Assembly (NCBI RefSeq): GCF_028583425.1
Contig: NC_072805.1
Location: 17,370,001-17,434,000, forward strand
Length of the DNA: 64,000 nt
From: Eublepharis macularius
Taxonomy: Eukaryota; Chordata; Lepidosauria; Squamata; Eublepharidae
Direction of reading: 5' to 3'
Below the pieces are notes generated by a model. That model was not told where the DNA came from and made no database searches. It worked only from the letters and a program-made list of their open reading frames with translations. This document shows positions 1 to 64,000 of the stretch, piece by piece (the stretch's first letter is position 1; each line of letters begins with the position of its first letter). Position numbers and translations under genes: made by a program.

Positions 1-1131
1 TCTAGCGGGCAACCCACAAGATAAAAATGTTCACATAGGGCAACATTTAGGCCCAACAGATCTGACCAGTAGGCTTGCTTGAATGGTGTATGCGCCACTG
101 ACCCAAAACTCTCTACAAGGCATGGGGGATTTCCATGCCAGATATGTAGAAATCCTTGATAGAGAGGTCAATGCAACAGGACAAATTCTGAAACTACGGG
201 CTTTAAGTGCAATCTCTAAAATGTTCCATCCAAAGCAAACAAAAAAGAATCCTACACAGACATTTCAGGAAGTGTGTGTTCTCTACTGCGTAAGCCATCC
301 CATGTGATAAGCACAGATCTGTTCTACTTCAGGCAGACAATGCAGAAATTTTGTTCGGGCTGTGGTTCCCAGTGGAACAAACACCCAACAAAACAAATCT
401 TTATTTTTCCATTTCATTTGCATCTATACCGTTTTTCATGAAAGAAAAGGTAGCACACATTTCTATATGCATTTATTAAAAAGTGGCCGTGTTCTGCTTT
501 TCCAAACATGTTCAGCACCACGACAGTAAACATGTAACACAATTCAAAAAACACAGCCCATTATACAGGATTTCCAACTGGCCTGGAGAAAAGTCCTTTA
601 GCAGAGACTTCACAGCCATTTTCACACATCCTAACCGTAGCAGAAAATTACGCAAAACAGCGTCTTCATGGTACAATTTCCTGTCATGATTCCATTTCAT
701 GGCGCAATTTCTGACGTCGTCGCGCCATGAAACCAAGTCATGATGGGAAGTCAAGCCCTAAAGATGCTGCCGTTCCATGAGTTTTGCATGATTTTGTGCG
801 ACAGTTAAGACACGTGATAACGGCTTCCATGTAGAAATGGACAGCAGAAGCTTTTCATAGCATGGAGATAAAGAATATTGCCTGGTAAATAGCATCCCAT
901 TAAGACTCTGTTAAATGAGTAAGACTTTTTTTCCCCAGAGCAGCTGGCAACCTTAAGCACCTAAGTTACAAATAATTGCTAAAACTGCAAGTCTAAAAGG
1001 GTACATCTCAAACAACATAAACAGCAGAGGAGGCCAGCCGATTTTCACAGTAGCTGGTAAAAGCTAGTATTACGATATTAATAGTGGAGGCAGAATCAGC
1101 AGGTTTGTATTCTGCAGTCCCTTTCCATTTG
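1..1131. other. Unassigned sequence, mostly non-coding
   Basis: No gene or clear mobile element is recognised except a diverged fold-back copy at about 620-825. The short open frames here have no recognisable domain and sit in AT-rich sequence. Confidence 0.4.
620..825. repeat. Diverged fold-back element, family C-like
   Basis: The two halves are imperfectly complementary around about 715. The internal motifs (GCGTCTTCAT, GGCGC near GACGTC) match the better-preserved copy at 17821-18022. Termini are degraded and no target-site duplication was found. Confidence 0.45.
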
Positions 1132-1141
1132 ACTAAGTGCT

Positions 1142-1353
1142 AGGGTTGCCAGCCTCCAGGTAGTGGCTGGAGATCTGTCGGAATTACAACTGGTCTCCAG
1201 GCCACAGAGTTCACCTGGAGAAAAGGGCTACTTTGGGGGGTGGACTCTATGGAATTATGCCATGCCAAGGTCCTTTCCCTCCCCAAACCCCACTTTCTCC
1301 AGGTTTCACCTCCCAGATTTCCAGGAATTTCCCAACTTGGAGCTGGCAACCAT
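1142..1353. mobile_element. Fold-back DNA element, family A, with 10-bp TSD
   Basis: It begins AGGGTTGCCAG and ends with the inverted GGCAACC. The arms are complementary (CTGGAGATC in both orientations). It is flanked by the perfect 10-bp direct repeat ACTAAGTGCT at 1132-1141 and 1354-1363. It has no coding capacity, so it is non-autonomous. A 10-bp duplication is near the 9-11 bp of Mutator-like elements, but the superfamily is not proven. Confidence 0.85.
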
Positions 1354-2016
1354 ACTAAGTGCTCTTGAAGAAATATAATTTTGAAAGGAAGATGGCACTA
1401 AATTATTGACAGAGTATCCAAACCTTACCTTCCACTTGCGCACACTCTAGCACAAACACCACTGCAGCAGCCTGCAGCCCTGTGTGACAGATCATTGTCC
1501 ACGGCACGCATGGAACAGCATTCCGCCACCCCCCCAAAACAGAAAACTCACTTTTAAAATACAGACATGACTTTGTTAACTTTGAAATACGACACACACA
1601 CACTGCTTGCACAAGCTCCTGCAGATCAACACCAAGTTCAAGTTCCACTGACGTCTTGTTGGACACCGGCCAGCAACCAGACCCAAACCTAATTAGCTTC
1701 TGATAGAATCCTCCTCCAGGTACCTGCGGAGCATACCTTTGAGAGCACTTAGATCCAGGTATCCTTATCATATCTGAATGTGATTCTGAGAGGAAAATGC
1801 ATTTCTTCATATAGAAGAGAAAAAGGGGTTTCAAAGGAGAGCACCGATTTTCTAACTGGCAGCTCTCCTGTGAACAAGACAGCAGGGCAGCAAACTGGCA
1901 AATGGGGCAACTCAATTCACTTCCCAGCTCTGCCACATACAATCCTGGGTGACCTACCTAGGATCACACCATTTCATTCACTTCCCTGTTTGACACGGCT
2001 GGGATGACGACATAAA

Positions 2017-2166
2017 GGCTGCTTCCACACACGTTGGATAATCCACTTTCAATACTCTTTAGTGAACATTTGGAACTGCTTTTCCATGTGTGGAACAAAA
2101 AATCCACTTCCAAAGGATTGCTAAAGTGCATTGAAAGCGCATTATTCAACGTGTGTGGAAACGGCC
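2017..2166. mobile_element. GGCCG-type palindromic element, family C
   Basis: A roughly 150-bp hairpin with left end GGCTGCTTCCACAC and right end GTGTGGAAACGGCC. The arms share the CCACTTTCAAT and TGCATTGAAAG types of motif. The same family occurs at 61582-61731. The flanks AAA and AAT fit a 3-bp duplication with one change. Confidence 0.75.
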
Positions 2167-2305
2167 AATGTTTCTGAGCATCGGTGTACAAATTCTGCAG
2201 CAGTATCCTTGTGTGTATTTACACCTCCCTGGAAACCAGAGCCCCAACTGTGATGGGAGCCTCCAGACCTTACCCTCTTTACAAATAATATTGGGGAGGG
2301 AAGGC

Positions 2306-2470
2306 AGCATGGAATCGATCTCGTCCGATCTCGGAAGCTAAGCAGGTCGGTACTTGGGTGGAAGACCACCAAAGAAGGCTCTGCAGAGGGAGGCAATGGC
2401 AAACCGCCTCTGCTACTCATTTGCCTTGAAATGCCCCTTGCTGGGGCCACCATGTGCAATTTGAAGACAC

Positions 2471-2504
<34 letters not shown>
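2306..2504 (+). repeat. 5S-rRNA-derived SINE with CA-repeat tail
   Basis: The 5' part reads GATCTCGGAAGCTAAGCAGG and then TACTTGGGTGG, which is the internal promoter region of 5S rRNA. A squamate-type SINE body (GGCAATGGCAAACC) follows, then a (CA)n tail at about 2472-2502. This is a retroposed SINE, not a functional 5S gene, because the 3' half of 5S is absent. Confidence 0.85.
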
Positions 2505-2626
2505 ACTGATCCATAGCTCTAAGAGTCAGCAGCAAGAAAAGCAGCAGAGTTTTAAAGGCTTAGAGATTTTAATGTGGCAGAAGCTCTCTCACACTTAAAC
2601 CCAGTTCATCAGATGACAAAATGAAC

Positions 2627-2815
2627 ATACGAAGCTGCCCAGTCAAACCCTTGATCCATCGCAGTCAGCACTGTCTACTAAGCCTGGCTGTGGGGCTCCA
2701 GGATCTCGAGTAAAGGTCTTTCACATCACCTCTTACTCATTCAACTGGAGATGTCGGTGATTGAACCTGGGACCGCCTGCATGCCAAACCGATGCTCTAC
2801 CAGTGAGCCCTAGCC
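2627..2815 (-). repeat. tRNA-derived SINE
   Basis: Read on the minus strand it starts with an A-box-like region (CTCACTGGTAGAGCATCGG). A B-box (GGTTCAATC) follows, then a SINE body. It is the same family as the copy at 4905-5310. Confidence 0.75.
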
Positions 2816-3155
2816 CTTCCTCTAACAACTCAATAGGGTCACAAAAATGGCCACAGAATCCAACCAGGCTCACAGCCAGTTGGGGATTACTGCACTTCCC
2901 TATATAACTTTCAGGAACAAAAGAGGTTGTTTTCCTGCCCAAAGGAAGGATGCAGAGAGAGCGATCTTTCCTTTGACATGCAATGATCTCATGCTGGCTT
3001 TGCTCAGTTCAGAGGAAATATTAGTAAAATTAACTGAAGGAAATATTTTGGACATGCTAGGAGGATCTAAAGAGACAGACCGCAACATCATAAAAACTTA
3101 GTAAGATCCACCCCGTAAATGCTTCAGGCTGCTGGAAGAACTTTATGGTTGGTGC

Positions 3156-3389
3156 CAGGGCTTTTTTTCTGGGAAAAGAGGTGGTGGAACTCAGTGGGTT
3201 GTCCTTGGAGAAAATGGTCACATGGCCGGTGGCTCCGCCCCCTGATCTCCAGACAGAGCTCAGCGGCGCAGAGGGCAATCTAAACTCCCTTCTGTCTGGA
3301 GATCAGGGGGCGGGGCCATCGGCCATGTGACCATTTTCAAGAGGTTCCGGAACTCCGTTCCACCACGTTCCAGCTGAAAAAAAGCCCTG
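3156..3389. mobile_element. hAT-like non-autonomous element, CAGGGCTTTTTT family
   Basis: The terminal inverted repeats are CAGGGCTTTTTTTC and its complement GAAAAAAAGCCCTG. Inner inverted arms surround CTGATCTCCAGACAGA. No 8-bp duplication is visible for this copy, but copies at 5952, 49717 and 58724 have one. Confidence 0.75.
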
Positions 3390-3551
3390 TGAATGTTACT
3401 CCACAGCACAGCTCTCAGACTTTTGAACATTGCCATGCTAAAGAATGGAGTATTTTTAACACCTCATTTTTTAATTGAGTAAACTCAACCCCAGTACAAA
3501 TTAGAACCATTCTAAGCGCAAGGTTGGGAAATAGGACGCCTTCTGGAAAGT

Positions 3552-3750
3552 AGGTTGCTAACTTCAGGTTGGGAAATTCCTGGAGATTTTGGGGACAGAA
3601 CCTGCAGAAAATGGGGTTTGGGGAGGGAGCTCAGCAGGGTATAATGCCATAGAGTCCACCTTCCAAAGTGTCCATTTTTTTCCAGGGGAATCTGGAGATC
3701 AGTTGCGAATCTGGAAGATCTCCAGGCCACACCTGGAGGTTGGCAGCCTT
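3552..3750. mobile_element. Fold-back DNA element, family A (older copy)
   Basis: It starts AGGTTGCTAACTTCAGG and ends with CTGGAGGTTGGCAGCCTT. The internal sequence matches family A (ATAATGCCATAGAGTCCACC). No clean flanking duplication remains. Confidence 0.7.
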
Positions 3751-4435
3751 ACTGTCTGGTTTTAATGTGGCCACTGCAAAAAAAGAAAGCAAGTTAACTT
3801 TCAACATGAGTAAAGCTGACAAGGGAGGGGGGAGGAGATGAAGCAAGAAGAGGCTGGGATCCCAGAGCAAGGAATTGCGGGAGTTTCAAGCAGTGAACCT
3901 GGGACGGGGAAGAGAACAGCATGGGGGAAATCTTCGCTAAGCCAGGACCTGGTATTTTTGCTCACTCGTCCAATCCAGAGCAACCCACGTACAAAATGTC
4001 TTATATAGTCAATGAATGATAAAGTGAAGAGTAGCAAGTGAATCATAAAACCCTAGTTAAATACAGTGTAAATATAAAAATGCAAATCAGCAACAAACCC
4101 AGACAGATGGAAACGTAAATAAAATAAGAAAGCGGAAGCCCCTCTTCACCAGTGGGGAGAAAAGCTCCTCATACTGACCACACAGTCCCCAAAAGTGCCC
4201 ATGTCAGCATCAGAGGCTGCCACGATTATGGGCACTTACTATAGCCCGCTCTATACAAGCAAGCTCTCCACCAACTGGAAATGCTCACACTGGCAACGCG
4301 AGCAGCACCCAGCAGCAGCAGAGGAACCAAAGAGCAAGAAAATAGCTTTCTCCCATTTTCTCCCAGAACTCCTCCCCTGCCAGAGCCCTTACAACACTGC
4401 AGGGGCTTCTCGAGAAGTTTCCTGGAGGCAGCACT
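3751..4435. other. No recognised feature
   Basis: Short open frames on both strands have no recognisable domain. I see no repeat family that I can name here. Confidence 0.4.
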
Positions 4436-4806
4436 AGGGTTACCAGGTCCCCTGGGGCCCAACCCAGGGGATGGGGGAGTTGTGGGGGGTTGCATGGGGC
4501 ATGCAAGGCGGTCTCACCTCTTGCACGTGCACTCCAGAATTCTTCCTTATCGTTCCAGGAACGACATAATTCCCAGTGTGACAAGGAAGGGACCGCCACC
4601 ATTGGGGGGGGGGGCTGATTTGATGAAACCAAACATCACATCAGCCCTGTGCAGGGACCTTCCCATCTTTGTCATGCTGGGAATGAGCTCCTGGGCCCAG
4701 TCTCTGCGCTTCCCCCCTGCCGGCCAGGTGAGTGTGGCGGGGGGTGGGGTGGAGGACAGAGGCTGGGAGCGGGGGATCCCCTGCTCCTGTTGGGGGACTG
4801 GTAACT
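4436..4806. mobile_element. Longer element with family A-like termini
   Basis: The ends are inverted: AGGGTTACCAGGTCCCC on the left and GGGGGACTGGTAACT on the right. The 371-bp G-rich interior differs from the short family A hairpins. It may be a less-deleted relative. No exact target-site duplication was found. Confidence 0.55.
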
Positions 4807-4904
4807 GTAGGGAGCACAGCACCTCCCTCTGAAATCTGCTGGCACACCTGAGGTTAAAATGATTACAAGAAAGTAACATACCATCACCCCTCCAGTGTAG
4901 CCAA

Positions 4905-5069
4905 GGAGGGGGCCGTGGTTCAAGGGCAGAACATCTGCTCGGTACCCAGATTCAACCCCCGGCAGCTCCAATTGAAAGGACCAGGCAGTAGACGATGTGA
5001 AAGACCTCTGCCTGAGCCCCTGGACAGCCAATGCCAGTCTGTGTAGACAAAACCAACCACGATAGACTG
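4905..5069 (+). repeat. tRNA-derived SINE, 5' part (split by a palindrome)
   Basis: It begins like a tRNA (GGCCGTGGTTCAAGGGCAGA) with a B-box-like GATTCAACCCCC. The body has GATGTGAAAGACCTCTGCC. It continues at 5272-5310 after a family B insertion. Confidence 0.75.
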
Positions 5070-5268
5070 ACAGCCAAGCTACAAGTGACAAATTACACTT
5101 GCCTGGCAAGTGAACAGACTCCTGTGTATTCCTCCCTGTTCACTTGCCATTCACTTGCACTCCTCTTGATCAAGTGGAGACCAAGTGAATGGCAAGTGAA
5201 CAGGGAGGAATACACGTGAGTCTGTTTACTTGCCAGGCAAGTGTAATTCGTCACTTGTAGCTTGGCTC
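5070..5268. mobile_element. Family B palindrome inserted in a SINE
   Basis: The palindrome ends are CAGCCAAGCTACAAG and CTTGTAGCTTGGCTC. The flanking 3-bp duplication is TGA at 5067-5069 and 5269-5271. The arms contain ACTTGCCTGGCAAGTGAACAG and its complement. Removing it and one TGA rejoins the SINE at 4905-5310. Confidence 0.85.
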
Positions 5269-5271
5269 TGA

Positions 5272-5310
5272 GGGTCTCATTCAATATAAGGCAGCTTCCT
5301 GTGTCCACAA
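5272..5310 (+). repeat. tRNA-derived SINE, 3' part
   Basis: It carries the family's 3' signature TTCAATATAAGGCAGCTTCC and continues the SINE at 4905-5069. Confidence 0.7.
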
Positions 5311-5943
5311 TGAGGCAGGAGATGGTGGGAGAGGCAGGAATTGAACCGCATTTGGGAGGAGGAATGGCCCATAAAATCTGCAGATGGCCATAGATGGTGC
5401 AGGAGACAAGGTGATTCCTAACCAGCACTGACAAAATCCCCAGCTCTCACCCACATTCTCCTTAGATAAGAGTCATCTAACGGAAAGCTGGGATGATTCA
5501 CAAAGCTTCTTCATGTCCTCTAGAAAATAGGACTGGATAAAATGTGAGTTTCCTATGAAAGATTCAGAGCGTAAAGAGAAAGCGAAACGTTAAAAGCCCA
5601 AGCAAAATGTCAGGGACGGGTTTATTGGATTTTAAAAGTATTATTTTCCAAATATTTTTCTTACAATGTTTTTCTCCAAAAATAATTGTTATAAATATGC
5701 TATAAAGAGGCGGGTGTGTGTGGGGGAGAGAAAGATATGGCAAACTCTAATGAGATGGAGCAGGATGTTGCTTCTGGGAAAACATTAAGCGATAAAAAGA
5801 AACGCTGGGGAGAGGAAAGGGAGCAATCACACAAAGAAAAAACATGGCATGAAAGTTAGAAGAAGGGATGCTAAATATATTTAAACAAATCAGATTTCTC
5901 TCCCTTCTAATGTCCTATATTCTGAGAGGTGGACAGTGAAATG
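5311..5943. other. No recognised feature
   Basis: AT-rich sequence with no coding signal and no repeat that I can name. Confidence 0.35.
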
Positions 5944-5951
5944 ATCGCTAC

Positions 5952-6116
5952 CAGGGCTTTTTTTCCAGCAGGAACACGGTGGAATGGAGTTCCGGCACCT
6001 CTTGAAAATACTAGGCAACGGCACATGAAAATATTATTTCAAAGAAACCCGTGTGTTTCTCCCTCATTTCTCTCTTGAGAGTTCCACCACCTCTTTTCCT
6101 AGAAAAAAAAACCCTG
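5952..6116. mobile_element. hAT-like element, CAGGGCTTTTTT family, with 8-bp TSD
   Basis: The termini are CAGGGCTTTTTTTCC and AGAAAAAAAAACCCTG. The perfect 8-bp direct repeat ATCGCTAC lies at 5944-5951 and 6117-6124. An 8-bp duplication with CAGGG ends is typical of the hAT superfamily. Confidence 0.85.
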
Positions 6117-6288
6117 ATCGCTACAGGGTAGGATTACTAACAGCCCTTGAGAGAAATGTCCTGTCCCTTTAAAGTATAGAGATGGGTAGCTGAAGCTTTT
6201 CATGGCATTGAGTTCAATAACATCATCTGATAATAACATCCCACCCAGCCTCTATTAAAGGGACAGGCATTTCTTCTCCAGGCACTCA

Positions 6289-6498
6289 GAGCCAAGCTAC
6301 AAGTGACGAATTACACTTGCCTGGCAAGTGAACAGACTCACGTGTATTCCTCCCTGTTCACTTGCCCTCCACTTGCCCTCCACTTGATTACTACGTGATC
6401 AAGTGGAGCGCAAGTGGAGGGCAAGTGAACAGGGAGGAATACAAGGTCAGTCTGTTCACTTGCCAGGCAAGTGTAATTCGTCACTTGTAGCTTGGCTC
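6289..6498. mobile_element. Family B palindrome with TCA duplication
   Basis: The ends are GAGCCAAGCTACAAGTGACG and its inverted copy. The 3-bp duplication TCA is at 6286-6288 and 6499-6501. The centre is near 6395. Confidence 0.85.
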
Positions 6499-6867
6499 TC
6501 AGTAACCCTAGCACAAGTAATTTAGAATCCTCCACAGAACACACTGTAAATTAAACGGTGCATCCTGCCACTTTTTAAATATGCGCATGAACAAGGCTGT
6601 TTTTTGTCTTGTAATAGATGCTGCTCCCAAGATGCGTTCTGTCTCTCCCAGGTGGTGGTACCAAAGTCCTTGAAGACAACCTAACCAGTTACTGCATCCC
6701 ATCTGTGTGTTAGGGCGAAGAACAACCACAATATTTTTTTAAAAAATACACCCATCTTGATATCGGAATAGCAAGCCCTTTAACAGCAGATGAAAATGCA
6801 GGCCAATCCACTCATTTTGCTCTCAAAACAGAACTAGAGAAAGTGAAACCACTGACTTTGGTAACTT

Positions 6868-7350
6868 GACTGAAACAGGAACCATATCAATCCACAACCT
6901 CAAACGCCGCCTCTGAACAAAAATGGTCTCAAAAACCAGCAGTCACCCATTTTCACCACCGTATTGCTCTCAAGGCATTCAAAGGAACTTTCTATAGAAA
7001 ACAGGGTTCACCCTCTCAGAATGTAAAGTTTATCGCAAAAACCTTGAACTTGTATAAATCAAGAATTTATGCTGCTAGAAGTCTATTTTTAAAGGAACGG
7101 ATCTAATTATGCTACTTGCATATGCCCAATTCTATTATTCCAAATTGGGTTAACAACTGAAATTAATAAAATCAGTGCCTCTTTTCAATTTAGGATGGCA
7201 CATTTCACAACAACTTTACTTCAGCAGAATGGAAAACATTTAACAACTATTTTCTTGAACATTAGAAGCCGTTCAGATACAAAGGCGCAAGAGACCCATT
7301 TCTCTCAAAGCCCTTTCCTGCGAATTTTTTTTTATTGTGATGCTCCTGAG
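6868..7350 (+). repeat. Paralogous segment, copy 1 (partner at 63578-64000)
   Basis: It shares collinear, same-strand similarity with 63578-64000. Shared words include ACTGAAACAGGAACCA, CAGGGTTC then CCCTCTCAGAA, TTGTATAAATCAAGAAT and AACTGAAATTAATAAAATC. The partner is cut off by the window end, so the true length is unknown. Segmental duplication or an old dispersed repeat are both possible. Confidence 0.7.
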
Positions 7351-7865
7351 AGTATGCAGGGAATGCATTTTAAAATCTCAAAAATGCTTCACTTCATAAA
7401 CCATTAGTCCATGTTGCAGGCTGTGGCATCGTCTGTTTACAACTTCCTGCTGTTGAAATTAGCAAAACGCCACCTGATAAATCTGGAAGATGATCCTTCA
7501 CAGGAGAGGTTTGTAAATTGTTCAAAAGCAGCAGCTTGGCAGGGCTGATCTATACCCAAACCACTTTGGACTATAACCAGAAGGCACCTGCGGGAAAAGG
7601 GGGGGGGGGAGAGAATTCCTGCAAAGGAGCCTTGGAACTTACCTCTCTGAATCCCCGCAACGAATCCACAGAACTGCGTGTGTGTGAACTGCTCGAGAAG
7701 CAATCGCCAACTGCTACAGCAACCAGAGCTCTGCTGTTTATGAGTCAGCTGTTTTGCCAAGCTCCTCCTTTGCTGTCTGCTGACTAGGAACAGAAATTCC
7801 CAGGGGCCGTCCAAGCCATGCCTCTTCCCTGCCTGCGAAAGGCCTGCAGGCTTTCTGAGCCAGCC

Positions 7866-8018
7866 ATCGTGTATTCCTCCCTGTTCACTTGCCTGTCGCT
7901 TGCGCTCCCCTTGATCAAGCAGAGAGCAAGTGAATGGCAAGTGAACAGGGAGGAATACATGATGTGAGTCTGTTCACTTGCCGTACAAGTGTCATTCGTC
8001 ACTGGTAGCTTGGCCCTG
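7866..8018. mobile_element. Family B palindrome, left terminus missing
   Basis: The right end CACTGGTAGCTTGGCCC and both inner arms (TTCCTCCCTGTTCACTTGCC and its complement) are present. The left GGGCCAAGC terminus is lost. Confidence 0.7.
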
Positions 8019-8092
8019 TATTTCAAAAGATGCAGAGCTGGGAAAGGTACAGAAGAAGGAGACCAAGATGATTACAGATCCAGAGGAGTTAG

Positions 8093-8659
8093 CAGGGCCG
8101 GATCGACGGGGGTGCAGGGGGGTAGTCTGCCCCCAGTGCCGCCAAAGAGGGGGTGCTGGGCGCAGCTGCCAGCCCCGGGAGCGTGCCTGGGGAAAGGCGA
8201 ATGGTGCGGGCGGCCTCTCAGACACCTGCACTGCCTTTTGCCTGCCTTGGGAGGCTGGGAGGCTGCCCGCGCTGTTCACCTTTCCCCAAGATAAGGGGCA
8301 CGCGGCAAGCCAGCCGCCCCTTGTCCTGTGGGAAAGGCAAAAGGCAGCGCGGGTGGCTGGGAGGCCGCCCGCGCCGTTCGCCTTTCCCCAGGACAAGGGG
8401 CGGCCGGCTTGCCACGCGCCCGTTGTCCTGCGGAGCAGGTGAACGGCGAGGGCAGCCTCCGAGCCACTTGCGCTGCCGCCGCCAGCTCTGCAGCATGCTG
8501 GGACAGCCAGCTTGCTGCGGGGGTGGGGTGGGGCCCAGCGTGATGATGTCACGAGAGTGATGTCATCACACAGCGCTAGGAGTGCGCGCGCACTATGCGC
8601 ACGTGCAACTAGCCTGACTATGGTTGCCCTGAGTGCTGGCAACCGGAGATCCGGCCCTG
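8093..8659. mobile_element. GC-rich hAT-like element with 8-bp TSD
   Basis: The terminal repeats CAGGGCCGGATC and GATCCGGCCCTG are perfect inverted repeats. The direct repeat GGAGTTAG is at 8085-8092 and 8660-8667. The interior is very GC-rich and made of repeated CCTGCGGGGCAGGCGAA-like blocks. It inserted into the GAGGAGTTAGCCGTGTTAGT head of a hairpin retroposon-like element, whose remnant flanks it. Open frames up to 216 codons here reflect GC richness. A reversed relative lies at about 55737-56272. Confidence 0.85.
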
Positions 8660-8690
8660 GGAGTTAGCTGTGTTAGTCTGTGGCAGTGGG

Positions 8691-9458
8691 GATTTGCAGG
8701 CACACCAAGCTGTGGCCACCAGCCTGGTCCTCATTGGAAATGGGGGCTAGACGGGCAAGAGGGTGGGTGTTCGATCCGGACCTTCACTGCCACCTTTGCC
8801 CCCCTCCCTGGCAGGGATGCCTGCTCTCCAAGGGAGGGGGCTGTTGGTGGTAGCAGGGATTGCGGCCTCCCCATTGGCTGCGCCGCTACTTGCCCCTTGT
8901 CTGCCTGTCAGGGGAGCGGTGTGCGAGTGCTCCTTGTGGCGGCCGCTCCTCACCTTGCCGTGCTCGGGACTCTTTTGCAAAAGTCCATAGCGAGCCGTAG
9001 AGTGGTGCCCCATTTACGTTGACACACGAGCGACTACGCTGCCTTGAGGCTTAGGATTGAGCTGCCCATCACTTAAGTTCCCATACAACATTTCTGATTA
9101 CCCTATTCAAGATGATAAGAGCACATTAATTGTTATCAAGCTCCCCAGCAACCAGCTTCTTCCTCAGCTGCCTGACTCCGCCCTATTGGGCTAAACCAAT
9201 TAGATCATAGAGGTTACACTGACATCAGGGCTCCACCCCCTTTGGAGCCCTACCCCTCATGCCTACAAAGCAGGGCGTTCCCAGTTCCAATTTGCCCTCT
9301 GCTATTATCTTATTGGTAGCCTTTGACAAGACCCTCTCTCATTGTTTTAGCTCGAGTTCCCCATATCTATAACAGGTGAATAACACTGACCCAGCTCACA
9401 GTGGCTTTGTGAGGATTACAAGCTCATGTATGCAAAGTGTCTCGAACACGAAAGTGTA
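8691..9458. other. No recognised feature
   Basis: GC-rich to about 9000, then ordinary sequence. I cannot name a gene or element here. Confidence 0.35.

Positions 9459-9509
<51 letters not shown>
9459..9509. repeat. (AAAT)n microsatellite
   Basis: About 13 uninterrupted AAAT units. Confidence 0.95.
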
Positions 9510-9510
<1 letters not shown>

Positions 9511-10490
9511 GTATTTACTTACTGAACTATTTTACATACTGAGTTCTCTGTTTAAAAGTCTCATAAAGTGACTTAACAGCAAACAGCCAAAAAAAAGGCC
9601 TAGCACTGTCAATAAACTAAAAGGATAAAAGCAGCCGTGTAAATTAAACAATAAAAGCATTATAAAGCTCACCAACAGTGCAGCATAAAAACAACAATTT
9701 CCAGCCCATAGTGTTTAAAAGAAAAAAAATCAGAGCAGTAAAGTGATAGGGCAGAACATGAGAAATCACAAATATTAACAATGTTATTTACCACACACAA
9801 ACAATGCCTGGTGGTTTCTGGATTGATCAAAATCTGTGTAATATTTACATTAAAGGACATCCAAGTGTACAAAAAGACTTCCCTTCTTCTGAAAAAGAAA
9901 AAGTGCTTCGTTCCTACTTAAAGACCACACCCTCAAAACAACAAGCCGCACGCTTCCCTCATCTTAGGATCAGACCTTCCATGATTCATAAAGAGCACTG
10001 TGACTCCACCTTGCCCTTTCCTGGTTTCTAGGAAGAGTAGGGAGATAAACGACAAACAAAATAGCATTAACTTACCGGCTATTCTAACTACACATCTATA
10101 CAATAATCTTTGTGCATACCATTGGGACATAGATGTACTCACCTACTGACAGAAATGTGAGCTGAGATGTATTAGCATCTGAATACAGGCAAGCTGAATT
10201 CGGTGCCACTAACTATTAAAACTGCATTCATAAACGAAGAAGGAAGAGGAGGAGACGGTCATATATAAACTAAAAGAAAGCGTGAAACTTAAACTGAAAA
10301 CCACTTTCTGCCTAGGTGACACATTCAGGTATACTTTTTTTCTGTGGAGGAACCCCTAAATTAAATTTTCAAATCCCAAGAACTCCTATGAAAATGTTTA
10401 CATACCAGACAAAACTGAGGGTGGGGATTGCGGACCACAATTCAATTACTGCTAAATTACTGTCAAGAAAATGTGTTTGTAAAGAGCTAA
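9510..10490. other. No recognised feature
   Basis: AT-rich, non-coding in appearance. No repeat family is named. Confidence 0.35.
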
Positions 10491-10509
10491 GAGAGAGAGA
10501 GAGAGAGAG
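10491..10509. repeat. (GA)n microsatellite
   Basis: A short GA run. Confidence 0.85.
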
Positions 10510-10798
10510 AAAGGTGTCTTTCAGCAAGTCAGTTGAAAAAGAAAAAAGTGAAGCATTTTCTCTCTTTTTCGTGCTATTTTTTTTCAAATATCAAATCAAA
10601 ATAAAGCTTACTTAAACAGCAAAATAAAATTCACATCCAAAGCCAATGTAAGGTTTACTCAGTATGGTATTTGGGCGTGTGTATTTTTGCACAAATGCTG
10701 ACTCCATGGCTGATTTCTCACGAAACTGCTGGCAATTTCTTGTGTAACCTCAGGGGTTCCACAGAACCCTGGATGGGGAACAATGAGCTAGAGACTCA

Positions 10799-10916
10799 GG
10801 GCCAAGCTACACATGACGAATGACACTTGAACAGCAAGTGTATTTCTCCCTGTTCACTTGCCCTCCACTCAATCCACTTGCCGTTCAAGTGTCATTCGTC
10901 ATGTGTAGCTTGGCCC
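10799..10916. mobile_element. Family B palindrome, 118-bp subtype
   Basis: The ends are GGGCCAAGCTACACATGACG and the inverted CATGTGTAGCTTGGCCC. It has the same length and sequence subtype as the units of the 13779-16637 array. The flanks TCA and ATA do not match. Confidence 0.85.
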
Positions 10917-11267
10917 ATACTTTTTATAAAACCACGAGAGCTAGGAATTCAGAGGACGTGATAAACAAATTGTTCTAATGATATGTCAATTGCCAATTTT
11001 TTTAAAAAGCACTCAAGTGGCAGAGGAAACAGCCTTGATGGGGGACTGGGATTGGAAAATGTGGGAAACCTGTCATGTGCAAGCCCTTTTGATGCCCTTC
11101 TGTATTGCCAAACAATACAATTTTATGTGTACATTGAAATGATCCATTTCATGTTGTTAAAACAGGAAAATAAGTTTAAGCTTGATAAGAAAATGCATAG
11201 CATGGTGTTGTGAACCCTTGGATCCACAGGACTGCCACTCTCTATCAGCTTCACCCATTTGAGCAAA

Positions 11268-11441
11268 GGGCCAAGCTACAAGTGATGAATGACACTTGAA
11301 TGGCAAGTGAACAGACTCACGTGTATTCCTCCCTGTTCACTTGCCCTTCACTTGCCCTCCGTAGTGGCAAGTGGAGGGCAAGTGAGCAGGGAGTCTGTTC
11401 ACTTGCCATTCAAGTGTCATTCGTCACTTGTAGCTTGGCCC
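11268..11441. mobile_element. Family B palindrome
   Basis: Inverted termini GGGCCAAGCTACAAGTGATG and CACTTGTAGCTTGGCCC around complementary ACTTGCC arms. No clear flanking duplication. Confidence 0.75.
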
Positions 11442-13049
11442 CGAAGGGACCAGCCTGCAGATCAGTAAGATTAACAACTGCCTGCTTACGTGATTTCTCT
11501 GCTGTGGCTCCCACTCTGAGGAATGGCCTGCCTGCAGAGGTCAGGGATGCTCCCACACTTCTGTCAATCTGCAAACTGTGTTAAACAGAATTGCTCAGGA
11601 CGGAGGACATTTCGAGAAAGGAAAGAAGACTGCAGTATAATGTGATGAACGGTGGTCTTATAAGGGGAACATTCTTGTAGTCTGTTCCATTTTTATTGCA
11701 TGTACTACCTTGAAGTTGTTAGAAATACGTCTGTGTACACAGAAGGCAGAAGACAGAATACCTGCAGGGGGCAGCAAATCTGACAGAAAGGCTGCTTCCT
11801 GTTTCTTCCCGGAAGTCCCTCCTCTCTGTGCAGTGAGGCAATTATTATCTATTCTGTTGCTCTGCTTTCTGTCAAAGTTGCAGTTCCTGAATAAACTCTC
11901 TTCATTCACTCCTTAATCAGACTCAAGATCATTCCTAAAATATACCGGAGCCTACAGAAGTTATACTGCATTCCTTTCTAGTTTAAAATTTCATTCTTTA
12001 CATTGCTTGTGACATATCAGATCTGATCCTTTTTTGCATTGTTTCTAATTTTGGTAATCCTGGTCCTATAACGGTGTTTGTTGGATATATCATGCTATTT
12101 GCATTGTTTGACGCTGTGTAATCCACCTGGAGTTGCAGCGAGAAAGGTGGACTACAAATATATTTTAATTTTCCTCCAAACTTTCCATTAAAAAGGAGAC
12201 TCCTCCACCCACACAGATTTGAAACGTGTGGAAATTTTACATCACTAAACAAAAGTCTAGAGCAATTTCTTCGTGATCAGCTGCGAAATGACCAAAAGTG
12301 AAGTGGAGATCGGAGGGTGTTTCCCAAGCAATGCAAAGCAGCCCAAAGAAGCCAACAATCTGTTTCAACTCTTAACACAGTGGGTGTGAAATAAAGGGAC
12401 AGTCCCTATAGTCTACTTATACTTCACTGTCTAGTTTTAGACAATTAGAAAAGCACATTTTTTAAAAGAGGGTTTGTCCACACTCTTTTTAGGCCAGCTC
12501 AAGTCATGCAAGCTGAGCTGGGCTCAAAGGCTGTTGGCTTAGTCGAAAGCCCAAAGGAAGCTCAGCATCAGGTGCTAGTAGAGAAGGTCACGAGAAACCC
12601 ACATGAGGTCACCTCCTCCCTACCTGAAGTGAAGGGCTGCCCCAGGAGAGCTTCTTGGCCCTTCTGATTCCCTGAAAAGCCCAGTGGATGGAACCAGGAT
12701 TCCTCACTTTGTAAAGAGTGGAGTAGATCCAAGCGTCCTTCAAGGAGTGTCCCTCCAGCCAAAGCAGCCTTCCTCCAAGTGACTCTTCCTCCAATGGAAG
12801 TGCAACTTAATTTAGAGGAAGGCACCTTAAATTGAAGGAAGCCTTCAAACCTGTTCTAAAAGGAGAGGTGGAGTATAAATATTTTAGTAAACAAAGTTTG
12901 CTCCATAGAGCGGTAGGATAAGGGTAAGATTCTAAGGAACCATTTTGAATTTGAGCATCTGCCTTTGTATAGAAGGGGTACAGTGTTCCTCTCCCTCCCC
13001 AAGGCATCACAAAATCCAACTGGGTAAGTTCAGACAACTTCACTGTCAC
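11442..13049. other. Mostly unassigned; LINE-like 3' ends
   Basis: CR1/L2-like 3'-end motifs occur near 12117-12165 (GAGAAAGGTGGACTAC) and 12840-12885. No gene is recognised. Confidence 0.35.
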
Positions 13050-13243
13050 TCCGCGCAGCAGTGCGGAGGGCAATCTAGACTCCCCTCTGTCTGGAGATCA
13101 GGGGAGCGGGGCCACCAGCCATGTGACCATTTTCAGAGGGCGATTTAAACTTTTAACCCCCCCCCTTTGTTCCAGCGGACCCAAAGTGACATCATTGTAC
13201 CATCCTGAGTTCCACCACCTCTTTCCCCAGAAAAAAAGCCCTG
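13050..13243. mobile_element. hAT-like element, CAGGGCTTTTTT family, 5'-truncated
   Basis: The right terminus AGAAAAAAAGCCCTG and the internal CTGTCTGGAGATCAGGGG are present. The left end is missing, so the start is approximate. Confidence 0.6.
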
Positions 13244-13473
13244 TCTGACTCCCACAATCATCTCAAACTCAGGAGATTGATGAAGAGTGAGCAAAAGGCC
13301 CAGAAAACATCAGTGGGGCCACACAAACCCTGCAGATGCTACAGAGCAAAACACCAACCATAATGGTTTCCATATTGCACCCTGGCCCCAATCCCAGCGA
13401 ATCCCAATTGGTATAAATCTTACTCGATAGCTGTTGAAGTGTCAACCCCCCCTTTCCTGCTTGCTCACCTCCT

Positions 13474-13617
13474 AGGGTTGGCAGCTCCAGGTTGGGAGAT
13501 TCCTGGAGATTTGGGGGTGGAGTTTGGGAAAGGCAGTGTTGGGGGAGAGGAGAGACCTAGAAGTCTATAATGTCATAGAGTTTACCTTCCAGTTCGCCAT
13601 TTTCTCCAGGACCCAAC
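13474..13617. mobile_element. Fold-back element, family A, right arm missing
   Basis: It starts AGGGTTGGCAGCTCCAGG and includes the middle of the family (TAATGTCATAGAGTTTACC). It stops near CCATTTTCTCCAGG without the right terminus. Confidence 0.65.
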
Positions 13618-13778
13618 AATGACACATTTGAAATTGGTAGAAAGTTCTTTTTTAAACTGCTGATGTTTTCCTGAATGCAAGGACCAGTTTCTTTAGAGCA
13701 ATGAGAATGAAGTGCATTAGGAACCTTGACATAACCTGAAGCTAACAGTGCATAACATTCAATACAGTAATTACCTTA

Positions 13779-16637
13779 GGGCCAAGCTACACATGACGAA
13801 TGACACTTGAACGGCAAGTGTATTTCTCCCTGTTCACTTGCCCTCCACTCAATCCACTTGCCGTTCAAGTGTCATTTGTCATGTGTAGCTTGGCCCTTAG
13901 AGGCCTTGTTTGGCCTAACTCAGGGCCAAGCTACACTGGACGAATGACACTTGAATGGCAAGTGTATTTCTCCCTGTTCATTTGCCCTCCACTCAATCCA
14001 CTTGCCGTTCAAGTGTCATTCGTCATGTGTAGCTTGGCCCTTAGAGGCCTTGTTTGGCCTAACTCAGGGCCAAGCTACACAGGACGAATGACACTTGAAC
14101 GGCAAGTGTATCTCTCCCTGTTCACTTGCCCTCCACTCAATCCACTTGCCAGTTCAAGTGTCATTCGTCATGTGTAGCTTGGCCCTTAGAGGCCTTGTTT
14201 GGCCTAACTCAGGGCCAAGCTACACTGGACGAATGACACTTGAATGGCAAGTGTATTTCTCCCTGTTCATTTGCCCTCCACTCAATCCACTTGCTGTTCA
14301 AGTGTCATTCATCATGTGTAGCTTGGCCCTTAGAGGCCTTGTTTGGCCTTACTCAGGGCCAAGCTACACAGGACGAATGACACTTGAATGGCAAGTGTAT
14401 TTCTCCCTGTTCATTTGCCCTCCACTCAATCCACTTGCCGTTCAAGTGTCATTCGTCATGTGTAGCTTGGCCCTTAGAGGCCTTGTTTGGCCTAACTCAG
14501 GGCCAAGCTACACATGACGAATGACACTTGAACGGCAAGTGTATCTCTCCCTGTTCACTTGCCCTCCACTCAATCCACTTGCCGTTCAAGTGTCATTCGT
14601 CATGTGTAGCTTGGCCCTTAGAGGCCTTGTTTGGCCTAACTCAGGGCCAAGCTACACATGACGAATGACACTTGAACGGCAAGTGTATCTCTCCCTGTTC
14701 ACTTGCCCTCCACTCAATCCACTTGCCAGTTCAAGTGTCATTCGTCATGTGTAGCTTGGCCCTTAGAGGCCTTGTTTGGCCTTACTCAGGGCCAAGCTAC
14801 ACAGGACGAATGACACTTGAATGGCAAGTGTATTTCTCCCTGTTCATTTGCCCTCCACTCAATCCACTTGCCGTTCAAGTGTCATTCGTCATGTGTAGCT
14901 TGGCCCTTAGAGGCCTTGTTTGGCCTAACTCAGGGCCAAGCTACACATGACGAATGACACTTGAACGGCAAGTGTATCTCTCCCTGTTCACTTGCCCTCC
15001 ACTCAATCCACTTGCCAGTTCAAGTGTCATTCGTCATGTGTAGCTTGGCCCTTAGAGGCCTTGTTTGGCCTAACTCAGGGCCAAGCTACACTGGACGAAT
15101 GACACTTGAATGGCAAGTGTATTTCTCCCTGTTCATTTGCCCTCCACTCAATCCACTTGCCAGTTCAAGTGTCATTCGTCATGTGTAGCTTGGCCCTTAG
15201 AGGCCTTGTTTGGCCTAACTCAGGGCCAAGCTACACTGGACGAATGACACTTGAATGGCAAGTGTATTTCTCCCTGTTCATTTGCCCTCCACTCAATCCA
15301 CTTGCTGTTCAAGTGTCATTCATCATGTGTAGCTTGGCCCTTAGAGGCCTTGTTTGGCCTTACTCAGGGCCAAGCTACACAGGACGAATGACACTTGAAT
15401 GGCAAGTGTATTTCTCCCTGTTCATTTGCCCTCCACTCAATCCACTTGCCGTTCAAGTGTCATTCGTCATGTGTAGCTTGGCCCTTAGAGGCCTTGTTTG
15501 GCCTAACTCAGGGCCAAGCTACACTGGACGAATGACACTTGAATGGCAAGTGTATTTCTCCCTGTTCATTTGCCCTCCACTCAATCCACTTGCTGTTCAA
15601 GTGTCATTCATCATGTGTAGCTTGGCCCTTAGAGGCCTTGTTTGGCCTTACTCAGGGCCAAGCTACACAGGACGAATGACACTTGAATGGCAAGTGTATT
15701 TCTCCCTGTTCATTTGCCCTCCACTCAATCCACTTGCCGTTCAAGTGTCATTCGTCATGTGTAGCTTGGCCCTTAGAGGCCTTGTTTGGCCTAACTCAGG
15801 GCCAAGCTACACATGACGAATGACACTTGAATGGCAAGTGTATTTCTCCCTGTTCACTTTCCCTCCACTCAATCCACTTGCCGTTCAAGTGTCATTCGTC
15901 ATGTGTAGCTTGGCCCTTAGAGGCCTTGTTTTGCCTAACTCAGGGCCAAGCTACACTGGACGAATGACACTTGAATGGCAAGTGTATCTCTCCCTGTTCA
16001 CTTGCCCTCCACTCAATCCACTTGCCAGTTCAAGTGTCATTCGTCATGTGTAGCTTGGCCCTTAGAGGCCTTGTTTGGCCTAACTCAGGGCCAAGCTACA
16101 CAGGACGAATGACACTTGAATGGCAAGTGTATTTCTCCCTGTTCACTTGCCCTCCACTCAATCCACTTGCCGTTCAAGTGTCATTCGTCATGTGTAGCTT
16201 GGCCCTTAGAGGCCTTGTTTTGCCTAACTCAGGGCCAAGCTACACATGACGAATGACACTTGAACGGCAAGTGTATTTCTCCCTGTTCACTTGCCCTCCA
16301 CTCAATCCACTTGCCGTTCAAGTGTCATTCGTCATGTGTAGCTTGGCCCTTAGAGGCCTTGTTTGGCCTAACTCAGGGCCAAGCTACACAGGACGAATGA
16401 CACTTGAATGGCAAGTGTATTTCTCCCTGTTCACTTGCCCTCCACTCAATCCACTTGCCGTTCAAGTGTCATTCGTCATGTGTAGCTTGGCCCTTAGAGG
16501 CCTTGTTTGGCCTAACTCAGGGCCAAGCTACACAGGACGAATGACACTTGAATGGCAAGTGTATTTCTCCCTGTTCACTTGCCCTCCACTCAATCCACTT
16601 GCCGTTCAAGTGTCATTCGTCATGTGTAGCTTGGCCC
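13779..16637. repeat. Satellite-like tandem array of 20 family B palindromes
   Basis: Twenty copies of a 118-119-bp palindrome (GGGCCAAGCTACAC to GTGTAGCTTGGCCC) begin at 13779, 13923, 14067, 14212, 14356, 14500, 14644, 14789, 14933, 15078, 15223, 15367, 15511, 15655, 15799, 15943, 16088, 16232, 16376 and 16520. A 26-bp spacer containing AGGCC-TTGTTT-GGCCT lies between copies, so the period is 144 bp. It is 145 bp where a copy carries one extra A in CCAGTTCA. The left flank of copy 1 is TTA, as is the base triplet after it. The flanks of copy 20 are TCA on both sides. Open frames of up to 236 codons arise only because the period is divisible by three. Confidence 0.95.
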
Positions 16638-16904
16638 TCAGCCCAATACACAACATTACCTGAGGATGATATCCTCCCTCTACCACAAACACATGTTAGT
16701 TGTGTGAGCAAAAGCGCAGCCATTTTTCTCTTAACATACAATTCTAAGCAGCTTGCATAGCCTTGAGCATGTAGCTACGCTTGAAATAGCTGAACCAGCA
16801 AGACAATAGCTGCAAGCAAGAACTAGTTTGAGCTAGAGAGATGAGAAGGAAAGTTCCACTGGGGCAGAGGAGCAGAAGGAGATGGGTGTTCCTCAGAACA
16901 GAGC

Positions 16905-17120
16905 AGGGTTGCCAGGTCCAGGTTGGGAAATTCCTGGAAATTTGGGGGCAGAGCCTGAAGAGGGTGGGGTTTGGGAAGGGGAGGGGTCTCAGAATGACAT
17001 AATGCCATAGAATCCACCATCCAAAGCCGCCATTTTCTCCAGGGGAACTAATCTCTCTCATCTGGAGATCAGTTGTAATTCCAGGAGATCTCCAGCCACC
17101 ACCTGGAGGCTGGCAACCCT
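16905..17120. mobile_element. Fold-back DNA element, family A, with perfect 10-bp TSD
   Basis: It runs from AGGGTTGCCAGGTCCAGG to CTGGAGGCTGGCAACCCT. The 10-bp direct repeat AGAACAGAGC is at 16895-16904 and 17121-17130. It is the best-preserved copy of the family here. Confidence 0.9.
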
Positions 17121-17264
17121 AGAACAGAGCCTTGGTCTCAGAAAGATGCAGGGTATACAAGATACGCCCCGCCGTATTTAGGTGGGCTCAGAGTGTTTTT
17201 ACTTGCTGAAATCTGTCCCCTTATTTCATGAAATAAAAATTTTTCCTCTTCAAAGTTGTCCAAG

Positions 17265-17500
17265 TTTTGGTATAAATAACAACAACATTTGATTTATATA
17301 CCGCCCTTCAGGACAACTTATTGCCCACTCAGAGTGGTTTACAAAGTATGTTATTATTATCCCTACAACAATCACCCTGTGAGGTGGGTGGAGCTGGCTT
17401 CACCCAGCTGGCTTCAAGCGGAGGAGTGGGGAATCAAACCCTGTTCTCCATATTAGAGTCCTGCCGCTCTTAACCACTACACCAAACTGGCTGTCATTGG
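17265..17500 (-). repeat. Sauria-type tRNA-derived SINE
   Basis: On the minus strand it begins GTTTGGTGTAGTGGTTAAGA (A-box) and has a B-box GGTTTGATTCC. The 3' end is CCTGAAGGGCGGTATATAAA, followed by TTGTTGTTATT repeats. The family name is my recollection of squamate SINEs. Confidence 0.8.
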
Positions 17501-17820
17501 GCAAAGCACCCTCACTATTTTTGCAACAGTTACGAGTGTATGAGTATGTGTGTGTGCATTTTTTATACCTAGAGGCAACTTGTGTATAGCACAAGTCCCA
17601 AATGATTTTACTGTGTTTCTGTGACCTTTCATTCACATTCTGCTGTGAATTCACAATGAACTAACCTATCTGGAATTTAGAACGCTGGAGCAACATTCTT
17701 GCTTCACTTTCCTTTTTTCAAAAAGGAAAAATACATGCTTGAAAAGCAGAAGCAGGGCCAGCTTTTTATTTAGTTAGTTTATTGTAAACATTCGTATGCC
17801 AACTTTCCACCCAAAACATG

Positions 17821-18022
17821 GGCCGTTTTCACGTGCCTGTAAACCCCTCCGAAAATCACACAAAACTCGCAACAGGACAGCGTCTTCATAGCATGATTTC
17901 CCGTTTAATGGCGCCATGACGTCAGAAATCACGCCACTAAATGGGAAATCATGCTATGAAGACGCCGTCGTGCCGTGAGTTTTGCGTGATTTTCCGGAGG
18001 TTTTAGGCGTGTGAAAATGGCA
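17821..18022. mobile_element. GGCCG-type palindromic element, family C
   Basis: The left end is GGCCGTTTTCACGTGCC and the right end GGCGTGTGAAAATGGC. The long complementary arms (GACGGCGTCTTCATAGC type) meet near GCGCCATGACGTC. ATG flanks both sides (17818-17820 and 18023-18025), a possible 3-bp duplication. Confidence 0.75.
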
Positions 18023-18159
18023 ATGGTCCCCAAGGCGGTATCTACTTATTTAAATGTTGCAACTGCTGGAAGCAGTGTACACAGCCTAACTGTTTAGGGA
18101 TATTCCCCCTTACAGGAACTAAAGAAGCTATTCACTAGGTCAAATGGAAAGTAAAAAAG

Positions 18160-18262
18160 AAGTCCAGCAGCACCTTAAAGGCTAACAACATTTATTTGCA
18201 TGAGCTTTATGGAGCTATATGGAAATAAATGTTGTTCGTCTTTAAGTTGCTGCTGGACTTTG
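18160..18262. repeat. Hairpin related to the AGTCCAGTAGCACC family
   Basis: GTCCAGCAGCACCTTAAAG at the left pairs with CTTTAAGTTGCTGCTGGAC at the right. It is a short diverged relative of the hairpin family at 18551. Confidence 0.65.
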
Positions 18263-18550
18263 GTTTTATTTTGTTATAACCGACTTACACAGCAACACCT
18301 TTATAAAGGCCAGATAGAGTTGGGTTGCCAGGAGGATCACGTGAGAAGGTTGTGTAACCAGAGATATAGGATTCTGCTCAGAGAACTGCCCCAGAAGAAG
18401 AATCCTAGATTCTACTAATAGAAAAAAAAGACTATGCAAACAATTCATTTCAATGAAACCTTTCCATATACACGAGATCATAGAGGAAGCTTTTTAAAAA
18501 GATCGTGAACAAGAAATGTTTCCTTGAAAAGACATGCTTTCTTTGGGTAG

Positions 18551-18761
18551 ATCCAGAGAAGTTAGCCGTGTTAGATAGAAAAGATAGACAGAAAAAATAG
18601 AAAAGAGTCCAGTAGCACCTTTAAGACTAACCAACTTTACTGTAGCATAAGCTTTCGAGAATCACAGTTCTCTTCATCAGATGCAAGACGAAGAGAACTG
18701 TGATTCTCGAAAGCTTATGCTACAGTAAAGTTGGTTAGTTTTAAAGGTGCTACTGGACCCT
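18551..18761. mobile_element. Hairpin retroposon-like element (AGTCCAGTAGCACC family)
   Basis: The head is GAAGTTAGCCGTGTTAG. It is followed by a long hairpin whose arms include AGCATAAGCTTTCGAGAATC and its complement. Flanking direct repeats TTTCTTTGGGTAG are at 18538-18550 and 18762-18774. The ends are not inverted repeats of each other. Confidence 0.7.
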
Positions 18762-19139
18762 TTTCTTTGGGTAGTGAAAGATCAATGCTATGATCTTATC
18801 AGCAGGGCAGGAAAACAAGACAACCACATACAAAATTTGCAGGGGACTCCCCCAGGTATGCAGAAAAACACAGAGCTCATAATTTAAAAACAACAACAAC
18901 CAGAAAACAGGTGCCAAATGATGAGCATGCCCTCCAGAACTCTCAACATTTTGAGGGCAGCTGAAAGACTAAAGAAAAGGAATCACTAGAGGCAAGGAAA
19001 TTGGCCTACACAACCCTCTAGAAATTAACAACACCTTAGAAAGGGTGAGATCTCCACACCCATTCAAACTCTACTCCTGTGGGGATGGGGGGGGGGTCCT
19101 GCACCAGGTTTTTGCTCCAGTATAGCTTCTTGACTACTG

Positions 19140-19320
19140 CCGTTTTCACACTGTCTATAAATCGCTCGAGGCGATTTTTGACGCCATCTGTTTACAAAAT
19201 GGCCACAAACAGTGATTTACGGCGTTTTGTAATCGGATGGTGGATGGTGTTAAAAATTGCGTGAGGAAGCTGGCAGCCTTCCGTGAGTCTCGCGCGATTT
19301 ATAGACAGTGTGAAAACGGC
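19140..19320. mobile_element. GGCCG-type palindromic element, family C-like
   Basis: The left GCCGTTTTCACACTGTC is the exact complement of the right GACAGTGTGAAAACGGC. The arms contain TATAAATCGC and GCGATTTATA. The flanking duplication is unclear. Confidence 0.7.
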
Positions 19321-19625
19321 CTGCATCAGCTTTTCCCCATCCTTTAGTCACAATATCTGCCAGTTGTTGCTCTGATTATTTTTAATTTTTCAAATATGTT
19401 TTCAGACCCCAGCAAAAGTGGTGCAGAAAAAACCCCAGGAAAAACTCAAAGGAAAAAAGATAGCAAAAAAAGATATTGCGTGTAAGGGAGGGGAAAACTG
19501 AGACCATTAAGAGCCACGCTGGCTGGAGCAAAAACCCAGTGCAGAAATAGTGAAATAGTGGGAGGTTAAAATACCACCCTGCCTGGACTATAGCTAGGGT
19601 TGTAGGGAAATTCCTGGAGATTTAG

Positions 19626-20701
19626 GAGCCAAGCTACAAGTGACGCCTGACATAGGCCGAATCCACACTACCGTTGTTCTTGCGGCAGTTTTTCACTTCC
19701 GCAGCGCCATTCCTTCATCTGTTCACACGCATCGTCTCTGAAGCCGTCATTAATTCGGCATGGTGTCGCCACAGCCCATTGCACTTTCGCCGCGGGTTAT
19801 CTTTTGATGAATAACTGCCCTCAGTTGAATTCCGAGCCTCTCTTGACCCGCCTCCCAATTAAGGAGTAATTCTCCGCCTTTGTCCCCACCCCTTTTTTTA
19901 AAAAATAAAAGAGTACCGTGTCGATATGGCGACATCTCATCATATTAATCTCATTTTAAAAAAGCGGGCAGACCTCAAATATCAGAGGAACAATTTCATA
20001 TGTTAATTCAATTTATATATTGGGGGGGCATCCACATGATACTGAAATCATGGCTCATGTTACGCCCCAACACGGACTGTGCCGACGAGTTAGGCACAGA
20101 TGTCAATTTTCCAAAGACAAAATGAAGCTCTGCTGTGGGATGCTGCTGTAGGTGATCGTGACCGCTCACCCATTCCCGGATGATTTCAACCAGCATGCAG
20201 GCTGTGATGTTCCGAATGCTCATTGTAAGTGTCTCGGGTGATTTTTTAAAATATATTATATTAATGGTGTCGTTGTACCATTGAACCAGGATGCTTACTC
20301 GTCGATATAGCGTCAATTTGTCCTTTAAAAAAAACAACAACACGGGGCCGTTTGGATTTTTCCCGCCCCTTTACCCGTCTTTTTGAAAGGGGATGTGATC
20401 AACAGATTGCGCAGGAGAAGCGCTATTCAAAGGGTGATGTGGACAAACAAGCAAAGAATGCGCAATAACAGATGGAGCAATCATTGCACAAGAAAAGCGG
20501 GAGCTAAGGTAGTGTGGAATCGGCCATAGGTTGGACACTTGTCAGCTTCCTTCAAGTTTTGATGGGAAATGTAGGCATCCTGGTCTTGCAGCTGTAATGG
20601 AGAGCCAAGCTGCAAGACCAGGATGCCTACATTTCCCATCAAAACTTGAGGTAAGCTGACAAGTGTCCAACCTGTGTAAGGCATCACTTGTAGCTTGGCT
20701 C
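19626..20701. mobile_element. Family B palindrome (long subtype) nested in family A
   Basis: The ends GAGCCAAGCTACAAGTGACG and CACTTGTAGCTTGGCTC are inverted. The 3-bp duplication TAG is at 19623-19625 and 20702-20704. The arms carry GATGGGAAATGTAGGCATCC and its complement, as in the copy at 27280-27616. It is itself interrupted by a family C element. Confidence 0.8.
19655..20525. mobile_element. 871-bp family C element nested in the family B palindrome
   Basis: Terminal inverted repeats GGCCGAATCCACACTACC and GGTAGTGTGGAATCGGCC differ by one base. The 3-bp duplication ATA is at 19652-19654 and 20526-20528. The interior is not palindromic. It includes a 111-codon minus-strand open frame (20008-20343) with no domain I recognise, so the element looks non-autonomous. 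Confidence 0.8.
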
Positions 20702-20886
20702 TAGGAGTAAAGCCCAAGGACCATAAAGTGTGGAGAGGCAGAGGGACCTCAGTGGTGATATGGTGCCATAGAGTCTGCCCTCCAAAGCTGCCATTTTTTC
20801 CAGGGAACTGCTCCCTGTCTTCTGTCTTCTGGAGATAAGCTGTAGTTTTAGGAGACCTCCAGCCCCAGCCTTGCAGATGGCAACCT

Positions 20887-21771
20887 GAGCTGTAGCACCC
20901 ATTTCTGGGGCAAGATCCTCTTCCTTACCTAGTCTTAGACGGCAGTCAGTGCTGTAAGCCATTGTGTTACACTGCAGGACTGCTAAACTGCCTTGTACTC
21001 TTGAGGAAAGGGAATTTCCCCAATTACTTGCCTCCTCCCCATGACACTTTGTTAGGTCCCCAACTTGTATCTGCATATTTTCAGAATGCAAAATATGAAG
21101 AAGTTGATTGGGAAAAGGGAGAAGGCAGAACAGCCACTAAATAATGTTTTAGAACTAAACGCCTCCAAAGCCTTCACCCAAAATTTTATTCAGGAGAGGG
21201 TCAAAATGTGTATAAAAAAGGAGGGGGAAGTCCACTTCTCAAAGCTACTACATTAAGCTATGGGACAGCTTTCTTTGGGCTTCATTATGAAATATTTTTG
21301 TTAACTTGAATGAAAATTAATAATTAAAAGAATCTCTCTTAGAGACATTAATGATTTCTTAACTGTATCCTTGTATATTCCTGTACAAGATGGAGAGATT
21401 AGAACTGGGTAACAATAGAGGGGCTTGCCCAGGCCTTTCCAAACTTCTTCCTGGAACAGAGTTTGTGGTCACACTCCGTGGAATACTGAAAAGCTATAAT
21501 TCAGGTTTATAGATTACTTTTATGCAAGTGATTTGAAGCATGCAAGAAATGCCAGTTTTGGTGCGTACAGTCATCCACGACGCTAAAAAAAAAGAAATGT
21601 AGTGCTTTGATAGCCACTTGCAGCACAGAACTGCACACTTATACAAAAGTCACACACTCCGACAATATTCTTGCAAATGTGAAGCACAATCACTGACTTA
21701 GTCCAAGGGAACTCAGCTATAGCATGCCAAGCAATAAAGAGGACAGGAGAGGATGGCAGGTAGCTTGCATG
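20887..21771. other. No recognised feature
   Basis: Ordinary AT-rich sequence with no gene or named repeat. Confidence 0.35.
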
Positions 21772-21781
21772 CAACAGCCCT

Positions 21782-21993
21782 AGGGTTGCAGGTCTAGGTG
21801 GGAAATTCCCGGAGATTTTGGGGGTGGAGCCTGGAGAGGAGGTTTAGGGAGAGGAGGGCCTCAGCAGGGTACAAATGCTATAGACTCCATCTTCCAAAGC
21901 TGCCATTTTCTCCAGGGGAGCTGATCTTTGTTGACTGGAGATCAGTTGTAATTCCAGGAGATCTCCAGCCGCTACTTGGAGGCTGGCATCCCT
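21782..21993. mobile_element. Fold-back DNA element, family A
   Basis: It runs from AGGGTTGCAGGTC to GGCTGGCATCCCT. The flanks CAACAGCCCT (21772-21781) and AAACAGCCCC (21994-22003) match at 8 of 10 bases, as expected for a decayed 10-bp duplication. Confidence 0.8.
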
Positions 21994-22732
21994 AAACAGC
22001 CCCCATAATGGTTCATAGGACTGCGCTGCCAGTATGGCTTGTCAGGATCTTCAATATGTTTCCAGAGGCCACTGGGATCCAAGGATGCCATGTGACCTCC
22101 TGGGCTCCTCTGTAGTAGAGGGATGAAAAGGCATTTCAACCAATCTGGTCTCCTTTGATGAACAATGTCTTTTCAACTCTAGTTTAGATTTTCTTGGTGA
22201 AGCGGAAGCGAATGGGTTTCAAAACATTATTTTAGCTGACCCCTGTGGGGAAAGTGTGTTGTCACCTGCTGTAAGAGGGTGCAAGACAGTTATTTGGAAC
22301 TGCAGTTGTGTCACCTGGACTATTTCCTGCTCGCAAAGCTGCCCCCATATCTGATCAGGGCTCACCCAGCTGGTGCCATTTAGGTGCGCTCGGATTTTCT
22401 AGCACTGCCAGCCTTCGAAGAACTTGCAAGTCAGGATCCCTTTCTTTTAAAACACAAGAATCAATCTTGCTTTATCTTGCCTATTTATTTATTTACTTCA
22501 TTTTCCCTTGCCCTTCTCCCCAAAGGGGACCCAAAGTGGCTTACATCTTTCTCCTCTCCTCCATTTTATCCTCACAACAACAACCCTGTGAGGTAGTTTA
22601 GACTGCAATAGTGTGACTGGCCCAAGGTGAAAGAGGTCCCAGAAATGGTATATATTTAATTCTTTGAGGGTTTTTTTGTTGACTTATTTTAATTCCTTGC
22701 TTGGTTTTGTTTTGTTGTTTTTCGTTGTGAGC

Positions 22733-22840
22733 AGGAGTCATTTCGTAGAAAAAGAGCTGGAGGAACTCATTAGCATAGCTCATTAGCATAACTCATTAGC
22801 ATATGCCACGCCCCTTGCCATTGCCAGAAGTGTGTCATTA
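22733..22840. mobile_element. Partial hAT-like element, CAGGAGTCATTT end
   Basis: It starts CAGGAGTCATTTCGTAGAA, the terminus seen at the right end of 52215-52705. Three CTCATTAGCAT repeats follow. The other end is missing. Confidence 0.55.
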
Positions 22841-23326
22841 GACAACAGGGAACCCCCAGGGAATACAACTACTCAAAATACAAAAATCCGGGGGACTAAA
22901 ACAGGAAACGATCAATATCAATTGATATATATATTTACATGTGCAAAGTGCTGAAGTGCAAGTGCATACAGAATCAATTCAAAATACATAAGTATCAAGC
23001 GTAATGAGGTAGTCTGTCAATCTATAAATAATTACAAAAATTCAGTATACAATCTCAACTGGTGGATAGAGAGTACGCGGAGGTGGAAGAAAAGCGTCCC
23101 GCTTGAGCTGGAAATCAGTCCATTAGTCCATTAGTCCACAGGTGGGATTGGACGTGCCAAAGGACACACCTAGCCGACGGGCTTCTGCTCACAATTTTCA
23201 GTTCCCATTTCGTTGTTACTTCTTCTTGGGCTAGTTTTAATGAAAATCCGCAAGCGTCTCTCCTCACACCACACTCAGTTGGAAACACAGTGAAGCCGAC
23301 AGATACCTGTCGGGAACTGAACATTC
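22841..23326. other. No recognised feature
   Basis: AT-rich; no gene or repeat that I can name. Confidence 0.3.
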
Positions 23327-23621
23327 TGGGAAAAGAGGTGGTGGAACTCAAGACCGCACAATGATGTCACTTTTGGTCAGCTGGAACAAGGGGGGAGTTT
23401 TTTAAAGTTTAAATTGCTCTTGGCGAAAATGGTCACATGGCCAGTGGCCCCGCCCCCTGATCTCCAGAGGGGAGTTTAGATTGCCCTCCGTGCCATGGCA
23501 CAGAGGGCAATCTAAACTTCCCTCTGTCTGGAGATCAGGGGGCGGGCCCACCGGCCATGTGACCATTTTTAAGAAGTGCTGGAACTCCGTTCCACCGCGT
23601 TCCTGCTGAAAAAAAGCCCTG
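23327..23621. mobile_element. hAT-like element, CAGGGCTTTTTT family
   Basis: The right terminus CTGAAAAAAAGCCCTG and the inverted arms GGTCACATGGCC and GGCCATGTGACC are intact. The first bases of the left terminus are missing. Confidence 0.7.
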
Positions 23622-24599
23622 CTTGTGTGACTTTATCTTTCCAGCTAGCATTGTGTCAGCCAAGGGCAGACAGGTCTGGCTTCAGAGCCTTGTCTTGTTA
23701 CTTTGTATCTCTTTTCCACTTTCTCAAATAAACTTTCAGTCTTGGTTAAGATCTCCTCTGTACAAAGTTGCCTTTCAGTATCAGAGGCTCAGATCAGTGC
23801 TAGGGAGAGCAAGGCTAGCTCACATCCATACATGCCTTTGGTAAGGGGCACCCCTGAGCAACGAACCTAAGTGGCGAGGGGGGGGTCCCAATTGGACTGG
23901 GTCCCCGGGGAAAATTCACGCCACACAGCGCAGTCCCGAAAGCAGAGCTATGTTTTTCTAAACCTATTGACTTCACAGTTTAGTACTGCCCTGTGAGTGT
24001 CCAAATAATTGTTGTAAGCCTTACAATAGGCCTATAGGGAAGATGGTGGGTGGATTTGCTGAGACAGAGGGAGAGTGGATTGCCTAAGGTACTTAAACAA
24101 GGTCTTCGCAAATACATGATTTGAACTGGGGGCTTCCTGAACCTGAAGTGCAGCCTCTTAGCTGTTATACTACACAGTCAGGGTCAGCTGAATTAATTCT
24201 CCATGTAGCAGGGGAAAGAATGAGAGCAATACATTACACAAGCCCGAAGCATTTCCCCTTTTTGAAAGCAACTCAGCCAAGGGAATTTTTCTTCTTCTAA
24301 TTTTAGAAATGCTTTAAGAGAAATTTTTGCAACCTCCGTTCTTGTTTCAGAGACGACAGGGCTATTCTGTGTGTAATGCGCCGGCAAGAAAAACAAGACG
24401 GCCGTACCAGTCAAAAGAGATAAAAAAGCAAGCAAAGAAGTCGATGTCTTGCATTCTTATTGAAGAAATATTGAAAGACCACGAGATTCCCCTGAAGAAG
24501 CCTTGTTGGTGAAAAATGAAGGGAATTTTATTCTGAATAAACAAATATATTTTTATTTACCTGCACAATTGGCTTTTTTGCTTGCTTTTTATCTGGGCA

Positions 24600-25010
24600 T
24601 TATGTGCTGTCAAATTGTTTCCGACTTTAGGCAACCGTATAAATTAATTAACCTCCAAAATATCAGATTTTGTAAACCCGAAGGCCCATGGCTCCCTTTA
24701 TTGAGTCAATCCATCTCATGTTGGAACTTCGTCTTTTCCTACTGCCATCAACTTTTCTTAGTATTATTGTATTTTTCACTGAGTCTAGTCTTCTCATGAT
24801 ATGACCAAAGTACGATAGTGTCAGTTTAGTCTTTTTAGTTTCCAGGGAGAAGTTGGGCTTGATTTTATCTAGAACCCGCATTTTGTCTTTTTGTTGGTTA
24901 TAGAGTCAGTTAACTCTCCTCCAACACCACGTTTCAAACGAATCAATTTTCTTCATGTCAGCTTTCTTCATTGTCCAACTTCAGGAGATTAAAAAAACTC
25001 TTCTTCAGCT
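24600..25010 (-). mobile_element. BovB/RTE-like LINE 3' remnant
   Basis: The minus-strand frame 24663-24881 contains LSYFGHIMRR and then RSSNMRWIDSIKGAMG. I associate this C-terminal pattern with RTE/BovB ORF2 (FGHxMRR...MRWLDSI). A second block at 24915-24985 carries the CCTCCAACACCAC type of BovB sequence in the same orientation. No catalytic domain is left. Confidence 0.65.
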
Positions 25011-25680
25011 ATGCAATGTGGTGCTTTTTAAAAAAAAATAATTTTAACAAAATATTATTAAAATATTATTAAAATAAAATATACGCAAAAAGCATAGCTA
25101 TATCATATGGTCATTCAAATCATATCTCTACTGTCATCCACACCTTTAATCATCTGAATCATATATGAATCTAAATTCAACATCTAAATTCTATAAGAGA
25201 GAAACATAATAAACTACTATCAATTAAATCAAATTGTCACTGATTAAATCATTCATATACCTATATAGAACTTGCCCATATATTCCAAATTTCTTACTTC
25301 TGTTTAAATATCTTTATGTCTATCATCATATTTAATAATAGTTGTTCTTAATTATTCTTGGTTTTCAGCTACATAATCAAAAATATTTTCCCTTTTTCCT
25401 GCAATTCTTGAATTGGCCTATTGCGTATATAAGATATGTTGACACTGTGTGGAAATGCCTGCCCTTGTCCGTACCACTAATCTCACACTATGTAATCTGC
25501 CTTGAGTCTCCGTGAGAAAGGCGGAGTATAAATGACATAAATAAATAAATAAAACAATAAATAATTATTGCCATTGATGCATATTCATACAGCTTGTTCT
25601 TCCGTTCCGTCAGATCTGTTCTGCCTCCCATTTTGCTGCAGATATTACTCTTGCTGCCGTCACCATATATTTAAATAATT
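25011..25680. other. AT-rich insert with a CR1-like 3' end
   Basis: Very AT-rich and without coding signal. CTTGAGTCTCCGTGAGAAAG near 25502 resembles a CR1/L2 3' end and is followed by (AAAT)n at about 25540-25562. The block separates two parts of a sequence that is contiguous at 35170-35300. Confidence 0.4.
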
Positions 25681-26390
25681 CGTGGTGCTTTCCACTTGGA
25701 TGTGGTCCACAGCTGTAGAAACTTCACCTGAAGGGAGCTTAGATACAGAGTTTCAGGGATGCTCAGTAATCCACCAGTCTGGCTCACTGACTGTGATCTA
25801 GATGCAGAGGAGTTAGCCGTGTTAGTCTGTAGTAGCAAAATCAAAAAGAGTCCAGTAGCACCTTTAAGACTAACCAACTTTATTGTAGCATAAGCTTTCG
25901 AGAATCACAGTTCTCTTCGTCAGCATCTGACAAAAAGAACTGTGATTCTCGAAAGCTTATGCTACAATAAAGTTGGTTAGTATTAAAGGTGCTACTGGAC
26001 TCTTTTTGACTGTGATCTGGGAGTTATTCCGATACATCCAAATAAATTCTGATGTGCCTGTTTGCATGATCATAGATGCTTTCTCACAACTGCTACCTCA
26101 CGCGCTATATGTCTGTCAGTATAACCAATTGTTAGGAGGTGCATAGTTGGAGGGGGAAAAAAATTCGGGTTGATGTTTTTTGATCTGAGCTATACTGCTT
26201 AATTGCATTATGTAAGTGGGGGAGAAAGTTCTCTGTATCCACTTTCTCCATCCCATGCATAAATTTCTAAACCTCTGTCCTGCTCACCCGCCTGACTGTC
26301 TTGCTTCTAGACTAAAAAGTCCCAGACTTTCCAGCATTTCGTCATAGGAAAGGTGCTCCAGCACCCCGATCATCTTGGTTGTCGTCTTCT
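25681..26390 (+). repeat. Paralogous segment, copy 1 (partner at 35236-35720)
   Basis: It is collinear with 35236-35720 on the same strand. Shared words include GGGAGCTTAGATACAGAGTT, CAGGGATGCTCAGTAATC and TTTGCATGATCA. A hairpin element at 25800-26007 interrupts this copy only. Confidence 0.75.
25800..26007. mobile_element. Hairpin retroposon-like element with 11-bp TSD
   Basis: The head is GAGGAGTTAGCCGTGTTAGT and the hairpin arms are of the AGTCCAGTAGCACC family. GACTGTGATCT is repeated at 25789-25799 and 26008-26018. The paralogue at 35236-35720 lacks it, which gives an empty-site control. Confidence 0.85.
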
Positions 26391-26641
26391 CCCCTTTTTC
26401 AGCTCTACAACATCTTTTTTAGAGATACATTCCCAAAGCTTTACATGGGATTCCGAATGAGTCCTAAGGTGATTTTTGTGATCTTTTGTGGGAGTGCCTT
26501 CACAGCTAACAGATTCGAGTCAGATCGGGCCAGCATCTCTTTCCATGGGGAGAGAAATGAGATTAACAACTCAAACAGCATCCATACTGCTAGCAGGTAC
26601 TTCTGCTGGTGCACTGTAAAAGTTGGGGAGAGTCTGGCTCA

Positions 26642-26823
26642 GGGCCAAGCTACAAGTGATGAATGACACTTGAACGGCAAGTGAACAGACTCACGGGTAT
26701 TCCTCCCTGTTCACTTTCCCTCCACTTGATCGTGATCGAGTGGAGGGCAAGTGAACAGGGAAGAATACCCGTGAGTCTGTTCACTTGCCGTTCAAGTGTC
26801 ATTCATCACTTGTAGCTTGGCCC
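26642..26823. mobile_element. Family B palindrome with TCA duplication
   Basis: GGGCCAAGCTACAAGTGATG to CACTTGTAGCTTGGCCC. TCA lies at 26639-26641 and 26824-26826. The centre is at ATCGTGATCGA. Confidence 0.85.
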
Positions 26824-26826
26824 TCA

Positions 26827-27279
26827 CTTCACCACAAAGCTGGGGCAAGCCCTCTTCAAAGGAATAGCTCAGGACAGAGCAATTCATGCACAACAGCAAA
26901 AACAATGGATGCTGTCTGTCTCTATCTTGATTTTTGGTGTAGTGTTGACTTGAGTTCTGTTGTTTACACCATATTTGCACCATTTTACTTGGTATATGAA
27001 TACAAAGCTGAATAGGAAATAACGTATTCTCCATTAATTTGGATGTTTGTACGTGTAAAACTTTGATGTCAGTGTCACATCTCTTGTTCTCTCCTCCTCC
27101 TTCTGAGCTCTTCAGCTTTCTAAACCAGGTTGCCAGAAAGTGAATGGGAGAAACAAATGGGGAAGAGTAGCAGGGTGGACACAGGTGTTTAATGCAAAAA
27201 GGTGAGAAATGGCTGCACTCCACAAGTGGGGGAAAAATTAAACCCAGGCTGTGGAGGTAAGCGACAAGGCAGAACCTGA
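26827..27279. other. No recognised feature
   Basis: No gene or named repeat seen. Confidence 0.3.
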
Positions 27280-27616
27280 GAGCCAAGCTACAAGTGATGC
27301 CTGACACAGGTTGAACACCTGTCAGCTTCCCTCAAGTTTTGATGGGAAATGTAGGCATCCTGTTCTTGCAGCTTGGCTCTCCATTTAATTGAAGTTTACA
27401 GAGCGGCAGTCTATGGGAGGGAGAACATGTGGTCAGGAGGGGATTGCAGACATTGGGCTCTCACTGGGCGCCCCCCTTCCCCTCCGCTGGGTGTGTGTAA
27501 ACTTCAATTAAATGGAGAGCCAAGCTGTAAGACCAGGATGCCTACATTTCCCATCAAAACTTGAGGGAAGCTGACAGGTGTTCAACCTGTGTCAGGCGTC
27601 ACTTGTAGCTTGGCTC
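27280..27616. mobile_element. Family B palindrome, long subtype
   Basis: Arms of about 135 bp run from GAGCCAAGCTACAAG inward, through GATGGGAAATGTAGGCATCC, to AATTGAAGTTTACA. The loop is about 70 bp. This is the same subtype as 19626-20701. Flanks TGA and TCT do not match. Confidence 0.8.
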
Positions 27617-27949
27617 TCTGTGGTCTGTCTCTTACTGCCATTTTATCCTCCTGGAAGAAAAATGTTACTTTTCCCCTCTCTCCTCCACCCCCCTCATGTG
27701 CAGCTTGCCAGATGCTTCAGTATGAAATAATTTTAAAAATTAAAATAAGTGCTGAGGTGAAGAACAGAGGTTTTTACCAGAAGGTCCTTCCCCCTCCATG
27801 GACAGCTTTTGCATGGGCAGTGGAACTGTGTATTTTGTTCTGTTTTTTAATGAACTTTCTCCTAGAATTTGACATAGTTGAGCAGATATTGTTTAAGTGA
27901 AGTTGTGCACCGGCCTTATAAAAGTGTAATTAATATTGCTGGTGCTTTA

Positions 27950-28068
27950 ACCAAGCTACCACGTAGTGATCAAGTGGAGCGCAAGTGGAGCACAAGTGAA
28001 CAGGGAGGAATACACGTGAGTCTGTTCACTTGCCGTTCAAGAGTCATTCGTCACTTGTAGCTTGGCTC
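27950..28068. mobile_element. Family B half-element (left arm deleted)
   Basis: About 9 bases of the left terminus (CCAAGCTAC) join directly to the palindrome centre TGATCAAGTGGAGCGC. The right arm is complete to TAGCTTGGCTC. Confidence 0.7.
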
Positions 28069-28072
28069 TTAG

Positions 28073-28185
28073 AGACCAACTAGATTTCCAGAGTATGAAC
28101 TTTAGAGAATCAAAGCTCCCTTTCTTGGACAAAGGGAGCTTTGACTCTTGAAAGCTCATATCCTGGACATCTAGTCGGTCTCTAT
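28073..28185. repeat. Short palindrome
   Basis: GAGACCAACTAGAT pairs with ATCTAGTCGGTCTC, and AAAGCTCCCTTTCTTGG pairs with CAAAGGGAGCTTT. It is a separate hairpin lying between two family B half-elements. Confidence 0.65.
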
Positions 28186-28187
28186 GG

Positions 28188-28276
28188 ATCAAGTGGAGCG
28201 TAAGTGAACAGGGAGGAATACACGTGAGTCTGTTCACTTGCCGTTCAATTATCATTCATCACTTGTAGCTTGGCCC
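28188..28276. mobile_element. Family B half-element
   Basis: It begins at the palindrome centre GATCAAGTGGAGCGT and has only the right arm, ending TAGCTTGGCCC. Confidence 0.7.
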
Positions 28277-28346
28277 TAAGGTGCAAATCTTTCTTTTCTA
28301 CTGCAGATCAACACAGCTTCCCACCTGAAAATTTCCTGGGAATAAG

Positions 28347-28447
28347 ATCAAGTGGAGCGCAAGTGGAGGGCAAGTGAACAGGGAGGAATACACGTGAGTC
28401 TGTTCACTTGCCAGGCAAGTGTCATTCGTCACTTGTGGCTTGGCTCT
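28347..28447. mobile_element. Family B half-element
   Basis: It begins at GATCAAGTGGAGCGC, the palindrome centre, and ends TGGCTTGGCTC. The left arm is absent. Confidence 0.7.
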
Positions 28448-31400
28448 AAGCCCCATTGAATAAGACAGGACCTAACTTCTGAGTGAACCTGTGTTAGGAT
28501 TATGTAGTGTTCCTTTTTTTTTTAAGCATCTATGTGGGGCTGCCGATTTGATCCAAGAAGAGGGTAGTAGTGTTTAGCCCATTCCATGTGCATGTTTTGA
28601 GGGGGGAAATATAAAGGCATTGTATGTTTCTTCCATGGGGTTAATAGTAGCTCCAATAGTGTAACGATAGTGGCTGCTTTTATACCACTCTGGTGTTTAA
28701 GGAACTTGTGGAGAGGTGTGAAGAATTAACTTCCACTATGTGGGAATAAAATAATGAGTATCTGGTATTCATGATCTTGTGGTTTGAATAAGGAGGAGAA
28801 CAATGGCGCTAAATTACCCCCACCAACTGTTGATGTGCGCATAACCTGTCAGTAGGGCATTAGGGATGCTGGCCCTGAGTAAGCAGGGCTGAATATGACT
28901 TTGAATCACATGGTGATCATTGCAAAACAGGAAATAAAGCTCAACCCTACTTTGCAAGAAAAAACTTTAGGCCACCTTCATGTACTCTCTGCCAGTGATT
29001 CTCTGGGCAGCCAGAGTCTTGGATGCTACATGCTGCTTTCCTGTTAAGAGTCACAAACTTCAACTTCTGTACCTTTCTCCATCTTTTTCTGCCTTCACTG
29101 GTTAAAACATTCCAGCTGGCTCTTCAAAATATAAACAGCAGACATTCAGAGGATACAGCAGTTTCCTTTGTCTGGTTTCCCAGAACCGAACAATTAGAAT
29201 CAAAAGGAGCACACTTGCCTGATTCTAGGAACGCCTGGAGCCAGTTCGCCCTTCTCTACTTCTCTACAAGGCTTGGAGATGGAACTATGCCAGTATTCAT
29301 ATTGCCACTTTTTGTTTGAATGATGCAATTGCTACTATTTTATCCTCTTATTTTATATTATGGCAGGGAACAAAAAATACTCAGAACAGGAAGTACATCG
29401 TCATGAAATTAGCTTCAGTTTTGGCCGATGATTCTTGTATAAGCGTAATTTCTGTCCAACTGTACTAAACTTCTACTCTTATGACTCAGTGACAGCATGG
29501 TTGCATTTCCCCTCCCCATCGCTTTCATCTGATAGGGAAATTGCTACAGAATACAAAAGTGACTCCCTACCTAAAAATGTATGAAAAGCACTTAAACTAC
29601 CAGTTCATCAGAGAGGGGGGATGGTATCAACATAGAGCTTTTGTATGCAATTTAAGTCCACTGCATTCACAGCACCATTCGTAATATGTCAAAATCAGTA
29701 TTGACACACTCAAAGCATTAGACAGCTCGAAAGGCAAGACTGGTAGCAGACCAACCCCTAACATTCACCATGCCTGAGCTGTGAAAACATAGTGCCCAAT
29801 TTGGGAGACTTGTGTGGATGAATAGCCATGCCACCTACTAGCAAGAGGGGCAGCTTTATCCAGTTTCTCCTCCTTGATGTGAGCACTTAGGGTGTTGGGC
29901 TCACAGGTGACATTGCCCCATCTCTCTTCCTCACATGGCAAATCCAACCCCAGATTCATCTTTGAAGAAAATCCACTTTGAGGTTCGTTAGATTTAAATC
30001 CCTGCCCATGAAATCCTACAGCTCTAAACTGTTAAATGTGCATTTCCACACGTGGAAGCAACTGAGCATGGGGGAGGTACAAGGCTACGCACTGGACTCA
30101 TTTGTGGAACTAGGACAAAAATTAAGCAGACTTCGTAGCACACAGGCTGATTTACTTTTAGATGCTTTAAATTCCTGCCCATCTTTCCTACTGCAGCGTT
30201 ATTGATACCATTGTCTATATGGACCAAGTCCTTTATCCAGCCTTAAACTGAATTAAGTCCCATAAGCATAAAGTCTGAGCATCAGCGTATAGGACTTGTG
30301 TTAGCATAAAACTGTAGTACTCTGGCGGTATGAAAAATGCAGGACAATAAATGAAGATGGCTGAGACTTAACAGGTGTTGCTTTTTTCTTGTTACAAAAC
30401 AGCATCTGATGTAGTAGTTCTGTTATGGCAAATTTTGAAGAATTCTTGGCACATCTAAGGTTTGTTGTCAGTGCTCCTTACATTGCTAAAACTAGAAGAA
30501 ACAGATTTGTGCTGTTACTTGGCATGTGAGAATCATGGCCTGCCACTCTGGAAAAATCTTTAAAGCTTTTAAAATGCTCCTTTAGGGGCCACTTCTCTCG
30601 AGTCACGTAGGGGCCCATTTTCCTGCCAAAAGAGGCATGTGATATAGTCGGAGTGACTTCTCTTCCCCTCAGTTCTCTCTGAACCGCTGCGTCTGAAAGT
30701 GTTTGTGCGTTTCTGAGAGAAATTTATTTATTTATTCTGCCATGTTAAATGAAACAGTGTGTTTCTGAGACAGTCTGTATCTGTGTGATAGTCAAAGAAA
30801 CTCTGTCGTAAGTCAGGCAAACTGTGTGGAAAGGCCTGAATGAATGGCATTTTTTTTAAATCAAGGACAACAGTTTGGCCGTTGGAGGAAGTGATCTCCG
30901 TCTATGAAAAATATATGCCACAATTAATCTGTTAGTCTAAAGGCTCCAACACAATTTGTGGTGTTTGCCACTGCAACTGAAAATGGCTGCTGCTTGCTGG
31001 CATCTAGTGGCAAAAGTGTAGAATAATCATGTTAAGAGCTAATTTAAGGATCCATGACCATTTCTAGGTCAACACAATCTATTAACTCAGATGAGCAAAC
31101 CCTAACCCCCCTTCCCAAAGTTCTATACTGGAAGAAATACATCTTTGAGATATGTTAATCAGTGTCTGAAGTTATATGTTGAAGTTATTTTTTTAAGTGA
31201 CTGATGAGTCCTGAGAGTGAACTTTTCAAGAGCTGACTAGTTGCTGTAAGAACTAGAGATGTAGTATTTCCAAAAGTTTTGAAGCCATAAGGGACGGGGG
31301 ACTTGCTCATTGGAAAAAACAGAAATTTTGGAAAAAAACTGAAATATATGCAGCTCTTACTTTCCTATCTAGTGTATATTTCTTTCACAGGTTGAATAAC

Positions 31401-31574
31401 ACTCATAAGTTGGTCAGCATATAAAATTGTACTATCTGGCATATTTATGGAATTTAAAAGTGTAAATCGCTTCATTTTCTGTAAGAAAATTGTAAGTACA
31501 CCCAATGCTTGAGAGAGTGGCATAATGCTACACCCTATGCTACTATAGCATGCGTATCTTTAAATTTTGCCATC
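28448..31574. other. About 3.1 kb with no recognised gene or mobile element
   Basis: I found no domain, splice-bounded exon or fold-back structure. This is the longest stretch outside the CYP2 gene without an obvious recent insertion. Confidence 0.4.
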
Positions 31575-31577
31575 TGA

Positions 31578-31695
31578 GGGCCAAGCTACACATGACGAAT
31601 GACACTTGAACGGCAATTGGATTGAGTGGAGGGCAAGTGAACAGGGAGAAATACACTTGCCGTTCAAGTGTCATTCGTCATGTGTAGCTTGGCCC
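31578..31695. mobile_element. Family B palindrome, 118-bp subtype, with TGA duplication
   Basis: GGGCCAAGCTACACATGACG to the inverted terminus. TGA at 31575-31577 and 31696-31698 is the target duplication. It has the same subtype and length as the array units, in reverse orientation. Confidence 0.9.
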
Positions 31696-31698
31696 TGA

Positions 31699-32731
31699 GT
31701 GGTAGGAAAAAATAAAAGTTGAAGGTAAAAAACCATTCTGTAGTAGATAATTATATTATTTGGACAGAAACTCACTGAGTCATAGATAGGACTGCCAGCA
31801 TGTTTAGATATTAAGCTGAACTTTCTAACATTGAACTATGAACTATATCATCATAAAACACATTATAGCATATGAATTGGTGCCAAAAAGATTAAGCAAA
31901 ATAATCTTGAAAATATTATGTAAGACTACAGGGTAAGAGTCTTTTTTTAGTGCTCTCCAACTATTCCCATTTTTTCCACTGGAAAAACTGAAGAAATCCT
32001 CAGACTTTTTCATGCTAATAGAAAAAACCTTGCCTTAAGAAGCACTTTACTGATTCTGAAACAGTAACTGTTTTATAGATACTTCATTTTGGTACTCCCC
32101 CAAATTCCCCCGTCAGAAAAACTGGAAAAAAGGCCTCAAAATATCTCCTCCCCCTCAATTTTTCCAGTTTTTTCCCCTCAGGACCTCAAATCTCTCTGAA
32201 AAAGAAAGCAGGTCAACAAAGCCAGAATAATACTTGCTACGAGATAAACCCAAACAGAACAATGTCAGAACACAACTGGTGGTCACAGACAGCTCCCAGC
32301 TCAAACCAGTTTATCGCATCATAACAACCCGCAACCCACACTGGACAATGATACTGTTCTCTCACAGGCATTGTGAGGTGAATTTTTTTCTTTTCCTTAG
32401 ATGCCCTCCCAACCGTAAGCAACTCCTCTGTCACAACAAAACACTTCCCAGTATGGACACAACATGAACTCTGAGGCCAGAGGCTACCTAATGTACCCCA
32501 AATTCACAACAATAACACAATGTCTGGACTTAACAACACCAGCTATACCATCTCAGGCTCATTCAGATGTTCATCTTCTAACATTATAAATGCCATCAAG
32601 TGGTCCAGTACTTCTGTCAAAGTCAGAAAAAGCAGTGATGACTGGGCACAACAGAGCTGCAGGGTGCATGGCAAGGGAGAGCACACAAACAAGCGTGAAG
32701 ACACTGTTGGCCCAGCCAGAGGTCAAGTGAC
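31699..32731. other. No recognised feature
   Basis: Short open frames only; nothing recognisable. Confidence 0.35.
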
Positions 32732-32734
32732 ATG

Positions 32735-33406
32735 GGCCGTCGTCACACGGGCATCTGTTCCGTTAAATTTACAGCATATAGTGTCATACCTGATATCGGC
32801 ACAGTAACGTTTCTTTGAGTCACCTCACGGCTCTTCACGCTATGAGCTGTCCACACCGAAGCGCTCTGTTCCATTCTGTCTAATGGAGCAGAAGCAGCTC
32901 CTCCCCCCCTTTTTTATTTTTTTGCCGTTTAATTCCGCTATAATGGAATGACATTATATAAACATTCCCGTAGACCAACCCAGAACGATGCTGATAGGTT
33001 GCTCTTTTTTCCCGCCCATGGAGTGGTCAGAACATTGGTTGACCCTTTTGTTTTTCCAATTTTAGCGAGGTGTGGTTTTGGGTTAAAATATTTCTCCAAT
33101 GGTGATTGAGTCATTTTTACTTCAGCAGAAAATGTGCATTGTGTTAAGTCGTTATGGCGTTATAAGGACATAATTTTTTAAAAAAGGGAGTCGCGGGGAG
33201 AAATGGATTCTGGGATTGAAGGGAGGGCATAGGGCGTTGCAAGGCGAAATACATCGATGTGAGGCATTCTCACTGAGGCACAAAATATCGCGACTATCAA
33301 GCACAAAGCAGAAGAGAGAAAATCGCTACAGTGTTGGAATAAGGTGGGTGTTTGCTGGGAAATTGCGCCATTTTCGTGCTAAATAAAAGCCCGTGTGATG
33401 ACGGCC
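32735..33406. mobile_element. 672-bp family C element with ATG duplication
   Basis: The terminal inverted repeats are GGCCGTCGTCACACGGGC and GCCCGTGTGATGACGGCC. The 3-bp duplication ATG is at 32732-32734 and 33407-33409. The interior is mostly unique, with no recognisable transposase. Confidence 0.8.
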
Positions 33407-33609
33407 ATGGAAGAGGAGAGGAAGCAAAGCGGTGGTGGGTCAGTTGAGTTACTGGACAGGACGAAGGAGCAGAGGGGACAGATCTGGGAAACCTGCCAAG
33501 GAAGGAAAGTGAGAGTCCATCTCTGACTGGGGAGTGGCACATTTGGGGGTCGTTTGAATTCTGTCTCATTACATATGACTGAGATCGGCATTTCCAAAAT
33601 AGTCTTAAT

Positions 33610-33770
33610 CACCCTCCGTGTTATCCTCACAACAACCCTGTGAGGTAGGTAGGCTGAGAGGATGTAACTCACCAAAGGTCACCCAGCAAGCTTCCATGGC
33701 GGAGAGGGGATTCAAACCTGGGTCTCCTAGATCCTAGTCTGACACAAACCACTACACCGCTGTGGCTCTC
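33610..33770 (-). repeat. tRNA-derived SINE
   Basis: On the minus strand it has GTGTAGTGGTTTGTGTCAGA (A-box region), GGTTTGAATCC (B-box), and the body TTGCTGGGTGACC ending CAGGGTTGTTGTGAGGATAA. Confidence 0.7.
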
Positions 33771-34365
33771 CAGATCTATACTCCCTTATAAAGGAGAGGG
33801 TAAGGAAATCATGCTGTCAAGGAACAGAGTATTCTCCCTGACTGATAATGGAAGAGGCAATCTTAGGCTAGGTAGGTCTTTAAAACCAGCATCTTGATGT
33901 GAACCTGGAAACACACTGGCAGCTGATGCAGATATTCTAAAACCTCTGTAAGCATTACTCGGGTCACCTTGTTCCAGTTAACAAGTGGGCCACTGCATTT
34001 TGCATTAACTGGTGTTCCCAAGGTGCCTTCATTGCGGCCCTGCCTAGAGCACCTTTTATTAATCTTGCCTTGAAGCTACGGTACCAGGGATCAGCTTGGC
34101 CTGATCAGCTGAATCCAAGAGAAGGCTTGACTTCTACGAATATTTTATATTAATATTTTAGGTATGAGAATTTCTGATGCTCATTACTGGAAGGGAGGAT
34201 TGTGCTTGAATTAATTGGTTGTTAGTCTGTATTTTGATTGTTGTTGGAACTATTTGAAATGGATGTTATATGTAAATTTTCCTGGAGTGATTGGAGGGCC
34301 TGAAGCTGCAGGGAGAAGCACTCTCACCTCAAAAGCACTCCTATCTACGAATATTCTATATTAAT
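33771..34365. other. No recognised feature
   Basis: No gene seen; probably old repeat-derived sequence. Confidence 0.3.
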
Positions 34366-34740
34366 ATTTTCTATGTCATAGCTGATTTATGGCAACCCCG
34401 GGTGGGGTTTTCATGGCAAGAGACTAACGGAGGTGGTTTGCCCTTGCCTGCCTCTGCAACCCTGGTCTTTGTTGGAAGTCTCCTATCCAATTACTAACCA
34501 AGGCCGACCCTACTTAGTTTCTGAGATCTGGGCCGTTTCCACACAGCTTACCTTGTTCCAGAAAACAGCAAAATCTTGCACAAAATCGCACGAGAAGACG
34601 CTGTTATCATGCAAGAAGACGCAATAACAGCGTCTTCTCGCACAATTTTGCGTGAGATTTTGCTGTTTTCCAGAACAAGGTAAGCCGTGTGGAAACGGCC
34701 CTGATGAGATCAAGCTCACCTGGGCTATCCAGGTCAGGGC
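34366..34740 (-). repeat. 5S-rRNA-derived SINE interrupted by a palindrome
   Basis: The minus strand carries AGATCTCAGAAACTAAGTAG, GGTCGGCCTTGGTTAGTAAT and TGGATAGGAGAC, a recognisable 5S rRNA internal region. The SINE 5' end (CTGACCTGGATAGCCC) is separated from it by the element at 34531-34700. Confidence 0.8.
34531..34700. mobile_element. Family C palindrome inserted in a 5S SINE
   Basis: GGCCGTTTCCACACAGCTTA pairs with TAAGCCGTGTGGAAACGGCC. CTG is duplicated at 34528-34530 and 34701-34703. Removing the element and one CTG restores the SINE junction seen at 38456-38682. Confidence 0.85.
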
Positions 34741-35235
34741 ATATTAATATATTAGGGATACCAGAAACTCCCATAAAGAACAGAAGACATCTCAGTGCAG
34801 AGCAAAGCTGCAAGTTGATGCATCTTTAAGAGACTGTCTAGACAGAAGTCAGAAAGACTGAGACCTGGATCTGCTCAAATACAACAGGCCCGAATTGTTA
34901 TATGTTGATTGTCGTCATATATGCTTAATTATTGTTTCAATTAAGATGTCTTTTCAAGATGGCTCATTGTTATGTTCATAAATGAAAGCATTACAAAGTG
35001 GGATCACACTAGCATGGATGTGAACTCTCTCAGATTCTTTAAAAAAATAATAATATTGCTCCTTGAATTAAATAGGTTACACGGGCATTAATGTATTTTC
35101 CAGTGAGTTGTCTTCTCATGATACCACTAAAGCAATATCTTTCTCCTCCACAAAAAAAGTCGTAGAACTGTCCTCCAACACCACATTTCAAAGAATCGAT
35201 TTTCTTCCTGTTAGCTTTTTTCATTGTCCAACTTC

Positions 35236-35720
35236 AGTATGGTGCTTTTTACTTGAATGTGGTCCAGATCTGTTGCAACTTCACCTAAAGGGAGCTTAGA
35301 TACAGAGTTTCAGGGATGCTCAGTAATCTGCCAGTTTGGCTCATGATTTGCTCACCGACCATGATCTGGGAGCCAGGCATTCCTTGAGCTATGCAGATGC
35401 ATCTGGAACAATTCAAATATACCTGTTTGCATGATCACAGACTGCTTTCTCACAATTGCTACCTCACCCGCTATGTCTCTATCACTACACATAGAAGGTG
35501 CATACTTGGAAGAAAAAAATGTTTGAAGTTTTTGATCTGAGCGATACCTTTTAATTATATTATGCAAAGGATGGGGAGAAAATTCTCTTTATCCATTTTC
35601 TCTATTCCATGCATAATTCTCTAAACCTCTGTCAAGCCCACACCACGCTCCACTGTCTTTCATCTAGATTGAAAGTCCCAGACTCTCCAGATTTTCCTTG
35701 TCCCAGGTACTTTTCGCACT
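35236..35720 (+). repeat. Paralogous segment, copy 2 (partner at 25681-26390)
   Basis: Same-strand collinear similarity to 25681-26390. Similarity extends upstream: 35172-35238 matches 24918-24985. Copy 1 was therefore opened by two later insertions. Confidence 0.75.
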
Positions 35721-36419
35721 CGGGTTTTAAAACATGTCTGTACCTGTTCTGCATCCCATGTTTTCAGAGGTTTCACATTTGCAAGCCAGTCATACGACGC
35801 AGTGCCGCTCTTTCTCCCCATTACCCTGATTTTTCTCCCTGCTAATATAGCCCGATGTTAATTTTTAATCAGCTGCCCAGTCGGGGCAGACGCGATTAAT
35901 GCCAATGTGAATGTTTTACAGTGTTCCTCCCCCTCTTCTTTTCCCTAGTTGCTGATTGGATTGTGTAAAATTAACCACACCCACATAACTCTGCTCTCTG
36001 AACTCCTCTTTTCCGCCATCTTTTTGGCTGCACATACAGTCTCTCTTACTTTATGACTCAACATATACTTTTCCTTTGGGTGGGACCTGCAAGAGAGGGG
36101 GGGTTGTTTTATCTTCATTCCCTCCTCCGCTTTATGTGCTATCCCTGCACCCCGGCGCGTTTTCATGCGAGCGCTGCCTGTTTAGGTTGGGTTGTTTCCC
36201 TCCCCTTCTCCTCAGCCTGGATCCATTTCCTTTTCTCTCCCTCCCTCAAGACCATCTCTCAAAACACTGTCAGTCAGAGTGGCAGGGGCTTCTCTTTCAT
36301 CTCCCCCTTCCATCCTTTCAAGCCAGCGAGCGCGAGCGCGAGGTGGAGGCGGAGGAGTGGGTGGCGGGGATGTTAAAGTCACATTACTGGTGTGAGGGAA
36401 AGGGAAAGAGAGAGAGGCG

Positions 36420-36445
36420 TACACACACACACACACACACACACA
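36420..36445. repeat. (CA)n microsatellite
   Basis: About 13 CA units. Confidence 0.95.
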
Positions 36446-36653
36446 GAAGCTCTCCATTGGCTCTCCATGCAGCCAACTTGCTAAGCTCAGCCAAATTGTG
36501 CCGGGTTCAAGAGCTGCTGCAGCCTCTCCTCTCTGGAGTATGTGCGTGCAATCCCCACACAAGAGAGTATTTCCACACAAGAGAGAATTTCGCAGCCCCT
36601 CAGAAAGCACACCAAGCCCCGGCTCGGCGCGTCTCAGCAGAGCCAGAGGCGGG

Positions 36654-36776
36654 TATGAGTCTGCTCCCCCCCACACCATGCCCAACCCCTGGGGAGGCAA
36701 GTCCTGCCTTACCCCGGGAAGAGGGAGGTGGGAGTGGGTGGTTGAAGGGGCGGCATGGGGGGAGCAGACTCATACT
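36654..36776. repeat. Short inverted repeat in a GC-rich block
   Basis: ATGAGTCTGCTCCCCCC at the left pairs with GGGGGGAGCAGACTCAT at the right. It lies in a GC-rich stretch (36040-36800). I see no gene here. Confidence 0.6.
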
Positions 36777-36945
36777 TTACACTCTCCTCTTCAACTCACT
36801 AACCAGACTGCCAGAAAAGCCCTACTCAAATCACTGAGTAAGCAATGATTGGGAGAAACACTATGGAAGGAAGAACTCTCTGCACAATTGTTTACAGTGG
36901 CAAAATCTTTAATGCTGATGCTCCAGTGGAATCTTAAACTTCAAG

Positions 36946-37130
36946 AGGAGTTAGCCGTGTTAGTCTGTAGTAGCAAAATAGTAGAGTCCAGTAGCACCTT
37001 TAAAACTAACAAACTTTATTGTAGCATAAGCTTTCGAGAACTACAGCTCTCTTCGTCAGATGCATGTTCTCGAAAGCTTCTGCTACAATAAAGTTTGTTA
37101 GTCTTAAAGGTGCTACTGGACTCTTTACTG
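36946..37130. mobile_element. Hairpin retroposon-like element in the CYP2 3' flank
   Basis: Head GAGGAGTTAGCCGTGTTAGT, then the AGTCCAGTAGCACC hairpin. The 12-bp direct repeat TTAAACTTCAAG is at 36934-36945 and 37131-37142. It starts about 60 bp beyond the CYP2 stop codon. It carries a minus-strand AATAAA at 37015-37020, so it may supply the CYP2 poly(A) signal. Confidence 0.8.
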
Positions 37131-37191
37131 TTAAACTTCAAGTATCTCATGCCCAAATATCCATAATTATCTGAATCCCAGTTAGTGCTGT

Positions 37192-37379
37192 TCATAGTTG
37201 CGGACGGCATTTCAGAGCCACCTTAAAGCAGGATGGAGACAGCGTGACTCCAAAGTTGGGGGTGAGGTCTGGCACCTTTGTCTCATCTGGCCACACTACC
37301 TGGAATCTTCTCAGAATGTGGGTAAAGAAGAGGAATAGCTCCATCCGAGCCAAGTTCTCTCCTAAGCAAACCCTTGGAC
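37192..37379 (-). CDS. CYP2 exon 9 (last exon)
   Basis: 188 bases including the stop at 37194-37192. The acceptor TTTTTTCAG abuts a SINE. The exon completes the heme loop (FSA|GPRVCLG; Gly427, Arg429, axial Cys431, Gly433) and continues LARMELFLFF to the C terminus, residues 427-488. The C-terminal length is normal for CYP2. Confidence 0.93.
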
Positions 37380-37392
37380 CTGAAAAAAAAAA

Positions 37393-37607
37393 CTGCACTT
37401 ATATACCACTCTTCTAGACAGATTAGTGCCTCACCCGGAGCGGTAAACAAGTTAGTGTTATCATTATCCCCACAATGCAGCTGGAGAGGAGTGGCTGCTG
37501 AGAGGAGTGGCTTACCCAAGGCCACCTACTGAGCTCGTGGCAGTAGTGGGATTCAAACCAGCAGAGTGCTGATTTGCAGCCCAACTGCTTAACCGCTATG
37601 CTACAGC
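37393..37607 (-). repeat. tRNA-derived SINE next to the exon 9 acceptor
   Basis: On the minus strand it begins TAGCATAGCGGTTAAGCAG and has the B-box GGTTTGAATCC. It ends GTGGTATATAAGTGCAG immediately before the T-rich tract of the exon 9 acceptor. Confidence 0.75.
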
Positions 37608-37719
37608 AAGGAGATTAAAAGGGAAGCCACTAATGGCTAGTTCAGACATTCAGATTTTTCTCTGGTGCTGTGCCAGCTGAACCCATGGACCCTTTCACAA
37701 AGAGAACTTTGTTTCATTT

Positions 37720-37925
37720 ATGCCCCGCCTTTCTGCCCAATGGGGAACCAAAGCGGCTTACATCATTATCTTCTCCATTTTAACTTCACAACAGCCCTGT
37801 ATGTTCAGTTAGGCTGAGAGTGTGTAACTGGCCCAAGGTCACCCAACAAGCATCCATGGCAGAGCAGGGAATCGAACCTGGGTCTTCCAGATCTTAGTCC
37901 AATGCTCTACACCACACTGGAGGTT
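37720..37925 (-). repeat. tRNA-derived SINE
   Basis: The minus strand reads GTGTAGAGCATTGGAC, then CCAGGTTCGATTCCC (B-box), then TTGTTGGGTGACCTTGG. It lies in CYP2 intron 8. Confidence 0.65.
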
Positions 37926-38455
37926 TGGACGGTATCAAAATCTCCACCTCTAGTGTTAAACCTTTCTCTTAGCTGAGAACAGACAGGAGGGGAGGTGAAC
38001 TCAATTACTCTCCAAGCATGTCCTGCCAGATCTTTTGAGATGCTGCTGGCTGGCTAGGCCACCACCAATGAAGTGATCAGCTCAGACCTTCTCCTGAAAG
38101 TTGACTCTTAGAAAATGAAGAGACGCTTAATGCTAGGAAGGATCTTCCTGGGGTCTTCAGGAAAAGCTTCTTTGACCTTCCACACCGGTCTCAGTGGGAG
38201 AGCAAACAGAGACCATCTTATCTGTTGGTACAGAGGGGAAAGTCCCTTTTGGACTGATTCTATCAAGCCAGGAGGATCTCTCACCTGCAGATGGCAGCCA
38301 TTGCCATGTGGAGGGTTGCAGTGTGAACCAGGACTACAAAGTAATGGAAGGTTTATAAAAAGTTGTATCTTTTGTTAAAGAGCCTGTCTTAGGGCACCTA
38401 TAGAGCGAGGGCCAGAGGAATTGTGTGTTACACTTTTCTTTGCGGTGCTTGACAT

Positions 38456-38682
38456 ATGTGTGGTGGTGGAGAGTGCCCTCAAATCAGAGTGGACTTATGG
38501 TGATCCCTGGAGGGGTACTCATGGCAAGAGACTAACAGAGGTGGGTTGCCATTGCCTGTCACTACAACCCTGGTTTTCGCTGGAGGTCTCCCATGCAATT
38601 ACTAACCAAAGCAGACCCTGCTTAGCTTCTGAGATCTGACGAAATCAGGCTCACCTGGGATATCCAGGTCAGGGCACTTGAG
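38456..38682 (-). repeat. 5S-rRNA-derived SINE
   Basis: The minus strand carries AGATCTCAGAAGCTAAGCAG, GGTCTGCTTTGGTTAGTAAT and TGGGAGACC from 5S rRNA. The SINE body GGCAATGGCAACCCACCTCT follows. It is uninterrupted, unlike the copy at 34366. Confidence 0.85.
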
Positions 38683-38860
38683 ATGTGTGTGAACATTTTA
38701 ATAAATGCCTTTTAGCTCCTAAATGTTGGTAGTTCTTCTCTTTACCATGTAGACTTCCACTGCTTGAACATACTCTTTAAAGCAAGAAACAGAGGAAGGA
38801 GGTGGTCTGTTGGCAAATTGCTAATCTCCCAGTGGTGCACAAGTCCAGTAAGCAGTCTAT

Positions 38861-39058
38861 GAGCCAAGCTACAAGTGACGAATGACACTTGCCTGGCAAG
38901 TGAACAGACTCACGTGTATTCCTCCCTGTTCACTGGCCATTCACTTGCGCTCCACTTGATCAAGTGGAGCGCAAGTGAATGGCAAGTGAACAGGGAGGAA
39001 TATGTGTGAGTCTGTTCACTTGCCAGGTAAGTGTAATTTGTCACTTGTAGCTTGGCTC
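38861..39058. mobile_element. Family B palindrome with TAT duplication
   Basis: GAGCCAAGCTACAAGTGACG to CACTTGTAGCTTGGCTC. TAT lies at 38858-38860 and 39059-39061. It is in CYP2 intron 8, centred at CTTGATCAAG. Confidence 0.85.
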
Positions 39059-39521
39059 TATGTGTAGAGTAGATCTTGGGTAGCAGGAGAGTCAAAGATG
39101 AGGCGGGGCCTTCGAGTGACAAGTTGACATAGGGTGCCTTGGTCCTCTCAGTGAGTAATTTCTCTATACATGTCAAGTGGTGGCAGCAGTGTACCAAAAG
39201 GAGGAGAGAAAAGCCTCCCTGAGGATAGGGTCAGCCAGGAGAATGACATGTTGTTGCCAGGTGGAGGATTTTGGCAGCTGCTAATGCAGAGACACCTCGG
39301 AGGGCAAGACAGAACAGTGCTTGCCGGTCCATGGGGCTGCTTTGCCACATCTTGGAATAGCCTCACTGAGTCATGACCACAAACTTCCACACGGACCTTC
39401 AAAGGTATGTCTTAGTGATTCTAGTATTCCCTAAGTGAAATTTGTGATTATAGGGTCACATCTTTGAAGATGCTGCCAATTCAGTGTTGGGACAAACATC
39501 AAACTCAGTCAGAAAATTTAC

Positions 39522-39663
39522 CTGCTGAGAATGCCAGGAAGGCTTCAGGCTTCACAAATTCTCCCTTCTCGTTCAGAAAATTGGAGGGGTTAAATTCACG
39601 TGGGTATTTCCACTGAGACTCATCATAATGGACAGAAATGAGGCTGGTCACAATCATCGTGTC
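39522..39663 (-). CDS. CYP2 exon 8
   Basis: 142 bases, the standard length. The acceptor is TGTTTTGCAG and the donor GTAAAT. Residues 380-426 contain KYPREFNPSNFL (PxxF meander motif) and FVKPEAFLAFSA, where Phe424 opens the heme-binding loop. The 11.1-kb intron 7 before this exon contains the L1, the hairpin element and several DNA elements. Confidence 0.93.
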
Positions 39664-40199
39664 CTGCAAAACAAAACAACCGTGTCACACGGAAAAACCC
39701 AGCAAGTATTTATCTTGACTACTTTTGCTACACTCACTTGACTACAATTCCACAATTAAAAATGTAAAACAATGATTTTAACAACCTGGAATCCCCATTT
39801 TTAATACACACCCATTCTGTTGAGAAGTTCAGGATAGATTTCTTAAGATACACCAAGCTGTACCTGGGTAGAAGAGTATGCAAGCCAACAAGTGCTTATA
39901 AAATGCAAACTGTAGCTTAATGCAGCCTCACTTTTGCCTCGGGGCCATGCAGGGAAAGGAGAGGTTGTTTAACCCTTCAACCTCCACTCGGCTTCACTAT
40001 TAAAACTTGAGCTCCCTACTTTATTAGTAGTATTTTAAAGGAGAATATGTGGCTTTTAAAAACCAGGGGTTGGGCTTGGGGTTGTGGGGGGGGGGGGTGC
40101 CTGTCAGATGCTGGCAGAAGTGGAGAGGTCAAAACAGAATGACCAACAACGCAGAAGGATCACGTTACAATCTCCTGGACTAATTTCAGTTGAGGTGTG

Positions 40200-40333
40200 G
40201 CCCCCTACACTGATGCTTGCTGCCTACCCATCTTGGCTTATTCTGTTTTACCATAGTGGTATGTCTTGTTGGGTCCACAGGGCCATTAATTCTTCAGTGA
40301 GGAAGGGTGTCGTTGCCATTGCCCTGAAAGAGG
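40200..40333 (+). mobile_element. CR1-like LINE remnant, part 1
   Basis: The plus-strand frame reads YPSWLILFYHSGMSCWVHRA and then INSSVRKGVVAIALKE. This resembles the CR1 reverse transcriptase segment PSWLxL...VNxSLxxGxVPxALKE. It continues at 41482 (ALKEALIKTPPKEPD) and, after the L1, at 48450. Confidence 0.6.
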
Positions 40334-41481
40334 ATACAAATAAATGCTACCAAAAATTCACTCTGCAGTCAACTTTATAAATTCAATAAAGTGACGAGGG
40401 GCTCAAGAAATATAATAAAGTGCTCAGTGATAATTTCAATGGACAGTTTCCAATATGTAACAGCTTCTAGCTCTCTCAGCCCCACCCACCTCACAGGGTG
40501 TTTTGTTGTGGGGATAATAATAACGTACTTTGTAAACCGCTCTAAGTGGGTGTTAAGTCATTCTGAAGGGTGGTATATAAATCAAATGTTGTGGTTATTG
40601 TTATTGTTATTATTATTAGCATTTACAACCAAGTAATGCTCAATAAATATCAGTATAATAAATATCACATATGTAAGATCCATACAAAAATATTACATAT
40701 ATAAGATCTATACAAAAATAATACTCTGTTCGTAACAGCCACAGCAATACAAAACATACACTCAGCAAAAAAACCTATATAAGTCCTTATAAATCTATTT
40801 CCAGTAAGCTGACAAAAGAAACTCCAAGGAGATGTTCGAAAATATGGTAAGTAGTATGAACAGTCATGTTGTATTAAACATTTCTCTTTTCTCTTTTTCT
40901 TTCAGGTGGGTGTATGTCTTGTATTGCTGTGGCCGTTACCAACAGAGTATTATTTTTGTATAGATCTTAAATAAGTGATATTTATTATACGGATATTTAT
41001 TGTGTATTACTTGGTTGTAAATGCTATTTATTGTTGTGACATATTGGAAACTGTCTATTGAAATTATCACTCAGCACTTTATTGCATTTCTTTCTTTTCT
41101 TTTTTTTAACACACACAGTCCACTAATAAAATTACATTTCATATACATATTACAGTATTATCTGACATCACAAACTCAGCACAGCATGACTGGCAGGCAA
41201 TCTTCTGGCTCCAGGGGGGGAAATGTATAGCGTGGGGCAGATCTGGCAGAGGGAGAGGACAGGGTGATTTTTTCCCAGGTTTAATTTTTAGTTTATTACA
41301 TTTTAATTCTACCGTTCAAAAGAGCTCTCGGTGATCTTGAGCACCTAGTCACTTTATTGAATTTATAAAGTTGACTGCAGAGTGATTTTTTTGGTAGCAC
41401 TTATTTGTATCCTCCTGGCTGTGGCTTAACCACTTTGTCTTTTGTTCTTTGCTTTACCGGGGGTACATCTCTTGCTCTTAC
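40334..41481. mobile_element. 1.15-kb hairpin element with 16-bp direct repeat
   Basis: The left arm 40334-40790 and right arm about 40910-41412 are inverted copies. For example 40356-40395 (CTGCAGTCAACTTTATAAAT) pairs with 41350-41395, and GTGCTCAGTGATAATTTCAA pairs with TTGAAATTATCACTCAGCAC. The left arm carries a SINE at 40485-40620. The right arm carries about 230 bp of extra sequence (41097-41325). Direct repeats ATTGCCCTGAAAGAGG (40318-40333) and ATTGCCCTGAAGGAGG (41482-41497) flank it. Confidence 0.7.
40485..40620 (+). repeat. SINE 3' part inside the hairpin's left arm
   Basis: CACCCACCTCACAGGGTG, GTAAACCGCTCTAAGTGG and CTGAAGGGTGGTATATAAAT followed by TTATTGTTATT match the 3' half of the SINE at 17265-17500. 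Confidence 0.7.
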
Positions 41482-41607
41482 ATTGCCCTGAAGGAGGCTC
41501 TCATTAAGACCCCTCCTAAAGAACCAGACATTGGCCTATTGCAAACTCCTATTTTTGTACAAAGTTCTGAAGGGACTGGAGGTGGCTGTGAAACTTCATG
41601 ACTTCTT
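41482..41607 (+). mobile_element. CR1-like LINE remnant, part 2
   Basis: The frame continues from 40333: IALKEALIKTPPKEPD. It is broken again at 41607 by the L1. Confidence 0.6.
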
Positions 41608-41881
41608 TTTTTTTTTTTTAAGTTTCAAAAAAATTTTATTGAAAGTGTAACAAGTAACAAGATCAACAGTAAATGCGTAGAAAAAAGGTGACATCATACA
41701 TAACAATGTTCAGATACAACAATACATAAACATCAAAACACTAACAGTTGGCAATAATCAAGTGTGCAAATATTATACATAATCAACAGGAGTCTAATAC
41801 AGTGTTAAGCAAGCTAATTACAACAGCGTCGGGGGAATCATGTACAGGCACATCCATTATGTCGCAGAGTAAATCCATAGT

Positions 41882-44800
41882 TCAAATTTCGGGGTTTATA
41901 ATCGCGTAGTGAGGTAGCTTAGAGATCAGCCATTCATTCTGAGATAAAAACTCCAGGAAAGGGTACCATTGTGCGTAAAATTGTGTAGGTTTGGAGGGGT
42001 TATGCAATGCTCGAATTCTGTCTGTTATTTTTTCCATCATAAGGTGGTCCCACACCACTCTATACCATATGTCAAGAATGGGAGGGAATCTCGATTTCCA
42101 CCTGAGTGCAATTGCGGTCTTTGCAGCTGCTAGGAGAGTTCTGACCAATGCCTTCCGCAGATGAGGAATATCTAGATCTCCCCAAAGATCCAAGAAAACA
42201 AGTCCCGGGCTTGGGGGTATCACATAAGTCGTGATACGGGAAATTTCCTGGAGAACCGCCTTCCAGAAGGCAGCAACACTTTTACACTCCCACCAGCAGT
42301 GCAGGAACGTACCCTGCTCCCCGCATTTTTTCCAGCAGAGTGGCGATCTGCTGGGATATATTTTCGCCAGCTTTTGGGGAGTGAGGTACCACCTGTGGAT
42401 AATCTTATAGGTTTGGAGGCGCACATTGATGACAGGGGAGTTAAGCAATGCAGATATCCAAACATGCTCTCTATCTTCTCGTGTGAGTTCTATCCCACAG
42501 TCCTGCTGCCATCTATTGAGTAGCGCTTCAGTGTTTAGTGGTTTGGAATCAAGCAGGACGAGGTATAGTTTTGACAAGAGACCTTTACGGTTAAATGAGT
42601 GGGAGTCCAGAAGTGCTTCAAATTTAGTTGTTGGTGTAGTCATTACGCTTTTTATATTCAATTCGTTCAGAAGATATCGCAGTTGCAGGTAGAAAAACCA
42701 GGGGACTTCCCTGCCTAGGTTGTTGTTCAAGTCTACTCTGCTTATAATACCATCCTTGGTGGCTATGTCCAACAACCTCAAGTCCCTCAGGTCATCCCAG
42801 GAGCGCAGTGCGGTTATATTATGCTGGCGAGGCATGCCCTTATGTGATGTGAGCACTGAAAAGCGGGATATGGCCGGAAGAAGGGATCGCTTATGTCTGT
42901 CCCAAAGCTTTAGCAGTGCAGCAAGGAACATATTTTGATATATGGAGGAAGGACGCAAACTTGGGGTAGACCAGAAAGTTTCTCGCAACGTTTTTGGCTG
43001 GGAAAAGGTGCCCACTATGTTTATCCAATCAGAGTGTCCAGAGGGGAGTAATATCTGGAGGATGTCTGACAATCTGGCTGCATCAGAATAGAGCCCTATG
43101 TTTGGGTAGTTAAAGCCCCCTGCTGTTTTAGGGGCGCACAAAACTTTGAAGGCAATCCTAGGGCGCTTATTCTGCCACAAGAATCGGTTTAATGCCGCCT
43201 GCCATTGGCTCAGAATTTTGCTAGGGATTTCAATCGGAATTGTTCTATACAAAAATGTCAATTTTGGGAGGACGAAGGATTTTATCAAATGGTATCTTTC
43301 ATACCATGCCAGGTTTTGCTTGTTCCATTTGAGCAGGAGGTGTTTAATTTCTTTCATCTTTTGGACGTGGTTTACCTGGAGTAGCTGGGCTGGGTTGGGA
43401 GGGATATTTATGCCCAGATATCGGAGGTGTGATTTGGCCCACTGGTATTCAAATTGCCGTTTTATGTCGCTACACGTCCCCTCTGGGAGATTCACTGATA
43501 GGATGGTGGATTTGGCTTGGTTTATCCTCAACCCCGATATACACCCAAAGTGAGCAAGAACAATTGCCAGAGCCTTTAGGGAAACAAGTGGGCACGTAAG
43601 AAACAGCAAGATGTCATCAGCGAATAAGCATATTTTGTAAGTACGTTTGTCTATTTCAATGCCTCGAATCCTTTCATCGGTTCTTATCTCCTCTGCTAAG
43701 GGCTCTATCGCGAGGGCGAAAAGGATGGGGGAAAGGGGACATCCTTGGCGCGTGCCTCGGTGTAGAGTGAAGGGATCGGACGCTAAGTCATTAAGTTTGA
43801 TTCTTGCCTTGGGGCCTGCGTATATCGCTTTAATTGTTTGTAGGAAGTTGGGGCCGAATTTCATGTGGGAAAGGAGCATCTGCAGGTACGGGGCCTCCAG
43901 GGTGTCGAAAGCTTTTTCGACATCCAAGGAGAGGAATGTGGTTTGTAATTTGTTGTGTCTACTGAATGTCAAAATGTTCAATGCCTTATAAATGTTGTCG
44001 GAGATGTCCCTATTGGGGATAAAGCCAATCTGATCCGTACAAATATAATTTCCAATGAAAGAATTGAAGCGTCGTGCATATAATGAGGTAAAGATTTTAT
44101 AATCGACATTCAGCAAAGAAATCGGTCTATACGAACCGGGGTTAGAGGGGTCTTTGCCTTCCTTGGGGATCATGGTGATGACTGCCTCAGCCCAGGTTCC
44201 AGGTAAGGTCCCCAATTTATGTACCTCATTACAGGCCAATAACAGGGGCGGGGTTAACACCAAAGCAAATTTTTTATAGAATTCGGCCGGATAGCCATCC
44301 GGCCCAGATGCCTTATTGCTCTTTAATTTCTTAATGGATTCCAGCAGTTCTGTAGCGGTGATTGGGGTATCCATTAATCGGCTGTGTTCCTCCGTCAATT
44401 TTTTAATGTTCTTATGGTTTGATAGGTAGCTTCTAATTGACACTTTATCTGGCCTGGATGAAGTATATAAATTTGTGTAAAATTTTGTGAATACATTCAA
44501 TATATCGGGAGATTTAGTGAGCGTTTGTCCCTTGTCGTTTTTTATGAGTCTGACGTGCCTATTTATTCTCTTCTCCTTGACCTTCCAGGACAGATAACGT
44601 AGGGTCCTAGGAGAGTGGTTCCAATACTTTTGTTTTAAATATAAGATGTTCCTTTGAATTTGGGACGTTTCAAGTGACTCCAGAGCTTTGCGCTCATGGA
44701 GCAGCTGTTTATAGGTTTTTTTGCTGCCTCTATCCTTGTGTAAGCGTTCCAATTGGTGGATTTTATCCATTATGAGTTGCTTTTGGAGTTTTTTCTTCTT

Positions 44801-45751
44801 ATTTAGCGAGGCAGAGAGAGCGATCAGTTGTCCCCTTAGTACCGCCTTAAGAGCGTCCCACACCGTTTGGGAAGATGTCGTGCCCGTTTGGTTATCTTTG
44901 AGATATTGGGCGATATCTCGTTCAATTTGTAGGACATTGTTCTCATTAAGTATGAGGTTTTTCTGAAACGTCCAATGCCTCTCCCTTTCGTAGGGCCTAT
45001 CTAGGGACAATTTGCACGTTACCCAAGCATGATCCGAATAGCTTATGTCTCCTATGCTGGAGAGTAACACTCTGTCTCTCAGATCTGGGGACACCAGGAT
45101 ATAGTCGATCCTGGTGTATACGTCGTGGCGTGGGGAGTAGTATGTGTAATCTTTGGCCAGTTTGTTCATCTCCCTCCATATGTCCAATAAGTGGAACCGA
45201 GTAAATAGCGTGAGCATCTGTGTGTCACGATTAGGGTTCTTAGGTCTTCTTGGCGCCCGAGGTGCATTGTTGAGGGGAAATGAGGATTTATCTAGGTCAT
45301 GGTGTGCTACATAATTGAAGTCCCCTCCCACAATTACTGATCCCTCCTGGAATGCTTCCAATTTTCGGAGAATTTCTTCCGTGAACTCCAGTTGCTGCGT
45401 GTTGGGCGCATAGACAGATGCCAGTGTAAGCAACTGTCCATTGAAGTGCCCCTTTATAAATAAGAACCTGCCTCTAGGGTCCCGTAGGGTGGCTTTGTGT
45501 TCAAATTGGACCCTGTTTGCTAGTAAGATTGCCACCCCGCGGGATTTGGAGGAGCCTTTTGCGTGGAATTGCAATTTTATCCATGGGGCCTTAAGCTCCG
45601 CCTCATAGGATGCATGGAGGTGTGTTTCTTGGATCAGGGCTACATCTACATTCAGTTTCGCCAGGCTGGTCAGAACTCTCCTTCTCTTCACCAGGTTGTT
45701 TAAACCCCTCACATTTTGCGAGACAATATGGACATGTGGTTGTGAGGCCAT
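41882..45751 (-). CDS. L1 ORF2 protein (endonuclease and reverse transcriptase)
   Basis: 1289 codons, uninterrupted. Residues 1-250 are an APE-type endonuclease: SQNVRGLN (11-18), Glu42 in IQETH, GGDFN (142-146), RIDYIL (214-219) and SDH (239-241). About 470-760 is the reverse transcriptase: SNKASGPDGYPAEFY (478-492), GSYRPISLLN, QIGFIPNR, RQGCPLSPILFA and the catalytic FADD (710-713). A C-terminal CX3CX7HX4C knuckle uses Cys1139, Cys1143, His1151 and Cys1156. All the catalytic residues I can check are present, so the copy may be retrotransposition-competent. That is an inference. Confidence 0.95.
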   Translation of the reverse strand: MASQPHVHIVSQNVRGLNNLVKRRRVLTSLAKLNVDVALIQETHLHASYEAELKAPWIKLQFHAKGSSKSRGVAILLANRVQFEHKATLRDPRGRFLFIKGHFNGQLLTLASVYAPNTQQLEFTEEILRKLEAFQEGSVIVGGDFNYVAHHDLDKSSFPLNNAPRAPRRPKNPNRDTQMLTLFTRFHLLDIWREMNKLAKDYTYYSPRHDVYTRIDYILVSPDLRDRVLLSSIGDISYSDHAWVTCKLSLDRPYERERHWTFQKNLILNENNVLQIERDIAQYLKDNQTGTTSSQTVWDALKAVLRGQLIALSASLNKKKKLQKQLIMDKIHQLERLHKDRGSKKTYKQLLHERKALESLETSQIQRNILYLKQKYWNHSPRTLRYLSWKVKEKRINRHVRLIKNDKGQTLTKSPDILNVFTKFYTNLYTSSRPDKVSIRSYLSNHKNIKKLTEEHSRLMDTPITATELLESIKKLKSNKASGPDGYPAEFYKKFALVLTPPLLLACNEVHKLGTLPGTWAEAVITMIPKEGKDPSNPGSYRPISLLNVDYKIFTSLYARRFNSFIGNYICTDQIGFIPNRDISDNIYKALNILTFSRHNKLQTTFLSLDVEKAFDTLEAPYLQMLLSHMKFGPNFLQTIKAIYAGPKARIKLNDLASDPFTLHRGTRQGCPLSPILFALAIEPLAEEIRTDERIRGIEIDKRTYKICLFADDILLFLTCPLVSLKALAIVLAHFGCISGLRINQAKSTILSVNLPEGTCSDIKRQFEYQWAKSHLRYLGINIPPNPAQLLQVNHVQKMKEIKHLLLKWNKQNLAWYERYHLIKSFVLPKLTFLYRTIPIEIPSKILSQWQAALNRFLWQNKRPRIAFKVLCAPKTAGGFNYPNIGLYSDAARLSDILQILLPSGHSDWINIVGTFSQPKTLRETFWSTPSLRPSSIYQNMFLAALLKLWDRHKRSLLPAISRFSVLTSHKGMPRQHNITALRSWDDLRDLRLLDIATKDGIISRVDLNNNLGREVPWFFYLQLRYLLNELNIKSVMTTPTTKFEALLDSHSFNRKGLLSKLYLVLLDSKPLNTEALLNRWQQDCGIELTREDREHVWISALLNSPVINVRLQTYKIIHRWYLTPQKLAKIYPSRSPLCWKKCGEQGTFLHCWWECKSVAAFWKAVLQEISRITTYVIPPSPGLVFLDLWGDLDIPHLRKALVRTLLAAAKTAIALRWKSRFPPILDIWYRVVWDHLMMEKITDRIRALHNPSKPTQFYAQWYPFLEFLSQNEWLISKLPHYAIINPEI

Positions 45752-47335
45752 TATAGAATGGGTAAAAGTAGAGTATCAGAATTGGCCTTTGAAGTGGAAT
45801 GTAATAGTATTGCAGAACCAAAGGTGCAAGTATAGAAATCGCTAGCAGTCGTGTAAGGGCTCTTGCCTCAGTAGTTTATAATAGATATGAATGAGATGGC
45901 TGAAATGATCTAAGCACCAAAGGAAGGGTCAATACGCAAATGCAATAAGATTCAGGTAAATAAATCACTGTCTGATGTTAATTAATTAAGCAATCAAATT
46001 TCATCACTTTGAAGGCAATCATGCAACAAATTCATTAGAAAGGAAAGAGAAATCGTATCACAAAACACAAATGCAATGAAATGTATAGCAAGCTTAAGTT
46101 AATCTACTATGTTGGTAAGTTTCAATAAATAATCAATCGACTTTCGCCCTTACCCTTTCAAAGTATGGTGAGAAGCAAGCAGACTGTCAGTGGGTAAAAC
46201 TGATAGTTGTGATAAGCTTGTAGTCTGCTATGCTACCTCCCCTCTCCGATTATGGATGGATCAAACTGCAATTAATTCCAGGTAAGCCAATCAAGTAAGT
46301 ACTAATTAATTAAGATTTCTTATTGTTATCGTATGTAGGAGTAGACCAAATTAATAGACGTACCTCTTAACCCCAAATCACTAAGTTGCTTGTAATCTGC
46401 TATGTTACCTTCTCTCTCTGATTATGGACGGATCAAACTGCAATTAATTCCAAGTGTACAAGTTGCTAATCAATCAAGAACCAATTAATTAAGATGTCTG
46501 TTTGTTACCTTATGGAGGAGTAGATTGAATTGATGGATGCACCTCTTAGCACTAAATCACTAATTTGCCTAACTACCTTAACAAAGTTATATACAATAAG
46601 CACGCAGCACTTTAATATAGTTTTTGGTAAAAGCTTGAAAGTGTAAATATATTCAATTAACTCACTACTTATACTCCTTTAAACCAACTGTCCCCAGACT
46701 TGTAATAAATGATTAATGAATTCTTGCCCTTACCTCTGCAAAATGCAGTAAGGAGCAAGCAGATAGTCAGTGGGTAAAACTGCAAGTTGTAATTGTTGTA
46801 TAGATTGCTTCGTTACCTCCCCCCCCTTACTAACGTCGGGTCAAGCTGCAATGAGTTCCGAGTATATGATATGCCAATCAAGAAGGTATTAATTAATTAA
46901 GATTTCTCTTTATTACTTTATGTAGAAGTGGATCAACTCAAGGGGCGCACCTCTTAATATTAAATCACTAACTTGCCTTAACTACCGTAACTAAACTATA
47001 TACAACGAGCACTCAGCGTCTTGTTACTTATTTTCCAGGAAGAACTTGAAGAGTGTATTTATATAATTATCACAAGATCTAATATTTCTCTAAAGCAACC
47101 GTCTCCAATAGAGAAATAGAAACTAAGGTGCTACACAGTCCTCAGCAGCCTCGCGAGAAATCTCTGCAACGAGGTTGCTGTAAATAAACAGAACGGAGGA
47201 CTGTTTGTGTAAGGGGCTAATAAAGAAGCAATCCCTTCAATCCCACCCCAACCACCCCTACCCGCGAGTAAATTAAGTAAGATTGGGACGTTCCAACACA
47301 ACATATTCTAGTCATAAGTCCTACCAGTCAGAGCT
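45752..47335 (-). repeat. L1 inter-ORF spacer with internal tandem repeats
   Basis: It is AT-rich and non-coding. The block around GGATCAAACTGCAATTAATT near 46257 recurs near 46430 and, more diverged, near 46846. A longer block (CCTTACC...GGAGCAAGCAGA...GTCAGTGGGTAAAACT) occurs at about 46145 and 46728. Confidence 0.7.
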
Positions 47336-48322
47336 TCAAGTGTCCCGGACCGGTATTTTATTATTTTTCTGAGGAGACATGGGCAGCGGTCGTTTTCTTT
47401 TCTGAGAGCTGGCCTCCGTCTCCATGGCGACCTCTATGCCTAGCTCACGTAGAAACCGGAGGCCTTCCTCGGGAGCAGAGATCAGGTGCTGTATACCCTT
47501 CAACGAGACTCTCAATGCAGAATACCGGGTCCAGCTGTATTCTATTTGGGCATTTCTGAGTTCCTCTGTTATCTGCCGGAGTTGTCGTCGTCGCTCCAAA
47601 ATCTCAGCCGGTAGGTCTGTATAGACGCTGATTCGCACTCCATTGTAGGAGAGGAATTTTCGCGCCCTCGCCACCTCAAGCGTTTTTTTCCTCAGCCTCC
47701 AGTCGGCAAAGACGGCCACCACATCTCTAGGTCCCCGCCTCTTATCTGGATTTCTGGGGCCCACTCGATAAGCCTTGAATATAATCAATGCATGGGTTTC
47801 CTCCAGCTTTAGCTCCGTCGTCAGCCAGCCCGCCAAAAAAACGGCAAGGTCTGCATCCACGGCCGCATTTTCCTCTATCCCCCTAAATTTCAAATTAGCA
47901 CCCTGCAGTTGAATCTCCATGTCCAAGATCTTATAGTGGACACGATCTTGTTCTGATTGCAGGGAGTGGACGTCCTCCCTTAAAGCCGCAGTCTGGGTAA
48001 GAGCCTGATCCGACTTAGCGACCACGGAGTCCATCACTATCTTAAGATCAGTTAATTGTTGTGATAGTGGTTCCATCAAGTGGGAGATTTTGTTAGAAAA
48101 GCTCGATTCAAGGTCTAGCAGAAAGGCTTTCAGTGCTGGATCATAGGAAACCGTCTGAGATTTTCGCGCCTCAGCATTTACTATCGCGGCCTCCATGTTT
48201 GCACTCGTTCCCTCTATCTCCCCCTCCGTGCCTTCTGCTTGCGAAGCTGGGAAATAGCTCTGCAAATTTTTCACCGCCTTAGAGTTGGGTTTCTTTGAAG
48301 TAAGATCTTGCTTACCCTTCAT
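47336..48322 (-). CDS. L1 ORF1 protein (nucleic-acid chaperone)
   Basis: 328 codons. The N-terminal region is polar and variable. Residues about 65-140 show heptad spacing for a coiled coil (trimerisation). About 142-225 form an RRM-like domain (NLKFRGIEE, and RGPRDVVAVFADWRLRK as the RNP-like strand). About 226-300 form the C-terminal domain (YNGVRISVYTDLPAEILERR, ALRVSLKGIQHLI). A basic KRKRP tail lies at 308-312. By family knowledge it coats L1 RNA and acts as a chaperone during target-primed reverse transcription. The frame is intact. Confidence 0.9.
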   Translation of the reverse strand: MKGKQDLTSKKPNSKAVKNLQSYFPASQAEGTEGEIEGTSANMEAAIVNAEARKSQTVSYDPALKAFLLDLESSFSNKISHLMEPLSQQLTDLKIVMDSVVAKSDQALTQTAALREDVHSLQSEQDRVHYKILDMEIQLQGANLKFRGIEENAAVDADLAVFLAGWLTTELKLEETHALIIFKAYRVGPRNPDKRRGPRDVVAVFADWRLRKKTLEVARARKFLSYNGVRISVYTDLPAEILERRRQLRQITEELRNAQIEYSWTRYSALRVSLKGIQHLISAPEEGLRFLRELGIEVAMETEASSQKRKRPLPMSPQKNNKIPVRDT

Positions 48323-48449
48323 ACTAAGTTTTGTAGAACGTTTTTGATGCGTTTATCGGGGTTTAGGGGTGGAATTGAACCGGAGCTCTGGCTTTAGGCG
48401 TCCATTCCTCTCGGTGCCGACGCCACGCCCCCCCCCTTCATGACTTCTT

Positions 48450-48630
48450 GAAGGAAGGTCTGTTTCTAGACCCATTTCAACCGAGCTTCTGACCTGGTTT
48501 GGGGATGCAAGCAGTCCTGTTCACCCTGACAGTTTATTTTTGCCAGGTGAGAAACAGGATGTGGCTTTCTTGAATCTCCTGGACATCTCTCAGTGGAAAT
48601 CAATACAGTCTGGGCTGGTTCTCTGGAATG
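48450..48630 (+). mobile_element. CR1-like LINE remnant, part 3
   Basis: It continues the remnant at 41482-41607 once the L1 and one target duplication are removed. Fragments such as the ACCCATTTCAACC and GACCTGGTTTGGGGATG region fit the CR1 DPFQxGFRPGxG segment with frameshifts. Confidence 0.5.
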
Positions 48631-48641
48631 TGTATTAGGAA

Positions 48642-49498
48642 CAGACATGGGCACGAACAGAAAAAAACCCGAACATGGTGTTCATTGTTCATTGCCATCC
48701 ACGAACAATGAACAACGAACACTGACAAACATGATCCCATCATGAACATGTACATTGTTCGTTGTTCGTGGGGGCCAGCAGGCTCTCCTCCAGCCATCAA
48801 GATCCCTACCACACCACTCCCAGAAACCCTACCTGAGCAGGCAGCAGGAAATGTACCAATAATAAATAATAGCTTGGCCCGAGAGCCTGGCAAAAGGCCT
48901 GGAACCTGAAGGGGTAGATCCCTATTGCACCACTTCAAGAAACCTTACCTGAGCAGGCAGCAGAAGAGGTACCAATAATAAATAATAGCTTGGCCCCAGA
49001 GCCTGGCAGCAGCCCTGGAACTTGAAGAGGTAGATTCCTATCCCATCACACACAAAGAAAATTCAAGCTCCAATGCACTCTCCCTGTCTCTCTCTTTCTC
49101 TCAAAATGCCAACAGCAACTGTCTCTCCCTCACTGTCTGCAAAACCAGAGCTGGGAGCCCCCTCCCCCCTCCCCTTTGCTTCCTTGTAAGAAATTTGGAG
49201 CTCCACACTTGAAAAGAAGACTTGCCTATCAAGCTAAATTGGGCTTAGATTGGGGTTTCCAGGGCAACCGCAGGCATTCAGACAGAGTCCAGGAAGTCCT
49301 TGCCTCCAGTTGCCAAGGGAATTGATTGCAGGTGCCAGACTGTCTGGCTTGATGAACAGCAATGAATGAGGCTTGCAACAACCACCTGTTCATTAGAGTT
49401 CATTTAGAATGGGGCCTCAGGAACACCTTGTTCATGAACAGCTGATTGGGCTGTTCATGGCTTTTTTTAGTTCATATTGTTGTTCATGCCCATCTCTA
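48642..49498. mobile_element. hAT-like element with 8-bp TSD (GGGCACGAAC ends)
   Basis: The left end is CAGACATGGGCACGAAC and the right end GTTCATGCCCATCTCTA. The 8-bp direct repeat ATTAGGAA is at 48634-48641 and 49499-49506. Sub-terminal GTTCATTGTTC and GAACAATGAAC repeats cluster near 48690-48760. A roughly 125-bp block (CTACCTGAGCAGGCAGCAG, then AATAATAAATAATAGCTTGG) is tandemly duplicated at about 48789-49040. No transposase is seen. Confidence 0.85.
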
Positions 49499-49716
49499 AT
49501 TAGGAATGCTGCTCTCTGATCTTTGAAGGTAGTGCTGAGGGATTTCGTGTTCAATCTGTGGAAGGAGTCCTGCAAGTTTAAATTCCTGCTTCCACACCCA
49601 TGTTATGGACAGCGGTCAGATTATAGGGTTAATTTGTCCTTCTTATGTTTTCCTTTCTCCATCTTTCTACTTCATCAAGAGTCCCCCTGTGTCAGAAAGT
49701 GCTTAGTTCCTGCAAG

Positions 49717-50113
49717 CAGGGCTTTTTTCCTGGGAAAAGAGGTGGTAGATCTCTCTATTATCACATGTGGGCGCGCAAAATACGCATGTGCTGCTGGAAA
49801 CACGTGATGACATCACTTCTGGGAAGTGACATCACTTCCAGAAGTGACCTTGTGGCAGCACAGCAGGAAAAAAGGGAAGAAGAAAAGACATGGAAAGAGG
49901 GAGGGAAGGAAAGAGAGAAGGAAGCAAGGAAAGAAAGAAAAAGGGAGGGAGGGAGGGAGGGAGGGAAAGGCTGGGGAAGAGGCCAGGGAAGCTCCACCCG
50001 AGGAGACGGCCCATGGGTCTTTGGGTGCTGTGGGCGGAGCCATCAGTCATGTGATCTTTTTTCAGAGATGCTGGATCTCAGATCCTGGGAGATCCCGCTG
50101 AAAAAAAGCCCTG
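49717..50113. mobile_element. hAT-like element, CAGGGCTTTTTT family, with 8-bp TSD
   Basis: The ends are CAGGGCTTTTTTCC and GCTGAAAAAAAGCCCTG. CCTGCAAG is duplicated at 49709-49716 and 50114-50121. The middle contains a purine-rich GGAA/GGGA tract (about 49865-49970). Confidence 0.85.
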
Positions 50114-50764
50114 CCTGCAAGAGATGGAAGGTGAAGATCCATGGGCATTTGGACCCACACATAAAGCAGGTTAAAGATTTATCTGGATAAAGATGGTAAA
50201 CTGTAATGTTCAATGACTGGTTACAGAAAGGAAAGTAAGTATAATAATATTGGGGAATTTTAAAATTCAAGTCAATACAGATAGAATAATCTAGTTATTT
50301 GTTGTCAGTTAAATGATACGATTATTATAAAAGAATTCGAGATGATGTAATTGAGTCACCATTGACAATGGCACCAGGCCATTCAACTAAGTGGCTAGTT
50401 ACCCTTTTTCTTGCTGGGACAATGCACGTAATACTTTAATTGTAGCTATCTTTTTCAATGTAGCCATTGAGATAAGATCCAGAATGGTAAAAGAAGCTTA
50501 AAAGAGTGGCTGTGGGTCTAGGAGGCACATGTGATGCAAAGTCCTCGTGTTGTCTACCAACAACAAGAGGGATTTGTAATGTATAGTGAGGCCCTGATTT
50601 ATCAACACAGTGATCCTGCATTTGTGAAGCTACAATCCAAGCCCAGCTGCAGTTGTTTTATGATCTCCCTTGATGTCACAGCATTGTATTTCCTTACGCT
50701 GTTGAGAAACATATATGGGCAGATTGGCACATCCTAGCCCATGCCATACCCCTTCAGTTTTTAC

Positions 50765-50952
50765 CTTGGGAATATTATAACCGAAAAGCTGCATGTCTTT
50801 GACAGGGGCATGAGGTATTCCTAGGGGTACTACATTTGCAAAGCGCTGGATTTCATGAATGACAGCATTTGTGTAAGGCAGCTTGTCCCGATCTTCGTAC
50901 TGGATGCATGGATTATTTCCAAGAACATTATTGATTTCCACGTGACATTTCT
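50765..50952 (-). CDS. CYP2 exon 7
   Basis: 188 bases, the standard length. The acceptor is TGTTCCTTAG and the donor GTAAAA. Residues 317-379 include EKCHVEINNVLG, DKLPYTNAVIHEIQRF and VVPLGIPHA. Glu350 and Arg353 are the K-helix ExxR pair. The VVPLGxPH stretch is substrate recognition site 5. Confidence 0.93.
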
Positions 50953-51079
50953 CTAAGGAACAGAGACTTCAGTTACCATTGATAGCATTTCACTGGCAGC
51001 TTGAGGATCTACCACATTCATTTTAATTTTCTTCTGTTTGTTCCTTTTAAAAATTATTATTGTTATTGTTATTAATGTT

Positions 51080-51700
51080 ATTTATAGTCCACCTTTTTGA
51101 CTGAGACTCAAGGCAGATTACACAATGCCGGTCACTACAGTCTGTTTCAAAGACATTTCAATAAACAATGTGATAGGGTATGTAAATGCAAATGTCCAAA
51201 GATTTAAAACTAACAAGAATCCAATAAATGTTAAAACACAGCATAGGCAATTCTAAGACGGCTATATTAAACAACACAGAAACTATCTAGTAGGATCATA
51301 CATACAGCAACAGACATTACATAGTAGTAAAGTCTATAGTTCCTATATCTCTAACTTATGCGTCTTTTTTGAGATCATTGCCTTAAAGTACAGCCCTCCT
51401 ATTTAAGTAAAAAGCCCACTTGAATAATTCAGTTTTGCATTATTTGCAGAAAGCCAGGTGATTGGACAGATTCATGGAGGATAGCTCTAACAGCGGCTAC
51501 CAGCCATGATGACTAAAGGGAACCTGCATATTCAGAAGCAATAAATCTCTGCATACCAGTGCGAGGAAGCAGCACTGGGGAAGATCTGTTGTTGGCCCTC
51601 TACAATAACTGGTTGGCCATTGGGTGAGACAGGATGCTGGACTCGATGGATCACTGGTCTGATCCAGCAGGGCCCTTCTTATGCTCTCCTGAAAAAAGTG
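51080..51700 (-). repeat. CR1/L2-like 3' end and other old repeat sequence
   Basis: Near 51080-51125 the minus strand reads TAATCTGCCTTGAGTCTCAG, then AAAGGTGGACTATAAATAA, a CR1/L2-like 3' tail. Near 51625-51680, GGATGCTGGACTCGATGGA and GGTCTGATCCAGCAGGGC is a phrase I know as a common reptile repeat (plus strand). Confidence 0.45.
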
Positions 51701-52214
51701 GCTGGATCCAACCAAATAACTGAATCGAGGATGGATCCCAGAGGTATCTTCCACTCACAGGAAGACTATTTTTGCACATTGTACATAATACATAAACCAG
51801 TGCGCTCAGCTCTCTCTGGCCACTGCTGGCATGCTTCCTTCTTGCAGAGCACAGAGTGCATTTAGGGGAGGAAAGGGAGCATGCCAGTGGCAGCCAGAGG
51901 GAGTCAAGCAGACTGTGCTCTAGCCCTCGGTCTTAGGGAGGCAATGGAGAATGCACGGCATTTGCTCAGTCCCCAAACAGGAGGTGGTGGCTGCAAACGC
52001 TCCTGACTAAGGTGGGAGGAGGAGGGAGTGCTGGGTGCCACTGCCGCATGGTGAGGTGGGCATGTGGGTGGGCTGGCTGCTGCCTTCCTGGGCTGCCCTC
52101 CTCACTATGGTCCTGGAGCGATGGGAGGGATTCTCTCCCTCTTTTCCCTGGCGGAGAATCACACTGAGCTGCTGTTCTTTCTCACTACATTTCATATAGA
52201 ATCTTGCGGGAAAC

Positions 52215-52705
52215 CAGGGCTCATTTGGAGACGGAACATGCCGGAACGGTGTTCCGGTAGATCTGAAAAGAGGTCACGTGGGTTTTGGTCCCGCCCACAT
52301 GATCCCTTTTCCTCGTGGCTGTCCTTGTCTTTAGCAGCAGGCAGCAGAGTGAGTGCAAGCCGAGTGGGGCTGAGCTCCAAAGGAACATAAGCTGCTTTGA
52401 ATTCATTCTGCTCTGCTGCTTTATTTTCATTTGTGACTTGTGAGAGAAAGTGAGTGAGTGAGTGAGTGAGTGAGTGCGTGCGTGCATGCAAGCAGGGCTG
52501 GCTCTCCAGAGGAGGGTAAACTGCTTTGAGTTCATTCTGCTTTAAGGAAATACCTGGAAATTTTGGGGGAAAGGGGCCTGAGGGGTGGATGTTGCCTTCT
52601 GAAAAACTTCTGGTGATGTCAGGGTGTGTGGCATATGCTAATGGGATATGCTAATGAGTTATGCTAATGAGTTCCTGCAGTTCCTTTCCTAGGAAATGAC
52701 TCCTG
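52215..52705. mobile_element. hAT-like element, CAGGGCTCATTT family, with 8-bp TSD
   Basis: The ends are CAGGGCTCATTTGGAG and CTAGGAAATGACTCCTG. CGGGAAAC is duplicated at 52207-52214 and 52706-52713. A (GTGA)n tract lies at about 52450-52480. A 28-bp TGCTTTGAATTCATTCTGCT block occurs twice. It lies in CYP2 intron 6. Confidence 0.85.
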
Positions 52706-52980
52706 CGGGAAACCAACACATGAAGAACACATGCCGAGCACCTTGTGTAGTTCCCCTCTTAGCCCAGGCTCTCAAGGTGTATTGTGGGGATGCTAGTAAG
52801 CCTGCCTCCAATTCAATACCTGCTACATTAATGACTAGACAATAACATCTTGATTTTTGTTAAAAGAAAGGACAGACATTCATTTCCATCTAATTTAGCA
52901 CTTCTTAAATCTGACACCCTAGGCAGCTCCGATGCTCATATATCTGATAGTGCCAGCCCTGTTCTTTGACACAGACATAC

Positions 52981-53119
52981 CTTGAACCTCTGGGAAAGCC
53001 ATCATGTACAACAAACCCCACCCAAGCGTTGTTGCAGTCGTTTCTACTCCCGCAATGAACATTTCAATCATTGTTAAAGTCATGTACTCCTCTTCAAAAC
53101 TTGATCCTTTATTCTCTGG
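52981..53119 (-). CDS. CYP2 exon 6
   Basis: 139 bases (usually 142). The acceptor TTTTTTAAAAG is weak because of a purine just before the AG. The donor is GTATGT. Residues 271-316 hold the I helix: MFIAGVETTATTL, where AGVETT (293-298) is the oxygen-activation motif AGxxTT with Thr297/298. WGLLYMMAFPEVQ follows. The frame is open and in phase with its neighbours. Confidence 0.92.
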
Positions 53120-53426
53120 CTTTTAAAAAAGGAAATTTGAAAGCAGTATTTCATAGTCAAATATACAGCTAAATAGAAAAGACCTGAATAATGTAGCCGT
53201 TTGAGTTGGGAAGGTCTCAACCCGTAGTAAAGTAATTGAATGAGTATTTCTCATTTACATAGTAACCAGGACTCCATGTTCTGTCCGTATCCTAATTATT
53301 CTGTTCAGTCTTGGGGGGAGGGACACATCATTTCTTACCTCACTTGCCTAGTGGCAATTCAGCTAAGCTTGACCCCTTCAACTCATGGGCCAGTTCACAC
53401 ACAACGATAATAATGATTTTATACAG

Positions 53427-53618
53427 GGTCATTTCCAAACGGCTTACCTTCCCTCAGAACGACCCAGAACATCATGCAAAGAACACGGAAGATTGCATTT
53501 TCTCACACAAGATTTGTGCGATGTAGCGCAAATCTCACGCAAGAAAATGCGATCTTCCGCATTTTTTGCGCAATGTTCCGGATCGTTCCAAGGGAAGGTA
53601 AGCCGTGTGGAAACGGCC
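53427..53618. mobile_element. Family C palindrome with CAG duplication
   Basis: The left GGTCATTTCCAAACGGCTTA and right TAAGCCGTGTGGAAACGGCC are inverted. CAG lies at 53424-53426 and 53619-53621. The arms include AAATGCGATCTTCCGCATT types of motif. It lies in CYP2 intron 5. Confidence 0.75.
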
Positions 53619-54341
53619 CAGGTGTGGTGAAGTTCAATAAGAGTGACAAGATTTTTCAATAATGTTCCAAATTAATTTTTTCTTAAATACTTTCCCATAT
53701 GCCACTGGACCGGAAGTAATCCTTTTAGAGTATGCAAAATATGCCACAACTTCCATTTATCCTGATACAGTTTTATACTTCTTAACAGCTAAACGTATTT
53801 TTGAGAAACATTGGAATCTCGCTTAGACGCTTCTAAGAGGACTGGTGTACTGCAGGATTGGGAAATAATGTACAAAAAATAATCTTTTGTGAGGTTCAGA
53901 TTTATTTAAGAAATGTGTGGGAACTGAACAGAGAGTTAGTGAAGGGTGCGTGATTATCCTGCAGAAGAGTAAGCTCAATGGTTATTTTTAGAATCCTCTG
54001 GGTAATAATGTTAATAAAGTATTGTTACACAACCAGGAAAAAAAGCTTCCTGTTTTATTTACCAACTAGAGAACACCAAACAGGTAAAACCTGATCCAAG
54101 ATCAAGACCGATGGTTCAGTGAGTGTGTTTCCATGTATATGTCATTAAATTCAATTCTGAACTAGGCACCAGAGTGTAAAGCTGAAGGGAGGAACAAAAA
54201 AAGGTAGTTAAGTGGGTGGGAGAGAAGAAAACAAGTGAGGCTGCCAAAGGGAGGGAAGGAATGAAAGCAAAAGGCTGGAGAGGAGATAAAGGTGGGTGGG
54301 AGAGAGAGAAGAAAACAGGGAAAGGGGAAAAGCTACGGGGA

Positions 54342-54645
54342 TGTTAAATAGCGGGTTCAGACACTGAGTGATTCAACAAGCTCTTTATTCGACCAGAACA
54401 TCACTGAAAACCTAGGTGGCAAGCCGCACATATATTCACAACTTTCATTCCCAAACCACGCCCCAACTATCTTCATTTGCATCAACCCTTCATTTGCATA
54501 AACTATATACATTATAACTTATTTACAGCTCAGTGATTGGTCTTTATCGTGCTGCCCTGATTGGCTGCTACCAGCAAAACACAACCAATGATAGTGCAGG
54601 CTTCAGTACCCTTATTTGAGCTAGCGGCTTGACGAATACATAACA
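54342..54645 (-). mobile_element. Solo LTR of a retroelement
   Basis: A 304-bp unit has TGTTA...TAACA ends and the 5-bp direct repeat GGGGA at 54337-54341 and 54646-54650. On the minus strand it shows two CCAAT-like boxes, a TATATATG-like motif and AATAAA in GTCGAATAAAGAGC, in LTR order U3-R-U5. No internal genes remain, so it is a solo LTR left by LTR-LTR recombination. Lineage unknown. It lies in CYP2 intron 5. Confidence 0.85.
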
Positions 54646-55387
54646 GGGGAGCTGCCAGAGGTAGAGAAAGATGAAGCAGGGAGAGAGAGAGATGGGGGGA
54701 AATGAGATGGCTGCTGAGAGTCCTGGCAGGTCTCCCACTTGTATGTGTGTGAGACGAAGGATAATTCACATGTAGTCATTAAGTCCTGTGATAGCAACTA
54801 TATTGCAGTTGTGTGTTTTAAATAAAAAGGATGTCTACTTGCGCACTTTGAGCAACCCTCCAACCATTCTTGGGACATCTTCATGTGGACAATGTCAAGT
54901 GGGAGCTGAACCAACAGCATTTTCTGTGCTTACAGAGGCCCTTCTCCATCTAGCCAAGCTTTTGGTTATTGTCAAGTACTCCAAAGTTCCCCTAGATCTA
55001 GCATTCGGGCACACAAGTGTATATTCAAAATTAGACAGAACATGGCATGTGGATTCTAAATGAAATGAAAAATCTGTGATCCATAAGCATGAATTTAAAA
55101 AAATAAACTTTAAATAAGGTGGCAGAGGGAATTCTCACGTTTTTGTATTTACTCATGTATTTCTGAAAACGAAAATGATATCAAAATCCACTCTGGAACT
55201 TATCAAACTCAAAATTCAATAAGCTGTTACTTGAATTTTCTTTTTTTTAGTCAATCCTAAATTTTGCTATTGTTCAGTAAAGACAAAAATGTGGTGAATT
55301 TAAAAAAAAAAACACTTGGGAGCATTTTCTAAGTTTATGCAGGAAGAAAACATGGCTTGCCAAATCAGGGTGAGAGACATTGGGTAC

Positions 55388-55561
55388 CTTCTGTATTTCT
55401 TCCAAATAGGCATCAGTTATGTCTCGGTGGTCTCCGGGAATAAGCGTTGCCCTGTGCTCTTCGACTTCTTTTGAAAAGAACGCAATGACCTTCTCTGCAG
55501 CCTTGAATAAATTTTGGTGTGGAAGAGGAAGCCTCCGCACAAATGGCACTGCATTATAAAG
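55388..55561 (-). CDS. CYP2 exon 5
   Basis: 174 bases (the family usually has 177). The acceptor is GCCCGCAG and the donor GTACCC. Residues 213-270 start LYNAVPFV and include LPLPHQNLF, EVEEHR and RDITDAYLEEIQK, the helix G to H region (PG-x-HRD-T-DA). This region shapes the access channel in CYP2 enzymes. Confidence 0.92.
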
Positions 55562-55736
55562 CTGCGGGCAAGCAGAAGAACCAATTATTGAATTAATTAA
55601 GCAACTTGTCTTCCTATGATCTTGATGGCTGAGCAAGATTCCAGCAGCCACCATGTATTGCAAGCTGAAACAAAAATTTCAGAGTGTGGAATGCAATTAA
55701 AGTAAACAGCAAAAATTCATTTTACAAATCTGTAAA

Positions 55737-56272
55737 ATGACCACCTCGCGCGTCACTTTGGTGACGTCATCACGCAGGGTGGAATGGCGGGGACAGTGTG
55801 CGGGGCTGGGAAGCTGCCCACAGGCGAACCTCCCCACAGGCAAATGGCACGAGCGGCCTCGCAGCCCCCCGCACTGCTTTCGCCTGCCCCGCAGGACAGG
55901 GGGTGGCCGGCTTGCCACGCACCCCCTGCCCTGCAGGGCAGGCAAAAGGCAGCGTGGCCACCCGCGCCATTCGGCTGCCCCGCAGGACAAGGGGCGGCTG
56001 GCCGGCCCCTGTCCTGCGGGGCAGGCGAATGGCATGGGCGGCCCCACAGCCCCCATGCTGCCTTTTGCCTGCCCTGCAGGACAGGGGGTGCACGGCAAGC
56101 CGGCCGCCCCCTGTCCTGCGGGGCAGGCGAAAGCAGCGCAGGGGGCTGCAAGGTTGCCCGCGCTGCTGCCTGCGCCCTCTGGCAGCTGGCAGCTGCTCCC
56201 GGCGCTCCTCCCTGGTGGCACTGGGGGCAGACTACCCCCCCTGTCCCCCCTTGATCCAGTCCTGTTACTACA
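55737..56272. mobile_element. GC-rich hAT-like relative, reversed and truncated
   Basis: The right end GATCCAGTCCTG corresponds to the terminus of 8093-8659. The GC-rich repeated blocks (CCCTGTCCTGCGGGGCAGGC) match. The left terminus is missing. It lies in CYP2 intron 4. Long open frames here (up to 227 codons) reflect composition. Confidence 0.65.
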
Positions 56273-57240
56273 TTATCACATTGTATTTTATTATTGCAGA
56301 ATTCATCATCTTCTTCATCTAGTTCTACTGCATTGTTATATATTTCTTGCATTGTTTTTAAAATGTTGTGATTTGCCAGAAAGGGGAGTGGAAAATGAAG
56401 TAAACAAGTGTTATGGTTAGGAAATGGGGGAAAGTGGATTTCCTTGCTGGGAACAAACTGAGAATAGCTAGACTGATCCGCTGGGAAGGGGCCCTTCTAG
56501 CACAGCCCTAGCAAAATAACAAAGGAAAAGGGTGGAAACCTTGAAAAAAAATGTAACAAACTAGTTAGTGCCCAAACGGTCTGGCCCGTAGGGAAGAGAG
56601 TCAGAGAAATATCCCAGGGAAATGTATTGTACCAAGGAAGCCAAAAATACATTTATAGGAAGAAGGTTTATTATAGAAAAAAGAGAGAGGAAAGGGTGGG
56701 TGGATTCAAAAGGGGTAGGAAGGAAAAATACAAAATCCAGAGAAAAGCACACCATCACACAGCACACAGTCTGTCAAACAAAACAATAATGTTGAGCTAA
56801 CTCAGCTAAGCACACTTTACCTAAATGGTAGAAGGTTCCTGAGAGCATGTACATAATTCCTTGTACCAAGGTAGTGGAGGAGTCCTCCTTAACCCCTGGC
56901 CCACTTGTCTTAGGGTCTCCAGATGCTTCGAAGTGGGGACAAAAAAAGTCCAGAGCTCCCAGATAGTTATGGGCCATGGAATCTGACCTAAGCCAGCCTC
57001 GTCAGTGAGATTGATTAGCAAATCTAACCAATCCCAAGCAAAGCTCCATCTCTGATGTCAGAGACTATTTCTACCCATCATAGAATTATTAGAGGATGGT
57101 CCCGCCATTTTTATGGGTCTGCACTAACATGACGAAAAGGGAATCTGGCCCAAGACCGTTGCCCCTTGTCAAAAAAGAATTAACTTGGCCAGCCAGCCCC
57201 AATGTGAAATGGAGTATAAAGCGTTATTCTCAAGTAAGCC
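56273..57240. other. CYP2 intron 4, no recognised feature
   Basis: Non-coding in appearance; no repeat named. Confidence 0.35.
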
Positions 57241-57250
57241 TCAGGGATCC

Positions 57251-57458
57251 AAAATAGTAAAGAGTCCAGTAGCACCTTTAAGACTAACCAACTTTATTGT
57301 AGCTTAACCTTTCGAGAACCACAGCTCTCTTTGTCAGATGCATGTGGTTCTTGAATGCTTATGCTACAATAAAGTTGGTTAGTCTTAAAGGTACTACTGG
57401 ACTTTTTTACTATTTTGCAACTACAGACGAATACGGCTAACTCCTCCGGATCTATGAT
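57251..57458. mobile_element. Hairpin retroposon-like element
   Basis: It is the same family as 25800-26007 in reverse orientation (ends ACGGCTAACTCCTCCGG). The flanks CAGGGATCC (57242-57250) and CAGGGGTCC (57459-57467) differ by one base. It lies in CYP2 intron 4. Confidence 0.75.
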
Positions 57459-57740
57459 CAGGGGTCCAAGAATCCAGAGGTTCTAAGTGGCACTCTTGAG
57501 TCATATTACATCTTAGGGTTCTGTCACAGCAAGCCAGTGAATAATAGCAGGGTGATTAAAAGTAAGTTAGTTTCAATTTGTAAAAATAATATTTTTTTTA
57601 AGTTGCAAAGAGACATTCCATGCATTGCGCATGTGTAATTCACAGAGTGCTATCAAGCAAAATATGCTACCTGCTCCTGAGAAATATCTGGTGAGAAACA
57701 TCCAAAAGCACATTTTTCCGTAGTCCTGTAAGTTAGGTAC

Positions 57741-57901
57741 CTGTGCCCAAGGTCCTATAATCGCTGTAGTATTCTCATGGAACAGGTCCAACACATTTCT
57801 CAGTGACTTATCGTCATAATTAAAACGCTTCCCAAATACAGTGGTGGAAATGATGTTTGCCACTGCGCTCTCAATGAAATCACAGGGGTCAAATGGCACA
57901 C
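57741..57901 (-). CDS. CYP2 exon 4
   Basis: 161 bases, the standard length. The acceptor is TTCCACAG and the donor GTACCT. Residues 159-212 include PFDPCDFIESAVANIIS and VFGKRFNYDD, the helix E-F region (PFDP..., FGxRF) typical of CYP2. Intron 3, between this exon and exon 3, is only 217 bp. Confidence 0.93.
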
Positions 57902-58118
57902 CTGTGGAATTAAGTGAGCAACAAAAGGGTAGTTTATATTATTGATTGCACAAACACCAGAGGGGCCCCTCCTCCATCACTGCCCCCAGCTTTTGGGTAT
58001 CTCTTGAATTGGCCAGGAAGCTGAATATGGACTTGGCCAACCCTACTTCCTCCCTTCACAGAAGTGACATAGTTGGGGGTCCCACCCATCAGCAAGCTAT
58101 CACCTTGTGTTAACTCAC

Positions 58119-58271
58119 TCATATTTTCCTCAAATATTTGCATCAAGTAAGCGGCCTCATCCGAGATCTTTTCCTCCATGGATTTTTTACCCAACCCAAA
58201 ATTTCTAAGACCCACCAGCATAAATCTTCTTTGCTCTTTCCACGCTTGCCCATAAGGTGCTAAAATTATCC
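58119..58271 (-). CDS. CYP2 exon 3
   Basis: 153 bases, one codon longer than the usual 150. The acceptor is TTACTGCAG and the donor GTGAGT. It encodes residues 108-159 with the helix C motif GQAWKEQRRF. Trp118 and Arg122 form the WxxxR pair that contacts a heme propionate. LRNFGLGKKSMEEKI follows and is strongly CYP2-like. Confidence 0.93.
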
Positions 58272-58723
58272 CTGCAGTAAGATAAGAGTGAAAATTGAAA
58301 ATGGGTATAAAGCAGAAGAAATCTCATTTCCATACTTTATTTTAGCCTATTTCTTAGATAAACAGTTCCAGATTTTCAGGAAGCAAAATTGTATAGCCAG
58401 TCTTGCATTCGTACAGCATCGATGCTTTCATAGAATCACAGCATACACATATTTGTACATACGGCCATAGCTTCTGCAATCTGTGTATGTTGGAGAGTAA
58501 AACACAATGGCATGAGTATGTCCTCATGAAGCTAACCTCTGGTAGGAATCCCCAACTTGCAGACTGTGTGTAGAAACATTGCTTGTGCACTGACATATTA
58601 AGCAATCTCACAAGCACTAGCCAATAGATCATTGTGGCATTAAAAAAACTATATTCTTCACAGCATTCCAAAGTGAAATAGGCTTGATAAGCAATATGTT
58701 CCTCTTGAGTGCTGTAATAAAAG

Positions 58724-59037
58724 CAGGGCTTCTTTTCAGCGAAAACGCAGTGGAATGGAGTTCTGACACCTCTTGAAAATGGTCACATGGCCAGTGGCCC
58801 CGCCCCTGATCTCCAGACAGAGGGGAGTTTAGATTGATTGCACAAACACTGCTGGAGTGGCGTGGAGGGCAATCTAAACTCCCCTCTGTCTGGAGATCAG
58901 GGGTGGGGCCACCGGCCATGTGACCATTTTTGCTGAGGGCGATTTAAAAAACTACCCCCTTGCTCCAGCTGACCCAAAGTGACGTCATTGTGTGGTCCTG
59001 AGTTCCACAACCTCTTTTCCCACAAAAAAAAGCCCTG
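58724..59037. mobile_element. hAT-like element, CAGGGCTTTTTT family, with 8-bp TSD
   Basis: The ends are CAGGGCTTCTTTTCAGC and CACAAAAAAAAGCCCTG. AATAAAAG is duplicated at 58716-58723 and 59038-59045. It lies in the 956-bp CYP2 intron 2, of which it makes up a third. Confidence 0.85.
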
Positions 59038-59227
59038 AATAAAAGCATGATAAAATAAATATCTGGAAAAGCCTTCAAAGGTGAGTTTTGACTTGGGGCT
59101 CATGAGGCATAACGGCATGGAAAGAAATGTTTTCATGAATCCACAACTGACATTAGTCTTTTACAAAGACAAGCAGAGAAACGAACAAATCAGGGGAAAC
59201 GCAAACTTGGAAAACCTCTTCAGGTAC

Positions 59228-59390
59228 CTTTCCTATTATTGACCGCCTCTACAAAAGGATTTTCTGGTCTTCCAGCAAATTCCATTCCTTTCGTGAGTAG
59301 GACCTCTTTCACCAATGAAAATCCCTGAACAAAGACAAAAGGTTTTCCTCCCGCATACAAACTGAAGATGGGACCATATTTCTGTGCATA
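59228..59390 (-). CDS. CYP2 exon 2
   Basis: 163 bases, the standard CYP2 exon 2 length; residues 54-107 plus the first base of codon 108. The acceptor is TTTCCTTTCAG and the donor GTACCT. It begins YAQKYGPIFSLYAGG, the family's KYGPIFS segment that follows helix A. It continues through helix B with EFAGRPENPF, equivalent to the FSGRP region next to substrate recognition site 1. Confidence 0.93.
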
Positions 59391-60845
59391 CTGAAAGGAA
59401 ACGGCTATAGATTAGTACGGTGGCATTTGAAGAGCCTCTAGAACAACTCACTATCATGACTCTGAAATGTAGCAGCAGGCATCAAGAATGAGATTGTGAA
59501 ATATCTGCTTCTTCTGGTACACAGTCAAGCCCACCCCCTGCCCCTGAAAGTTTACAATCAATACCGTTTTCTTGTCTGAGCACAAGTTTACCAATGCATG
59601 TTCCCCATGGTCTTGGATGCTGGTTAGCGCGCTTCTCTGTGTGATTAGAAGGAATGCACGAAAATAATCTCAAATACTGTTGCTCTCTGTCTCCCTCTTG
59701 AAGACTGTGCCAATGCAATCAGAATGCTTTTCTCAACAGCAGTAAGGGGGTCCTGGCTCACGAGAGAGAACCTCCCCTTCTATCTCTACCCACCCTTCAC
59801 CTGTCCCTGCCACCACTGATCTTTATTGGGCTCTGGCTTGGGAGTAGGAGGACTGCCCTGCCCATGGCAGCCTGAAGCAACTTCCACCACAGCCGGGTAG
59901 CAGTGAGTGCAACACATAATCCCACAGCCTCCCCCCACACTATCTTCCAAACAACAGACTTAGCAGATGTTCCCCCTGGCCTCCAAAAGGATCTCCCCAA
60001 TAAAATTCTATAGAAGCCAAAGCGTTTGCTGTTTGTTTGGTGTTCTATCTCTTTCCTGGTGGCACCCTAACCAAATTTTTTTGCTTGCACCCTATGAATG
60101 CTGGACCTGCAGTCTGTGAAGGGACAGAGGGAGAAGCTAGCTAATTCCTCCCAATACCCATAATTTTAAAAATTGCTTATACTCTCTGGAAGGAGGTTGC
60201 TAAGTTGCTGTAACCAGGGGAGGGGGAGGAAAATGCAGGACACCAGAGGAGATGAGGAATTGTGATAATGGTAAGATTTCCAGGAGTCAGAAGGGGTTGC
60301 AGGAGTGACATGTGAAAACTCTACTTTCTGTGCAGAGACACATCTTCACGTCATGGGTAATGCTGATTTATTGATGCAGAAGTAGAAAAATGAAAAATGC
60401 CTTTATTTCACAGGAGAAACATAGGAAACAAACTGCGGGGGGAAAGAATTGGTTGGAATTGCACAGAGCTGAAGCAATATCCTGGTGAGGTGGGATTGGC
60501 TAGAAACAGCAGGGATGAAAAATTCACAATTAGCATGCATCCCAAACCTTCAAAATTCATTCAGTTATGGAACATTAGCAAATAAGTAATCTAATCACTG
60601 CAGCTAGAACAAACTGTAAGTCACTCTTACGGCTAAGACTGCAATTAATTTAAGGTAACTTTTTCTAGGCCCACTATAAAATAAATATTTAATGTCACAC
60701 AAATATTTGACTCCAGTGCCTTCCAGGGACATCTATGTAGATGTCTGATTGAAATATTACAATAAATCTTCTTCCCCTTCCCATCTCTGTCTCCTCTTTC
60801 TTTTATCTCTTCTGTGGATTTAAAGGTAATAGAAAAGGGACCAAC
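59391..60845. other. CYP2 intron 1
   Basis: No exon or recognisable mobile element seen. Confidence 0.5.
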
Positions 60846-61004
60846 CTTATCAAGGTCTTTCAGGGGATTGCGGATGTTGATCTGGAACAAGTTTCCAAGG
60901 AATGGTAGACGCTTTGGTCCTGGGGGGAATTTCTTGGGACGGACAGTCTTCCAGAAAAGGTACAATATGAAGGAAATCAGCAGCAACCAGCTGAAAATTT
61001 CCAT
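60846..61004 (-). CDS. CYP2 exon 1
   Basis: 159 bases, residues 1-53, starting at ATG 61004-61002 and ending at donor GTTGGT. It encodes a hydrophobic N-terminal anchor (residues 4-18, leucine/isoleucine/phenylalanine-rich). A basic stop-transfer patch (KTVRPKK) follows, then FPPGPKRLPFLGN, the proline-rich hinge that orients microsomal P450s. The length is close to the usual CYP2 first exon (about 160-180 bases) and the phase is 0. No alternative in-frame upstream ATG is needed. A promoter was not identified. Confidence 0.9.
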
Positions 61005-61581
61005 GGTGAAAGGAAGGGAATACTGTGGGCAACGGGAACATTTATTCCTGGCAACTACAACAGATGGCCTAATTCAACAAACACAATATTTCTTTGTATG
61101 CTTGAAAGGATGCACTTTGTACGGGACAAGGGTGGCTTCCTAATCAAGATTCATTTTGTTTATCCAGTCCAATCATTTTGTTTATCTAGTACTCATATTT
61201 TTTATTAACTTTGTTACGCAAGGATAAAATATGCCCTTAGAATAACACAGGATCAACTGTGCAATTAAATCTGAAAGTTACATGGGAAAGGAGGGGCGAG
61301 ACAGGTACAGGGTGATCAATTGAGCTAAGAATGTAACAGAACCCTAGATGCAGCTCACAATCTGGCCATGCTTTCATAGGAGTTCCCATGGATCATTTCA
61401 AGGTTCCCTCCTTAATGCCCTAACCTCTGTTATCCAGACTTTTGAAGAGATTGGTCAAGAGCAGGCTTGGAGGGAAACTTTTGGCCCACACTCCTAAATT
61501 CTGATTGGGTTGGGGGAAAAAGCTCCCAGGCTGTAGGAAAAGCCATAGAACTGTTAGCCTGGATTGGAATTTTGTGTCAAA

Positions 61582-61731
61582 GGCCGTTTCCACACGCATT
61601 GAATAATGCACTTTCAATGCACTTTAGTTATCCTTTAGAAGTGGATTTTTTGTTCCACACATGGAAAATCCGTTATAAATGTGCACTAAAGCGTATTGAA
61701 AGTGGATTATCCAACGTGTGTGGAAACGGCC
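61582..61731. mobile_element. Family C palindrome with AAA duplication
   Basis: GGCCGTTTCCACACGCATTG pairs with the right end TGTGTGGAAACGGCC. AAA lies at 61579-61581 and 61732-61734. It is about 0.6 kb upstream of the CYP2 ATG. Confidence 0.8.
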
Positions 61732-61796
61732 AAAGACAGGCCTTATCAGTTATCACATTGTGCCAGGACGATCCATCTTGGAGCCATTCCTAAATG

Positions 61797-62273
61797 CAGG
61801 GCTCATTTTGAGGGGGAACACACAGGAACGCAGTTCTGGTAGTTCTCCAAAGAGGTCACATGTCAGGTGGCCCTGCCCACCTGATTTTCATCCATTTTGG
61901 GCCCATTGTGGCCTGGGTTGGGGCCGAAATGGCCAGGATCGGGGCCAAAACAGCCAGGATTGGTCCCGAAATGGCCCAGATTGGGCCTCTGATGGGTGGT
62001 GGATCACTCTCCCCCTCAGCAGCGGCCCGATCCTGACCATTTTGGGCCCCTTTTTGGCCATTTTCAGCCCCCCTTTGCCATTTTGGGCCCAATTTCAGCC
62101 CTGAATGGCCAGGATTGGGTCCAAAACAGCCAAGATAGGTGATGTCAGGGGGTGTGGCATATCCCAACCAATTATGCTAATGACACACTTCCGGTGATGG
62201 CAAGGGGCATGGCATATGCTAATGAGTTATGCTAATGAGTTCCTGCAGCTCTTTTTCTACGAAATGGCCCCTG
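61797..62273. mobile_element. hAT-like element, CAGGGCTCATTT family
   Basis: The ends are CAGGGCTCATTTTGAGG and CGAAATGGCCCCTG. The interior 61905-62135 is built from repeats of GGCCAGGATTGGG-like units. No flanking duplication is evident. Confidence 0.65.
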
Positions 62274-63053
62274 GGTGCTGATTGTTTTAAACCCCACTTA
62301 CAATGGAGACCCCCTACTCTACGTGCATATTAGGGCAGAGTTCTATCTATACATCGAATGTATTTTTATCCCATCCCGCCTCCAAGCAATTCAGGTAAAG
62401 TAAACATTATTCTCCTTTATATTATCCTCACAACCTTGTTGGGTAGGCAAGGCTGTGAAATCCCCAATGGCTTAAGGCTACTCAGTATGAATTTGAGCTG
62501 AGGACACCCAGTTCCTTCTGACAGTCCTTAACCACTACTCTGCCCTGGGGTGTAATTTATGAAACTCCAGGTCATACGCTTAGAAACAATTGTGAAGTAA
62601 TTTTGTTGTGATTAATCCAACATTACAATATAGAGGTTCTTTATTATGAGCCCATTCCTGACTGCAAAAATTGTATGATACTCAAGGGAAGTCAGACAGA
62701 AAGAATGAGCTTGGAAGAAAAAATTGCCAAACTGTGGAAATAAGAAACTGGACACATATTGGACATGCACAGGGGAAAGGGAGGGATACCTAAACTAATG
62801 AGTTTGACTGAAAATTGGAGGTAGATTGTGTGTTTTGGTAGTAACAGCAATCAAAAAGCCAAAGCTCAAGGAGATAAAGATTGGGGTTACAATGAAACAC
62901 CCTAAAAACATATATAGATTGTCAATTTGCATACAAATAATCACATAGTCTAGTTCACAATTGTATTTGTTGGGTATAAGTCATTATTTTATATATGGCC
63001 TTTCTGTTTTTATGTTGCCTTTCTCGAGCACACAGAATCGCTCAGCATGAAGT
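62274..63053. other. No recognised feature; one SINE-like stretch
   Basis: 62395-62540 resembles the tRNA-SINE body (TTATATTATCCTCACAACC). The rest is unassigned. Confidence 0.3.
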
Positions 63054-63246
63054 CTACGCAAGCTGCTTGTCTTCCTCCAATGCGGTGAAGTAGAAGCGGT
63101 ACTCCAAGGTGTTGGCTACAAGCTTTGCCGGCTCTTTTGTTATCGGCTCATTTCGAGTCCTGTCTTCCTCTGGCCAATTTTTAATTTCTTCCAATAAATC
63201 TTGCTCAAATCCAGGCTGTAGTATAATCATTACGAGTTGATCCAGC
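63054..63246 (-). other. Possible coding segment of unknown identity
   Basis: The minus strand has an open frame ending at 63054 with a natural-looking C terminus: EEIKNWPEEDRTRNEPITKE, then VANTLEYRFYFTALEEDKQL. Upstream, CACTTCCAG at about 63247 could be a splice acceptor. I do not recognise the protein. It could be a last exon, a retrocopy or a chance frame. Confidence 0.25.
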
Positions 63247-63577
63247 ATTCTGGAAGTGACATCACCACGCCAGGTGCATGGCAACGTCACTTTTGTGAGT
63301 GACATCATCACGCCAGATGCAGGAGCACTCCTGCGCTCTGCACGCGACCAATCTGGCCCATTTGGGGTCCAAATCAGCCCCAAACAAAGCATGAGAACGC
63401 TCCCGCGGCCAGCGCGATGACATCACTTACAGAAGTGACTTCGCCACCCCAGTTGGGAACACGTGCTCTCCTGAGGTGCTTGACCCCTCCCACCGATTGC
63501 CCAGCGATCAACGGATGAGAGGGCAAATCCCTGGGAGTTTGCCCACCACCAGTGGGCACCTGGGAACCCTATTTACC

Positions 63578-64000
63578 CAACTGAAACAGGAACCACATCA
63601 ATCCAAAACCTCAAACTTCTCCTCTGAACAAAAATGGTTCCAAAAGCCAACAGCCATCTCTTTGTTGCACCACTATCGCTCCCAGGCATTCTAAGGAACT
63701 TTCCGTACAAAACAGGGTTCGCCCTCTCAGAACATAATGTTAATTGCCAAAACCTTGAGTTTGTATAAATCAAGAATGTATGTTACTAGTAGTAACATGA
63801 TAGTACTACTTGCACATACATAGATTATTTTATTATTCCAAATTCGGTTAATAACTGAAATTAATAAAATCCATGCCCCTATTCAGTTTAGGAGGATGAC
63901 ACAACTTCAATGGAATGGAAAATATTTAACAACTATTTCTTGAGCATTAGAACGGAAGCAGTTCAAAAGGCACAAGAGACCCGTTTCTCTAAAAGCTCCT
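63578..64000 (+). repeat. Paralogous segment, copy 2 (partner at 6868-7350)
   Basis: Collinear same-strand similarity to 6868-7330, continuing to the window edge. On its left it abuts an element ending CCTGGGAACCCTAT, which resembles an inverted family A terminus. Confidence 0.7.

Follow-up and report, generated by a model that had tools for sequence, protein, structure and literature searches.

The double insertion of a transposable element as a substrate for satellite DNA was described by McGurk and Barbash (2018, Genome Research), as summarized in a review which also refers to the expansion of the Drosophila hobo element to 16 tandem copies (PMC12628747). The palindrome array analysed here is similar to the type described by McGurk and Barbash in that two neighbouring insertions of one transposon would have been followed by expansion through unequal exchange. 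It differs from that type, as presented in the review, in that its founders lie some bases apart with host DNA trapped between them as a spacer, in being built from a 118-bp palindrome, and in the survival of the empty host sequence in at least 40 paralogous copies (PMC12628747). Another related system is Tetris/TIR-220 of Drosophila virilis, where a non-autonomous DNA transposon of the foldback type has likewise produced tandem arrays of kilobase size; nevertheless, the Tetris unit is described as an internal tandem repeat of the terminal inverted repeats (TIRs), whereas the unit here is the whole element plus a host spacer (PMC4079207).

MITE-derived repeats have been reported in several animals (PMC9659126). 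The Xenopus repeats Xstir (Hikosaka and Kawahara) and miDNA4 (Scalvenzi and Pollet) resemble the present case in the passage from a MITE to a tandem array, and the model proposed for Xstir likewise starts from two closely placed elements and includes the formation of hybrids; however, the Xenopus repeats lie within the MITE, and a host spacer between whole elements is not described in what these two sources present of them (PMC12628747, PMC9659126). The double-insertion route is already known and the present array works likewise, its distinguishing points being a spacer of host DNA, a unit that is palindromic and a complete record. Regarding the element itself, no description of the 118-bp palindrome family was found in the literature search.

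The window, that is, the whole stretch of 64,000 nucleotides that was analysed, belongs to a genome of 2.24 Gb in 72 contigs, and its features are displayed in Table 1 together with two sister arrays. The original prediction proposed 20 head-to-tail copies of a palindrome with a fixed 26-bp spacer, and parsing of the array bore this out to the base: the 20 complete units measure 118-119 bp (15 of 118 bp and five of 119 bp), all of the spacers (19/19) are exactly 26 bp long, and the loop has the same orientation in 20/20 copies. The strong hairpins that had been anticipated were also recovered, as a single strand of the consensus forms one hairpin with an energy of -47.7 kcal/mol (DNA parameters) and 92 of its 118 positions coincide with its own reverse complement. 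The first 14 bases of the palindrome, GGGCCAAGCTACAC, occur 22 times in the window versus none in 50 mononucleotide shuffles.

Table 1. Position of the window, of its palindromes and host-repeat parts, and of two sister arrays (positions are those of the window unless a contig is given).
Feature	Position	Strand	Description
Window	C16:17370001-17434000		Within a 2.24-Gb genome of 72 contigs
Host dispersed repeat, left part	13699..13778	+	Ends in TTA (first target triplet); aligns at 97-99% to L069-L072 together with spacer and right flank
20-copy palindrome array	13779-16637		2.86 kb; 20 palindromes and 19 spacers, head to tail, as assembled
Palindrome copy 1	13779..13896	.	118 bp; TTA on both flanks; first founder insertion
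First of 19 spacers	13897..13922	+	26 bp, TTA + 20 bp + TCA; identical to host repeat
Copies 2-19 and intervening spacers	13923..16493	.	Each copy flanked by TCA left and TTA right
Palindrome copy 20	16520..16637	.	118 bp; TCA on both flanks; second founder insertion
Host repeat, right part	16638..16655	+	Starts with TCA (second target triplet); L069-L072 alignment ends between 16655 and 16663
Dispersed single palindrome	10799..10916	.	118 bp; TCA left, ATA right (triplets unequal)
Dispersed single palindrome	31578..31695	.	Loop in opposite orientation; TGA on both flanks
C12 array (L009)			10 copies, 31-bp spacer; two distinguishable founders
C6 array (L048/L108)	C6:3730723-3738982		60 copies, 8.26 kb, 138-bp period; 60/60 loops in one orientation

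Tandem Repeats Finder gives 97% matches (positions 13778-16638, period 144, 19.8 copies). The run had also been called homogeneous, which has to be qualified, as the 20 units represent 12 different sequences. Ten variable columns of the element are combined in a mosaic (shuffled) fashion across the units, which show a mean of 3.4 pairwise differences, and three versions of the spacer exist among the 19. In addition, a 433-bp period, equivalent to three units, slightly outscores the 144-bp one in Tandem Repeats Finder. Both the variant mosaic and the three-unit period fit multi-unit exchange.

Single copies had been placed at 10799 and 31578, and both are indeed present, each of 118 bp and 117/118 identical to array unit 18. 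The 118-bp element probably has larger relatives in the window, namely near-perfect palindromes of approximately 180-220 bp with related ends (5067-5272, 6284-6503, 26641-26824 and 38861-39058). Concerning coding sequences, a Pfam scan of eight of the 101 listed window ORFs gave a LINE ORF as the one convincing result, and two weak matches inside the array, one of them barely above the cut-off, were taken as chance. The LINE frame (41882-45775, minus strand) is 1297 codons long, contains the domains of an endonuclease and of a reverse transcriptase, and looks like an intact ORF2.

An empty-site query of 179 bases was assembled by joining the two flanks of the array through one of its spacers, omitting the palindromes and keeping one copy per triplet; it starts a few bases inside position 13699. 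The genome was searched with it, and 40 places were scored among 386 candidates. All of these best 40 of the 386 (40/40) are continuous over at least query positions 1-111 with identities of 92-99%, and each of them crosses both insertion points, located at query positions 73-75 and 96-98. Four of the 40 scored matches (L069-L072) are identical to the letter to the joined window over the spacer and both insertion points, the intact form of the host repeat being ..ATTACCTTAGAGG..CCTAACTCAGCCC... Because flanks and spacer match empty host copies continuously, the spacer is host DNA lying between two insertions. It consists of the two triplets and, between them, 20 bp from an older dispersed repeat, and not of transposon, and the array lies inside one copy of that repeat. 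This explains the fixed spacing, since the spacer is host sequence trapped between two independent insertions. The empty-site (host-repeat) test covers the window array only, and for this array the alignment settles the double insertion, with an empty host sequence and a separate target site, TTA or TCA, for each founder.

The flank triplets follow the same layout, as copy 1 has TTA on both sides, copy 20 has TCA on both sides, and the interior copies are hybrid, TCA preceding and TTA following the palindrome in 18/18. Both insertion points, their target triplets, the empty host sequence and these hybrid flanks are directly seen. A double insertion followed by unequal exchange is the best explanation of the window array, with a probability of about 0.92. 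According to it, a non-autonomous MITE-like palindromic DNA transposon of 118 bp, with a TNA-type 3-bp target duplication, would have inserted twice and independently, 23 bp apart, in one copy of the older repeat, once at TTA and once at TCA. The resulting palindrome-spacer-palindrome would provide two homologous blocks of 118 bp in direct orientation, and misaligned recombination between them would generate an interior copy whose left end comes from founder 2 and whose right end comes from founder 1. Unequal exchange is proposed for this step, and replication slippage or break repair would leave an equal trace in the sequence; repeated exchange, together with conversion and multi-unit duplication, could then have raised the number to 20 copies. 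For the window array, we infer the recombination pathway, the transposase and continuing growth.

At the few diagnostic columns of the element, the window array shows no clean division of its interior copies between a left part like copy 20 and a right part like copy 1, presumably due to later conversion. Recombination of the founders within the element itself is observed in a sister array, that of C12. Its copy 1 carries A-type ends (..ACACATGACG) on both sides and its copy 10 carries B-type ends (..ACAAGTGATG) on both sides, and the interior copies are of B type at the left and of A type at the right in 8/8 cases, copy 9 having one right-hand B-type base. In the same way, the middle copy of the three-copy array L051 matches copy 3 at its left end and copy 1 at its right end. 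L010, with five copies and a 189-bp spacer, has TGT on the left and TTA on the right of its interior copies (3/3) and TGT on both sides of the last one, but its first copy is flanked by the unequal pair TCA and TTA and departs from the flank pattern of the window.

A homogeneous run of fold-back DNA had been considered notable, but hairpin arrays do not prove to be exceptional in this genome: seven arrays with one repeated spacer (including that of the window) were read, with 20, 60, 10, 5, 4, 3 and 3 copies, and an eighth has alternating spacers. Loops are uniform in all seven one-spacer arrays (the window array, the C6 array, L009, L010, L049, L051 and L052) versus 12 of 19 doublets. They are not uniform, despite recurring spacers, in L053, where the spacers alternate (++++-), and in L050, where the spacer is flipped (-++). 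Of two consecutive spacers in L050 (C2:4231800-4233000), each is the reverse complement of the other, as though the stretch between two palindromes had turned round. The 60-copy array of C6 contains 59 spacers of 20 bp with the composition TTA-GGGCCC-TTA-GGCCC-TTA, which look like remnants of element ends or excised copies.

The expression "satellite in the making" used in the original prediction is appropriate, given that doublets and arrays of up to 60 copies form a series. What the prediction overlooked is that the unit is not the transposon alone, its spacer being host DNA. Satellite DNA in the strict sense forms very long heterochromatic arrays, and such lengths are not found here, where the largest array reaches 60 copies and 8.26 kb and that of the window 2.86 kb.

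These sister loci also bear on the explanations that compete with the double insertion. One of them is that a ready-made composite transposon, palindrome-spacer-palindrome, moved into the locus and was then expanded. Such arrivals seem to occur in this genome: L054 (C1:15422300-15423300) and L051 (C3:15435000-15436400) share a doublet, 98.9% identical over 266 bp including the 23-bp spacer, with no detectable similarity between their flanks, and the L054 doublet is bordered by TCA at either outer end, in the same orientation. L054 indicates that a doublet and its spacer can move as a composite transposon, and the C6 array, with TGA on both outer sides, could be read in the same way. In the window array, however, the spacer is the host repeat at that very place and the outer triplets differ (TTA and TCA), which makes the arrival of a composite very improbable there. 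On the other hand, the same or nearly the same doublet as in L051 is present in L055 (C5:166400000-166401000); the flanks of L051 and L055 are 69-77% similar and partly repetitive, and their palindrome loops are opposite.

Equally improbable is an assembly artefact, by which a doublet or a few copies would have been multiplied by the assembler. Near-identical repeats are certainly error-prone, but the distinct units (12/20), the order of the variants and the independent arrays with other lengths and spacers stand against it. The array structure is supported as real by variants tied to particular positions and by flanks and a spacer that are exactly continuous in the empty host copies, and the double insertion stands even if the assembled copy number were wrong.

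A single insertion followed by tandem duplication of the element with some flanking DNA would also yield a fixed element-plus-flank unit, and part of L049, with a 126-bp period and a repeated flank (aaatgccttac), looks so. In the window, this process predicts a spacer that runs on past the last copy and outer triplets from one insertion; instead, the outer triplets are TTA and TCA, and new host sequence follows copy 20 as in the empty copies, so the empty-site alignment leads to its rejection, with scarcely any probability left to it. The formation of a concatemer by rolling circle and the insertion of the ready array, as proposed for Helitrons, would produce uniform head-to-tail units but predicts neither a spacer of host DNA between the outermost triplets nor hybrid flanks, and has a negligible probability.

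The mobile origin of the array that had been proposed was confirmed on a genome-wide scale, where TNAGGGCCAAGCTACAC was found 10,052 and 10,140 times on the two strands, adding up to 20,192 exact TNA-flanked ends. If about 10,096 copies were evenly spread, around 1.4 junctions with 0-30 bp between triplets would be expected, and 0.05 at any single exact spacing. The junctions counted were 224 with 0-30 bp between triplets (6-36 bp between palindromes), 96 with 31-60 bp and 66 in which two palindromes share one TNA triplet, and the reversed-pattern controls gave 0. These counts refer to junctions, not loci, and include arrays (for example, 59 C6 spacers and 19 window spacers); moreover, the end sequences used for the 224 and 96 junctions were shorter than those behind the 20,192 ends. 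Copies are also regionally clumped, and for all these reasons the excess over an even spread overstates any attraction between them. Re-insertion into the target duplication shows most clearly in the peak at one shared triplet. Among the matches listed, doublets or copies are dense at approximately 11-37 Mb of C3 and 8.8-11.5 Mb of C1.

With respect to the target triplets, a 3-bp TNA was duplicated in 14 of 19 copies, a sample that is biased by having been picked by similarity including the flanks. On C1 (2.05-11.46 Mb, among the matches listed), 12 of 35 complete copies with TNA on both sides have unequal triplets, or 10 of 32 once three copies with a neighbour within about 60 bp are dropped. 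The triplets are equal in 23 of these 35 copies, preselected for TNA on both sides; shuffling gives an expectation of 11/35 and a largest value of 22 in 10,000 shuffles. Only 6/30 distinct runs of two or more copies (the 32 parsed runs minus L011, which lies inside L048, and L016, which does not differ from L015 in the cluster or in the adjoining 50 bp on each side) both begin and end with a copy whose two triplets are equal. Target duplications were dropped as proof by themselves because unequal triplets are frequent, and for the same reason the case is carried by the empty host copies and not by the triplets. For the unequal triplets, a "carried-over middle base" and collapsed doublets were considered, and the two are not separable on the sequence.

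The element shows the marks of a MITE, namely its 118-bp length, its self-complementarity and its many TNA-flanked ends. A 3-bp target duplication is characteristic of the PIF/Harbinger superfamily, and matches to PF13359 (DDE_Tnp_4) are abundant in the genome, where the best 150 of 1,334 candidates were scored. No TIR of the palindrome family was found at both ends of any of the 30 PF13359 loci within approximately 1.5 kb on each side (0/30), 27 of which are copies of one repeat whose termini lie beyond that range, nor in five PF13359 stretches of 4.0-4.5 kb. The similarity within the long repeat of these 27 loci continues to the ends of the examined sequence in nearly all of them, so the negative result neither places the element in a superfamily nor removes one. 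A one-sided TIR look-alike, GGTCCAAGCACCA, with a near form, is present in 28 of the 30 loci and was rejected, the exact form (n=27) being inside the long repeat and not at its end. Furthermore, many PF13359 (Harbinger-type) transposase genes of equal score, with open frames of about 502 or 781 codons, are found among L073-L102. As many as 26 of these loci align to one reference with 97.6-99.7% DNA identity, 24 of them over approximately 3.5 kb, which points to activity, or copying of another kind, in the recent past.

A broader reading, tentative and rather unlikely as a whole, is that palindromic elements are specially prone to this behaviour. Since any two palindromes can pair whichever way they face, insertions close to each other could grow, shrink to hybrid-flanked singles, flip their spacers and move as composites, and the unequal triplets of roughly a third of the listed copies would be the scars of collapsed doublets. 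If this were true, one MITE family would continuously create, disperse and erase micro-satellites carrying host DNA.

The route from transposon to satellite is usually inferred from end products. This one genome holds a series that comprises isolated copies, pairs with a triplet in common, pairs separated by host DNA, arrays of a few copies, and those of 20 and 60. For the window array, at least 40 empty paralogues show what the site looked like before insertion and, with the series in the same genome, the growth of the array could therefore be followed by comparing individuals. In the window array, an early step in the formation of satellite DNA is readable base by base.
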